Source: Acidobacteriota bacterium (GTDB lineage: Bacteria > Acidobacteriota > Terriglobia > Bryobacterales > Bryobacteraceae). Taken from it: a DNA stretch of 45,466 nucleotides. Below, piece by piece: positions 1-45,466 of the stretch; the first letter of the stretch is position 1, and every line of letters begins with the position of its first letter. The DNA is taken from the NCBI GenBank assembly GCA_016871055.1, contig VFZW01000008.1, positions 1 through 45,466 of the forward strand, given 5' to 3'. Position numbers and translations under genes: made by a program. The notes below the pieces were generated by a model. That model ran no database searches. It was not told where the DNA came from and saw only the letters and a program-made list of their open reading frames with translations.

Positions 1-26
1 GCGCCTGTTCCAACAGGCGCCTTTTC
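1..26 (+). terminator. Rho-independent terminator at the left edge
   Basis: GCGCCTGT and ACAGGCGC form a perfect 8-bp stem around TCCA, followed by CTTTTCC. It would end a forward gene lying to the left of the window. The T tract is short, so strength is uncertain. Confidence 0.6.
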
Positions 27-72
27 CAATTCCGATGACAATTTGGGCCGCGCGCCCACGCATGAGAGAGTG

Positions 73-1062
73 ATGCGGCACTGGAGGCAAATCGGAGCGA
101 TGGTTCTGGCCGCCGGAATGCAGCTAAGCTGTGGCGCTATGTTCGGGCCGAAAACAACAAAACAAGAAATAAAAGGCTTCGGACAAATCGGCGTGCCGTC
201 ATCGCTGGGGAAGGCGTCGGCATTCGTGCGTAACGAATACGCCATCATCGGCTTTTACCGATCCTTTTCATTTCTCGAGTCATTTCGGTGGATGGGCTCG
301 TCGACGCCGTGGCGCGAGGCGCTGATTGTTACGGTGACTCGGCCGGGCAGGAATGTCTCGCGGCCCGCGGTCCACGAAGCCGGCGAGCACTGCGAGGACA
401 TCCGGTGGCTGAGTGCAAGCGAAACGGTTCGTGTCGGCGAATGCATGTACCGGGTGAACGCGAGCGAACGGAAGTCGTGGCTGGTCGCGGCGGACGATCC
501 GCAGCGCAGGGTGTCGATGGCCTATCGCGCGTTTCAACAGGACGTTTCGCGGGAGAAGGCGGTAGAGATTTTGACGGCGGCGATGACGAGCTACCAGCCG
601 TTGCCGAATCAGGACGCGCCGTTTCAAGCGATCGACGATGCGGAAAGGAAGGAAGAACAGGCCGGGCTGAAAGCCGAGGCGGAGGTGCTTGCGTGGATCG
701 AGAAGAAGGGCTGGCCTCGGCCGGAGTTACAGAAGACTGTTGTTGTTGGCGATCTCGCTTATGTGCGCTGGCACCGGGCGCAGCCGGAGATCGACTTCGT
801 GTGCCTGGTGGGATCGACGCCGCTCGGCGCCGAACCGAAGCTCGACCCGCGCTTCGACGGCGGAACGTTGCGGCAGTATCAGGGCGAGTGGAAGAATCTC
901 GGTCTGGAGGACTGGTACAACTACACGCCGATGGACGCCTTCAAGGAGCGCGCTTTCGATCCGGCGCGGCAGTATCACTTCTACCGCACCTCGACGGGTG
1001 CGGAGTATCTGGACGAGTTCGTGGCTGCGTGCGAGGCGCCGAAGCAAATGCTTCAGCGTTGA
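73..1062 (+). CDS. Hypothetical exported protein
   Basis: About 329 residues from the ATG at 73, which has a GAGAGAG purine run just upstream. An in-frame GTG at 70 and TTG at 43 are alternatives. The N-terminus has a short basic stretch, a hydrophobic run (AMVLAAG) and then LSCG, which suggests a signal peptide or weak lipobox, although the -3 residue is not typical. The rest is mixed alpha/beta with many Trp and Tyr and no motif I recognise. Third-position GC is high throughout, so it is probably a real gene. Its stop overlaps the convergent 2H-phosphoesterase stop by 10 bp. Function unknown. Confidence 0.7.
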   Translation: MRHWRQIGAMVLAAGMQLSCGAMFGPKTTKQEIKGFGQIGVPSSLGKASAFVRNEYAIIGFYRSFSFLESFRWMGSSTPWREALIVTVTRPGRNVSRPAVHEAGEHCEDIRWLSASETVRVGECMYRVNASERKSWLVAADDPQRRVSMAYRAFQQDVSREKAVEILTAAMTSYQPLPNQDAPFQAIDDAERKEEQAGLKAEAEVLAWIEKKGWPRPELQKTVVVGDLAYVRWHRAQPEIDFVCLVGSTPLGAEPKLDPRFDGGTLRQYQGEWKNLGLEDWYNYTPMDAFKERAFDPARQYHFYRTSTGAEYLDEFVAACEAPKQMLQR

Positions 1063-1643
1063 TCGAGAGTCGAAGCCATTTCCAGATGAGTCGATTTCAG
1101 ATCGACCCAGCAGTCCTTGGCGACACTTTTCACGAACACGAGCGTCTCGACGCCGAACGAGCGCGGGCCGTCGTAGGCCGCCCAGCGCGCGCGGCACAGT
1201 GCGAGTTTCTCTTCGAGTTGCTCCACCGGGAAATCCTGTGCGAGGGTGATGTGCGGCGAGTACCTGAACTTTTCATCAAAACGAAACGGCCCTTGATCCA
1301 GGGCCGCGTGTGCGTCGATGAGCTCTTGCTTGCCTTGCGTCACCGAGATGTAGATGACGGTGCTGTTCTCGAAATAGGTCACTTCGCCGAGCCGCACTTC
1401 GAAGGCGTTTAGGCGCGACGCATGTTCTCGCAGCCAGCGCGCGGCGGCTTCTTCGTCACCCGTGATCGAGCGCGGCGGAAGGATCGACACATGCGAAGCG
1501 AGTCCGCAGCCGCACACCGCCTCCCCACGCAGGTTCAACAGAAACTCTCCGAGTTGCCCGTCGATGTAAGCAACTGCTCCGTACGGCCGGTCGGCGTGCG
1601 GATTGGAACATTGGCCGGATGAAGGGCCGTCGGTCGATTCCAT
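1053..1643 (-). CDS. 2H phosphoesterase (2'-5' RNA ligase family) protein
   Basis: 196 residues from the ATG at 1643; the open frame continues upstream but the ATG sits 2 bp after the stop of the preceding gene. Two HxS/T signatures are visible: H51-V-S53 (in SHVSILPP) and H131-I-T133 (in SPHITLAQ), spaced as in the 2H superfamily. Family members include RNA ligase-like proteins, cyclic phosphodiesterases and enzymes acting on 2'-5' or cyclic nucleotide bonds, and the substrate cannot be told from sequence. It is the last gene of the reverse operon kinase/ParD-like/patatin/107-residue protein/2H. It overlaps the convergent upstream gene by 10 bp, which leaves no room for a separate terminator. 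Confidence 0.8.
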   Translation of the reverse strand: MESTDGPSSGQCSNPHADRPYGAVAYIDGQLGEFLLNLRGEAVCGCGLASHVSILPPRSITGDEEAAARWLREHASRLNAFEVRLGEVTYFENSTVIYISVTQGKQELIDAHAALDQGPFRFDEKFRYSPHITLAQDFPVEQLEEKLALCRARWAAYDGPRSFGVETLVFVKSVAKDCWVDLKSTHLEMASTLDQR

Positions 1644-1645
1644 AC

Positions 1646-1969
1646 TTACAGTGTACTCGCCTCGGCGGGTTGTTCGGAGGGCGCCTGCTCGGCGGGCTTC
1701 ACTTCGGGGATGACCCATTTGGCGTCTTCGAAACCGACATACTTGCAGATCTTCAGCGCGCCGAGTTCGGTCTCGAGCAGATCGCCGACATCGAGCGGGC
1801 TTTCGGTGGCGCGGAGTTGTTCCCAAGCCTCGTAAACATTGGTCGCTTCGACGGTTCCGGCTTCGATGTAGTCGCGGAGTTTCACGGCCGATTCGCCGCT
1901 CGTGTGCGGGGCGTTGCGGAAGTGCTGGCGCACGTGGTCCCGCATGCGGAATACACGGTAAGTGGGCAT
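1646..1969 (-). CDS. Conserved 107-residue protein of unknown function
   Basis: 107 residues from an ATG at 1969. The N-terminus (YRVFRMRDHVRQHFR) and the centre (PLDVGDLLE, ICKYVGFEDAKW) look like a small protein I associate with acidobacterial genomes, but I know no assigned function. The charged C-terminal tail is rich in Ala, Glu and Pro. It lies 6 bp after the stop of the extended patatin frame (1976) and 2 bp before the 2H-phosphoesterase start, so it is almost certainly cotranscribed with both. No signal peptide or membrane segment is seen, so it is likely cytoplasmic. Confidence 0.75.
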   Translation of the reverse strand: MPTYRVFRMRDHVRQHFRNAPHTSGESAVKLRDYIEAGTVEATNVYEAWEQLRATESPLDVGDLLETELGALKICKYVGFEDAKWVIPEVKPAEQAPSEQPAEASTL

Positions 1970-1975
1970 TCCCGA

Positions 1976-2143
1976 CTATTGTCGCGCAAAGTGCGCGCGC
2001 GCCGCCGCGCGGCCTTCTTCGATCCAGCGTTCGATGTTGGCTGTGTTCCAGATCGCGCTGCTCCGTAATGGCCCGAGCCGCTTGAGCGGTTCGATGATCG
2101 CGCCGGTGCGTTGGCGCTTCGCACGCCCCCAGCCGAACCACCA
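1976..2143 (-). pseudogene. In-frame 3' continuation of the patatin gene beyond TGA
   Basis: Directly after the TGA at 2144-2146 the same frame encodes WWFGWGRAKRQ, then a segment with IIEPLKRLGPL and WNTANIERWIEEGR, ending at a TAG at 1976-1978. The basic/aromatic composition fits a membrane-proximal patatin C-terminus. The TAG lies 6 bp before the next gene, in keeping with the tight spacing of this operon. If the TGA were the native stop there would be an unusual 174-bp gap here. I read this as the lost C-terminal part of the patatin. Confidence 0.65.
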
Positions 2144-2689
2144 TCAGGGCAGGTGCGTCCACACGTTGACGGCCAATATCTCGGTCGCGCCCATCTGGCG
2201 CGCGGCGAAGGTGGGGCAGGGATCTCGCAGACCACCGTCGACCGAGAGCACACCGTCGAGGCGTTTGGCGGGCAGGACAAACGGGATGGCGCAGGAGGCG
2301 AGGATCGTGTCGGACGTGATGTTTTCGGTGATGAGGACTTGTTCGAGATTCCAGCCCTGGCTGACGACGACGCCGAGTTGTTTTTTCGGCCGGAAGTTTC
2401 GCATCATCTCGCGGATGGTGGTTTCGAGGATAGTGGTATCCGCGAAGCCGTCCAGGAAGTAGCGCGGGCAGTGGAGCTTGAGCGTTGCTGCGGGTTCGCT
2501 GGAGAGCCAGAGTTTGACGAGGCCGGCGGCGGACATACCGCCGGCGATGGCGCAGGCGTTGAGCGCGCCGGCGGAGGCGCCGACAATCGTGTCGAATTCG
2601 AAGCGGTTTTCGATGACTGTGTAGGCGCCGGCTTCGAAGGCGCCCCAGAGGCCGCCGCCGCCGAGGACTAGGGCGGATTTGTGGCTCAA
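2144..2689 (-). CDS. Patatin-like phospholipase, ends at an in-frame TGA
   Basis: 181 residues from a TTG start at 2689 that overlaps the previous stop by 4 bp (TTGA). The patatin hallmarks are present: glycine-rich oxyanion loop GGGGLWG at 10-16, nucleophile elbow GASAG at 37-41 (Ser39) and the DGG of the Ser-Asp dyad with Asp151. The family hydrolyses acyl esters of membrane lipids. The frame stops at a TGA (2144-2146), but the same frame stays open for 55 further codons to 1976. The catalytic dyad is intact, so a truncated enzyme could still fold, although patatins usually have more sequence after DGG. Either the stop is genuine (recent nonsense mutation) or it is a sequencing error. Confidence 0.85.
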   Translation of the reverse strand: MSHKSALVLGGGGLWGAFEAGAYTVIENRFEFDTIVGASAGALNACAIAGGMSAAGLVKLWLSSEPAATLKLHCPRYFLDGFADTTILETTIREMMRNFRPKKQLGVVVSQGWNLEQVLITENITSDTILASCAIPFVLPAKRLDGVLSVDGGLRDPCPTFAARQMGATEILAVNVWTHLP

Positions 2690-2949
2690 GGTTTCTTTGT
2701 TTTGTTCGCGTGGCGCGCGATCAACTGCTGGCGCTTTTGCTCGATGTACTCCGGCGTGATCTCGATCGATTGACCGGAGTTTAGGCCTTCGAGCAGGAGT
2801 TGTTCCAGTCTTTCCCCGGCTGCTTCGCGCCCGTCCGCGATTACGACCGCAAGATTTTCGAACGCCTTCCCGAATCGCTTGTGCGCTTCCGCTTGCGCCG
2901 CTTCGAACTTCTTGCGGCGGGCGGCGGGCGAGATGGGTCTCTGCGGCAT
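2686..2949 (-). CDS. Small ParD-like protein
   Basis: 87 residues from the ATG at 2949 (a TTG at 2955 is an alternative). The first half is a charged, Ala-rich probable helix. The second half has LLLEGLNSG followed by an ITPEY-IEQKRQQ motif, resembling the C-terminal tail of ParD-type antitoxins, where a LxSGxxxxxTxE linker precedes the toxin-binding helix. There is no clear ribbon-helix-helix N-terminus and no ParE-like toxin next to it. It starts just after the kinase stop (2956) and its stop overlaps the patatin start by 4 bp, so expression is probably coupled to both. A toxin-antitoxin role is not supported by context; it may be an adaptor. Confidence 0.6.
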   Translation of the reverse strand: MPQRPISPAARRKKFEAAQAEAHKRFGKAFENLAVVIADGREAAGERLEQLLLEGLNSGQSIEITPEYIEQKRQQLIARHANKTKKP

Positions 2950-2955
2950 ATGCAA

Positions 2956-5478
2956 TTACTCTCGCACATCGGGCTCCGGCGGCGGGGCCTCGGGGATGCG
3001 CCAGTGCCGGAACCAGCTTCGCCAGCCAGTTTCGGGTTGGGCGAAGCCTTCGAGAATGGCGATGTTGTAGCGAAGATTTCCAGTGGTCAGGAGGAAGTGC
3101 TTGCCGTCGGGATGGAGATCGAGGCTGCTGATGACGTCGGCTGGGTCGAGTTCGACTTCGATTTCGGTGCGTTCGGCGCCGGTGCGCGCGTCGAGCGCAA
3201 CGATAGAGCGGCCGTTCGGACGGTAGCAGTAAAGCGTGCGGCCGCCGTCACCGAAGATCACGCTGGTGTATTGCCTAGTGCCGATCTCCCATTTCGAAGT
3301 TTTTCCGTCAGGCGCCATTAGATACCAAGCTCGATTCGGCGCTGGGACCGAATACAGTACCGAACCATCGGGCGAACAGGCAATTAGGCCACCATCCTTC
3401 ACGGTGACGGCGGTTCCGCCCTGGCTCGGAATCTTTCGCACCTGCCCGTTCTCGCTGAACCAAATCCACTCGCCGTCCGGCGACCAGCAAAATGATCCGG
3501 CGATGCCTTCGCTGGTGAGAATCCGGACGGTACGGCCACCGCCCGACGGAGCGATCGCGATGCCCTTTCTGTCACCTTCAAAAATTGCCACGCCTGTGCC
3601 ATCCGGGGAGAACCGGGCGCTGCCGGACTCCGAGGACCCAATTCGCGATGCCTCCGATCCGTCGGCACGCATCGTCATGATTCCGTTATTTCGCCCGCCG
3701 CCGGTGGCGATGCGGTCCCCGGTAGGAGACCATACCCCTAGCCATCCCGCGCCGATCTCGCGGACGCGCTTGCCGCTGATGGAATATTCCACCAACCTCC
3801 AGTCCGGCTGGCCGCTGGAGAATGCGACTCTCCGTCCGTCCGCGCTCACATCCAGGCTGACGATGACACCAGCTCCGGCGTGGAGCAATCGGCGGCTTGG
3901 GCCGCGCGAGTCGGCCAGGAGGAGTTGCGAGGAACGAGCCGATGGGTCACTCCGCTGCTGAATTACGATATGCCGACTATCCGGGAACAGCTTGAGCGCG
4001 CGGCTTCCGCGCGCGGCCTCGATCCGTCTCGATTCGCCGCCCTGCTTGAGCGGTATCACCCAGGATCCAGAAGGCATGGAAAACAACAGCTCCTCGCCGT
4101 TCGCGGAGACATCGAACCAAGACGCAAACCCTTCAGGCACTGAAATATGGCCAAGTTCCCTCGGCGCCGACCCGAACGGCGAGCTGACAAATAGTTTCTG
4201 TTTGCCGGCCACAGGGCGAGGGAAATAGGCGTCGCCGCTCTTATTCGCAATCGTGAAGACAGAGGCGTTTTCCAGCATTTTTTGCGGCGTTCCGCCTGCT
4301 AAACTGACGCACCACAAATCGCGAGTTGATAGATAGCAGACCTTCGCGCCGTTAGCGGTCCATCTGGGGGAAAACAAGCTATCTCCCCTGGCGATAATCA
4401 CCGGGCGGGGCAGACCCAACGTCTGTACGGCCAACTCGGTCAGGCCGTTGTAGTTCTGCGTGTACACGACCGACTGGCCGTCGGGAGAAAATGCAGGACG
4501 GACCTTCGACGCCGGCCCAAACGTGAGCGGCGTCACGCGTAACGGCTCAACGCCTTCGTTCGCAACCATCGCCAATTTCGCGCCGCCAAGGGCGCCAATC
4601 ACCAGCGTCGCCGCTGCGATCCAAAACGGGGTGCGCTTTGTTGCGGACTTCTGCGCGGGTAACGACTCCGTCGTCAGCGCCACCCGGCCCGACAGAGCCC
4701 GCAGCGCCAGCGCCAAATCCTTAGCCGACTGAAAGCGCTGCTCCTTATCCTTCTCCAAACACGCGCGGATGAGTTCACGCACGCCGGCGGGCACGGCGTC
4801 GGGGAGTTCCGGCGGGTCGTCCTTCAGCGCGGCGTTCATGGCTTCGACGGCGGTCGGGCCATCGAAGGCGCGCTTCGCCGCAAGCAGTTCGTAAACCAGC
4901 GCGCCGAAGCTGAAGATGTCCGAGCGGGCGTCGACCGATTCGCCGCGCACTTGCTCGGGCGACATGTAGCCCGCGGTTCCCATGACGGTGCCGGCGGCGG
5001 TGAGCGTGGCGTCGGTGGAACCGGGCGCGCGCTGGGCGAGACCGAAGTCGAGAATCTTGGCGCGGCCGTCACGGGTGAGCATGACGTTATCGGGCTTGAG
5101 GTCGCGGTGCGTGATGCCCTTGGCGTGCGCGGCGGCGAGGCCGTCGGCGATCTGCGCGGCGATGTCGAGCGCTTTGCGCTGTTGCAGCTTCGCGTCGCGC
5201 AGCGTTTCGCCGTCGACCAACTCGGAGACCATGAAGTTCTCGCCGATGTCGAACACGGCGACGATGTTCGGGTGATTTAGCGCGGCGACGGCCTTGGCTT
5301 CGGTTTCGAAACGGTTGCGGCGCTGGCTGTCGTTGGCGAAGGCTTCGGGCAGGATTTTGAGGGCGACGTCGCGGTTAAGGCGGGTGTCGCGGGCTTTGTA
5401 GACTTCGCCCATGCCGCCCGCGCCGAGTGGCGCGATGACTTCGTACGGTCCGAGTTTTGTGCCGGCGGCTAGGGGCAT
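2956..5478 (-). CDS. Ser/Thr protein kinase with C-terminal PD40 beta-propeller
   Basis: 840 residues. The N-terminal Hanks-type kinase shows every catalytic motif: glycine loop GAGGMGEV (19-26), Lys41 in VALKIL, HRDLKPDN (124-131, Asp126), DFG (144-146) and SPEQ in the activation segment. A single membrane helix (FWIAAATLVIGALGG) follows at about 285-305. The remaining 500 or so residues are repeated WxPDG/FSPDG blades of a TolB/PD40-type propeller, which should lie outside the membrane as a sensor. This layout is common in Acidobacteria. It is the first gene of the reverse operon reaching 1053 and is divergent from the DUF433 gene, with 35 bp between the starts. All catalytic residues are intact, so an active signalling kinase is expected; the ligand is unknown. 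Confidence 0.92.
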   Translation of the reverse strand: MPLAAGTKLGPYEVIAPLGAGGMGEVYKARDTRLNRDVALKILPEAFANDSQRRNRFETEAKAVAALNHPNIVAVFDIGENFMVSELVDGETLRDAKLQQRKALDIAAQIADGLAAAHAKGITHRDLKPDNVMLTRDGRAKILDFGLAQRAPGSTDATLTAAGTVMGTAGYMSPEQVRGESVDARSDIFSFGALVYELLAAKRAFDGPTAVEAMNAALKDDPPELPDAVPAGVRELIRACLEKDKEQRFQSAKDLALALRALSGRVALTTESLPAQKSATKRTPFWIAAATLVIGALGGAKLAMVANEGVEPLRVTPLTFGPASKVRPAFSPDGQSVVYTQNYNGLTELAVQTLGLPRPVIIARGDSLFSPRWTANGAKVCYLSTRDLWCVSLAGGTPQKMLENASVFTIANKSGDAYFPRPVAGKQKLFVSSPFGSAPRELGHISVPEGFASWFDVSANGEELLFSMPSGSWVIPLKQGGESRRIEAARGSRALKLFPDSRHIVIQQRSDPSARSSQLLLADSRGPSRRLLHAGAGVIVSLDVSADGRRVAFSSGQPDWRLVEYSISGKRVREIGAGWLGVWSPTGDRIATGGGRNNGIMTMRADGSEASRIGSSESGSARFSPDGTGVAIFEGDRKGIAIAPSGGGRTVRILTSEGIAGSFCWSPDGEWIWFSENGQVRKIPSQGGTAVTVKDGGLIACSPDGSVLYSVPAPNRAWYLMAPDGKTSKWEIGTRQYTSVIFGDGGRTLYCYRPNGRSIVALDARTGAERTEIEVELDPADVISSLDLHPDGKHFLLTTGNLRYNIAILEGFAQPETGWRSWFRHWRIPEAPPPEPDVRE

Positions 5479-5513
5479 TGGCGCTGTTACATTCTATCGT
5501 TAGACTAGGGGCG

Positions 5514-5792
5514 ATGACGAATTCGGAGTTGATCGTTTCCGATTCCAAGGTCATGCTGGGCAAGCCCGTGATTCGCGGAACGCGGATTACGGTTGAGCTG
5601 ATTTTGGAGAAGTTGTCGGCGGGCCAATCGATCGAGCGAATGCTTGAGGCGCATCGGCATATCAAGCGTGAAGAGATCTTGGCAGCCATCGCGTATGCGG
5701 CTAAAGTTGTGCACGCTCAGTTCGTTTCGACGTTGCCTGACGGCGAGTGCGATTCCTTCGCCGATTCGGAGTGGTCTGTGGAGTTAGTATAA
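5514..5792 (+). CDS. DUF433 antitoxin-like protein
   Basis: 92 residues from the ATG at 5514 (AGGGG just upstream). The motif KPVIRGTRITVELILEKL followed by S-x-E-R-M-L-EAH and EEILAAIAYA is the DUF433 signature, a winged-helix fold usually found as the antitoxin partner of DUF5615 PIN-like toxins. The usual DUF5615 gene is absent downstream; instead a Uma2 nuclease follows 4 bp after the stop. It could repress the shared 35-bp divergent promoter region with the kinase operon, but no operator was identified. Confidence 0.85.
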   Translation: MTNSELIVSDSKVMLGKPVIRGTRITVELILEKLSAGQSIERMLEAHRHIKREEILAAIAYAAKVVHAQFVSTLPDGECDSFADSEWSVELV

Positions 5793-5796
5793 AAGC

Positions 5797-6369
5797 ATGG
5801 CCGCGCCGAACATTCCGTGGGTTTCTCCGGAGGAGTTCCTTGACATGGAGGAGCGGTCGGAGACGAAGCATCATTACTATCGGGGGTTGATTACGGCGAT
5901 GGCCGGTGGGTCGCCCGAGCATTCAGCCTTGGCAATGAACTTGGGCGCCGAGTTACGCGCCGCGTTGCGAAAGACCGGTTGCAGAGTTTTCAATTCAGAC
6001 CTCATGATTCAAACCGGATCAGGCGAAATGCTCGCCTACCCCGATGTATCGGTGGTTTGCGGGCCATTCAAACGGATGCCCACGAGGCGCAACGTCGTCA
6101 CAAATCCGTTCTTTGTCGCCGAAGTCCTATCGCCCTCTACCGAAGCGAATGACAGGGGCGAGAAGTCACGAGAGTACCGGCTAACGCCGACGCTCCGCCA
6201 GTACGCTCTGCTCTCGCAAGAAACTCCGCTCATCGAAGTCCATACGCGCCACGACGACGGCACTTGGCGCATCACTGAATTCGAAGGCCTAGACGCGACG
6301 CTCGACCTCACCGCCCTTAACTGCCGCATTCCCCTGGCCGATCTTTACGACGGCGTGTTCGACGAATAG
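5797..6369 (+). CDS. Uma2-family PD-(D/E)XK endonuclease
   Basis: 190 residues. Begins with the family pattern MxxEEFLDME-x-xSE-xKHHYYRGLITAMAGGSPEHS, then YPDVSVVCG (PD acidic residue) and FFVAEVLSPSTEANDRGEK, which supplies the E-x-K part of the restriction-enzyme-like core. Uma2 (DUF820) proteins occur in many copies in cyanobacteria and Acidobacteria; their function is not settled, and nuclease activity is inferred from fold. It lies 4 bp after DUF433, so the two are probably cotranscribed. A second Uma2 is at 22108-22707. Confidence 0.88.
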   Translation: MAAPNIPWVSPEEFLDMEERSETKHHYYRGLITAMAGGSPEHSALAMNLGAELRAALRKTGCRVFNSDLMIQTGSGEMLAYPDVSVVCGPFKRMPTRRNVVTNPFFVAEVLSPSTEANDRGEKSREYRLTPTLRQYALLSQETPLIEVHTRHDDGTWRITEFEGLDATLDLTALNCRIPLADLYDGVFDE

Positions 6370-6395
6370 CCGCCAGTAGCGATAAACTCCCTGTA

Positions 6396-8351
6396 GTGCG
6401 ACTTTTCGTATTTTTCCTCGCCGCAATGGCGCTGATGGCGCAGTCGGACCGCGCCACGGCCGAATGGGCGCTGCAGTTCGGCGGGCGCGTGCGGCTGGTT
6501 GGCTCACACGCCTGGCTTGTCGATAGAACAGAACTGCCCAAGAACGATTTTCGGCTCGAAGGCGTCGATTTGGTCGGCACGATCATCGACCCGAAGGACA
6601 TGGCGAAGTTGAGCACCGCCACCGAACTGCGCGAAGTGATTTTGCCCGGCACGATATTCAATCCCGGCGCGGGATCGACGCTCGACGTCAACACGGAGTT
6701 GAAGGCGCTGGCCGCGTTGACTAAGCTCGACAAGCTGGGCTTCTCGCTGCACTTCCTAGCCAGCGTCAACGTGCAGGACAAGGGCATGAAAGAATTCGCC
6801 AACCTGACTCAGATACGCGAGCTTCGGTTGGCGATGACGCGGTTGAAGGGCGAGTCGCTGGCTCCGTTCGTCAATGTCGAGAAGCTCGACTTGAACTACA
6901 CGCCCGTGAACGATGACGGGTTGAAGTCCGTCTCCGGCATGAAGAAGCTGCGCACGCTGACGCTGAAGGACACGTTCGTCAGCGATAAGGGTCTCACCTC
7001 GGTCTCGGATCTAACGACACTCGAAGCGCTCGATCTGTATGGCTGCAAGGTCACCGATGCGGGCGTTGAACACTTGAGGAATCTGACAAATTTGAAGCAG
7101 CTCAACCTGCTCGGCGCGCCATTGACCGATGACGCCACTAAGACGCTGGCGCGCATGACGAAGCTGACCGAGTTGAATCTCTACCGCAGCCAGATCACCA
7201 ACGCAGGGCTGGCGAATTTGAAGACGCTGACGAAACTGTCGTCGCTCGATTTGCGCTACACACGCGTGACGCGCAACGGCGTCGAGGACTTTAAGGCCGC
7301 CGTGCCGGGCGTGCAGATCGTCTTTCAAGAGAGCGCGCCGCAACAGGGCGATCCGCGGCTGCGGACGTCGAAACCCGACTCGGCGACCGACGCGGCGATT
7401 GCGACGTGGATCGAGCGGCTGGGCGGGCGGGCGTCGATCGAGCAAGGGCTGATTCGCTCGGTCGATCTGTCGCGCACGGCCGTGACCGATGCACAGTTGG
7501 CGCACTTGCAGACGCTGCGAGGGCTGGAAAGGCTTCGGTTGAATACGACCGAAGTCGGCGATGTCGGCATGGCGCAGGTGGCGAAACTGCGCGGACTGCG
7601 CGATCTCGATCTGGGACACACGATGGTTTCCGACGCGGGGCTGGCGCGGCTCGGCGCGCTCGAAAAGCTGCAACGGATCGCGCTGCATCACACGCTGGCC
7701 AAGGGCGAGGTGTTGGACAAGCTGGCGTCGCTGGAAGACATCGACCTCGCCAACACCGGTGCCAACGACCGCACGGTCGCGGCGCTGGCCGCGGTAAAGG
7801 GGCTGCACACGCTGCGGCTGGCCTACACTGAGATAACCGATTCGGCGCAGGTCGAAAAACTGCAATCGGTGCGGCATCTGAACCTGATGAGCACCGACAT
7901 CACCGACGACATTATGCAAGCGGTTGGGCAGTTGGTGAATCTGGAAAGCCTGAACTTGAACTACACGCGGACCGGGCCGAAGACGGCGGCGCATGTGGCG
8001 AAGCTGACCAAACTGAGGTCGCTCGAAGCGGTGCGGACGCGCTGGAACGACGAGTCGGTGGTTCAGCTAGCAAATTTGGGAGCGTTGACGGCGTTGAATC
8101 TCGATTACGTCAGCGTGTCGGAAAAGGGCATTGCGAAGTTGCCGGCGTCGCTGACCTCGCTGCGGCTGGACACGGCCAACTTGAGCGACGACGGTCTATC
8201 CGCGTTTGCGAAATTGACAAATCTGCGAACGCTGAATATCTATCACACGCTGGTCACCGAGGCCGGACTGAAGAAGCTGCAGGAGATGCTGCCGGGCTGC
8301 GCGATCGTGTTCGACCCGCAGTCGTCGCTGCCGAACAGGAGGAAGAGCTGA
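6396..8351 (+). CDS. Exported leucine-rich repeat protein (two modules)
   Basis: 651 residues from a GTG start with no convincing Shine-Dalgarno. Residues 1-20 form a signal peptide (FVFFLAAMALMAQ). The rest is leucine-rich repeats of the type LTxLxxLxLxxTxVTDxGL, common in Planctomycetes and Solibacter. Two halves are visible: one opens with TAEWALQFGGRVR and closes with a VPGVQIVF motif near 7320; the other opens with IATWIERLGGRAS near 7390 and closes with LPGCAIVF. The stop overlaps the next LRR start (TGATG), so they are coupled. Likely a periplasmic or surface binding protein; no enzymatic domain seen. Confidence 0.85.
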   Translation: MRLFVFFLAAMALMAQSDRATAEWALQFGGRVRLVGSHAWLVDRTELPKNDFRLEGVDLVGTIIDPKDMAKLSTATELREVILPGTIFNPGAGSTLDVNTELKALAALTKLDKLGFSLHFLASVNVQDKGMKEFANLTQIRELRLAMTRLKGESLAPFVNVEKLDLNYTPVNDDGLKSVSGMKKLRTLTLKDTFVSDKGLTSVSDLTTLEALDLYGCKVTDAGVEHLRNLTNLKQLNLLGAPLTDDATKTLARMTKLTELNLYRSQITNAGLANLKTLTKLSSLDLRYTRVTRNGVEDFKAAVPGVQIVFQESAPQQGDPRLRTSKPDSATDAAIATWIERLGGRASIEQGLIRSVDLSRTAVTDAQLAHLQTLRGLERLRLNTTEVGDVGMAQVAKLRGLRDLDLGHTMVSDAGLARLGALEKLQRIALHHTLAKGEVLDKLASLEDIDLANTGANDRTVAALAAVKGLHTLRLAYTEITDSAQVEKLQSVRHLNLMSTDITDDIMQAVGQLVNLESLNLNYTRTGPKTAAHVAKLTKLRSLEAVRTRWNDESVVQLANLGALTALNLDYVSVSEKGIAKLPASLTSLRLDTANLSDDGLSAFAKLTNLRTLNIYHTLVTEAGLKKLQEMLPGCAIVFDPQSSLPNRRKS

Positions 8352-9172
8352 TGATCGGCGCGACGATGTTATTGGCGCTGGCGGTCAATCCGGCCGAGTG
8401 GGCGCAGCAAGTGGGTGGACGAACGGTCTCGAACGCGCGCGGCGAAGTCATCGAACTCGATCTGTCGCGAACGTGGATCACCGATGCCGATCTGCGTACC
8501 GTGGCGCAGTTCACGAAGTTGGAGAAACTCGATCTTTCGCACACCCGGATCAGCGATCTCGGATTCCTGCACCTGAAGAATGCGAAGTCGATCACCCACC
8601 TGAATCTCTACTACGCCGAGCTCACCGGCGACGGAGCTTTGGCTATCGCGAAGGGCTGGCCGAAATTAAAATGGCTCAACCTTCGTGGTACCAAGCTGAC
8701 CGACACGGGGCTAGCCCATTTGGCGAATCACGCGGAAATCGAGTGGTTGGACGCCGGATTTGCGGAGATGACCGACAACGGCGTCGAGTACTTTACGACA
8801 ATGCCGAAGCTCCGGCATTTGGCATTTGGCGGGAATAAAATGACCGATGTTGGGTTGACGCCGTTACGGCTGATTCCGACGCTTCGCGAACTCGACGTTG
8901 GCGGCGTTCAACGAACTGATTCAGGCCTTTGGGGGGTATCGGTGACCGATCGTGGCTTGGAGACGCTTGCCGCGATGAAGCAGTTGGAGTATCTGAATTT
9001 ACGCAACAGCAAGATCACCGATGCCGCCTTGCCGCGCCTAGTTGAGATGACGAATCTGAAGTTCCTCGACGTCGAAAACTCAAACCTGACCGAGCCGGCA
9101 ATCGCGAAATTGAAGGCGGCCTTACCCGGGTGCGATCTGCGGTCGAGCAAGTTCGTGCAGCTCGGCCGCTAA
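8351..9172 (+). CDS. Leucine-rich repeat protein (third module)
   Basis: 273 residues starting one base into the previous stop. Its opening AEWAQQVGGRTVS and closing LPGCDLRSS match the start and end of each module of the preceding protein, so it looks like a third copy set free as its own gene. The repeats run TDADLRTVAQ, LEKLDLSHTRISD, LKWLNLRGTKLTD and so on, about 24 residues each. The N-terminus (MIGATMLLALAV) may be a short signal sequence, though it lacks a clear basic region. Probably exported together with its neighbour. One repeat carries an extra insertion (GVQRTDSGLWGVSV). Confidence 0.8.
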   Translation: MIGATMLLALAVNPAEWAQQVGGRTVSNARGEVIELDLSRTWITDADLRTVAQFTKLEKLDLSHTRISDLGFLHLKNAKSITHLNLYYAELTGDGALAIAKGWPKLKWLNLRGTKLTDTGLAHLANHAEIEWLDAGFAEMTDNGVEYFTTMPKLRHLAFGGNKMTDVGLTPLRLIPTLRELDVGGVQRTDSGLWGVSVTDRGLETLAAMKQLEYLNLRNSKITDAALPRLVEMTNLKFLDVENSNLTEPAIAKLKAALPGCDLRSSKFVQLGR

Positions 9173-9249
9173 GTACTTCTAGTACCATTAATGTTTGTAG
9201 TCTGGTAGGTTCATGACTATCCTTGGGAAGGCTTTCCGCCTTTTCCCGT

Positions 9250-11037
9250 ATGCGCGTCCCAGATCGATTGATTGCGCTTCTGTTGATCCTCGTGTCGATG
9301 GCTGTCTATGTACCTTCGATCGAGGGCGAATTCGTATTCGATGACCGGATACAGATAGAAGGCAACCAACTCATTCAGCGGCCGGAATACTTCGGTAAGG
9401 CCTTGCGCTCCGATGTGTTTGCGTTTCGTTCGGAGGCCCATTTGGGCGGGGGCTATTATTGGCGGCCCGTATTCGTCGCCTGGCTTATCGCCAATTACAG
9501 AATGTTCGGTGTGGAGCCGGCTGGCTGGCATCTAGCGAGTCTGCTTGTTTATGGCTTGGTCGTGGTGCTCGCCTATTTTGTGGTTCGGCGCGTCGGCGGG
9601 ACGCAGGTCCTGGCAGCATGCGCGGCGCTTCTGTTTGCGGTCCACCCGGCGCACGTCGAGTCCGTTGCGTGGATTTCGGGCGTAACCGATCCGCTTCTCG
9701 CGGTTTTTTACTTGGGATCGCTCTTATTGCTATTTCGATTGCGCGACGTGCCGACAGCCGGCCGGTGGGCTGCCGCGCTGGGGGTTTATGCCTGCGCGCT
9801 GCTTGCGAAGGAGCCCGCCGTCTTTTTCCCGCTACTTGCGGTGGCAGCCGTGCGCCAGCGCTGGGGAAGCACAGAGGAGGGTCGCGCTCCGTGGAGTGAG
9901 GCACTACGAATCGCGGCGCCTTTTGCCGGTGTTGCGCTGGTTTATTTGTTCTGCCGGGCGGCGGTGCTGCATGGGCCAGCGCTTTATGATGCGGGGTTGT
10001 CTCCGCAGGGCGCGATGGCGCGCAATTTCTTGACGGCGCCCACCGCGATCATCTTCTACCTCCGAGAGGCATTGCTTCCGCTCTGGATCGCACCGGCGCA
10101 CCCACTTCGCTCTGTGACACCGGCCACGGCGGGCCTAAACAACTTCGCGCTTCCGCTGGCGGGCCTTGTTTTCGCCGGGCTGATAATGGAACGGATTTCC
10201 GCGCGAGATCGCGTCGCGAACTTTGCCGCCGGACTTTTCTTCCTGAGCCTCGCGGCCGCGCTCAATGTAGCGGGCTTGGGGCAGGAGAACGTCGTGCAGG
10301 ACCGTTACTTGTTCGTCCCGCTGCTCGGCGTAACCGTACTTGTCCTGTGCGCCGTCGAGGCCACGCTTCGGCGCGCCAGCGGAGAGAACAGGCAACTCGT
10401 CTCGGGTAGCCTTATCGGTCTCACGGCCGTGCTGGCGGCCGTTCTCGCCGGGCTGACGGTTCGGGAACAAGCGACTTGGTCGTCCGCCGAGAAGCTTTGG
10501 GACGCGGCGGTGGAGAACGATCCACATTCGACATGGGCATTGTTGGAGCGCTCGCAGCTCAACGGGCGCGCGGGGCGATGGGATCAGGCGCGACTCGATG
10601 TGGAGCGAGCCTATCTGTTAAAACCCTTCTCGCCCGAGGTCATCCTGCACCGCGCCGAGGTCGCAATCGCGCAGGCCCGGTACGCCGAGGCGATCGGCGA
10701 TCTCCGCTTCTTTCTCGAAAAGATTCCCGCCAGCGCCGACGCACGGACGAAACTCGGCATCGCGCTGCAGGGATCTGGCCAGTACGAGGCCGCAATCTCG
10801 GTGTTCCGCGAGGGCCGTGAAAGGACTCCGGTCCACTACTACGGCTTCACGCAGAAAATGGCGATTGTAATGGCCCAGTCCGGAAAGACAGCGGAAGCGA
10901 TTCAGGAGCTGGAAGCGGTTCGGAGCCGGCTAAGCACCGATCCCAACCCCGACTCGAGGCTTGGGCTTAAGTTCCTGGGATTTCTTTACCGTCAGGAAGG
11001 CAGAGGCGCCGCAGCGCTAGTGTCCTGTCTCATATAA
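9250..11037 (+). CDS. GT-C-like polytopic membrane protein with C-terminal TPRs
   Basis: 595 residues from the ATG at 9250 (an in-frame TTG at 9223 would add nine). The N-terminal two thirds has about ten hydrophobic segments. The first periplasmic loop carries FVFDDRIQI, the acidic pair typical of GT-C mannosyltransferase-like proteins, and VHPAHVESVAWISG is shared with TMTC-like TPR proteins. From about residue 420 it has TPR helices (WALLERSQLNGRAG, EVILHRAEVAIAQARYAEAI). Known relatives are thought to transfer sugars from polyprenyl-phosphate donors to proteins; the substrate here is unknown. The protein ends abruptly in the middle of a TPR-like helix (RQEGRGAAALVSCLI). Confidence 0.75.
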   Translation: MRVPDRLIALLLILVSMAVYVPSIEGEFVFDDRIQIEGNQLIQRPEYFGKALRSDVFAFRSEAHLGGGYYWRPVFVAWLIANYRMFGVEPAGWHLASLLVYGLVVVLAYFVVRRVGGTQVLAACAALLFAVHPAHVESVAWISGVTDPLLAVFYLGSLLLLFRLRDVPTAGRWAAALGVYACALLAKEPAVFFPLLAVAAVRQRWGSTEEGRAPWSEALRIAAPFAGVALVYLFCRAAVLHGPALYDAGLSPQGAMARNFLTAPTAIIFYLREALLPLWIAPAHPLRSVTPATAGLNNFALPLAGLVFAGLIMERISARDRVANFAAGLFFLSLAAALNVAGLGQENVVQDRYLFVPLLGVTVLVLCAVEATLRRASGENRQLVSGSLIGLTAVLAAVLAGLTVREQATWSSAEKLWDAAVENDPHSTWALLERSQLNGRAGRWDQARLDVERAYLLKPFSPEVILHRAEVAIAQARYAEAIGDLRFFLEKIPASADARTKLGIALQGSGQYEAAISVFREGRERTPVHYYGFTQKMAIVMAQSGKTAEAIQELEAVRSRLSTDPNPDSRLGLKFLGFLYRQEGRGAAALVSCLI

Positions 11038-11109
11038 CTTAACTCCTCTGCGGGCATGGCAGTACCCGCGATCGTTGCCGCTCGGGCGCAGATCACGGGC
11101 GCACTATAA

Positions 11110-12666
11110 CTAGCGAGCCGCCAGAAGTGCTCGCAAGTGGCGGGCGCGTTCGGGCGAACGCAGTTGCCGTAGCGCTTTGGCTTCGATTTGGCGAATCCGT
11201 TCGCGCGTGACGTCGAACTCCTGGCCGATCTCCTCGAGCGTGTGCTCGCGATCGCAGCCGATACCGAAGCGCATCCGGATGACTTTTTCTTCCTTGGGCG
11301 AAAGGGTCTTCAGAATGTTTGCGGTTTCATCGCGGACGTTCGACTCGATGACGGCGTCGACGGGCGAGCCGACCCAGCGATCTTCGATCAAATCGCCAAG
11401 CGCGGATTCGCCGTCGCGGCCGACGGGAGTTTCCAGCGACACGGGATCGCGCGAGATAGTCTTCAGTTTCTGAACCTTCTCGACGGGAATATCCATGCGC
11501 CGGCTGATCTCTTCGTTGGTGGGCTGGCGGCCAAGCTCTTTTTCAAGCTCGCGCGTGGCGCGCAGGAACTTGTTCATCGACTCGTTCATGTGCACCGGAA
11601 TGCGGATGGTGCGGGACTGATCGGCGATAGCGCGTGTGATGGCCTGACGGATCCACCAGGTGGCGTAGGTCGAGAACTTGTAGCCGCGACGATACTCGAA
11701 CTTATCCGCCGCGCGCATCAGGCCGATATTGCCTTCCTGAATCAGATCGAGCAGGTGCAGGCCGCGATTGACGTACTTTTTGGCGACCGAAACGACCAGT
11801 CGCAGGTTCGCTTCGACGAGGTCTTTCTTCGCTTTTTCGGCCTCGATCTCGCCCGCTCGAATCACGGTTATGGTGTGGCGAAGCTGCTGCAAGGAAGCGC
11901 CGGCGAACTGTTCGCGCTTCTTGACTTCCCGCTTCAGTTCGCGGATGCGCATGACGTGGACGGCGTCCTTGCGGCCTTCAAGCTTGTGGACTTCCGAATC
12001 GAGATGGGAGATTTCTTCGGCTGTGCGCTCGATCTCTTTCGTGAACTCGCGCCAGCGGACCGGCAGGAACGGCGTATCGCGGATCGCCATGCTCATGTCG
12101 ACCTGCACGCGGGCGGTCTTCCAGTAAGCCTTGCGATAGCCCTTCTTTACGGCCGGGTTCTTTTCACTCGCCTTCGGGACCGGCATTTCAAGGAATTTTT
12201 CGAGCGTGCTCATCTGGCGCTTGTGCAATACGGCCAGAGTCAACACCTTCTCGGTGAGTTCCTTGCGCACCTTTGTTTCGGCCGGCGTGCCTTCTTCGGC
12301 ATCGCCCAAATCGACCAACACGTCGAGTTCGATCTCGGCCCGCTTCAATTGATCGGCGAACTCGACAACGCGATTCTGCACGACCGCCGAGCGGCTGATG
12401 GCCTTGAGCATGCGATTCTTGCCACGCTCCATCCGCCGGGCAAGATTGACCTCGCCCTCGCGTGTAAGCAACGGCACAGCGCCCATTTCCCGAAGGTAAA
12501 CACGAACCGGATCGTCGGTGTAGATCGACTCTTCCTGTTGTTGTGCCGCTTGGAAATCTTCGCCGTCGTGAACCTCCTCTGGATGGAAGAAGTTCTGTTC
12601 CTCGTCGAAAGGTAATCCGAGGGGTTCTGTTGCGTCGCCAAGATACTGGTCGTCGAAATGATCCAT
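11110..12666 (-). CDS. rpoD: RNA polymerase primary sigma factor (sigma-70)
   Basis: 518 residues. After a short acidic N-terminus, region 1.2 is at 48-82 ([19 protein letters not shown]). Region 2 is at about 283-350 and includes [13 protein letters not shown], the core-binding helix, and [13 protein letters not shown], the -10 recognition and melting helix. Region 3 follows, and region 4 near the C-terminus has [22 protein letters not shown], the -35 helix-turn-helix. A non-conserved insert of about 180 residues lies between 1.2 and 2. A canonical region 1.1 is not obvious, so the N-terminus is short. It directs housekeeping transcription. Upstream at 12818-12846 is a good promoter on the same strand. 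Confidence 0.96.
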
Positions 12667-12817
12667 TCAACCCGCTTCCCGGTCTTGGCCTGCGCTGCCA
12701 TGTCCGGAATGAAAAAAGTTTTGCTCAGTGGAGATTGGGCGGTGGGGCTAGCTGAGGGACTTGCCGCCCATTCGTAACCGAGCTAGCACAATCCGGCAAC
12801 ATGTAGCGCCAAGTCCG

Positions 12818-12846
12818 AGTATAGCATTCATCGCCTGTAATGTTAA
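12818..12846 (-). promoter_or_regulatory. Sigma-70 promoter for rpoD
   Basis: Read on the minus strand: TTAACA, 17 bp, TATACT. Five of six bases match consensus in each box. It lies about 150 bp before the rpoD start, giving a leader of roughly 145 nt. An inverted repeat AGCCC-TAATT-GGGCT at 12846-12860 touches the -35 box and could be a weak nrdR terminator or an operator. Confidence 0.65.
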
Positions 12847-12945
12847 GCCCTAATTGGGCTCTACCCTTACAGACGAACATAGCGGAAAAGGGTTTCGGTT
12901 TTGCTCGTTAACTTTTGATCGACAGATTTACTATTTATGACGTAG

Positions 12946-13422
12946 TCAACTTCCTTGCGGATCAACGCGGCGTAACCTCAATAGATTCTGTAGTTCACTG
13001 AGAAAAGCCTGCTCGTCTTGGAAGTCTCTGTACACGGACGCGAAGCGGACATAGGCGATTTTGTCGAGCGCTCTCAACTCGTTCATGATCATTTCTCCTA
13101 TATCCGTCGTAGACATTTCCCGCTCAGGGCTGTCGGCCAGCCTCGCTTCGACGCGGTCGACTAGGGCGGCCAGTTTAGCCATCTGGATGGGGCGCTTCTC
13201 ACAGGCCTTCAGAAGGCCCTGCAGCAGTTTCTGGCGCTCGAACTTCTCGCGGCGACCGTCCTTCTTGACCACCATGTAGGGGATCTCGTCGATTTTCTCA
13301 TAAGTGGTAAAGCGCCTCTCGCAGGCAAGGCATTGGCGCCTGCGGCGGATCGCGTCACCCTCTTTGCTCTCGCGGGAGTCGATGACCTTGTCTTCCTGGT
13401 GCGCGCAAAACGGACATTTCAT
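12946..13422 (-). CDS. nrdR: Transcriptional repressor NrdR
   Basis: 158 residues, the usual family length. The N-terminal zinc ribbon has CPFC (3-6) and CLAC (31-34) around DSRES and a basic RRRRQ stretch; then the ATP-cone begins (VVKKDGRREKFERQKL). NrdR binds NrdR boxes upstream of ribonucleotide reductase genes and senses ATP/dATP through the cone. No nrd gene is in the window. The start codon overlaps the stop of the upstream membrane-protein gene (ATGA), so translation is coupled to it. Confidence 0.95.
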   Translation of the reverse strand: MKCPFCAHQEDKVIDSRESKEGDAIRRRRQCLACERRFTTYEKIDEIPYMVVKKDGRREKFERQKLLQGLLKACEKRPIQMAKLAALVDRVEARLADSPEREMSTTDIGEMIMNELRALDKIAYVRFASVYRDFQDEQAFLSELQNLLRLRRVDPQGS

Positions 13423-14501
13423 TGTTGTTTATCAATTTCCTCGCTGATGTTGCGGAGACTGCTCCACTGCAGACCCTCGGCTGCGGCAAGCCCCAGTCCG
13501 ACGGGTAGGATACTCACCCAGGTTACCAACCAATTGGCGATCGCGATACCAGAACCCTTTTCGGCCGACAGCCCGAAGAGCTCCGTCAGCACCACCGTAC
13601 CTGCGATTTGAACACCTCCACCGATGCCGGGGATCTGGACGATACTGCCGAAGGCGGCGAAGCCGAGGTAGATTATGCAGTCCATCGTCGTCAGATTGGC
13701 GGTCGCCGGGAATGCTTTGAAGAAGCAGACGAGGGCGCCGACGATGATCACCCATTCGACTAGAGTGTATATGAACAATTGTAGTAAATCCGACGAACTC
13801 GAACATGCGCTAAGTCCGGCTGTAAAAGAGCGGACGGTGGCTGTGACCTTGCTTTTCACGGAATCCGGCAGGAAACCCAGGCCGTCGTTGATGCGATTTG
13901 CGAACATCTCCTGCGAGCGTCCAGCTACAACCAGAATCCCAATGCAAACCGCTGCCAGAATGACAGTTATTCCGCCGCCGGTGTTGAGGATCCACTGTAT
14001 CGCCGGACCGACAGACACATCTGTAGTAGAACCTCTTCCGTTAAACTGCCACAGGCCGAAACCGAGCAGGGCGAGGACGGCAAGCAGGTCGAAGATCCGC
14101 TCCAGGAACCATGCCGCCATTTGGGAAGAGAACGACACGTTTTCGCTCTTGGCAATCAGCCAAGGGCGAACCAACTCGCCGGGCCGACCAAGAACTACTA
14201 CAGATGTAAACCCGATTGCCGTCGCCTTAAAGATCCTCCATGCGGACGCATGAGGCGCCATGGGCCGAATCATGACCCGCCATCGCAGCACGCGCCCCGC
14301 ATACGTTCCTAGGACAAGGAACGCGGACATCGCCATCCAGCCCCAATGAATATCCGCATAGACTTGGCGGAACGCTGTCCAATCGAAGGCCTCCAACCGC
14401 CCCCAGTTCGCAGCTATCATCGCCGCCCCCGCCAGTATCAGCAAGATGGGCAGCCATCGCCGGAGACGATTGCGATTCAGACTATTAGTTAGCAAGTTCA
14501 C
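13419..14501 (-). CDS. Flippase-like membrane protein (lysylphosphatidylglycerol synthase TM family, UPF0104)
   Basis: About 360 residues from a GTG at 14501; a TTG at 14495 with AAAGAG at good spacing is equally plausible. The longer open frame upstream covers the promoter region and lacks coding character. It has about eight membrane helices. Typical family features are GRVLRWRVMI in the first loop, VVLGRPGELVRPWLI, SFSSQMAAWFLERIFD, and the glycine-rich IPGIGGGVQIAGTVVLTELFGL near the end. Relatives include the MprF flippase domain and AglD. Lipid-linked substrate transport is inferred. Its stop overlaps the nrdR start by 4 bp. Confidence 0.85.
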   Translation of the reverse strand: MNLLTNSLNRNRLRRWLPILLILAGAAMIAANWGRLEAFDWTAFRQVYADIHWGWMAMSAFLVLGTYAGRVLRWRVMIRPMAPHASAWRIFKATAIGFTSVVVLGRPGELVRPWLIAKSENVSFSSQMAAWFLERIFDLLAVLALLGFGLWQFNGRGSTTDVSVGPAIQWILNTGGGITVILAAVCIGILVVAGRSQEMFANRINDGLGFLPDSVKSKVTATVRSFTAGLSACSSSSDLLQLFIYTLVEWVIIVGALVCFFKAFPATANLTTMDCIIYLGFAAFGSIVQIPGIGGGVQIAGTVVLTELFGLSAEKGSGIAIANWLVTWVSILPVGLGLAAAEGLQWSSLRNISEEIDKQQ

Positions 14502-14568
14502 TCTTTGAAGACGCGGTGGGCGGTGTAGAATACAGGAGCGGCAGCAACTCGCCGCAATTCGTGCGAAC

Positions 14569-14596
14569 TTATTATGCCAGATCCTCGTAGAACCTT
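14569..14596 (+). promoter_or_regulatory. Possible ECF-type promoter of the sigma-factor operon
   Basis: GAACTT, 16 bp, GTAGAA upstream of the ECF sigma gene. GAACTT is the core of the -35 element recognised by many ECF sigma factors, so autoregulation is plausible. The -10 does not match a known consensus well. Confidence 0.3.
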
Positions 14597-14667
14597 TTGA
14601 ACGCGCGCCCCGGCACATGTAGGGAAAGCTGGAAGCCGGGTAGAGCGCAAGGAAGGAGACCGAGGCA

Positions 14668-15348
14668 ATGTTGGCAACGGCAGATACGATCGGAAACCGG
14701 AATGCCGGGGCGGTCGCGTCCACAGCCTGGGGTATTTTGAACCCGGCCCGCCTCGGGAGCCGTAGCTTGGAACCATCGATCGACATCGACACACAAATGG
14801 TGGAGCGGTGCCTTGCTGGGGATGAGGGGGCTTGGGAAGATCTCGTCAAAACGCATACCCGGCGCGTTTATGGCATCTGTTACCGGTTTACCGGGAAGGA
14901 CTCCGAAGCGCAGGACCTGACGCAAGATGTCTTCCTGCGCCTGTTCCGCACGTTGAAGTCGTTCCGCGCGGGCGAGGGGTCGTTCTCGGTTTGGTTGACA
15001 AGGATGACGCGCAATCTGCTCATCGACAACTACCGGCGCACGAAGCTGGAGCGCGTGACCGACTCCATTGAGGATCAGCTACCCATGCTCGAAGAGCGGT
15101 CGAGCTCGGCCGCTGGCCGGGCCGACGGCTTGCTGGCCGGGCGCGAAGCCTCCGAGATTCTGCAAGGGGCGCTGCAACGGCTTTCGCCGGAATTGCGCGA
15201 AACGGTCATCTTGCGGGACCTGGAGGAGATGGAATATAAAGAGATCGCCGATACTCTTGGCGTGCCGGAAGGCACGGTAAAGAGCCGGCTCAACCGCGGC
15301 CGCGCCGAACTGGCGCGCGTGCTGCGTAAGTATCAGGTGGCGGTATAG
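14668..15348 (+). CDS. ECF RNA polymerase sigma factor
   Basis: 226 residues from the ATG at 14668, which has GGAAGGAG 10 bp upstream. Residues 1-40 are a non-conserved extension. Region 2 includes YRFTGKDSEAQDLTQDVFLRLFRTL and VWLTRMTRNLLIDNYRR, and region 4 has LSPELRETVILRDLEEMEYKEIA followed by VPEGTVKSRLNRGRAEL, the -35-binding helix. This is group IV sigma-70. It is followed 4 bp later by a zf-HC2 anti-sigma factor and then by envelope proteins, so it probably responds to an envelope signal. Confidence 0.95.
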   Translation: MLATADTIGNRNAGAVASTAWGILNPARLGSRSLEPSIDIDTQMVERCLAGDEGAWEDLVKTHTRRVYGICYRFTGKDSEAQDLTQDVFLRLFRTLKSFRAGEGSFSVWLTRMTRNLLIDNYRRTKLERVTDSIEDQLPMLEERSSSAAGRADGLLAGREASEILQGALQRLSPELRETVILRDLEEMEYKEIADTLGVPEGTVKSRLNRGRAELARVLRKYQVAV

Positions 15349-15352
15349 AGCC

Positions 15353-15931
15353 ATGAACTGCAACTGCGCTGAATTCGAAATCCTGCTCTGCGACGCTGTC
15401 GACGAAAGGCTCCGCGGCGATGCGAAGGGCATGTTCGACGCACACCGCGCCTCGTGCCCGGCTTGCAATGAGATGGCCGCCGACGTTCTTGGTGTTACCG
15501 CGTTCATGGAACGCGCCGCCGAAGTCGAACCGCCGAAAGAACTGATGACGCGGATTCTTTTCGAAACCAGCGGCAGTGAGGCCAAGCCGGCCGCAGGCGG
15601 CAAGAGCTGGCTGCGATCGTTGTTCGGCCCGGTGCTACAGCCGCGGCTGGCGATGGGAATGGCGATGACGGTTCTATCGATTTCAATGCTAGCGCAGGTC
15701 TTCGGCATCGAAGTCCGGCAGTTGAAAGCGCAGGACCTGCAGCCCTCGCGCATCGTCGCCAATGTGGAAGACGGCGCCTACCGCGGTTGGTCGCGCGTTG
15801 TGAAGTACTACGAAAACATCAAGGTCGTTTACGAAATTCAGTCGCGTTTGAAGGAATGGGCCGAGCAGGAAGAGCACGACCGCCAAGCGCAGCAAAAGCA
15901 ACAGCAGTCCCCATCGCCCAGCGGCCGATAA
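15353..15931 (+). CDS. Anti-sigma factor with zinc-finger HC2 domain
   Basis: 192 residues. The N-terminal cytoplasmic domain has H31-x3-C35-x2-C38 (in HRASCPAC) plus early Cys residues, the ZAS/zf-HC2 signature that binds ECF sigma factors. One membrane helix is predicted at about 99-118 (LAMGMAMTVLSISML). The C-terminal, outside domain of about 75 residues ends in a Gln/Ser-rich tail. It sits 4 bp after the sigma gene. Release of the sigma factor would follow a signal perceived by the outer domain or a partner. Confidence 0.9.
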   Translation: MNCNCAEFEILLCDAVDERLRGDAKGMFDAHRASCPACNEMAADVLGVTAFMERAAEVEPPKELMTRILFETSGSEAKPAAGGKSWLRSLFGPVLQPRLAMGMAMTVLSISMLAQVFGIEVRQLKAQDLQPSRIVANVEDGAYRGWSRVVKYYENIKVVYEIQSRLKEWAEQEEHDRQAQQKQQQSPSPSGR

Positions 15932-15973
15932 GAGCCGCGGGCGCACCAACAACCACCTCTACGGGAGTTCGTT

Positions 15974-16615
15974 ATGGAACAAACAGGGAATTTACAGGTC
16001 GCCTACTGCCGCATCTGCGGCAAGAGCTTGACCCCTGAAGAACAGCGTCCCGCGCTTGGCACAATTTACTGCGCCGATCACGTGCCCGCGCCCACGGTGC
16101 CCCCGCCGGTTTCGCCTTCAACAGGCTCGGCTGTTCTGGCGTTTATCCTCGGACTCATCCCTGGGGTCGGGGCGATGTACAACACGCAGTATGCAAAGGG
16201 CCTGATTCACTTCCTGGTCTTCGGATTGTTAATCAGCATGGCCAACTCCGACTCGGTGGGCGACATGCAGATCCTATTTGGCATGATGGTCCCGGCGTGG
16301 GTGATCTACATGGCCTTTGAGGCCTATCACACCGCACGCCGCCGAGAAGACGGGCTGCCGGTCGACGAGTATTCGAGTGTTTTGCCCATCGGCGGAACCG
16401 CCGCTGGCTTCCCAGCCGGCCCTCTGGTGTTAATCGGCCTCGGCGTCATCTTTCTGCTGAATAATCTCGGCGTGTTGCGGTTCTCGGTCATCTTCAAATT
16501 CTGGCCCATCGCGCTGATCGCCTTCGGCGTGTACTTGCTCTATCAACGGACGCAAGAACGCGGCGCGGCATCGAACACCTCCACCGGCGTTCCAGGGGAG
16601 GTGGGCCATGAATGA
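15974..16615 (+). CDS. Zinc-ribbon/multi-pass membrane protein
   Basis: 213 residues with GGGAG before the ATG. The N-terminus has CRICGKSL and, after a spacer, YCADH, a zinc ribbon or B-box-like pair. A Pro-rich linker (VPAPTVPPPVSPS) leads to several hydrophobic segments, the first with FILGLIPGVGAMYN and YAKGLIHFLVFG. The C-terminal part has the LIGLGVIFLLNNLGVL/FWPIALIAFGVYLLY repeat of the DUF5668/LiaF-type membrane unit, which also appears in the next two genes. The stop overlaps the following start by 8 bp. Probably works in the same envelope-stress module. Confidence 0.8.
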   Translation: MEQTGNLQVAYCRICGKSLTPEEQRPALGTIYCADHVPAPTVPPPVSPSTGSAVLAFILGLIPGVGAMYNTQYAKGLIHFLVFGLLISMANSDSVGDMQILFGMMVPAWVIYMAFEAYHTARRREDGLPVDEYSSVLPIGGTAAGFPAGPLVLIGLGVIFLLNNLGVLRFSVIFKFWPIALIAFGVYLLYQRTQERGAASNTSTGVPGEVGHE

Positions 16616-16832
16616 GAACCGCGAGCTATTCCGCGCGCTGCGCGGGCCACTGATACTCATCGTCATCGGCGCCTTGTTTGCCGCCGACCACGCCGGCTGG
16701 TACAACTTCGGCCAAACCTGGCCGATCCTGATCATCTTTTTCGGCGTGATGAAACTGCTCGAACGCAGCGGGGCCAGCAATGAACCGCCACCCGTTCCGC
16801 CCTCGTTCGGCCCGCAAGGAGGTGCGCAATGA
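16608..16832 (+). CDS. Small DUF5668/LiaI-like membrane protein
   Basis: 74 residues with two hydrophobic helices (LRGPLILIVIGALFAADHAG and TWPILIIFFGVMKLLE) separated by a short turn containing WYNFG, the pattern of the LiaI/LiaF N-terminal membrane unit. The tail is rich in Pro and Gly. It starts within the previous gene and its stop overlaps the next start by 4 bp (ATGA). Confidence 0.8.
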   Translation: MNENRELFRALRGPLILIVIGALFAADHAGWYNFGQTWPILIIFFGVMKLLERSGASNEPPPVPPSFGPQGGAQ

Positions 16833-18259
16833 GACGACATTCCGTTATCGGCCCGATGATACTGATCCTCATCGGCGCGTTGTTCCTTATGCGCAATTTC
16901 ATCCCGGACTTCCGCGTCTTCGACGCCATTGCCAACTTCTGGCCGTGGCTGTTGATCGGCTGGGGTGTCCTGCGCGTGGTTGAAGTTCTGAACTGGCATC
17001 GAAACGGGCAACTCTCCCCGCGCGGCTCCGGTATGAACGGCGGCGAATGGACGTTGGTCGTCTTTATCTACCTCATCGGCAGCGAGATTTACTCGGCGCG
17101 GCACAACAACTTCTTCCGCGGCGAACGCATTCGCATCGCCGGCTGGGACCTGGTCGGCGAGAGCTTCGATTTCGCCATTGCGGGCCAGCAGGCGAGCGCC
17201 GGAAAGACGCCGCGCATCGTGATCGAAAACTCGCGCGGAGACGTTCGCATCAACGGCGTGGAAGCAGAAGAGATCCGCGTAGCCGGAACCAAATCGGTGC
17301 GCGCCGTGACACGCGACGACGCCGAGCGCGACGACAAGTCGACGCCTTTTGAAATCGTCCGCTCGGGTGATCAGATTCTGATCCGCACGAATCTCGACCG
17401 TACCGGCACCAGCCGTATCCGCGCCAATATAGAGATCTCGGTGCCCAAGGGCGCCTCGATCGAGGCGCGCGGAAAGTACGGCGACTTCGACATCGACAAT
17501 ATCACTGGCGCCGTCGAAGTCACCAGCGAAAACGCCGGCGTTCGCATGAACAACATCGGCGGCGCGGTGCGCGTCGACCTGCGGCGCAGCGACGTCATCC
17601 GAGTGATGAACGCGAAGGGCGCCGTCGAACTCAAGGGCAAAGGCAACGATATCGATGTCGAAAACATCGGCGGGCCGGTGACTGTTGCTGGCAGTTACGC
17701 GGGCGACATCAAGTTCAGAAACTTGGAGAAGCCGCTGCGATTCGAAGGCACGAATTCGAACATTCGCGTCGAAAAGCTCGAAGGGGAATTGGAAATGGTG
17801 CTCGGCAAGCTATCGGCGCGCCGCATCGCGGGCCCGATTCAGGTGACGGCGAAATCGAAGGACATCGAACTCGCCGACTTCAGCGGCACCGTAGAGATCG
17901 AACTCGAAAAGGGTGACATCGATCTGCGTCCCGGCCGCGTGGCTCTGTCGAAAATCAACGCGCGGACCAAGGCGGGGCGTGCGGAGCTGGTCCTGCCTTC
18001 GGGCGCGAAGCTGGAATTGCGGGCTGAAACCAAACGGGGCTCTATCGACAATGACTACGGCGCACCGTTCAAGGCCCACGAGGATGGCCGCGCTTCGTCG
18101 CTTTCCGGCAGTACCGGCGGAGGGCCCGAAGTGCGGGTTGAAGTCGAACGCGGCGAGATTCGAATTCGCAAGTCGGGCGTTGACGATGCGCCCGCGGCGC
18201 CGGCGACGCCGAAAGCGCCCGTCGCTCCGAAGACCCCGCTCGAAATCACGAAGCAGTAA
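16829..18259 (+). CDS. LiaF-like membrane protein with DUF4097 beta-repeat domain
   Basis: 476 residues. The N-terminal two helices (ILILIGALFLMRNFIPDF and FWPWLLIGWGVLRVVE) match the small upstream protein. After a third hydrophobic stretch (TLVVFIYLIGSEIYS), residues 110-430 are short repeated beta strands such as GDFDIDNITGAVEVTSENAG and NDIDVENIGGPVTVAGSYAG, typical of DUF4097 beta-helix domains. An Ala/Pro-rich tail follows. In LiaF, this architecture regulates an envelope-stress sensor. It is the last gene of the operon and overlaps the convergent glycerate kinase end by 14 bp. Confidence 0.88.
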   Translation: MRRHSVIGPMILILIGALFLMRNFIPDFRVFDAIANFWPWLLIGWGVLRVVEVLNWHRNGQLSPRGSGMNGGEWTLVVFIYLIGSEIYSARHNNFFRGERIRIAGWDLVGESFDFAIAGQQASAGKTPRIVIENSRGDVRINGVEAEEIRVAGTKSVRAVTRDDAERDDKSTPFEIVRSGDQILIRTNLDRTGTSRIRANIEISVPKGASIEARGKYGDFDIDNITGAVEVTSENAGVRMNNIGGAVRVDLRRSDVIRVMNAKGAVELKGKGNDIDVENIGGPVTVAGSYAGDIKFRNLEKPLRFEGTNSNIRVEKLEGELEMVLGKLSARRIAGPIQVTAKSKDIELADFSGTVEIELEKGDIDLRPGRVALSKINARTKAGRAELVLPSGAKLELRAETKRGSIDNDYGAPFKAHEDGRASSLSGSTGGGPEVRVEVERGEIRIRKSGVDDAPAAPATPKAPVAPKTPLEITKQ

Positions 18260-19535
18260 CGAGCACGATGCGCACGTCCATGACGTTCGTGCGCGTCGGG
18301 CCCGTCTTGAGCAAGTCGCCCGCGGCTTCCAAGAAGCGGTAGCTGTCGTTGGAGGCCAGATCCATGCGCGCGTTGTGGCCCTTGGCCGCGGCGCGCGCAA
18401 CTGTCGTTTCGTCGGCGCACCCACCGGCCGCATCGGTCGGGCCATCGGTGCCATCGGTGCCAATCGAAAGCGCGAAGATGCCGTGCGTCTCTCGCAAGTC
18501 GATGGCCGCCGCCAGCGCGAATTCCTGGTTGCGCCCGCCCAGCCCATCGCCTTTAAGCGCCACCGTCGTCTCGCCGCCCGAAAGCAAACACGCCGGCGGC
18601 GCGGCCGGGCGTCGCGCGCGCTGGACTTCGCGCGCGATCGCAATATGCATACGGGCGACATCGCGCGTCTCGCCTTCGATCGTGGTTGAAAGCACCAGCG
18701 GTTTGTAACCCAGTTCGCGCGCCTTCGCGGCGGCCGCGTCGATCGACAACGCGTTGCTGCCGACGATTAGATTCTGGACGCGTTTGAACAGTGGGTCACC
18801 CGGCTTCGGAGTTTCGACGCGCGGCATGGCGCGGGGCAGCGTAAGGCCAAAGCGGTCGAAGATTTCATCGACGGTCGCGAGCGTCGTAGGATCCGGCGCC
18901 GTAGGACCGGAGCCGATCGTCGAAAGATCGTCGCCGATCACGTCGCTCAAAATCAACGACAATATGCGCGCGGGCGCGGCCAGCCGCGCCAGTTGCCCGC
19001 CTTTGATTTGCGACAGATGCTTGCGCACCGCGTTCATCTCGTGAATGTTCGCGCCCGCTTTCAACATCTGCTGCGTGATCGATTGTTTCTCGGCCAACGT
19101 GAAGCCTTCGACCGGAAGCGGCATGAGCGCCGATCCGCCACCGCTCATCAGGCAGATCACCAAGTCGCTGGCGCCCGCTTTCGCCGCGATCTCCGCGATC
19201 CGCGCCGCCGCGTCGACACCGCGTTGATCGGGCACCGGATGGCTGGCCTCGCGCAACTTGATTCGCTTGAGCGGCAGCGTGTGCCCGTCCTTGACGATTA
19301 CGCAACTTTCGCCGATCCGTTTGCCCAGCAGTTTTTCGATCGCGCGCGCCATCGGTGCGCAGGCTTTGCCCGCGCCGACGACGTAAATTTTCCGCAGCGC
19401 GTCGAGCCTGTATCGCGTCTTCCCCGCGAATAACACGCCATCGGCGACTCGCACGTGGCGCAGCAGAGCTTCTTCCGGATCGGCCGCGCGCAGGGCGGCT
19501 TTGGCAATGCGATTTGCGTCGCGTCGAAGATTCAT
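18246..19535 (-). CDS. Glycerate 2-kinase (GckA/MOFRL family)
   Basis: 429 residues, normal for the family. Motifs: VVGAGKACAPMA near 51-62, ASHPVPDQRG, LMSGGGSAL around 130, MNAVRKHLSQIKGGQL, LSDVIGDDLSTIGSGPT, and at the C-terminus SGGETTV, GLGGRNQE and SIGTDGTDGPTDAAGG. The family phosphorylates D-glycerate to 2-phosphoglycerate with ATP and feeds lower glycolysis or the serine cycle. Start overlaps the shikimate kinase stop by 4 bp, so the two are cotranscribed. All motifs appear intact. Confidence 0.94.
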   Translation of the reverse strand: MNLRRDANRIAKAALRAADPEEALLRHVRVADGVLFAGKTRYRLDALRKIYVVGAGKACAPMARAIEKLLGKRIGESCVIVKDGHTLPLKRIKLREASHPVPDQRGVDAAARIAEIAAKAGASDLVICLMSGGGSALMPLPVEGFTLAEKQSITQQMLKAGANIHEMNAVRKHLSQIKGGQLARLAAPARILSLILSDVIGDDLSTIGSGPTAPDPTTLATVDEIFDRFGLTLPRAMPRVETPKPGDPLFKRVQNLIVGSNALSIDAAAAKARELGYKPLVLSTTIEGETRDVARMHIAIAREVQRARRPAAPPACLLSGGETTVALKGDGLGGRNQEFALAAAIDLRETHGIFALSIGTDGTDGPTDAAGGCADETTVARAAAKGHNARMDLASNDSYRFLEAAGDLLKTGPTRTNVMDVRIVLVTAS

Positions 19536-20035
19536 CGCAAGGCCTTCAGAATATCGCGAACCGCGTCGGCGGGTTCGTCGGAATCGATCGCAATGCGCAG
19601 ATCGGCCTTGGCGTACTCGCCGCGGCGGCTTTCAAACAGCGCCCGAAATTTCTCGGGGTCTTTCGCAAGGGGCCGGTGCTCGAAGCCTTCCACGCGCCGC
19701 AGCGCGGTGTCGAATGGGCAGTCGAGCCAGATACTTGGTCCTCTGCCATGCATGACTTCGCGGTTACGCGCGAATGTAAACGCACCGCCGCCCAAGGCAA
19801 CGACTACACGGCCGCCCGCATCGACACGCCGGGTAAGCGCTTCATGTTCCAGATCTCGAAACCGCTGCTCGCCGTCGGCTTCGAACACTTCGACGATCGA
19901 ACGGCCGGCCACGGCTTCGATATCGTCGTCGAGATCGACGAATGGCGCGTCAAGTTCAGCCGCTAGCAGCATGCCAATTGTCGACTTGCCGCTGCCCATG
20001 AATCCGACCAGAAAGATGGGATTAGTCATCGCCAT
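19532..20035 (-). CDS. aroK: Shikimate kinase
   Basis: 167 residues. Walker A GFMGSGKST at 11-19, DLDDDIE with the shikimate-binding Asp near 35, RFRDLE with the binding Arg, GGG at 82-84 in VVALGGGAF, and a lid with RPL. It phosphorylates shikimate at the 3-hydroxyl using ATP, the fifth step to chorismate. No other aro gene is nearby. It overlaps the SDR upstream by 14 bp (8 if the second ATG at 20029 is used) and glycerate kinase downstream by 4 bp. Confidence 0.95.
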   Translation of the reverse strand: MAMTNPIFLVGFMGSGKSTIGMLLAAELDAPFVDLDDDIEAVAGRSIVEVFEADGEQRFRDLEHEALTRRVDAGGRVVVALGGGAFTFARNREVMHGRGPSIWLDCPFDTALRRVEGFEHRPLAKDPEKFRALFESRRGEYAKADLRIAIDSDEPADAVRDILKALR

Positions 20036-20768
20036 CTTCCATCATCGCGGCCATTCGCGCGTCGATCAACTTCGGCAACACCTTCGACACCGCGACAAAC
20101 CCCCACCCAGCGACCGAGGGAACCAGCACCGTACGCGCGCCGCGCTCGATTCCATCGGCCACCGCGCGCGCAACCTTCTCTGGCGTCGACGCGAACTGTT
20201 TCGCGTGCGCGAGCCTCGGCGGCACCGTGCCGGCAAGTACGCTCGCCTGGAACTTCGTCTTTACGTAACCGGGACACACCAGCATCGCGCCGACACCGCT
20301 GCCGCGCAACTCGATGCGCAAACCGCGCGTGTGCGCTTCGAGCGCGGCTTTCGACGCTGAATACAACGTGAACCATGGCAGCGTGACCTTCGACGCAATC
20401 GAGGCGACATTGACGACAAGTCCCCGACCGCGCTCCCGCATCGGCGGGACGGCGCGGCGTGTGAGGTCGAGCGCCGCGAAGAAATTCACTTCAAACATGC
20501 GCCGCACCAGATCGTCCGGCGCGCGCCACGAACGCTGATACAAACCCACACCGGCATTGTTGATCAGAATATCGACGCGGCCCAATCGCGCCAGTGCTTC
20601 GTCCCAGGCCCGCGCGCGATCGGCGGCGTCGGCCAGATCGGCGCGCACATCGCCGCGCCGCGAGGCGCCGACGACCTCCGCGCCGCGCATGGTCAATTCC
20701 GTAGCCAGAGCCGCGCCGATGCCACTCGACGCTCCGGTCAACAAAACGTGGCTGCCTTCGATGCGCAA
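20022..20768 (-). CDS. SDR-family oxidoreductase
   Basis: About 248 residues from a TTG at 20768 (reading MRIEGSHVLLTG). The open frame extends further upstream, but that part overlaps the divergent LON-domain gene and lacks family similarity. Classical SDR motifs: TGASSGIG cofactor loop, NNAG, and YSASK with catalytic Tyr and Lys. The substrate is unknown. A hydrophobic C-terminal stretch (AGWGFVAVSKVLPKL) may associate with membrane, as in some lipid-linked SDRs. First gene of the reverse set SDR-aroK-glycerate kinase. Confidence 0.88.
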   Translation of the reverse strand: MRIEGSHVLLTGASSGIGAALATELTMRGAEVVGASRRGDVRADLADAADRARAWDEALARLGRVDILINNAGVGLYQRSWRAPDDLVRRMFEVNFFAALDLTRRAVPPMRERGRGLVVNVASIASKVTLPWFTLYSASKAALEAHTRGLRIELRGSGVGAMLVCPGYVKTKFQASVLAGTVPPRLAHAKQFASTPEKVARAVADGIERGARTVLVPSVAGWGFVAVSKVLPKLIDARMAAMMEDGDD

Positions 20769-20785
20769 GAAGGGATAATAGTAGC

Positions 20786-21415
20786 ATGCCCGGCGCGCTA
20801 CTGCCTCTGTTTCCATTGGGCGTCGTGCTTTTTCCGCGCACCGATCTGCCGCTGCATATCTTTGAAGACCGGTACAAGAAGATGATCGGCGAGGTACTCG
20901 AATCAACGCGGGAGTTCGGCGTTGTTCTAACGATGGAGAAAGGCATCGCTTCGGTTGGCTGTACTGCGCGCATCACCAACGTCACCAAGACCTACGACGA
21001 CGGCCGCATGGATATCGAGACCACCGGCTATCGCCGATTTGAGGTCGAACAACTCGATGAGGAAGAAGATTACCTGCGCGGGCGCGTCGAGTTTTTCGAC
21101 GACGAAGACGGCACGCCGCCAGTTGAGGCAAACACGGCCAAGGCGATCCGCGGCTACTACGCCATGCGCGCGCTGCCCAGCGGGCAGCATCTGCCCGAAC
21201 CGCGTCTGAACGATCCGCAATTGAGCTTTCAACTCGCGCAGGCCGTCACCAGCGTCAACGTGCGGCAGGTGCTGCTCATGTCGAAGAGCGAAGCCGAACG
21301 GATCAAGCGGCTGGCCGAATACTTCCCCGCATCGGCCGAACGCGAGCGGCGGCTCGAACATTTCCGCACCATCATCCCGCGCAATGGCCACGCCCGCTTG
21401 CTGCCCAGTTCATGA
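20786..21415 (+). CDS. LON peptidase substrate-binding domain protein
   Basis: 209 residues. Starts with LLPLFPLGVVLFPRTDLPLHIFEDRYKKM, the opening strand-loop-helix of the N-terminal domain of Lon protease. The AAA+ and peptidase domains are absent, as in the common free-standing LON-domain proteins. A substrate-binding or adaptor role is inferred. It begins 17 bp from the divergent SDR start, and the stop overlaps the HAD gene start by 4 bp. Confidence 0.9.
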   Translation: MPGALLPLFPLGVVLFPRTDLPLHIFEDRYKKMIGEVLESTREFGVVLTMEKGIASVGCTARITNVTKTYDDGRMDIETTGYRRFEVEQLDEEEDYLRGRVEFFDDEDGTPPVEANTAKAIRGYYAMRALPSGQHLPEPRLNDPQLSFQLAQAVTSVNVRQVLLMSKSEAERIKRLAEYFPASAERERRLEHFRTIIPRNGHARLLPSS

Positions 21416-22104
21416 CCCGTCAACACCTCATCATCGACGCCGACGACACGCTGTGGGAGAACAACATATTCTTCGAAAAGGCGTTCGATGAGTTCGTCGA
21501 TTTCCTCGATCACTCGCACATGTCGCCGAGGCAGGTGCGGGATGTGCTCGACGCCATCGAAGCCGTTAACGCGCGGATTCACGGCTATGGGTCGAAGAAT
21601 TTCGGGCGCAACCTTGTCGAGACGTATCGCAAGCTCGCCGAGCGACCCATCGGCGACGACGACTTCGCGGCTGTGCTGAGTTTCGCCGAACGCATCCTCG
21701 ATCACCCGATCCTCTTCCTCCCGGGCGTTGAAGCAACGCTGGCCTACCTGCACGAGAAGCACGAGCTGACGCTGTTCACCAAGGGTCATCCCGACGAGCA
21801 GCGCATGAAGATCGACCGCTCCGGATTGGCGCCGTTTTTCCATCACGCCGAGATTGTGAAGGAGAAACACGTCGCGGCGTATCTGTCGCTCGGCGAGGCG
21901 AAGGGCTTTCATCCGCCATCGACGTGGATGATCGGCAACTCGCCGAAGAGCGACATTAACCCGGCGCTCGCGGCTGGCTACAACGCAGTGTTTCTTCCGC
22001 ATCCGAGGACGTGGATTTTGGAACACGAAGAGTTGAAGCCAGCCGAACCGCCCGCACGGTTGATTGTGCTGGAGGAGTTTGGCGAGTTGCGCGAGTGTTT
22101 CTAG
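21412..22104 (+). CDS. HAD-superfamily hydrolase
   Basis: 230 residues. Motif I is D9-A-D11-D12-T-L-W (nucleophile Asp9 and acid/base Asp11). An alpha-helical cap follows. Motif II Thr is in TLFTKGHPDEQ, motif III Lys in IVKEKHVAAY and motif IV in MIGNSPKSDINPALAAG. This is a phosphatase-type HAD, substrate unknown. Translationally coupled to the LON-domain gene; its end is 3 bp from the convergent Uma2 gene. Confidence 0.92.
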   Translation: MTRQHLIIDADDTLWENNIFFEKAFDEFVDFLDHSHMSPRQVRDVLDAIEAVNARIHGYGSKNFGRNLVETYRKLAERPIGDDDFAAVLSFAERILDHPILFLPGVEATLAYLHEKHELTLFTKGHPDEQRMKIDRSGLAPFFHHAEIVKEKHVAAYLSLGEAKGFHPPSTWMIGNSPKSDINPALAAGYNAVFLPHPRTWILEHEELKPAEPPARLIVLEEFGELRECF

Positions 22105-22107
22105 GGG

Positions 22108-22707
22108 CTACCAGCCTGGCGGTTCCCAGATCGGGTCAAGATTGAGCTTAAACCCTTCCACCGGTCCGGAACCTTCGACAAAAGCCGGCGCAACCAGCGT
22201 CTCGATGCTTCCAGCACGGTACACGTAAACGGTCTTCGTCGCGGGGACGATCAGCCATCCAAGTTCGCAGCCGGCGTCCATCCATTCGCGCATTTTGGCT
22301 TGCAGCACGTTGAGGCGGTCCGTTTTTGAAGCCAGTTCGACGACGAACTCCGGGCAGATCGGCAGGATGCCTTCCGGATCATCGGTGCGAATTTTCGAAA
22401 GACGATCACGCGCTGTCCAGGCGCCGTCGGGAGACCGCATCGCGGTGCTTGGGAGGTTGAACAGTGCGCCGGAGTCGAATGAGACTCCGCGGCCGTCCGC
22501 AAGCGCCCAAGTGTACATTTGCGCTGTAAGCGCGGCATTTCGATTAGACGTCTTGCCGCCCGTATTCGACATGATCTCAATCCTCCCCTCCGCGCTGCGC
22601 TCAATCCGGTACTCCTTGTTGTCAAGGCAGAACCGAAAGAACTCGGCATCGGAAAGCTCCGGAAGAGGGAAGTTGAGAGCGAAGTCCTCACTGACTTTTA
22701 CTAGCAT
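22108..22707 (-). CDS. Uma2-family PD-(D/E)XK endonuclease
   Basis: 199 residues from an ATG at 22707. The N-terminus has LSDAEFFRFCLDNKEYRIERSAEG, then SPDGAW (the PD position), PEFVVELASKTDRL (the E-x-K part) and MDAGCELGWLIVPATKTVYVYR, all family features. It differs clearly from the Uma2 at 5797-6369, so they are not a recent duplication. It lies 45 bp downstream of the TonB-receptor stop. Confidence 0.85.
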   Translation of the reverse strand: MLVKVSEDFALNFPLPELSDAEFFRFCLDNKEYRIERSAEGRIEIMSNTGGKTSNRNAALTAQMYTWALADGRGVSFDSGALFNLPSTAMRSPDGAWTARDRLSKIRTDDPEGILPICPEFVVELASKTDRLNVLQAKMREWMDAGCELGWLIVPATKTVYVYRAGSIETLVAPAFVEGSGPVEGFKLNLDPIWEPPGW

Positions 22708-22752
22708 GATGGACGTCCTGATGTGATGATAGCAGGCCGCTTCCCGTTGCGA

Positions 22753-25700
22753 TCAATACGACACCCGCAGCCCGAACTCGATCTGCCGGCTGATGTTGGC
22801 CTGCGAGGAAATTCGCCCAAACGCGGCATTACCCACCGTCGTATTCGGCCCGCCAAACACGGGGTGATTCAACGCGTTATAGAACGACCCGCGGAACTGC
22901 GCCTTGAACCGCTCCGTGAGGGTGAAGTCCTTCGTCGCGGTGATGTTGTTGTTGTTCATGCCGGGACTGCGAACGTTCTGAATGAGTGGCGCGAGGTTGC
23001 CGAGCGTGAAGTCGGCCGGCCGCGCGAAGGCATCCGTGTTGAAGTATCGATCAAGCCGCGACTGATGCGGTCCCGACGTCCCGTTCGCCGGATCGCCAAC
23101 CAGATTTACGCGCGGCGATGTTCCCACCGGGAAATTGCCGCCGATAAATCCGAAGCCCAACGCGAAGCCACCCTGGTAGGTTTGGAACGTCGACAACTGC
23201 CAACCGCCAACGACGAGATCCGCCGCGCGACGCATATTCGCGCCAAACTTCCGGCCGCGCCCAATCGGGATGTCCCACGAGCCCGCGATCGTCAACCGCT
23301 GCGGGACGTCAATGTTGGAAATTGCCCGCTCGATGCTTCGGTTGTAGGCGTCGCGAGGGTTGTGGAGGTCCGACAGGTTCTTCGAAGCCGTGAACGAAAT
23401 CAATGCCGCCACGCCGTGTGCCAAGCGCTTCTCAAGCTTCATCTGCACGGAGTGATAGGAGCTGTTTCCGAACGCCGGGCTCGATCGCGTCACACCGGTG
23501 AACTGCGGATACGGCCGCAGCAACTGCTCGCGCGACACGGTACGGCCAATTAATCCACCCGCCGTAAGCACGCCGAAGAACGGATTCTCGACCTGCTGCT
23601 TCAACGCCGAGCCGAGCCCGAACTGCGAGGGCGGCACCTGGTTCAGATTCTCGTTCGAGCTGACCAGGCTGACGCCGCGCGAACCGACATAGGCGATCTC
23701 GACCAGCGACTGGGACGGCAGTTCGCGCTGCACGTCGAAATGCCAGTTGTGGAACTTCGGCGTGCGGTCGCCAGGCTCGACGAACGACACACCTTGGCCG
23801 GCGAGCGTAGCCAGCCCAAGCGAACTGCCGATGGCCGGAATCAGCCCCGTCGGAAACGGATTGCTTAAGCGGTTCGTGATCGTCAACCCGCCGTCGAGCG
23901 ACGCCACCCACGGCGTATCGACCGAGAAGCCGTCGGAGAACACCGAGCCAATCACCGGAATATAGCTCAGCGCGTATCCGCCGCGCAGAACGGTCTTCGG
24001 CGTAAGGCTGTAGGCAAAGCCAATGCGCGGTGCGAAGTTATTGCGATCGGGCATGTACATACCGCGCGGCCTCCCGTTCTTGTTGGCATAGAGCAGCCCC
24101 CCAGTCAGATTGAGCCCAGGCGCTCGCACGGGACTGGCGGCGCCGAATCCGAAACCGACCGTGGCGCGGTCGTAGCGTTCCGTACGAGGCGTCTCGTACT
24201 CCCATCGCACGCCAAGATTAAGCGTCAGCCGCCGATTCACCTTCCAGTCGTCCTGGAGATAAAGTCCGTAGTAGATGTTTTGAATCGAAACGCCGGTGTT
24301 GTTCGGTATCGAACCGGAGCCGAATCCGAAAAGCAACGACGCCAACGCGAAACCAGAGGTCGCGGCGGGGGTGTTCGGATTCGGTCCGCCCGTTTGCCCC
24401 ACGCCGAAACTGAACGTTCCCGCCGGCGCGGTATTTCGGAAGAAGTTGCCCCGCAGCAACCGTCCCTCGCCGCCGAACTTCACCAGATGCGAGCCGCGCT
24501 GGGACGACATCGACGGCTGCAACGACCATGTATCGCCCGGGTCTTTGATCAAGGGCGATCCGGCCAGTTGCTGCATCTCCGTCACTGACACCGTCGGAAA
24601 CGCGAGCCCCTGAATCAAGCCTTTGTAGTTTGACGCAAAGCCCAGCGTCGCCGGGTCGAAACCATCCGACCACGGCTTGTTGTCCTCCACGCCGCGCGCG
24701 TAGCCGAGCCGAATATCGATCGTCGATCGCGGGCTCAGCATGTGCGTGTCGCTGAACGCCACGCCCCAATGCGGACGGCTCACGCGATTGCCAGCGCTGC
24801 CCGCCGGTCCCGCCGCGATGCCGTCGTGCGAGCGCGGGAAGATCAACTTACCCTGCCCAAAATTGATGCGCGAAAACATCTGGTTCTTCGTGCCGAAGCT
24901 GTGATCGATCTTGACGACGTTGGTGTCGTAATCGCGCGGCCACTTATAGGAATAGGTGAAGTTCTGCAACCACGGCGAGAGCGCGTTCGGCCTAGTAATG
25001 TTCGAAGCCGGATAGTAGGTCATGATGTTCTTGCCGACCGCGTCCTGCTGCGACGCCGGCACGATGTTGCCCGGCAGCGGATCGCGCGTCGGAACGCCGT
25101 TGACGACGCGGCCCGATAGCGGATTAAAGATCGGCGCCGCGACTTCCGAGAAATCGCCCGATCGCATCCGCTGCGTCGGAACGTTGAGGAGATTGGTCAA
25201 CCCGTTCCCCTCGCGCGAGCCTTCCCACGAGAAGAAAAAGAAGGTGCGATTCTTGCCGTTATAGAGCTTCGGGAACAAGACCGGTCCGCCGATTGTCGCG
25301 CCGTACGTATTCGACCCATACCGCGCCAGCCGCAGGCCGGCCCGGTTGTTGTAGAACGAATTAGCGTCGAGCGCCGCGTTGCGCAGGAACTCATAAAACG
25401 TACCGTGCAGATCGTTGGTCCCGGACTTGATCATGATGTTCATGAACGCGCCGCCCGAACGCCCGTACTCGGCGGGCAACGTACCGGTCTGCAGCTTGAA
25501 TTCGCCGACCGCGTCGACCGCCGGCACCCACTGCGAAATGTTGACGCCGCGATTGACATTCACCGTGTTCGCCACGCCGTCGACCGAAACATCGCCCGAC
25601 GCCATAGGCGCGCCGTTGGCCGAGTACGAAACATTGGTGATCGTGTCATTGGCGCGTGTGTCTTCGCCGTACCGCTGATTCACCACGCCGGTCGCCAGCG

Positions 25701-26151
25701 TGAACATAAACAGGCTCGAATGGCCCTTCAACGGAAGGCTATCGATGATCTCCTTGCGGACAACCGAACCGAGCGACGACGAATCGGTCTGCACGGCCAC
25801 GGCCGTCGCCGAAACCGAAACCGTCTCCGCCGCTTGTCCGATCGTGAGATCGACATCGACGCGCGTGTTATCGCCGAGGCTTACGCGAATGCCCTCGCGG
25901 ACATCGGTCTTGAACCCAGCCTTTTTCGTCGTCAGCGTATACGTCCCGGGCTGCAACAATGGAAATACATAGAGCCCAGTGGCGTCGGATTCGGTGCGGC
26001 GCTCGACGGCGGTGTCGGCGTTTCTTAAAAGCACCTCCGCGCCTCCTACCACCGCTTTGGACGGGTCATAGACCGCACCCTGAATCGTCGCGCGAAACTC
26101 CTGCGCGAGCAGGGGAAACGCCAACAGCAGAACGGCAGCAAGGATCTTCAT
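22753..26151 (-). CDS. TonB-dependent receptor, Oar-like
   Basis: 1132 residues. Signal peptide at 1-17 (ILAAVLLLAFPLLAQ). Residues 20-105 form a carboxypeptidase-regulatory-like (beta-sandwich) domain with GAVYDPSKAVVGGAEVLL and GLYVFPLLQPGTYTL. A plug domain follows to about 235, then a long outer-membrane barrel ending in FGLRVSY with terminal aromatic Tyr, as expected for BamA recognition. This is the Oar/CarboxypepD architecture expanded in Acidobacteria, usually linked to uptake of polymers or secretion. Cargo unknown. No SusD-like partner or glycoside hydrolase is nearby. Confidence 0.93.
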   Translation of the reverse strand: MKILAAVLLLAFPLLAQEFRATIQGAVYDPSKAVVGGAEVLLRNADTAVERRTESDATGLYVFPLLQPGTYTLTTKKAGFKTDVREGIRVSLGDNTRVDVDLTIGQAAETVSVSATAVAVQTDSSSLGSVVRKEIIDSLPLKGHSSLFMFTLATGVVNQRYGEDTRANDTITNVSYSANGAPMASGDVSVDGVANTVNVNRGVNISQWVPAVDAVGEFKLQTGTLPAEYGRSGGAFMNIMIKSGTNDLHGTFYEFLRNAALDANSFYNNRAGLRLARYGSNTYGATIGGPVLFPKLYNGKNRTFFFFSWEGSREGNGLTNLLNVPTQRMRSGDFSEVAAPIFNPLSGRVVNGVPTRDPLPGNIVPASQQDAVGKNIMTYYPASNITRPNALSPWLQNFTYSYKWPRDYDTNVVKIDHSFGTKNQMFSRINFGQGKLIFPRSHDGIAAGPAGSAGNRVSRPHWGVAFSDTHMLSPRSTIDIRLGYARGVEDNKPWSDGFDPATLGFASNYKGLIQGLAFPTVSVTEMQQLAGSPLIKDPGDTWSLQPSMSSQRGSHLVKFGGEGRLLRGNFFRNTAPAGTFSFGVGQTGGPNPNTPAATSGFALASLLFGFGSGSIPNNTGVSIQNIYYGLYLQDDWKVNRRLTLNLGVRWEYETPRTERYDRATVGFGFGAASPVRAPGLNLTGGLLYANKNGRPRGMYMPDRNNFAPRIGFAYSLTPKTVLRGGYALSYIPVIGSVFSDGFSVDTPWVASLDGGLTITNRLSNPFPTGLIPAIGSSLGLATLAGQGVSFVEPGDRTPKFHNWHFDVQRELPSQSLVEIAYVGSRGVSLVSSNENLNQVPPSQFGLGSALKQQVENPFFGVLTAGGLIGRTVSREQLLRPYPQFTGVTRSSPAFGNSSYHSVQMKLEKRLAHGVAALISFTASKNLSDLHNPRDAYNRSIERAISNIDVPQRLTIAGSWDIPIGRGRKFGANMRRAADLVVGGWQLSTFQTYQGGFALGFGFIGGNFPVGTSPRVNLVGDPANGTSGPHQSRLDRYFNTDAFARPADFTLGNLAPLIQNVRSPGMNNNNITATKDFTLTERFKAQFRGSFYNALNHPVFGGPNTTVGNAAFGRISSQANISRQIEFGLRVSY

Positions 26152-26162
26152 AGGTGACTAAT

Positions 26163-26191
26163 GTTCTATCACCGAAGCGGTTCGACGGCAA
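26163..26191 (-). promoter_or_regulatory. Possible promoter of the TonB-receptor gene
   Basis: Minus strand: TTGCCG, 17 bp, TAGAAC. The start codon (26151) lies only about 12 bp after the -10 box and no Shine-Dalgarno is visible, which would give a nearly leaderless transcript. Each box matches consensus at four of six positions. Confidence 0.35.
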
Positions 26192-26242
26192 TGGTGAAAT
26201 TTTTCTATTGGAGACTGTGTGTACGCCGATGAGATAAACGAG

Positions 26243-26479
26243 ATGAGTGTAATGCAAACGGCGCTGGAAGGAATTCGGCGAGCTGAGGAGCGCGTGCAGC
26301 GCGCCGCCGAGCGCCTTGCCCGGCTGCCGCTTTCCGTCGATGGCGCAACCGACGATGTCGTCGATCTCAGCGCCGAAACCGCAGCGCTGCTGGAGGCCAA
26401 GAACGCACACGCCGCCAACGCCGCGGTCGCCCAAACCGCGCAGGAACTGGAGCGGCATTTGCTCGATATTTTGGGGTGA
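26243..26479 (+). CDS. Small helical protein of unknown function
   Basis: 78 residues from the ATG at 26243 (an upstream GTG at 26219 would add eight). It is almost entirely helical: MQTALEGIRRAEERVQRAAERLA, then VVDLSAETAALLEAKNAHAANAAV and a Leu-rich end. The VDLSAE-x-x-x-LLEAKNAHAANAAV segment resembles the C-terminal helix of flagellar rod/hook-family proteins (FlgB/C/E), but no flagellar gene is nearby. High third-position GC supports coding. Function not assigned. Confidence 0.6.
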   Translation: MSVMQTALEGIRRAEERVQRAAERLARLPLSVDGATDDVVDLSAETAALLEAKNAHAANAAVAQTAQELERHLLDILG

Positions 26480-26964
26480 GAATCGAAGACACGCGCTGAA
26501 GCTCAAGACGCGGCGTTTGCGGAGGCCGATTCACTCGTCGCGGCCACTCTTGTCCCTTTTGTCGTTTGCGTTCGACACAACATCTAACCGGACTCGACCG
26601 GCGACCTCGGGGTTTTCTTCACGGTATTGTTGACCGACGAAGCGGCAAAGCGGGAGGGCCTGTTGCCATTGCGCGAGAGATTCAGCATGCGATTGTTTGG
26701 GGGGGGACGAGCCGTTCGAATGGCCGTATTTTAATTACCGCAGCACGTCCGAACAGATCGACATCCAAGTGTCGAAGAGGCCGTTCTTCGGCGCGCTGTG
26801 TAAATCAGCCGGCTGCTGGCCCACGGTAAATTGAAGGAGGCCTGCGAAAGCAGCAGCCCCTGCCGCAGATCTCGCTACCGAGCGCAAGTTTCAAATCGTA
26901 GCAGAAGCACTCGTCGTACTTCACAAAAATCGCACGAGCGCGGACTACGACACGACTTCCTCGT
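26480..26964 (+). other. 485-bp stretch without an intact gene
   Basis: No ORF with convincing coding character spans it. GC and codon pattern are less regular than in the flanks, and a seven-G run is at about 26700-26706. The right part carries the decayed frame listed separately. No RNA gene, repeat or terminator was recognised. Confidence 0.5.
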
Positions 26965-26970
26965 TTACTT
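26706..26970 (+). pseudogene. Decayed gene remnant, possibly HEPN-like
   Basis: One frame reads GDEPFEWPYFNYRSTSEQIDIQ and on to KRPFFGALCKSAG, stops at TGA (26832), then continues in the same frame with RKFQIVAEALVVLHKNRTS and ADYDTTSSFT. The part ALVVLHKNRTSADYD resembles the R-x-x-ADYD helix seen in some small HEPN-type proteins. It has no proper start, one internal stop and a homopolymer run at its left edge, and it runs into the nuoN 3' end. I regard it as a relic; identity is uncertain. Confidence 0.3.
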
Positions 26971-28425
26971 CCCCAACACCGCAAACTGGTTCGCCAGATC
27001 CAGCACGATCCCAGGGAAAATGCCCAGCACGAGCGTCGCCGCCGCCGTCACCCACATCGTCAGCTTCACGCCGCCGGGAATCTCTTCCGGGTGCTCGGTC
27101 GTCTCGGGCTCATGCATGTACATCACAACCAGCACGCGCAAATAGTAGTACGCCGCCACCGCCGAGTTGAGTAATCCCAGCGCTGTCAGCCACACGAACT
27201 TGCCTTCGATCGCCGCCTTGAAAATGTAGAATTTGCCGAAGAAACCGGCCGTCAGCGGCACGCCGATCAGCGACAGCATGAAGATCGTCAACAGCGCCGC
27301 CACCGCGGGTTGCCGCTGGCTAAGGCCCTTCAAGTCGTCGACCGTCACATGCTTCTCGCCGTCGCCGGCCACATGGGTCACGATCGCGAACGCGCCGTAG
27401 TTCATCAGCGCATACGCCGCCAGATAGAACATCGCCGCCGCCGTACCCATCGTCGAATGCGTCGTCACGGCGACGAGCACATAGCCCGCGTGCGCGATCG
27501 ACGAATAACCCAGCATGCGTTTGATATTGTTCTGCCACAACGCCGCGAAATTACCTACGATCATCGTTGCAAGCGCCATCATCCACAACACCGGAGCGAA
27601 CTTCGCAGCCAGCGGATCGAACGCAGTCAGGAACACACGAAGGAAAATCGCGAACGCCGCCGCCTTCGGCCCAGCCGAAAGAAATCCGGCCACTGGAGCC
27701 GGCGCGCCCTGATACACATCCGGCGCCCACGCCTGGAAAGGCGCGGCCGAGATCTTAAACGCAAAGCCGACTAGGATTAACGCCGCGGCCGCCGGCACCA
27801 TGATCGAAGAAGGCGCACCCGACGACAACGCCGTGCGGATCTCGCCCAGGTTCGTCGAACCCGTCATGCCGTAAATCCAAGCGACGCCATATAGCAAGAA
27901 TGCAGTCGCAAACGAGCCAAGCAGGAAATACTTCAAAGAGGACTCGTTCGAACGCTTATCGTCGCGCAAATAACCGGCCAGGATGTAGCTCGCGATCGAA
28001 CTCACTTCCAAACCGATAAACACCATCATCAGCTCATTCGCCGACGCCATGATGCCCTGCCCCGCGAGCGAAAACAGCAACAAAATGTAGAACTCGCCGG
28101 TGTGGGCCTTCTCGCGTTCGAGATAGTTCATTGAGCACAACACCGTAAAGATGCCGACGACATAGGCGACCACGCGGAAAAACGCCGCGAAGCCGTCGGA
28201 GATCACCATATTGCTGAACGCCAGCCCCGGATTCTGATACGCCACCACCGAGGCGCCCATCGCCGCGACAATCGCCAAGAGCGTGAACATCGCCACGCCC
28301 GTTCGGCTGTCGCGTTCCTTCTTAAATCCTTCGACCAACAGCAACAGCGTGCCCGCCAGAGTCAGAACGGTCTCCGGTAGAAACTTCAGCATGTCGGCGT
28401 TAGAAGGGAAAAAGTTAGTTGCCAT
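26965..28425 (-). CDS. nuoN: NADH-quinone oxidoreductase subunit N
   Basis: 486 residues from the ATG at 28425 (MATNFFPS); the longer frame overlaps nuoM further. About 14 membrane helices of the Mrp-antiporter type. The conserved Glu of the proton channel is in MMVFIGLEVSSIASYILAGY, and further features are AFKISAAPFQAWAPDVYQGAP with the channel Lys and NIKRMLGYSSIAHAGY. It is the distal proton-pumping arm of complex I and the last gene of the operon; its start overlaps the nuoM stop by 11 bp. No clear terminator follows. Confidence 0.96.
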   Translation of the reverse strand: MATNFFPSNADMLKFLPETVLTLAGTLLLLVEGFKKERDSRTGVAMFTLLAIVAAMGASVVAYQNPGLAFSNMVISDGFAAFFRVVAYVVGIFTVLCSMNYLEREKAHTGEFYILLLFSLAGQGIMASANELMMVFIGLEVSSIASYILAGYLRDDKRSNESSLKYFLLGSFATAFLLYGVAWIYGMTGSTNLGEIRTALSSGAPSSIMVPAAAALILVGFAFKISAAPFQAWAPDVYQGAPAPVAGFLSAGPKAAAFAIFLRVFLTAFDPLAAKFAPVLWMMALATMIVGNFAALWQNNIKRMLGYSSIAHAGYVLVAVTTHSTMGTAAAMFYLAAYALMNYGAFAIVTHVAGDGEKHVTVDDLKGLSQRQPAVAALLTIFMLSLIGVPLTAGFFGKFYIFKAAIEGKFVWLTALGLLNSAVAAYYYLRVLVVMYMHEPETTEHPEEIPGGVKLTMWVTAAATLVLGIFPGIVLDLANQFAVLGK

Positions 28426-29956
28426 GGTTCGCAGCCTCCGCGGCCGGTACAACCGGCGCCGCCACGCGCAGCGGAGCGCTTGTCGTCTGTGTCCGATCCA
28501 AAATCACTTTGTTCGATGCTCCGATCGACGGCAGGAACGTCTGCGTGTAGATGCCCATCCACAACATGAGCGCCAACAGCGGCGTGATGCATAGCCATTC
28601 GCGCGCGGTCATGTCATGCACATGATGCGCCACCGATTCCGGCGTTTCGCCGTAGAACGTGCGCTGGTACATCCACAGCATGTAGCAGGCCGATAGAATC
28701 ACACCCGTGGCCGCGATCACGGCCCACCAAACATTGGCTTGCGTCGCGCCTTGCAGCACCAGGAACTCGCCGACGAAGTTGTTCAGCGCCGGCATGCCGA
28801 TTGAGGCGAGCGTCGTCACCAGGAAGACGGTCGACAGCCAGGGTGCGGGCGTCGCCACGCCACCGTAGTCTTTTATCTCCAACGAATGCTGCCGCTCATA
28901 CAGGAAGCCGACAAGCATGAACAACGCGCCGGTCGAAATGCCGTGGTTTAGCATCTGGTAAACCGCGCCGTCGAGGCCCCACTGATTTCCGCAGAACAAA
29001 CCCAGTACGACAAAGCCTAGGTGGCTCACCGAGCTGTAGGCAACGAGCTTTTTCATGTTCGGTTGCACCAACGCGACCAGCGCGCCGTAGACAATACCGA
29101 TCAGCGCCAGCGTGATAATCCACCCGGAGTTCTCTTTCACCGCCACCGGGAACATCGGCAAGCAGAATCGCAGAATACCGTAGGTGCCCATCTTCAGCAT
29201 GACCGCGGCCAGCATGACGGACCCGGCAGTCGGCGCTTCGACGTGCGCATCGGGCAACCAGGTGTGCAGCGGGAACAGCGGCACTTTGATCGCGAACGCA
29301 AGGAAGAAGGCCAGGAACAGCAGCGTCTCCTCGACGTGCGTAAGCGTCAACTTACCACTCTGCATCATTGTCAGGAGCGCGGGATAATCAAACGTGCCGG
29401 CCTTGCCGTAGAGATACAAGATCGCCGCCAGCATCAGCACCGAACCCACCATCGTGTAGATGAAGAACTTCACGGCCGCGTAGATGCGCCGGTCATGGCC
29501 CCAGATTCCGATCAGGAAGTACATCGGCACCAGGCAGACCTCCCAGAACACGTAGAACAGAAAGAAGTCGAGCGAAATGAACACTCCGATCAACCCGAAC
29601 TCAAGCAACAGCAGGAACGCGTAAAACTCTTTCACACGGTCCTTGATGTAGCTGAATGAAAGCAGGATTGAGATAGGCGTCAGAAACGTCGAAAGCAGCA
29701 CGAGCCACAGGCTGACGCCGTCGATCCCGACGTGATACCGAATCGCGGGCGTCGAAATCCAGGCGACATCGGTAACCCAGGTCATCGCGGCGGGCCGTTG
29801 CAACGCCGCTCCGGCCAGTCCGAGCGAAACGCCAAACACGATCACCGAAAATCCGAGTGCGAAATTCTTGAGCTTCGACGCGCTACCCTTCGGCAGCACC
29901 AGCATGATTAGAAAGCCGATCAACGGTAGGGCGAGAACGATGTCGAGAAGGTTCAT
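28415..29956 (-). CDS. nuoM: NADH-quinone oxidoreductase subunit M
   Basis: 513 residues from the ATG at 29956, which overlaps the nuoL stop by 4 bp. About 14 membrane helices. Antiporter hallmarks are FYVFWEVCLVPMYFLIGIWG with the key Glu, KVPLFPLHTWLPDAHVEAPT with channel Lys and His, and NMKKLVAYSSVSHLGFV. It forms a proton-translocating unit of the membrane arm. The C-terminal tail is Ala/Pro-rich. Confidence 0.97.
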   Translation of the reverse strand: MNLLDIVLALPLIGFLIMLVLPKGSASKLKNFALGFSVIVFGVSLGLAGAALQRPAAMTWVTDVAWISTPAIRYHVGIDGVSLWLVLLSTFLTPISILLSFSYIKDRVKEFYAFLLLLEFGLIGVFISLDFFLFYVFWEVCLVPMYFLIGIWGHDRRIYAAVKFFIYTMVGSVLMLAAILYLYGKAGTFDYPALLTMMQSGKLTLTHVEETLLFLAFFLAFAIKVPLFPLHTWLPDAHVEAPTAGSVMLAAVMLKMGTYGILRFCLPMFPVAVKENSGWIITLALIGIVYGALVALVQPNMKKLVAYSSVSHLGFVVLGLFCGNQWGLDGAVYQMLNHGISTGALFMLVGFLYERQHSLEIKDYGGVATPAPWLSTVFLVTTLASIGMPALNNFVGEFLVLQGATQANVWWAVIAATGVILSACYMLWMYQRTFYGETPESVAHHVHDMTAREWLCITPLLALMLWMGIYTQTFLPSIGASNKVILDRTQTTSAPLRVAAPVVPAAEAANHGN

Positions 29957-31818
29957 CGGCCACCTCCTAATACGGTCACCGTGCCTAAGACGAAGATGAC
30001 TCCAATCACGACCCACGCGGCGTAATTGCGAATCTCACCGTTTTGCGCGCGCCGCACCAAATCGCCAAAATTCTGCGCCGCGCCGCTAAAGCCATGCACA
30101 AAACCGTTGTCGATCACACCCGCGTCCATCACCTTCCACAGGAAGTTGCGCGAACTGCGTTCGATCGGATGCACAATCGTCGCGTCGTAAGCCTCATCGA
30201 CGAAGTACTTGTGATAGAGCAGATTGTAGAGACCGCTGAACGAACTCTTTAGCAAATCGGCCATGGACGGATTCGCGACGTAGACGATGTAGGCCAAAGC
30301 GATGCCGATAAAGCCCGGCGCGGTACCCATCACCATGTCCATCATGGAGTGCTCCGTATGCCCCTCGGGCACAATGCCGTGGAACACCGGCTCCAGAATG
30401 TGCGGAATCTTGAACAGCCAGCCGCCAACCACTGACAGCGCGGCCAGCACGTAAAGCGGACCGATCATCACCCAAGGCGACTCATGCGGATGCGCATGGC
30501 CCTTATACTCGCCGAAGAAGGTGAGGAAGATCGACCGGAACACGTAGAACGCCGTCATCAGCGCGGTCACCCAGGCCACCCAATACATCCACGGATGATG
30601 ATGCATCGCCGCGCCCAAAATCTCTTCCTTCGACCACCAGCCCGACATCAGCGGGAAGCCCGCGATCGCAAGCGCCGCGATCAGCAGCACGTTGAATGTG
30701 TGCGGAATCTTTTTGCGCAATCCGCCCATGTGCCGCATGTCCTGCTCGTGATGACACGCGTGAATCACCGAACCGGCGCCAAGGAACAAAAGCGCCTTGA
30801 AGAACGCGTGCGTCACGACGTGGTAGATACCGACCGAAAATGCGCCGCAGCCAACCGCGAGAAACATGAACCCAAGCTGCGACACCGTCGAGTACGCGTA
30901 AACCTTCTTGATATCGTTCTGAACCAGGCCGATCGTCGCCGTCATCACGGCGGTCGCCAGACCGACATACGCGACAACATCCATCGCGATCGGCGCTTTC
31001 ATGAACAATGCCGCCGAGCGCGCGCACATATAAACGCCCGCGGTCACCATCGTCGCCGCGTGGATCAAGGCCGACACCGGCGTCGGGCCTTCCATCGCGT
31101 CCGGCAACCAGACATACAGCGGAATTTGCGCCGACTTGCCCGTCGCGCCCACCAACAGCAGCAAGCAGATCGCCGTGATGATCCCTGCCGAAGCTTCGAC
31201 AGGCATGCCCTTCGCCTTCTCAAACACCGTACCGAAATCGAGCGAGCCAAACACGACGACGATTAAGAACATCGCCAGCGAAAAACCGAAGTCGCCGATA
31301 CGGTTGACGATGAACGCTTTCTTGCCGGCGTCGGTCGCGGACTTCTTCAGGAAGTAGAATCCGATCAGCAGGTACGAGCACAGCCCCACGCCTTCCCAAC
31401 CGACAAACAGGATCAGAAAATTTCCGCCCAGCACCAGAATCAGCATGAAGAACATGAACAGATTCAGGTACGCGAAAAAGCGATAGTAGCCCTCCTCCTC
31501 ATGCATATATCCGATCGCGTAGATATGGATCAACGTGCCGATGCCCGTGACCACACATAACATCACCGCCGTCAGCCGGTCGACCGCGAAATCGACGCCG
31601 ACCTGCAACATGCCCGAGGCCATCCACGTGAAGTAGTGCTCCACGTAGCGCTCTTCGAGCGGCATCAGCGCCATCAGAGTCTTCACGACCCAGAGGAACG
31701 AAAGCAGCACGCTGCCGATTGCGACCGCGCTTTGCACGGTCTTGCTGGTTCGGCGTCCGGTGAAGCCGTTGATCGCGGCGCCCGCCAGCGGTAGGAATGG
31801 GATGAGCCAGAGTTGCAT
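29953..31818 (-). CDS. nuoL: NADH-quinone oxidoreductase subunit L
   Basis: 621 residues, typical length. The Glu-containing LILFVGWEGVGLCSYLLIGF, then GATGKSAQIPLYVWLPDAMEGPTPVSALIHAATMV, NDIKKVYAYSTVSQLGFM and HAFFKALLFLGAGSVIHA are all present, followed by the long C-terminal helix region and a final membrane anchor. Terminal proton pump of the membrane arm. It starts 6 bp after nuoK. Confidence 0.97.
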   Translation of the reverse strand: MQLWLIPFLPLAGAAINGFTGRRTSKTVQSAVAIGSVLLSFLWVVKTLMALMPLEERYVEHYFTWMASGMLQVGVDFAVDRLTAVMLCVVTGIGTLIHIYAIGYMHEEEGYYRFFAYLNLFMFFMLILVLGGNFLILFVGWEGVGLCSYLLIGFYFLKKSATDAGKKAFIVNRIGDFGFSLAMFLIVVVFGSLDFGTVFEKAKGMPVEASAGIITAICLLLLVGATGKSAQIPLYVWLPDAMEGPTPVSALIHAATMVTAGVYMCARSAALFMKAPIAMDVVAYVGLATAVMTATIGLVQNDIKKVYAYSTVSQLGFMFLAVGCGAFSVGIYHVVTHAFFKALLFLGAGSVIHACHHEQDMRHMGGLRKKIPHTFNVLLIAALAIAGFPLMSGWWSKEEILGAAMHHHPWMYWVAWVTALMTAFYVFRSIFLTFFGEYKGHAHPHESPWVMIGPLYVLAALSVVGGWLFKIPHILEPVFHGIVPEGHTEHSMMDMVMGTAPGFIGIALAYIVYVANPSMADLLKSSFSGLYNLLYHKYFVDEAYDATIVHPIERSSRNFLWKVMDAGVIDNGFVHGFSGAAQNFGDLVRRAQNGEIRNYAAWVVIGVIFVLGTVTVLGGGR

Positions 31819-31824
31819 CGTCCG

Positions 31825-32169
31825 TTAGTTCTTTAGTGTGTCGATATCGTCGATCTGCAGCGTCGCCCGGTTGCGGAAGACCATCAGAATGATGGCCAGA
31901 CCGACAGCGGCTTCAGCAGCCGCCACCACCATGACGAAGAAGGGAAAAATCTGCCCGTCCACTTTTCCAAACTGATTGGAGAAGGTGACGAACGTTAGGT
32001 TCACGGCATTGAGCATCAGCTCGATCGCCATGAACACGGTGATAATGTTGCGGCGGAACAGAAACGCGGCCACGCCGATCGTGAACAGAATCGCGCTCAG
32101 AATGAGGTAGGCGTTCAACGGAACCGCTTGGTTGAGGAACTCCTGCGGAAGGATTGCGGATAGCGACAT
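31825..32169 (-). CDS. nuoK: NADH-quinone oxidoreductase subunit K
   Basis: 114 residues with three membrane helices. The conserved Glu residues lie in the second and third helices ([13 protein letters not shown] and [12 protein letters not shown]), both needed for proton coupling. Start shares one base with the nuoJ stop (TAATG). Confidence 0.97.
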
Positions 32170-32669
32170 TAGTCAAGCTCCCGATCGGCCAGCCGGACGG
32201 CGCCGGCGATCGCGATCAATATCAGAATCGATGTCACTTCAAACGGCAGCACGTAGCGGGTGAACAACTCCCATCCGACTTCGCGCGGTCCACCGCCGCT
32301 GAACGCGCCGAACTTCACCATCTTGCCGGCCAGGGTCGACTTCGTGATCACCCACGTCGACACAGCTAGCAGCAGCAACAGCAGCGGAATGCCCATGAAA
32401 TGGGCCAGCCCCGCCTTGTGCGTCGTCTTTTCCGCGCCCGCGTTCAGCAGCATGATGACGAAGATGAACAACACCATGATCGCGCCCGAGTAGACCACCA
32501 ACTGCGCCGCCGCGATGAACTCCGCGCCCAGTAGCACATACAACACGGCGAGCGAAACCATCACGCCGATCAGTGACAACGCGCTGGCCACCGGATGCCG
32601 CTGCAGCGCCATGCTTAAGCCGCAGACAACGGCGATGATTGCGAATGTAAGGAAGAGGACTAGATCCAT
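32169..32669 (-). CDS. nuoJ: NADH-quinone oxidoreductase subunit J
   Basis: 166 residues with five membrane helices. The third has the conserved [20 protein letters not shown], including the pi-bulge Tyr region. It follows nuoH directly with a 4-bp gap, so nuoI, which normally sits between them, is missing. Confidence 0.96.
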
Positions 32670-32673
32670 GGTT

Positions 32674-33858
32674 TTACTTCCCGAGGAACGTCACGCCGAA
32701 TGCCGTGAGCAAGAGGTTGATCAATGAAACCGGAAACAGGAACAGCCATGCGATTTTCATGAGCTGGTCGTACCGGAAACGGGGCAGCGTCGCGCGCACC
32801 CAGATAAAGAAAAACAGCAGGAACCCGACTTTGCCGAGGAACCAGAACAGCGGCGTCACGATCGGCCCAATGTAGGGGGCCATGAAAATCGCCGCGATCG
32901 CCAGTATGATCACTCCGAAAACCGGGAAGGTCTTGCGGTCCGAAGGGCGGCCGGGATTCATGCCGTGATAGAGCAGAGTAACGCCGAAAAGCGCGAACAG
33001 CGCCGTCGGAACCAGCGGCGAAATCGCCTCGGGCACGATCGGATGCCATCCGCCCAGGAACAGTGCCGTCGCCACCGAGCAAACGATCACCATGTTGCAA
33101 TATTCGGCCATGAAGAACGCCGCGAACTTCATCGACGAATACTCGCTGTGGAAGCCGGCGACCAATTCGTTTTCGGCTTCCGGCAAGTCGAACGGAATAC
33201 GGTTCGTTTCGGCGAATCCGCAAATCATGTAAGCGACGAAACCGACGATCTGAAACCCGGTGAACAGGTTCCAGTTCGGAATGAAGCCGAACACGAAGCC
33301 TTCTTGCGTGTTGACGACTTCGCGCAAGTTCAGCGAATTCGAAAGCAGCAGCGGCGCGGCCAGAGCAAGGGCCATTGGCAGTTCGTAGCTGATCATCTGC
33401 GCCGAGCTGCGCAATCCGCCCAGCAGCGCGTATTTGTTGTTCGAACTCCAGCCAGCCAGCGCGATGCCATAAACACCCATGCCGGCCAAACCCAAGATCC
33501 ACAACAGGCCGATGTTCAAATCCGCCAAGCCCAGATTCGTCTTCACGCCAAAAATCTCAACAACAGGCCCAAACGGAATCACGGCGATGCCCGTTACCGC
33601 GAACATCAGGCCCAGCCACGGGGCAAGCCAGTAAAAGAAGTGATTCACGCCGCTCGGAATAAAGTCTTCCTTCGTGAGCAACTTCACCGCGTCGGCGATC
33701 GGTTGCAACAAACCGTGCGGCCCGACAAAGTACGGCCCGACGCGCAACTGCACGTGGGCGATCACCTTGCGCTCCACCCACACGATGTAGGCGAGCGTCG
33801 CCAGCAGCGCCGGCGCGATGATCAGCATTTTGATAATGGATACGAGGAGAAAGTCCAT
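32674..33858 (-). CDS. nuoH: NADH-quinone oxidoreductase subunit H
   Basis: 394 residues with eight or nine membrane helices. Family motifs: VWVERKVIAHVQLRVGPYFVGPHGLLQPIADAVK, with the Glu-Arg pair near the quinone site; AGWSSNNKYALLGGLRSSAQMISYE; and CGFAETNRIPFDLPEAENELVAGFHSEYSSMKFA, the charged loop at the quinone chamber. It links the peripheral arm to the membrane arm. Starts 12 bp after nuoG. Confidence 0.97.
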   Translation of the reverse strand: MDFLLVSIIKMLIIAPALLATLAYIVWVERKVIAHVQLRVGPYFVGPHGLLQPIADAVKLLTKEDFIPSGVNHFFYWLAPWLGLMFAVTGIAVIPFGPVVEIFGVKTNLGLADLNIGLLWILGLAGMGVYGIALAGWSSNNKYALLGGLRSSAQMISYELPMALALAAPLLLSNSLNLREVVNTQEGFVFGFIPNWNLFTGFQIVGFVAYMICGFAETNRIPFDLPEAENELVAGFHSEYSSMKFAAFFMAEYCNMVIVCSVATALFLGGWHPIVPEAISPLVPTALFALFGVTLLYHGMNPGRPSDRKTFPVFGVIILAIAAIFMAPYIGPIVTPLFWFLGKVGFLLFFFIWVRATLPRFRYDQLMKIAWLFLFPVSLINLLLTAFGVTFLGK

Positions 33859-33870
33859 GTGTTCCCGTTC

Positions 33871-35949
33871 CTAGCGGTAGAGACCGCCGGGGCCTTCCAT
33901 CACTTCATTCAACACTTTCGAGTACTTCGTCAGCGTGCCCGTTGTGAACAGCGTGTCGCCGGCCGACCGGATCAAATCCGGCAGCACATTCGACGGTACC
34001 CGCCCGTTCACGGGCTGCGTCTGCGCCGCGCCACCGGTCACAATCACCGGCAGTGGAACATTATAGCCACGAACTGTTTTTTGGATTTCCGCGAACACAT
34101 TGTCCGCATCCACCTTGCCGAGATTCACGCCCAGGCCGCGCGCGATCAAACCGATGATCGCCAGATCCGTCTTCGCGCCAACCGTATCGGCGGCCTTCTT
34201 CAAGCGCTGCACTTCGCCGCAAGTATTCGTTACCGTTCCGTTCTTTTCGTACGCCGACGCCGCGGGCAACACCAGATCGGCGCGCTCGGCTGTTTCGGTG
34301 CGGAACAGATCCTGCACAACGACGAACGCCTTCGACGATGCCAGCGAGGCCTTCTTGAGCGGATTCGCGCCGACGACCCAAACTAAATCCAGATCCGTCG
34401 CCGCCAACATCTGCGGCAGCGTCAAACCGGCCTTACCTTCCACCGCGTGATAACCCGGTCCCAAATCCGGCAACAGGCCCATATCCATCGCGCCGCGGGA
34501 ATTCGCGTAATCGACCAATGCGATGTACTTCACGGGAATGCCCAGCGAATCGCCCAGAGCGACTAACTTCCGCAGCCCCTCCCCCTTCACCGCGTCGCCG
34601 AAGACAACGAGCAATTCCTTCTCGCCTGCCAGCGAACCCTTCAGATTTTCAACCGCCGCCAGCCAATCCTCGCCGGCCCGCACGGCCTTCTTCGCCGTCT
34701 TGTCCTCGCGCACCGCGCCTGGCGTGACAACGTACACCGGGGTCTTGTGATGCCGCACGTTCGCGCGGATCTGATTGGCGAGGAACGGATGCTGCTGCGA
34801 AAGATCCGCGCCGATAATCAACACGGCCTTCGACGTGTAGCAGTCCGCCGACGTCCCAAGAGCGCCCGTCTTTCCACTTAACGCATCAAGCAGGGTGGCG
34901 ACATCGCCCGAACGGTGATGATCAATATTGTTCGTTCCGAAAACCGTCCGCGCGAATTTCTGCAGCAGGAACGCTTCTTCGTTCGAAGTGCGTGTCGAGC
35001 CAATCACACCCACGTTGCCCTTGGCATCTCGCACAGCCTTAAACTTCTCAACGAGCACCTGCAACGCGCGCGACCAGCTAACCTCTTCCAGCTTCCCATC
35101 CACGCGCAGCAACGGCGCTTGCAGCCGTTCCGGGTGATGGTTGAAGTCGAATGCGTACCGGCCCTTCACGCACAGAAACTCACCGTTCACGCCGGAGCGA
35201 TCGCGATTGTTACCGCGCACGATCTCGCCGTTGCGCGTGCCCAGCGTGGTCTTGCAGCCATCGGAACAATGCGTGCAAATCGTACCCGTGTGTTCCATCT
35301 CCCACGGCCGTGTCTTGTAGCGATACGCGCCGGAGGTCAGCGCGCCAACCGGGCAAATGTCGATACACGATCCACATTCATCGCACTCAAGATGATCGCC
35401 GTGCGACGGTGCGATTTCGGAAACAACGCCGCGGTTGACGACGCCCAACGCGCCCACGCCCATGCCTTCATTACAGACACGCACGCAGCGATAACACAGA
35501 ATGCAGCGCGGCCCGTCGTAGAAAACCACCGGACTCCACTGCTTCTCCGGCACGTGATGCTTCACCTCGGTGAAGCGCGATTCGCCCGCGCCGTACTTGA
35601 AAACCATGTCCTGCAGTTCGCACTCACCGCCCTTGTCGCACACCGGGCAATCGAGCGGATGATTCGTCAACAAGAACTCAAGAGTCGTTTTCCGCGCCTT
35701 CACCACAGCCTCGGATTCGGTGCGAACCACCATGCCTTCGGCCACCGGCACAACGCAGGCCGCCATCAGCTTCGGAGCTTTTTCGATTTCGACCAGACAC
35801 ATGCGGCATGCCGCTTGCAGCGACATGCCTTCGTAGTAGCAAAACGCAGGAATTTCGATGCCCGCCGTCTTTGCCGCGTCGATCAGCAGGCTACCCGCCG
35901 GCGCTTCCACCGGCGTGTCGTTGATCGTCAGCTTCACCAGATTCGACAT
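33871..35949 (-). CDS. nuoG: NADH-quinone oxidoreductase subunit G
   Basis: 692 residues, shorter than the E. coli protein (about 900). Cluster ligands visible: N1b (Cys37, 48, 51, 65), N5 (His97, Cys101, 104, 110), then Cys149/152/155/159 and Cys189/192/195/199, a full ferredoxin-type pair of CxxCxxCxxxC motifs, and N7-type ligands Cys225, 228, 232 and 260. A molybdopterin-oxidoreductase-like domain follows without catalytic motifs. It relays electrons from NuoF/NuoE towards NuoI and NuoB. The eight-Cys ferredoxin pattern resembles hydrogenase or formate-dehydrogenase relatives more than the E. coli subunit. Confidence 0.96.
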   Translation of the reverse strand: MSNLVKLTINDTPVEAPAGSLLIDAAKTAGIEIPAFCYYEGMSLQAACRMCLVEIEKAPKLMAACVVPVAEGMVVRTESEAVVKARKTTLEFLLTNHPLDCPVCDKGGECELQDMVFKYGAGESRFTEVKHHVPEKQWSPVVFYDGPRCILCYRCVRVCNEGMGVGALGVVNRGVVSEIAPSHGDHLECDECGSCIDICPVGALTSGAYRYKTRPWEMEHTGTICTHCSDGCKTTLGTRNGEIVRGNNRDRSGVNGEFLCVKGRYAFDFNHHPERLQAPLLRVDGKLEEVSWSRALQVLVEKFKAVRDAKGNVGVIGSTRTSNEEAFLLQKFARTVFGTNNIDHHRSGDVATLLDALSGKTGALGTSADCYTSKAVLIIGADLSQQHPFLANQIRANVRHHKTPVYVVTPGAVREDKTAKKAVRAGEDWLAAVENLKGSLAGEKELLVVFGDAVKGEGLRKLVALGDSLGIPVKYIALVDYANSRGAMDMGLLPDLGPGYHAVEGKAGLTLPQMLAATDLDLVWVVGANPLKKASLASSKAFVVVQDLFRTETAERADLVLPAASAYEKNGTVTNTCGEVQRLKKAADTVGAKTDLAIIGLIARGLGVNLGKVDADNVFAEIQKTVRGYNVPLPVIVTGGAAQTQPVNGRVPSNVLPDLIRSAGDTLFTTGTLTKYSKVLNEVMEGPGGLYR

Positions 35950-35958
35950 CCTTGCTCC

Positions 35959-37266
35959 TTAGGCCACCTGAACCAGTTCGGTCGACGCGAACGGATTCTT
36001 CGCCACATAGGCTTCAAACTCCGGACGCCATTTCTTCACCAGCGATATCGTCGGCAACGCCGCGGCATCGCCCAGCGGGCAGAACGTGCGCCCCAACATC
36101 GACTGCGCCAGATCGCCGATCAAATCCACATCTCGCGACGCGCCGTTGCCGTCGATAATCCGCACCAGCATCTTGCGCAGCCAGGTAGTTCCCTCGCGGC
36201 ACGGAATGCACCAGCCGCAACTCTCGTGGTTGTAGAACCGCATGATGCGCAGCGCGACTTTGACCATATCGGTGGTCTCGTCCATCACCATCATGCCGCC
36301 CGAACCGAGCATCGTGCCGGCCTTCGCCATCGTGTCGTAATCCATCGCGATGTCGCATTCTTCGGCGCTCAGAATCGGACACGACGAACCGCCCGGAATA
36401 ATCGCCTTCAACTTCCGGCCGCCCAACATACCGCCGCCGATCTCGTTGAGGAAGTACATCATGTTCATGCCCAGCGGAACTTCGTATACACCCGGCTTGT
36501 TCACATGACCCGCCAGACACACCAGCCGCGTACCGCCATTGCGGGGCGTGCCGAGTTCCGCGTACCACTTGCCGCCGCCATTGAGAATCGCGGGCACCGT
36601 CGAAAACGTCTCGACGTTGTTCAACACCGTCGGGCATTGGAACGCGCCGCTAACTGCCGGGAACGGCGGACGAATCCGAGGCACGCCGCGCTTGCCTTCG
36701 AGCGATTCGAGCAGCGCCGATTCTTCGCCGCACTCGTAAGCGCCCGCGCCGGTCTGCGTGTAGAGATCGAAATCGAATCCCGTGCCAAGAATGTTTTTGC
36801 CCAGCAGGTTTCGCTCGTAGCACTCCTTCATCACCGCGTCCATGTGATCGATCAGGTAGCGGTACTCGCCGCGAATGTAGACCCATCCCTTTGAAGCGCC
36901 GACCGCTTTCGCGGCGATCAGAATGCCCTCGACCATCTGGATCGGATCGTGCTCCATCAGAAGCCGGTCTTTGCAGGTGCCCGGTTCGGATTCATCCGCG
37001 TTGACGACGATGTACTTCGGCAACTCGCTTTGCCGCGGCACGAAGCTCCACTTCATGCCCGTCGGGAATCCCGCACCGCCGCGGCCTCGTAGCGACGAAG
37101 CCTTCACTTCATCGATAATCTGATCCTGCGTCATCTCGCAGGCTTTCTTGAACGCCTGCATGCCGCCCGTCGCCAGATACGTATCGACCCGCCATGAGTT
37201 CTGCGTGCCAAACCGCTTGGAGATGACTCTTGTCTCTAACGGACTCGGTTCGTTGTAGAGCTTCAC
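35959..37266 (-). CDS. nuoF: NADH-quinone oxidoreductase subunit F
   Basis: 435 residues from a GTG at 37266 that overlaps the nuoE stop by 4 bp (GTGA). The longer open frame upstream lies inside nuoE. NADH/FMN-binding GRGGAGFPTG is at 61-70, then GAGAYECGEESALLESLEGKRG. N3 ligands Cys350, 353, 356 and 396 lie in ESCGWCIPCREG and TFCPLGDAA. It oxidises NADH through FMN. All ligands are intact. Confidence 0.97.
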   Translation of the reverse strand: MKLYNEPSPLETRVISKRFGTQNSWRVDTYLATGGMQAFKKACEMTQDQIIDEVKASSLRGRGGAGFPTGMKWSFVPRQSELPKYIVVNADESEPGTCKDRLLMEHDPIQMVEGILIAAKAVGASKGWVYIRGEYRYLIDHMDAVMKECYERNLLGKNILGTGFDFDLYTQTGAGAYECGEESALLESLEGKRGVPRIRPPFPAVSGAFQCPTVLNNVETFSTVPAILNGGGKWYAELGTPRNGGTRLVCLAGHVNKPGVYEVPLGMNMMYFLNEIGGGMLGGRKLKAIIPGGSSCPILSAEECDIAMDYDTMAKAGTMLGSGGMMVMDETTDMVKVALRIMRFYNHESCGWCIPCREGTTWLRKMLVRIIDGNGASRDVDLIGDLAQSMLGRTFCPLGDAAALPTISLVKKWRPEFEAYVAKNPFASTELVQVA

Positions 37267-37736
37267 TTCAGTCCCTCCAGGATCTCGTCCAGCTTGCCGG
37301 TGGTCACTTCGTGATGGAAGTCGTAGTTGACCTGAATCGCCGGCGCCCACGAACACGCGCCGATGCATTCGACTTCTTCGAGCGAGAACTTTCCGTCCGC
37401 CGCCGTCTGCTTGTGTCCAAGATTCAGCTTCTTGCAAGCGTGGTCGTACAATTCGGCGCCGCCACGCAGCATGCAAGCCACGTTCGTGCAAACCTGTAGG
37501 TGGTACCTGCCCTGCGGCTTCTTGTGCAGCATCGAGTAGTAGCCGGTGACCTCATCGACCTGCAGAGTCGTGATGCCCAGCCGCTTGGCCAACTCTTCCA
37601 TCAACTCCTGCGTCACCGCGCCAATCTCGTCCTGCGCGTACATCAGCATCGGTATCAACGCGCCGCGTTGCCGGCCTTCCGGATAATGCGTCAACAGCTC
37701 CGCGAAGCGGGCTTCCAATTGCGGGGAAAACGTCAT
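37263..37736 (-). CDS. nuoE: NADH-quinone oxidoreductase subunit E
   Basis: 157 residues from the ATG at 37736, which overlaps the nuoD stop by 4 bp (ATGA); an upstream TTG at 37745 would lie inside nuoD. The [2Fe-2S] N1a ligands are in VCTNVACML (C-x4-C) and ECIGACSWAP (C-x3-C). Partner of NuoF and NuoG in the NADH-oxidising head. Confidence 0.96.
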   Translation of the reverse strand: MTFSPQLEARFAELLTHYPEGRQRGALIPMLMYAQDEIGAVTQELMEELAKRLGITTLQVDEVTGYYSMLHKKPQGRYHLQVCTNVACMLRGGAELYDHACKKLNLGHKQTAADGKFSLEEVECIGACSWAPAIQVNYDFHHEVTTGKLDEILEGLK

Positions 37737-38944
37737 CGGTCGCAATCTCCCAGTACGAAATCCAAACTTCCCATGATCGCGATCGAATCCGCGATGCCCC
37801 GGCTCTCGATCATATTCGGCAGCCCTTGCAGATTGCCGAAGCTCGGCGTGCGCATGTGCACCCGAAGCGGTTTCGCCGTCCCATCGCTGACCACGTAATA
37901 GCCGAGTTCGCCGCGCGGCGACTCGACCACTTGAAATACTTCGCCGGCCGGTACGCTGATGCCTTCCGTCACAATCTTAAAGTGATAGATCAGCGACTCC
38001 ATCTGCGTCTTCATCCGCTCGCGTTCCGGCAGCACCGCCTTCGGCGCATCGGCTTGCACAGGGCCTTCCGGTATCCCGGCCATGGCCTGCTGCACGATTT
38101 TGGCCGACTCGCGCATCTCGCGCACACGGCATTCGTACCGCGCGTACACGTCGTTATCGGTTGAGGTCGGCACTTCGAACTGGAACTTCTCGTAGCTCGA
38201 ATAGGGCGTCATCTTGCGGGCGTCGAACGGAATGCCCGCGCCACGGATACACGGCCCGGTCAAGCCGATCTCAAGCATTTCTTCGACCGAGATCTTGCCC
38301 ACGCCCTTGGTTCGCTTCAGCCAGATCGGATTCGTGTTCAGCAGCGATTCGTATTCGTCGATCTTGCTCGGCAACCCGTCGATAAAGGTCTTCACGCGCT
38401 TTTCCCAACCGCGCGGAGGCTCCAGCGCCAGCCCGCCGATTCGAATGTAGGACGTCATCAGGCGTTGGCCCGAGAACATCTCGAACAAGCGGAGAATGTC
38501 TTCGCGCTCGCGGAAGCAGAGGAAGAACACCGTCATCGCGCCGATGTCGAGCGCGTGTGTTCCCAGCCAGACCAAGTGGCTATTGATGCGTGTCAGCTCA
38601 GCGAGCAAAACACGCAGGTACTGGGCCTTCGGCGGAATCTCCATCTGGAGCAACTTCTCAACAGCCAAGCTGTAGCAGAGGTTGTTCGAGAGGTTGGCCA
38701 GGTAGTCGACGCGATCGGTCAGCGTGATCACCTGATGCCAGTTCAACGCCTCGCACTGCTTCTCAATGCCCGTGTGCAAGAAGCCGATGTCCGGCGTCGC
38801 TTTGAAAATCGATTCCCCGTCCAACTCCAGTACCACGCGCAACACACCGTGCGTCGACGGGTGCTGCGGACCCATGTTTAGGGTCATGCGCCGCGTGTGG
38901 CTGCTTTGTTTTTCTTCGGGTTCCGCTGGGATCGTGTGGCTCAT
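37733..38944 (-). CDS. nuoD: NADH-quinone oxidoreductase subunit D
   Basis: 403 residues. Conserved TLNMGPQHPSTHGVLR, GFLHTGIEKQCE and YLANLSNNLCYSLAVEKLL; the C-terminus ends in DFVLGDCDR, the NiFe-hydrogenase-like end. It forms most of the quinone site with NuoB, which is not encoded beside it. The start is 66 bp after nuoC, the widest gap in the operon, with GGGGAAG upstream. Confidence 0.97.
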   Translation of the reverse strand: MSHTIPAEPEEKQSSHTRRMTLNMGPQHPSTHGVLRVVLELDGESIFKATPDIGFLHTGIEKQCEALNWHQVITLTDRVDYLANLSNNLCYSLAVEKLLQMEIPPKAQYLRVLLAELTRINSHLVWLGTHALDIGAMTVFFLCFREREDILRLFEMFSGQRLMTSYIRIGGLALEPPRGWEKRVKTFIDGLPSKIDEYESLLNTNPIWLKRTKGVGKISVEEMLEIGLTGPCIRGAGIPFDARKMTPYSSYEKFQFEVPTSTDNDVYARYECRVREMRESAKIVQQAMAGIPEGPVQADAPKAVLPERERMKTQMESLIYHFKIVTEGISVPAGEVFQVVESPRGELGYYVVSDGTAKPLRVHMRTPSFGNLQGLPNMIESRGIADSIAIMGSLDFVLGDCDR

Positions 38945-39010
38945 GGTTGTAGGGCTTCCCCTGTATTACGGGTTCGTCGCTGCGCGAGAAGAGGGTGGCC
39001 CAACTCCTCT

Positions 39011-39463
39011 TTATTCACTCTTGTAGTCGTACTTGTGGCCGTGCACGGGGTAGTCCCGCCGCAACGGATGGCCTTGCCAGAAATCGGGCATCATGATCCG
39101 GGTCAGGTTCGGATGCCCTTCGAAATTGATGCCAAACAAATCGAACGCTTCGCGCTCGTACCAATTGGCCGCCGCGTACACAACGGTCGCGGACGCAATC
39201 TTTGGGTTGTCGCCGGTTGCACGGCACTTCAGCCGCACGCGCAGGTTCCGCGCCACTGACTGCATGTGATAGACGACCTCGAAGCGCGGCTCCATCGGAT
39301 ACCGATCGACGGCCGTGACGGAAACAAAGCGCTCAAACTTCTGCGTCTTCAGCGCGCGCAGGGCTTCCAAAATTTTTTCCGGAACAATTTCCAGCGTCAG
39401 TTCGTCGAGAGCGGTAGACGTGTTCAAGACCAGCGAGGGGTCCAGCAAGTTCTCAGGCAGCAT
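39011..39463 (-). CDS. nuoC: NADH-quinone oxidoreductase subunit C
   Basis: 150 residues, the single-domain form rather than the NuoCD fusion. NWYEREAFDLFGINFEGHPNLTRIMMPDFWQGHPLRRDYPV is the family signature region (given in pieces: WYEREAFDLFGI and GHPLRRDYP). The start overlaps the nuoA end by 11 bp, so no nuoB lies between. Confidence 0.96.
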   Translation of the reverse strand: MLPENLLDPSLVLNTSTALDELTLEIVPEKILEALRALKTQKFERFVSVTAVDRYPMEPRFEVVYHMQSVARNLRVRLKCRATGDNPKIASATVVYAAANWYEREAFDLFGINFEGHPNLTRIMMPDFWQGHPLRRDYPVHGHKYDYKSE

Positions 39464-39902
39464 GGTCGAGTTTCTCCAGTGTCGGATTCTTGCGCAACGT
39501 CCCCGCAGCGGCTTGCCGTTCGATGTCCTCGGCGTGCGACCAGTTCATCACGCCCTTCTTGTAGATGTAGATGTAACCCGCTAACACCAGCACGATGAAG
39601 ATGACCATTTCTACAAATCCGAACCATTTGAGATCGCGGTAAACAATGGCCCACGGATAGAGGAACACAGCTTCAATGTCGAACAGGATGAACAGCATCG
39701 CGACCATGTAGAACTTGACGCTGAAGCGTTCTTTGGCCGAGCCGATCGGCGCCATGCCGGATTCGTACGGCATGTCTTTGAACTTGTTTCGGATTCGCTT
39801 ACCGAGTGCGGCGCCCGTCAGGATCACGCCGGTTGCGTTCAGGATGGCGAATATCCACGCCAACAGAACGGGAAAATAACTTTCAGGGAGGGATGTGGGC
39901 AT
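39453..39902 (-). CDS. nuoA: NADH-quinone oxidoreductase subunit A
   Basis: 149 residues with three membrane helices. The loop MPYESGMAPIGSAKERFSVKFY contains the conserved Tyr-Glu-Ser-Gly next to the quinone site, and FILFDIEAVFLYPWA is the second helix with its conserved acidic residues. First gene of the operon, with a promoter at 39941-39969. A basic C-terminal tail extends beyond the third helix. Confidence 0.96.
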   Translation of the reverse strand: MPTSLPESYFPVLLAWIFAILNATGVILTGAALGKRIRNKFKDMPYESGMAPIGSAKERFSVKFYMVAMLFILFDIEAVFLYPWAIVYRDLKWFGFVEMVIFIVLVLAGYIYIYKKGVMNWSHAEDIERQAAAGTLRKNPTLEKLDHAA

Positions 39903-39940
39903 TCGGTGGGGTTGGAGGGCGGAAGAGGACCCTCTTCAAA

Positions 39941-39969
39941 ATATAATGAGCGGAGGAGACCCACGTCAA
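39941..39969 (-). promoter_or_regulatory. Sigma-70 promoter of the nuo operon
   Basis: Minus strand: TTGACG, 17 bp, TTATAT (18 bp to TATATT). It is 39 bp upstream of the nuoA start. A perfect 6-bp hairpin GAAGAG-GACC-CTCTTC (39922-39937) lies in the short leader. Transcription of the whole 13-kb operon probably starts here. Confidence 0.7.
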
Positions 39970-40018
39970 ATTCCGGTTTGGCAGGAACCACTCCACCGAG
40001 ACCAGATTCGAAACAAAA

Positions 40019-40222
40019 ATGATTGAGATTGTTGTAAACGGTACTCCCCGCAACGTTGCCCAAGGCACTACGATATTGACCCTACTCGAAGCGCTCGCGA
40101 TAACGCCAGACCGCGTCGCGGTCGAACTGGACCGGGTGATTATCAAGGCCCCACGCTGGCCCGAAACGACGCTCAACGATGGGGCGCGCATCGAGATTGT
40201 GCATTTCGTGGGCGGCGGGTGA
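40019..40222 (+). CDS. thiS: Sulfur-carrier protein ThiS
   Basis: 67 residues with the ubiquitin-like pattern: MIEIVVNG-x-PR, then TILTLLEAL, VAVELDRVII and the C-terminal RIEIVHFVGGG. The terminal Gly-Gly is the thiocarboxylate site used in thiazole synthesis. No thiF, thiG or other thi gene is in the window, so it is an orphan here; a sulfur-carrier role in another pathway is possible. Divergent from nuoA. Confidence 0.85.
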   Translation: MIEIVVNGTPRNVAQGTTILTLLEALAITPDRVAVELDRVIIKAPRWPETTLNDGARIEIVHFVGGG

Positions 40223-40231
40223 GAAGAAGCC

Positions 40232-40402
40232 GTGACCTGTGCGGTGCACGATTCGACGCCAGAGCAGAATTCGATCGTGGAGGGAGTTTCCGAGTTGGAA
40301 TTCGTGCGCGACGAAAACGGCTCGGTCCTGAAAGACAGCCGATGCCACCCGACACCGGTACCCTTATCCGGGCGTCAACCAACTCACTTCTTACCGACCT
40401 GA
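40232..40402 (+). CDS. Possible 56-residue ORF after thiS
   Basis: Begins with a GTG 10 bp after the thiS stop, with GAGAAG just before it. The first 45 or so codons have G/C-biased third positions and encode an acidic segment (SIVEGVSELEFVRDENGSV); the tail is Pro-rich and looks random. No family recognised. It may be a real small gene or chance. Confidence 0.3.
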   Translation: MTCAVHDSTPEQNSIVEGVSELEFVRDENGSVLKDSRCHPTPVPLSGRQPTHFLPT

Positions 40403-40420
40403 GGACCCGCTTCCCTCAGG
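40398..40420 (+). terminator. Hairpin downstream of thiS
   Basis: CCTGAGG (40398-40404) and CCTCAGG (40414-40420) form a 7-bp stem with a 9-nt loop. The following CTCATCTTGTGTG is only weakly T-rich, so termination is uncertain. Confidence 0.35.
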
Positions 40421-40448
40421 CTCATCTTGTGTGAGAAAATCCCCCGGG

Positions 40449-40477
40449 TTGCGGAACCGGCCCCTTCGCGGTAAGAT
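40449..40477 (+). promoter_or_regulatory. Sigma-70 promoter of rplU-rpmA
   Basis: TTGCGG, exactly 17 bp, TAAGAT. It gives a leader of about 108 nt before rplU. Ribosomal-protein leaders often carry autoregulatory structures, but no specific motif was identified here. Confidence 0.65.
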
Positions 40478-40591
40478 GAGAAGTTGCGGGCCAAGTCCGC
40501 GTGCGCTTATGGTGTGCATCCCCCCGCTTCTGCCCTCCCGTAAGTGGTTCCCCGTTCGTCATTCCAATCAGGATTTCCCAGAGGTTTAGCA

Positions 40592-40894
40592 ATGTACGCA
40601 GTGATCGAAACCGGCGGCAAGCAGTATCGTGTCGCCCCGGGCACGACCGTGAAGGTCGAGTCGCTCGCCGGAGAGCCGGGCGCGGATTTCACATTCGATA
40701 AGGTAGTGGCGGTCGTCAACGAAGCCGGCGAAGTGTCGGGCGGCGCGGGTGCGAAGGTCACCGCGAAGATCGACGCCCACGGGCGCGGCGAAAAGGTCAT
40801 CGTCTTCAAGTTCAAGCGCAAGAAGCAGTACAAAAAGACGATCGGCCACCGCCAGAATTTCACCCAGGTCACCGTCACCGGGATCGAGGCGTAA
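40592..40894 (+). CDS. rplU: 50S ribosomal protein L21
   Basis: 100 residues from the ATG at 40592. Starts with the signature [14 protein letters not shown], and contains [21 protein letters not shown], the rRNA-binding basic loop. The longer open frame upstream is leader sequence. First gene of the conserved L21-L27-Obg cluster; 12 bp before rpmA. Confidence 0.97.
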
Positions 40895-40906
40895 GGAGAA
40901 CTCGTC

Positions 40907-41161
40907 ATGGCATCCAAAAAAGGTTTAGGTTCATCTAAGAACGGGCGCGATTCCAACGCGCAACGGCTGGGCGTTAAGCGCTTCGGCGGCGAAACGGTCA
41001 CGGGCGGCTCGATCCTCGTTCGCCAACGCGGTACTCCCTACAAAGCTGGCGAAAACGTCGGCCGCGGCAAGGACGACACCTTGTACGCCCGCGTTCCCGG
41101 CATTGTGGTCTTCAAAGACCGAGGCCGCATGGGCAAGTTTATTTCGATCGCGACCGCCTAG
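40907..41161 (+). CDS. rpmA: 50S ribosomal protein L27
   Basis: 84 residues. Begins [20 protein letters not shown], the flexible tail reaching the peptidyl-transferase centre, with no cleavable N-terminal extension as in Firmicutes. [11 protein letters not shown] and the final KFISIA match the family. Followed by a strong terminator. Confidence 0.97.
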
Positions 41162-41192
41162 CCTACACTGGTTTTCGCGCAACCTCCGATTT

Positions 41193-41220
41193 GAGCCGCC
41201 GTACTCCGGCGGCTCTTTTT
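41193..41220 (+). terminator. Rho-independent terminator after rpmA
   Basis: GAGCCGCCG and CGGCGGCTC form a perfect 9-bp stem around a 5-nt loop, followed by six T. It separates rplU-rpmA from obgE, which starts about 20 bp later and so probably depends on read-through. Confidence 0.85.
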
Positions 41221-41236
41221 TGTTCGTACACACAAT

Positions 41237-42244
41237 ATGTTCATCGATGAAGTAAAAGTGATGGTCAAGGCCGGCGACGGCGGCAACGGTTGTATGGCGT
41301 TTCGCCGCGAGAAGTTTGTCGCCAAGGGCGGGCCATCCGGCGGCGACGGCGGCCGCGGCGGTAACGTCTATCTAGTCGCGTCACAGCACCACAATACGCT
41401 GCTCCACCTCCGTTACAACCCCGAGCACAAGGCCGAACGCGGCCGGCACGGCGAGGGGTCCAATTGCACCGGCCGGGAGGGCGAAAGCATCGAGGTCGAA
41501 GTCCCCGTCGGCACAGTTGTATACGATTGGGACACCGCCAAACTTCTCCACGACTTTACCGAGCCCGGACAGAAATGGATGGCTGCCAAGGGCGGCCGGG
41601 GCGGAAAAGGCAACGCCCGCTATGCTAAGCCCTGGCATCAGGCGCCGACGGAGCACGAACAGGGCTTCCCCGGCGAACAGCGTCTCTTCCGGCTGGAGCT
41701 GAAACTTCTGGCTGATGTCGGTCTCGTTGGTTTTCCGAATGCGGGCAAGTCAACGCTCATTTCCCGCATCTCCGCGGCGAGCCCGAAAATCGCCGACTAC
41801 CCGTTTACAACGCTCGAACCGAACCTCGGCGTTGTGCAGTTGCCCAACGAACGCAGCTTTGTGGTCGCCGATATTCCCGGTCTGATCGAAGGCGCGCATG
41901 AGGGACACGGCCTCGGCATCCAATTTCTGCGCCATATCGAGCGGACCCGCCTGCTCGTTCATTTGGTCGACGTCAGCGATATCACCGGCCGCGACCCCAA
42001 ACGCGATTTTGAAATCATCCAGAACGAATTGGCCAGCTACAGTGAAGAATTGGCTTCAAAACCCATGGTGGTCGTCGCCAGCAAGATCGACGCCGCCCAG
42101 GACGACGACCGCGTAAACGCCGTCGAGGCCATCGCGAACGAGCACGGCCTTCCCTTCCTTCGCATTTCGAGCGCCACCGGCGCGGGGCTTGATGAGTTGA
42201 AGCGCCTGGTCGCCGAGCGCGTTCTCCCCGCCGAAAATAATTAG
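41237..42244 (+). CDS. obgE: GTPase Obg/CgtA
   Basis: 335 residues. The glycine-rich Obg fold ([42 protein letters not shown]) occupies 1-158. The G domain has P-loop GFPNAGKST at 165-173, switch [14 protein letters not shown] and the DIPGLIEGA switch II near 212. The NKxD motif appears as ASKID. The optional C-terminal OCT domain is absent. It acts in 50S assembly and stress control. It sits next to L21 and L27, as in most bacteria. Confidence 0.97.
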
Positions 42245-42288
42245 CGCCGCGGCGCGATCGGGCAGCATCGGACCTATCGAACCGGCGT

Positions 42289-43092
42289 ATGTCCGCAAAT
42301 TGGAAACCTCGATTTCTGCGACTGGCTGCTGCTTCGCACACCTTGGCTGCGATCTGGCTACCGCCTATCACGACCCTGCCATTGGCGATAGGCTTCTGGC
42401 TGGCGTCGCGGGACCCGCGCGGCCAAAAGCCGCTGCTGGTCGCCGCGATCGCGGCCGAGGCGCTGGCGTTCCATGTGTTCAACGCCGTGTGGATCATCCC
42501 GCTTTTGTTGCTCTGGCGCGTGATCGACGCCGATAGTCACGGTGTGGAAAGCGCCGTGCGCGGCGCGGGAATCGGCAGTCTGCGCGGCCTTTTCGAAGGC
42601 CACCGCACCGAAGACGGGATCCCGTTAAGCCGCATCGTCAACAACACCCCGTCCCTTCTGGTGTTTCTTCGCCACGCCGGCTGCCCGTTCTGCAAGCAGG
42701 CGCTCGCGGATTTGGCGGCCGCCAAGCCGGAACTAGACCGACGAGGCGTGCGAATCATTCTCGTACATCACAGTTCGGAAGGCTCTATCCGTCCCGTGCC
42801 TGGGATTTCCGTCGCCTCCGATGCCGAGCGGCGTCTTTACCGAAAATTCGGCCTAATGCGCGGCAACTTGCTGCGCATTCTCGGGCCGACGGCATTCGCA
42901 CAGGGCATGCTCGCAGTACTCCGCGATCGCCATGGAATCGGACTCTTCGACGGCGATCTCTTCCAGATGCCGGGTATGTTCCTGGTCCACGGCGATGACA
43001 TCCTAGCCAGCTATTACCATCGCGTAGCCGGCGACCGCCCGGACTACGCCGCTTTTGTACTTCGAAACATCAACTCGTTTCAGCCTCAGTGA
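42289..43092 (+). CDS. DUF4870-like membrane domain fused to a peroxiredoxin-like (AhpC/TSA_2) domain
   Basis: 267 residues. Residues 15-80 hold two or three hydrophobic helices (ITTLPLAIGFWLASRDPRGQKPLL and AFHVFNAVWIIPLLLLWRVI) in a DUF4870-like layout. From about 118, a thioredoxin-fold domain has FLRHAGCPFCKQALADLA with Cys132-x2-Cys135, then VRIILVHHSSEG, ASDAERRLYRKFGLMRG and MPGMFLVHGD. This matches the SelL/PRXL2-type redox family. The redox domain would lie on one face of the membrane. The fusion is unusual; partner and substrate are unknown. Confidence 0.75.
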   Translation: MSANWKPRFLRLAAASHTLAAIWLPPITTLPLAIGFWLASRDPRGQKPLLVAAIAAEALAFHVFNAVWIIPLLLLWRVIDADSHGVESAVRGAGIGSLRGLFEGHRTEDGIPLSRIVNNTPSLLVFLRHAGCPFCKQALADLAAAKPELDRRGVRIILVHHSSEGSIRPVPGISVASDAERRLYRKFGLMRGNLLRILGPTAFAQGMLAVLRDRHGIGLFDGDLFQMPGMFLVHGDDILASYYHRVAGDRPDYAAFVLRNINSFQPQ

Positions 43093-43175
43093 ACACTGAC
43101 GACTTTATTTAACCCTGAGTGAAACGGGTTTTTGTGACAGTGAATCTGGCGGCTTGCGGCAGCGTCTTAGTCTGT

Positions 43176-43775
43176 ATGGCTGACCAACCGTACTCGAAGA
43201 TGACTGAACAGGCGTTAATCGCGTTCGCGAAGGCGGGAGACGGCGAGGCGTTCGCGGAGTTGATCCAACGGACTCGGCCCTACGCAATGCGTGCGGCCCG
43301 GTCTATTCTGCGCGACTCGGACGAAGTGCAAGACCAGTTGCAATCTGCCTATCTGAACGCTTGGCGGCAGATCGCAAACTTCCGCGAAGACTCGAAGTTT
43401 TCGACCTGGATCACAACGGTGGTTGTGAATCAGTGCCTGATGCGGCTCCGGAAACTGAAACGCTCGCCAGCGGCGATTTCGTTCGAATTCGAACAGAACG
43501 GTGAAACACGCACTCTTGAGCCTTCCGACGCCCAGCCTACCGCCGAAGAATCGATGGCTCGCGAAGAGCTCATTCAAATCGTCCGCCACGAAATGCAACG
43601 AGTCCCGCCATTGTTCCGTAGTGTGCTCACTCTCGTCGATCTGAACAGCACTCCAGTACATGAGGCCGCCAAACAGCTCGGCATTTCAGTGGCGGCGGCA
43701 AAGAGCCGGCTGATGCGGGCTCGAACCGCAATTCGAGCGCGATTGGAAAACCGTCTCGCCGGCGTTACGTTATAG
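43176..43775 (+). CDS. ECF RNA polymerase sigma factor
   Basis: 199 residues from the ATG at 43176 (the frame is open from 43119; an ATG at 43200 is also possible). Region 2: EAFAELIQRTRPYAMRAARSILRD, DEVQDQLQSAYLNAWRQI and FSTWITTVVVNQCLMRLR. Region 4: PPLFRSVLTLVDLNSTPVHEAA and ISVAAAKSRLMRARTAI. No anti-sigma gene adjoins it: the next gene is convergent. Its C-terminus overlaps the acyltransferase stop by 6 bp. Confidence 0.92.
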   Translation: MADQPYSKMTEQALIAFAKAGDGEAFAELIQRTRPYAMRAARSILRDSDEVQDQLQSAYLNAWRQIANFREDSKFSTWITTVVVNQCLMRLRKLKRSPAAISFEFEQNGETRTLEPSDAQPTAEESMAREELIQIVRHEMQRVPPLFRSVLTLVDLNSTPVHEAAKQLGISVAAAKSRLMRARTAIRARLENRLAGVTL

Positions 43776-44444
43776 AGCTCGGATCGACGCCATAATTAAC
43801 TCGGGAGAGGTTTCACGGCCAAAGCGGAGAATTAGCTTCCCCGCCGTTTCCGCCACTCTTACAGGCACTACCGGTCGGCCGAGATGTTGCATCAAACGGG
43901 TAACGCCCGGAAGAGGTTCCCCGATACTCTCGGCTGTGCCGGCAGCGCCTTCAGGGAAAATGCCCACCGGGCAAGGAACACTCGGTAAATCACGGCGCAG
44001 CCGCAAATAACTTCTTGCTGTCGCGCCAGGATCCGTACCCGCGAACGGTACGGGATAACATTGGAGGACCTTGGCGACGCGCGGGAGGACAAGATCTCCG
44101 GGCGAGGCTACCGAACTGCCCAGAAATCGCCAGCGCGGCCAATTCGCCGTTACGAGCCAACGCATCGGCGGATCCGGCAGTTTGTACCGAGCCGCCAGCG
44201 CCTGCGTCAATGCTGCCGCAGTATGCAGGATCCAAAGTCCCTTCCGCTGATAGTGATTGGCAGCCAGGATAAATCGCGGATCCGCCGGCAAATTTTCGAT
44301 ACCTTCCACTCTCGGCGCAGAGGGCATTCGCCTCACGATAGCCGCCGTGAAATCGCATATATTCTTCGGCTCCCCGGTGCGCAGATTGTGCGTCAGCCCA
44401 ACCAGCACTGGCCATGGGACCCCATAGTCGGGTGCGTCAGACAC
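43770..44444 (-). CDS. Acyltransferase (PlsC/LPLAT-like) with altered HX4D motif
   Basis: 224 residues from a GTG at 44444, which overlaps the upstream stop by 8 bp; the longer frame lies inside the glycosyltransferase. The block I region reads ANHYQRKGLWI at 62-72, so His64 is present but the usual Asp four residues later is Gly. Block III is GIFPEG at 161-166. Relatives add acyl groups to lysophospholipids or glycosylated lipids. The pairing with a GT2 enzyme recalls carotenoid-type CrtQ/CrtO pairs, an inference only. Confidence 0.75.
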   Translation of the reverse strand: MSDAPDYGVPWPVLVGLTHNLRTGEPKNICDFTAAIVRRMPSAPRVEGIENLPADPRFILAANHYQRKGLWILHTAAALTQALAARYKLPDPPMRWLVTANWPRWRFLGSSVASPGDLVLPRVAKVLQCYPVPFAGTDPGATARSYLRLRRDLPSVPCPVGIFPEGAAGTAESIGEPLPGVTRLMQHLGRPVVPVRVAETAGKLILRFGRETSPELIMASIRAL

Positions 44445-45225
44445 ACCGGCCCTTCCATGACGTACGCGAGCGGAAGATAGCGAGCGCCATGGCATGAAGC
44501 GCGATCAACTGAAACAGATAGATCGCAATTGGCGACAGCACGCGCGGAGAAGACTCCTCATACCAACGCCACAACAGCGCGGGTGGAGCAAGCAACACGA
44601 GCGCCGCCCAAATCCAGGCGCCGTTCAGTGCCAGCCAGACGAGTAACGGTAAGTAGGACGTTAGCAATATCGACGCCGCCATCACCTGAAGGCCGGTCCT
44701 CGGCTGCGCTCGAACGAAACGGAACGAGTTCTTCAAGAAACCGCTCCATATGGCAGACAGCGAGTCGTACATTCGCACAGCCCCGATACGCGGGGCACGA
44801 AAGATCCCCTGGGTGGTTCCGGGCGCCTTCATCGCGGCCGCCAGCGCAATATCTTCAATCACACTGTCAATTACCGCGCCATGGCCGCCGATCGCCCAAT
44901 AGGCGTCGGCCCGAACAAGCAGGCATTGGCCGTTGGCCAGCGCGTCGGAGGTCTCCGTGTCCTGCACTCGCTGCGCGTCGACCCCGCAAAAGTACAGGCC
45001 GAACGCGTATGGCAGAAGAACGCGCTCGGCCCAGGTTTTGCAGTCGTTGCGTAGAAAGACGCTCGCCATGCCGAGCCCCCGAGCTTCGGCCCTTGCGGCC
45101 AGCGCGTTGACAAACCCGGGTTCACACCAAGTATCAGCGTCGACAAAAAGTATCCATGGAGTGGCCGCCGCCCGTGCCCCCGCCAAGCAAGCATTCGGCT
45201 TGCCGCGATTATGGTTCTCGAAAAT
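44437..45225 (-). pseudogene. GT2 glycosyltransferase, 5' end lost to an insertion element
   Basis: The remaining frame has KPNACLAGARAAATPW, ILFVDADT (the DxD motif), NGQCLLVRADAYWAIGGHGAV and SVIEDIALAAAMK, then three or four C-terminal helices. The N-terminal part of a GT2 enzyme (PARNEE nucleotide-binding segment and preceding TM) is missing. Upstream the frame runs into the start of a transposase on the opposite strand. No good start lies in the intact part. I call it a truncated gene. The product would have been a membrane GT2, similar to HpnB or CrtQ families. Confidence 0.7.
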
Positions 45226-45229
45226 CCCG

Positions 45230-45466
45230 AAGTTGCTGATAAAGTGAGGGTTGCCCTTCTTCCTTCGATTCCCTTGTTCGCCTCCGTTGGTGGGGCTGGT
45301 GTCGGCATTCTTGGCTTTCTTTCGCCAGCGAACGGCGCTTCAGCTTGAGATTCTGGCCCTCCACCATCAACTCGGTGTTCTGCAACGCTCGGTGAAGCGG
45401 CCGAAGCTGACGGCTGCGGATCGATTCCTGTGGGCCTGGTTGGCGGCGGTCTGGACGGATTGGCAA
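45230..45466. mobile_element. Left end of an insertion element, runs off the window
   Basis: The transposase-like frame at 45251 starts only about 25 bp after the last recognisable glycosyltransferase codons. The exact end and terminal inverted repeat cannot be fixed because the other end lies outside the window. Confidence 0.6.
45251..45466 (+). CDS. Integrase/transposase, N-terminal fragment (IS481/IS3-like)
   Basis: 72 codons before the window ends, from a TTG at 45251 (TTG 45287 or GTG 45299 are alternatives). It reads VSAFLAFFRQRTALQLEILALHHQLGVLQRSVKRPKLTAADRFLWAWL in outline (LQLEILALHHQLGVLQRSV, then KLTAADRFLWAWLAAVW). This is the opening of a DDE integrase family common in Acidobacteria; the catalytic DDE part lies beyond the edge. 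Confidence 0.75.
   Translation, partial: MPFFLRFPCSPPLVGLVSAFLAFFRQRTALQLEILALHHQLGVLQRSVKRPKLTAADRFLWAWLAAVWTDWQ

Follow-up and report, generated by a model that had tools for sequence, protein, structure and literature searches.

Complex I genes at three loci in an acidobacterial genome: a twelve-gene nuo operon with stand-alone nuoB and nuoI

The window (i.e. the whole stretch of DNA that was analyzed, 45,466 nucleotides long) very probably carries the main operon for a proton-pumping NADH:quinone oxidoreductase (complex I) of the ordinary 14-subunit type, with genes distributed over three loci following a probable stepwise exit of first nuoI and then nuoB. Open reading frames (ORFs) and matches to Pfam and NCBIfam profiles define a tight operon of 12 genes, nuoA-C-D-E-F-G-H-J-K-L-M-N, at positions 26965-39902. 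Each of the 12 ORFs matched the expected family in the profile search (Table 1). The gene order given in a preliminary description of this DNA was borne out, with all ORFs located on the minus strand and matching the expected Pfam families. An overlap of nuoA and nuoC by 11 bp and a spacing of 4 bp between nuoH and nuoJ, leaving no room for nuoB or nuoI, had also been described; both figures are exact, and a tblastn search using NuoB and NuoI from this genome as queries listed no place for either protein within the window. The listed nuoF ORF overlaps nuoE by ~229 bp. Since the listed PDB alignments begin at residue 72 or later, its first ~75-80 codons are probably an over-call, and the true start would lie near 37260.

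Table 1. Genes of the nuo operon in the window, with the profile matches on which their assignment is based.
Gene	Position	Strand	Length (aa)	Profile matches	Remarks
nuoA	39453..39902	-	149	PF00507 (2.9e-34)	
nuoC	39011..39463	-	150	PF00329 (9.1e-44)	11-bp overlap with nuoA; usual nuoB slot lies between nuoA and nuoC
nuoD	37733..38944	-	403	PF00346 (5.6e-112); TIGR01962 over cut-off	
nuoE	37263..37745	-	160	PF01257 (1.5e-47)	[2Fe-2S] thioredoxin-like subunit
nuoF ORF	35959..37491	-		TIGR01959 over cut-off, aligned from residue 90	Listed PDB chains align from residue 72 at the earliest
nuoG	33871..35949	-	692	[2Fe-2S] and [4Fe-4S] domains (Pfam); TIGR01973 over cut-off	Cysteines judged by eye in PDB alignment
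nuoH	32674..33858	-	394	PF00146 (1.6e-113)	~60 extra residues (~277-333); PDB alignments in two pieces
nuoJ	32169..32669	-	166	PF00499 (1e-34)	4 bp after nuoH; usual nuoI slot lies between nuoH and nuoJ
nuoK	31825..32169	-	114	PF00420 (3.3e-29)	
nuoL	29953..31818	-	621	PF00361 and PF00662; TIGR01974 over cut-off	
nuoM ORF	28415..30016	-	533 as listed	PF00361; TIGR01972 over cut-off	Family match from residue 24
nuoN ORF	26965..28452	-	495 as listed	PF00361; TIGR01770 over cut-off	Family match from residue 22

All 14 core subunits are encoded in the genome (G000; 7.14 Mb in 713 contigs, 95.7% complete), 12 of them in the window and NuoB and NuoI elsewhere. A single intact nuoB copy was detected at G000:C232:447-992, i.e. 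447 bp from the end of contig C232 (PF01058, 3.1e-28, the one match at E <= 0.001 in the whole genome), and a single intact nuoI copy at G000:C82:8013-8510 (TIGR01971, 139.6 bits, the sole match over the cut-off in the genome; four further matches to the NuoI model all scored below it). No other nuo gene was found on C232 (11,064 bp, covered whole) or C82 (20,000 of 20,008 bp). The claim that both genes are missing from the operon and have to be supplied from elsewhere was therefore confirmed by the genome search, which recovered them on different contigs, neither beside another nuo gene.

Both stand-alone genes encode proteins resembling those of known complexes. The best PDB matches were chains of the Thermus complex I, namely 2fug_6 for NuoB (2.7e-66; residues 26-169 of 181 aligned with chain 6) and 2fug_9 for NuoI (4.8e-45; residues 14-150 of 165 aligned with chain 9). 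NuoB ligates cluster N2, and NuoI ligates clusters N6a and N6b. The N2 ligands of NuoB (CC, C, and CP) were seen in the Thermus alignment, and a spacing-tolerant pattern for them was present in 44/44 sequences including the genome's own (39/44 for a stricter pattern). Likewise, the two CxxCxxCxxxCP motifs of NuoI occurred in all 44 sequences compared, the genome's own among them. The gap between the last two ligand cysteines of NuoB measures 27 residues in 5/5 genomes of family f1 in the tree set; among the 39 sequences outside f1 it measures 28 residues in 37 and 25 in two. The NADH-oxidizing module NuoE/F/G is present with its cluster domains, as judged from Pfam, NCBIfam, and PDB alignments of NuoG and NuoF, with ligands assessed by eye.

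Because the 14 core subunits are encoded together with the cofactor ligands, a normal complex I is the most likely product, its subunits coming from three transcription units. The 12-gene operon, the stand-alone nuoB, and the stand-alone nuoI would yield separate transcripts, and the proteins translated from these would assemble into a normal complex. Electrons would then pass from NADH via FMN and the clusters of NuoE/F/G to N6a/N6b in NuoI, further to N2 in NuoB, and finally to quinone. Judging from the encoded proteins, what is unusual is the gene layout alone, and the enzyme itself is most likely normal. One might speculate that separate transcripts were selected for precisely NuoI and NuoB, which link the NADH arm with quinone, either because the rest of the complex could be built while the timing of its connection is controlled, or because, in relatives having a second complex, subunits could be exchanged between the two; we regard such selection as quite unlikely.

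The split layout is common in the class. A nuo cluster split in a conserved manner was observed in 72/101 class genomes, 17/17 fetched operons, and 38/40 fetched stand-alone loci. The 72 genomes carry both high-identity stand-alone genes; 27 carry neither, one (G015) nuoB only, and one (G100) nuoI only. For this tally, identity cut-offs of ~66% (NuoB) and ~58% (NuoI) were chosen by eye where the lists showed a break; input were the best nuoB, the best nuoI, nuoA among the matches listed and, with few exceptions, the best nuoH only, second-copy nuoH being left out. Among the matches listed, the first-listed nuoA and nuoH lay together in 66 of the 72 genomes and on different contigs in five, one of which (G085) had distant copies of both genes only; in G089 neither gene was listed. 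In the fetched operons of this type, nuoA is followed by nuoC without nuoB (17/17), and nuoI is absent from all 16 that reach nuoH and nuoJ (in G010 and G006 the fetched region runs into a contig end). No other nuo gene was detected in the fetched surroundings (up to 8 kb per side) of 19/20 nuoB loci and 19/20 nuoI loci; the two exceptions (nuoB of G001 and nuoI of G097) hold a distant second nuoA.

A second collection comprised 80 named loci, i.e. the best 80 of 228 matches to NuoA rather than a random sample. Among these best 80, 36 loci are titled Acidobacteriota; all 35 informative ones proceed from nuoA to nuoC without nuoB (the 36th, L026, ends after nuoA), and nuoJ follows nuoH in 26 of the 26 showing what follows nuoH. 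The Gemmatimonadota-titled loci of this selection proceed from nuoA to nuoB in 22/22 cases (recounted by script) and, where they reach that far, from nuoH to nuoI in 16/16. A locus titled Deltaproteobacteria (L059) also goes from nuoA to nuoC. Two Granulicella records (L049 and L050), not titled as MAGs, display the same order as well. In an Angelobacter locus (L037), a 72% NuoI is encoded on the opposite strand, ~3.5 kb upstream of nuoA; hence, the distance between the operon and the stand-alone nuoI can also be short. The preliminary description had named a normal order for the clade, with the two genes at a fixed second locus, as an outcome that would contradict it. This is largely what was found, as the layout is common in the class, except that the genes occupy two other loci and not one.

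Several other arrangements were noted among the relatives. In other Acidobacteriota (G135, G163, G117, G171, and G158), nuoB and nuoI are direct neighbors, and one family has an operon for the membrane arm plus NuoE. Some relatives possess a second complex that lacks NuoE, NuoF, and NuoG and whose nuoA and nuoB likewise stand alone. A second copy of NuoB and of NuoI is encoded in many relatives.

Gene neighborhoods were compared for 21 loci per type, considering only genes found in at least three loci. In the genome under study, a flaG gene comes after nuoB, and a malQ-like gene is oriented divergently from it (both family matches). Its nuoI is preceded by a redoxin-like gene (family match), and lipB-, lpdA-, and acyltransferase-like ORFs lie nearby (names taken from reading the ORFs, with no family search). 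Within family f1, the long ORF on the malQ side recurs at 5/8 nuoB loci and a FliS gene at 4/8. Other genes are shared between nuoB loci of f2, f4, f5, f6, f9, f10, and f11 in several combinations, including a glycine-cleavage-T-like gene beside nuoB in f2, f4, f5, f6, and f10 (FliS and GCV_T are family matches of one representative each). Neighbors of nuoI are shared within families only, with the exception of one gene in f2, f5, and f11. The place of nuoB is thus common to several families and different in f1, and that of nuoI is mostly family-specific. As to a fixed locus, neighbors are kept within families and, for nuoB, also between several of them, but not across the whole class.

No shared motif was found in the 300 bp upstream of nuoA, nuoB, and nuoI in this genome when compared with 100 single-base shuffles, which scored as high in 70, 24, and 33 of 100 cases. 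A conserved stretch upstream of nuoA contained no RNA gene at the Rfam gathering level and no tRNA; judged by eye, it resembles a gene of the thiS type on the opposite strand.

To reconstruct the origin of the layout, sister lineages in a phylum sample of 80 genomes and phylogenetic trees were considered. Outside the class, 4/4 genomes of family f29 and 2/2 of f39 have nuoB next to nuoA, with the best NuoI on another contig; the regions fetched from these families have the order A-B-C-D and no nuoI, the f39 stretch showing A to F only. In the careful trees, the class and five sister genomes formed one clade for the operon proteins (100/99), for NuoI (99/94) and, as the weakest of the three, for NuoB (86/67). 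The class alone formed one clade for NuoB (98/97) and NuoI (88/96). Careful trees were calculated without CAN_L079, SIS_G145, and SIS_G105, which were long or unstable in the quick trees, and the NuoB tree also without OTH_G135. Family f8 (G008 and G017) was placed with the sister lineage in the careful operon tree, at weak support (78/53), and only 23% of the bootstrap trees recovered the class as one clade; in the quick trees, the class was one clade (90). Taken literally, the careful operon tree therefore implies that nuoB left twice or returned.

Since the sister lineages keep nuoB in the operon and nuoI elsewhere, the exits would have occurred one after the other. We suggest that nuoI left the operon before the split from the sister lineage, which still holds nuoB in place, and that nuoB left later, in the ancestor of the class. 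This is probably the simplest history, although the order is not fully fixed. Among the four f29 genomes, no nuoI neighbors common to these sisters and the class were found; matches between sister and class surroundings comprised one G142 gene in G001 and G010 and two G145 ORFs in G025. Consequently, a single nuoI relocation rests on the tree. In G145 and G105, both outside the class, nuoI is displaced as well. These two genomes fall outside the sister clade, so that more than one displacement of nuoI is probable within the phylum.

Could the gap in the operon be an artefact of assembly or binning? The fragmentation of the genome and the position of nuoB close to a contig end would be compatible with it, but the same order in all 35 informative Acidobacteriota-titled loci, including the two Granulicella records, and in the one-contig genome G097 reduces this probability to almost nil. 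An assembly gap here had been named as a finding that would overturn the preliminary description; it was rejected, as the order is repeated in relatives and tblastn revealed no hidden nuoB or nuoI in the window. The content of the operon, taken alone, could also indicate a complex that has given up its electron path through NuoI and NuoB and relies on another module for electron input or output. Given that an intact single NuoB and NuoI are encoded in the genome, with a descent largely like that of the operon proteins, and that NuoE, NuoF, and NuoG are present with their domains, such a loss is extremely improbable. A different input module, which had been considered before, is not indicated, as the operon encodes NuoE/F/G and the ligands of NuoB and NuoI are intact. 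For a loss of the original nuoB and nuoI with replacement by copies from another lineage or a second complex I, one could invoke the missing linkage to the operon and the second NuoB and NuoI of many relatives. However, NuoB and NuoI of the class group with the sister NuoB, which is encoded in the operon, and the sister NuoI, and not with second-complex (T2 rows) or Gemmatimonadota copies. NuoB, NuoI, and the operon proteins appear to share largely the same descent, which speaks against a foreign replacement, and we consider the latter very unlikely.

Equally unlikely is an exit of nuoB and nuoI in one event, after which they would still be adjacent to each other or beside a second nuo cluster. 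Such a joint exit could account for the absence of both genes from the same operon, and the side-by-side pairs in other Acidobacteriota would fit it, as would the nuoACDHJKLMN operon fetched from G135, which lies on another contig than its pair. Also, among the matches listed for the 72 genomes, a nuoA lies at most 20 kb from nuoB in G001 and from nuoI in G069 and G097; in each case it is the second-listed, more distant copy of that genome. On the other hand, the two genes lie on different contigs in the genome under study, and in none of the 72 class genomes were they within 20 kb of each other on one contig. They share a contig in 12 of these, at distances of 62 kb to 1.8 Mb, and occupy different contigs in 60, in which, by that test alone, the genes might still be linked across a contig gap. 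Neither gene was within 20 kb of the best-scoring nuoH in any of the 72 genomes, and the 20 fetched nuoB loci contained no nuoI, nor the 20 fetched nuoI loci any nuoB. Moreover, the nuoB and nuoI loci have different neighbors, and in the sister lineages only nuoI is displaced. Present-day adjacency is thus refuted in the 12 genomes with both genes on one contig, and joint relocation was rejected for the class; the earlier suggestion that the two genes moved as a pair found no support. The stepwise exit, nuoI before nuoB, remains the preferred reading.

The layout indicates that gene content has to be assessed from the whole genome rather than from one operon; calling complex I from a single cluster would wrongly score many members of the class as incomplete. 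The splitting of the complex I genes in this phylum appears to be ordered, with nuoI probably out first and nuoB later. Genomes with both genes in the operon, with nuoI out, and with both out form a natural series for asking whether operon linkage matters for the assembly of a large complex.

In common with the 14-subunit bacterial complex I encoded by nuoA-N (Thermus, Mycobacterium, and E. coli types), the full set of 14 core subunits is present, and NuoF and NuoG score over the family cut-offs. Differences concern (i) nuoB and nuoI, each stand-alone outside the operon; (ii) NuoH, which is ~60 residues longer than the Mycobacterium-type and Thermus chains; and (iii) the 27-residue cysteine gap of NuoB described above for f1. 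In the relevant passages of a recent survey, split and single-cluster complex I are mixed in most clades, and most Acidobacteriota species possess a complete complex I (PMC12361115, Genome Biol Evol 2025); the nuoB/nuoI case and the class history are absent from its passages on the subject. A second complex I of Chloroflexus is described as loosely arranged (passage in PMC3150298), and the pertinent parts of PMC4859585 and PMC8235220 hold nothing bearing on this layout. The literature searched, as far as its text was accessible, contained no description of the nuoB/nuoI layout in Acidobacteriota, which may be in print elsewhere. For NUO-2 of Nitrospina gracilis, the section on this complex in PMC3578206 describes nuoB2 and nuoF2 as located apart from the main nuo clusters. 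The position of nuoB2 resembles that of nuoB here; in contrast, nuoF2 is also apart in Nitrospina, and nuoI is kept in a nuoACHIJKLMN cluster, the authors suggesting a different electron partner for that complex (PMC3578206). Dispersed nuo genes are thus already known in print, and the genome studied here represents one more case, in which the pattern is common to the class and probably has a stepwise history.

The spacing from the third to the fourth ligand cysteine of NuoB was compared in the 44 sequences used for NuoB and NuoI ligand patterns. It was 27 residues in all five tree-set genomes of family f1, which includes relatives of the window genome, and 28 residues in 37 of the 39 sequences from outside this family. 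The other two, from G145 and G105 (both outside the class of the window genome), displayed 25 residues. In the window genome, the gene immediately downstream of the stand-alone nuoB is flaG, as assigned by a family match. An ORF similar to this flaG was also detected just downstream of the stand-alone nuoB of G060 (f1), with fliS in the same neighbourhood and on the same strand. The stand-alone nuoB may share a transcript with these flagellar genes.

Both nuoB and nuoI were found as stand-alone genes in the f1 genomes G085 and G089. No close nuoA or nuoH was present among the matches listed for these two genomes; either the assembly has a gap here or the operon has been lost. Three further f1 genomes (G060, G097, and G055) carry a second complex I with the order C-D-I-J-K-L-M-N-H, and no E, F, or G was seen at its loci. 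Its nuoB lies away from other clear nuo genes in all three, with a weak NuoG-like match at a distance of 5.7 kb in G060; its nuoA is solitary in G060 and G055 and located near the stand-alone nuoI in G097.

A second operon was also detected in G026 and G038, belonging to family f3 of the same class. It comprises the membrane arm and NuoE (A-E-H-J-K-L-M-N); B, C, D, F, G, and I were not seen at these loci. This operon may encode a membrane arm whose input is of a different kind. It is convergent with an 11-subunit-type nuo set, which in G038 is split into two pieces approximately 29 kb apart. A NuoG-like and a NuoI-like gene were located on a further contig in all four f3 genomes examined.

Elsewhere in the Acidobacteriota, nuoB and nuoI were found side by side in five genomes, with the arrangement B-I-B in G158; in G135, the pair and a nuoACDHJKLMN operon are on different contigs. 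Genes resembling nuoI form tandem pairs in G142 and G152. A short locus with the order nuoA-C-D-E and without nuoB (L059) is titled Deltaproteobacteria bacterium, Myxococcota, and was placed outside the Acidobacteriota by this title.

Loci and coordinates of the nuo genes and their neighbours
Feature	Genome	Locus
nuoH	window	32674-33858
Stand-alone nuoB	window genome	L007:447-992
Stand-alone nuoB and flagellar neighbours, same strand	window genome	L007:101-992
Stand-alone nuoB and flagellar neighbours, same strand	G060	L169:7903-9359
Second complex I (f1)	G060, G097, G055	L229-L236
Second complex I (f1)	G097	L192
Second operon (f3)	G026	L166, L237
Second operon (f3)	G038	L238-L240
NuoG-like and NuoI-like (f3)	four genomes	L242-L245
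Adjacent nuoB-nuoI	G135	L225, L226
Adjacent nuoB-nuoI	G163	L228
Adjacent nuoB-nuoI	G117	L223
Adjacent nuoB-nuoI	G171	L227
Adjacent nuoB-nuoI	G158	L224
Tandem nuoI-like genes	G142	L221:5820-6993
Tandem nuoI-like genes	G152	C34:133417-134394

Compared with the two solved NuoH chains that match it best, 8e9g_H and the Thermus chain 4he8_H, NuoH encoded in the window contains about 60 additional residues, at approximately positions 277-333.
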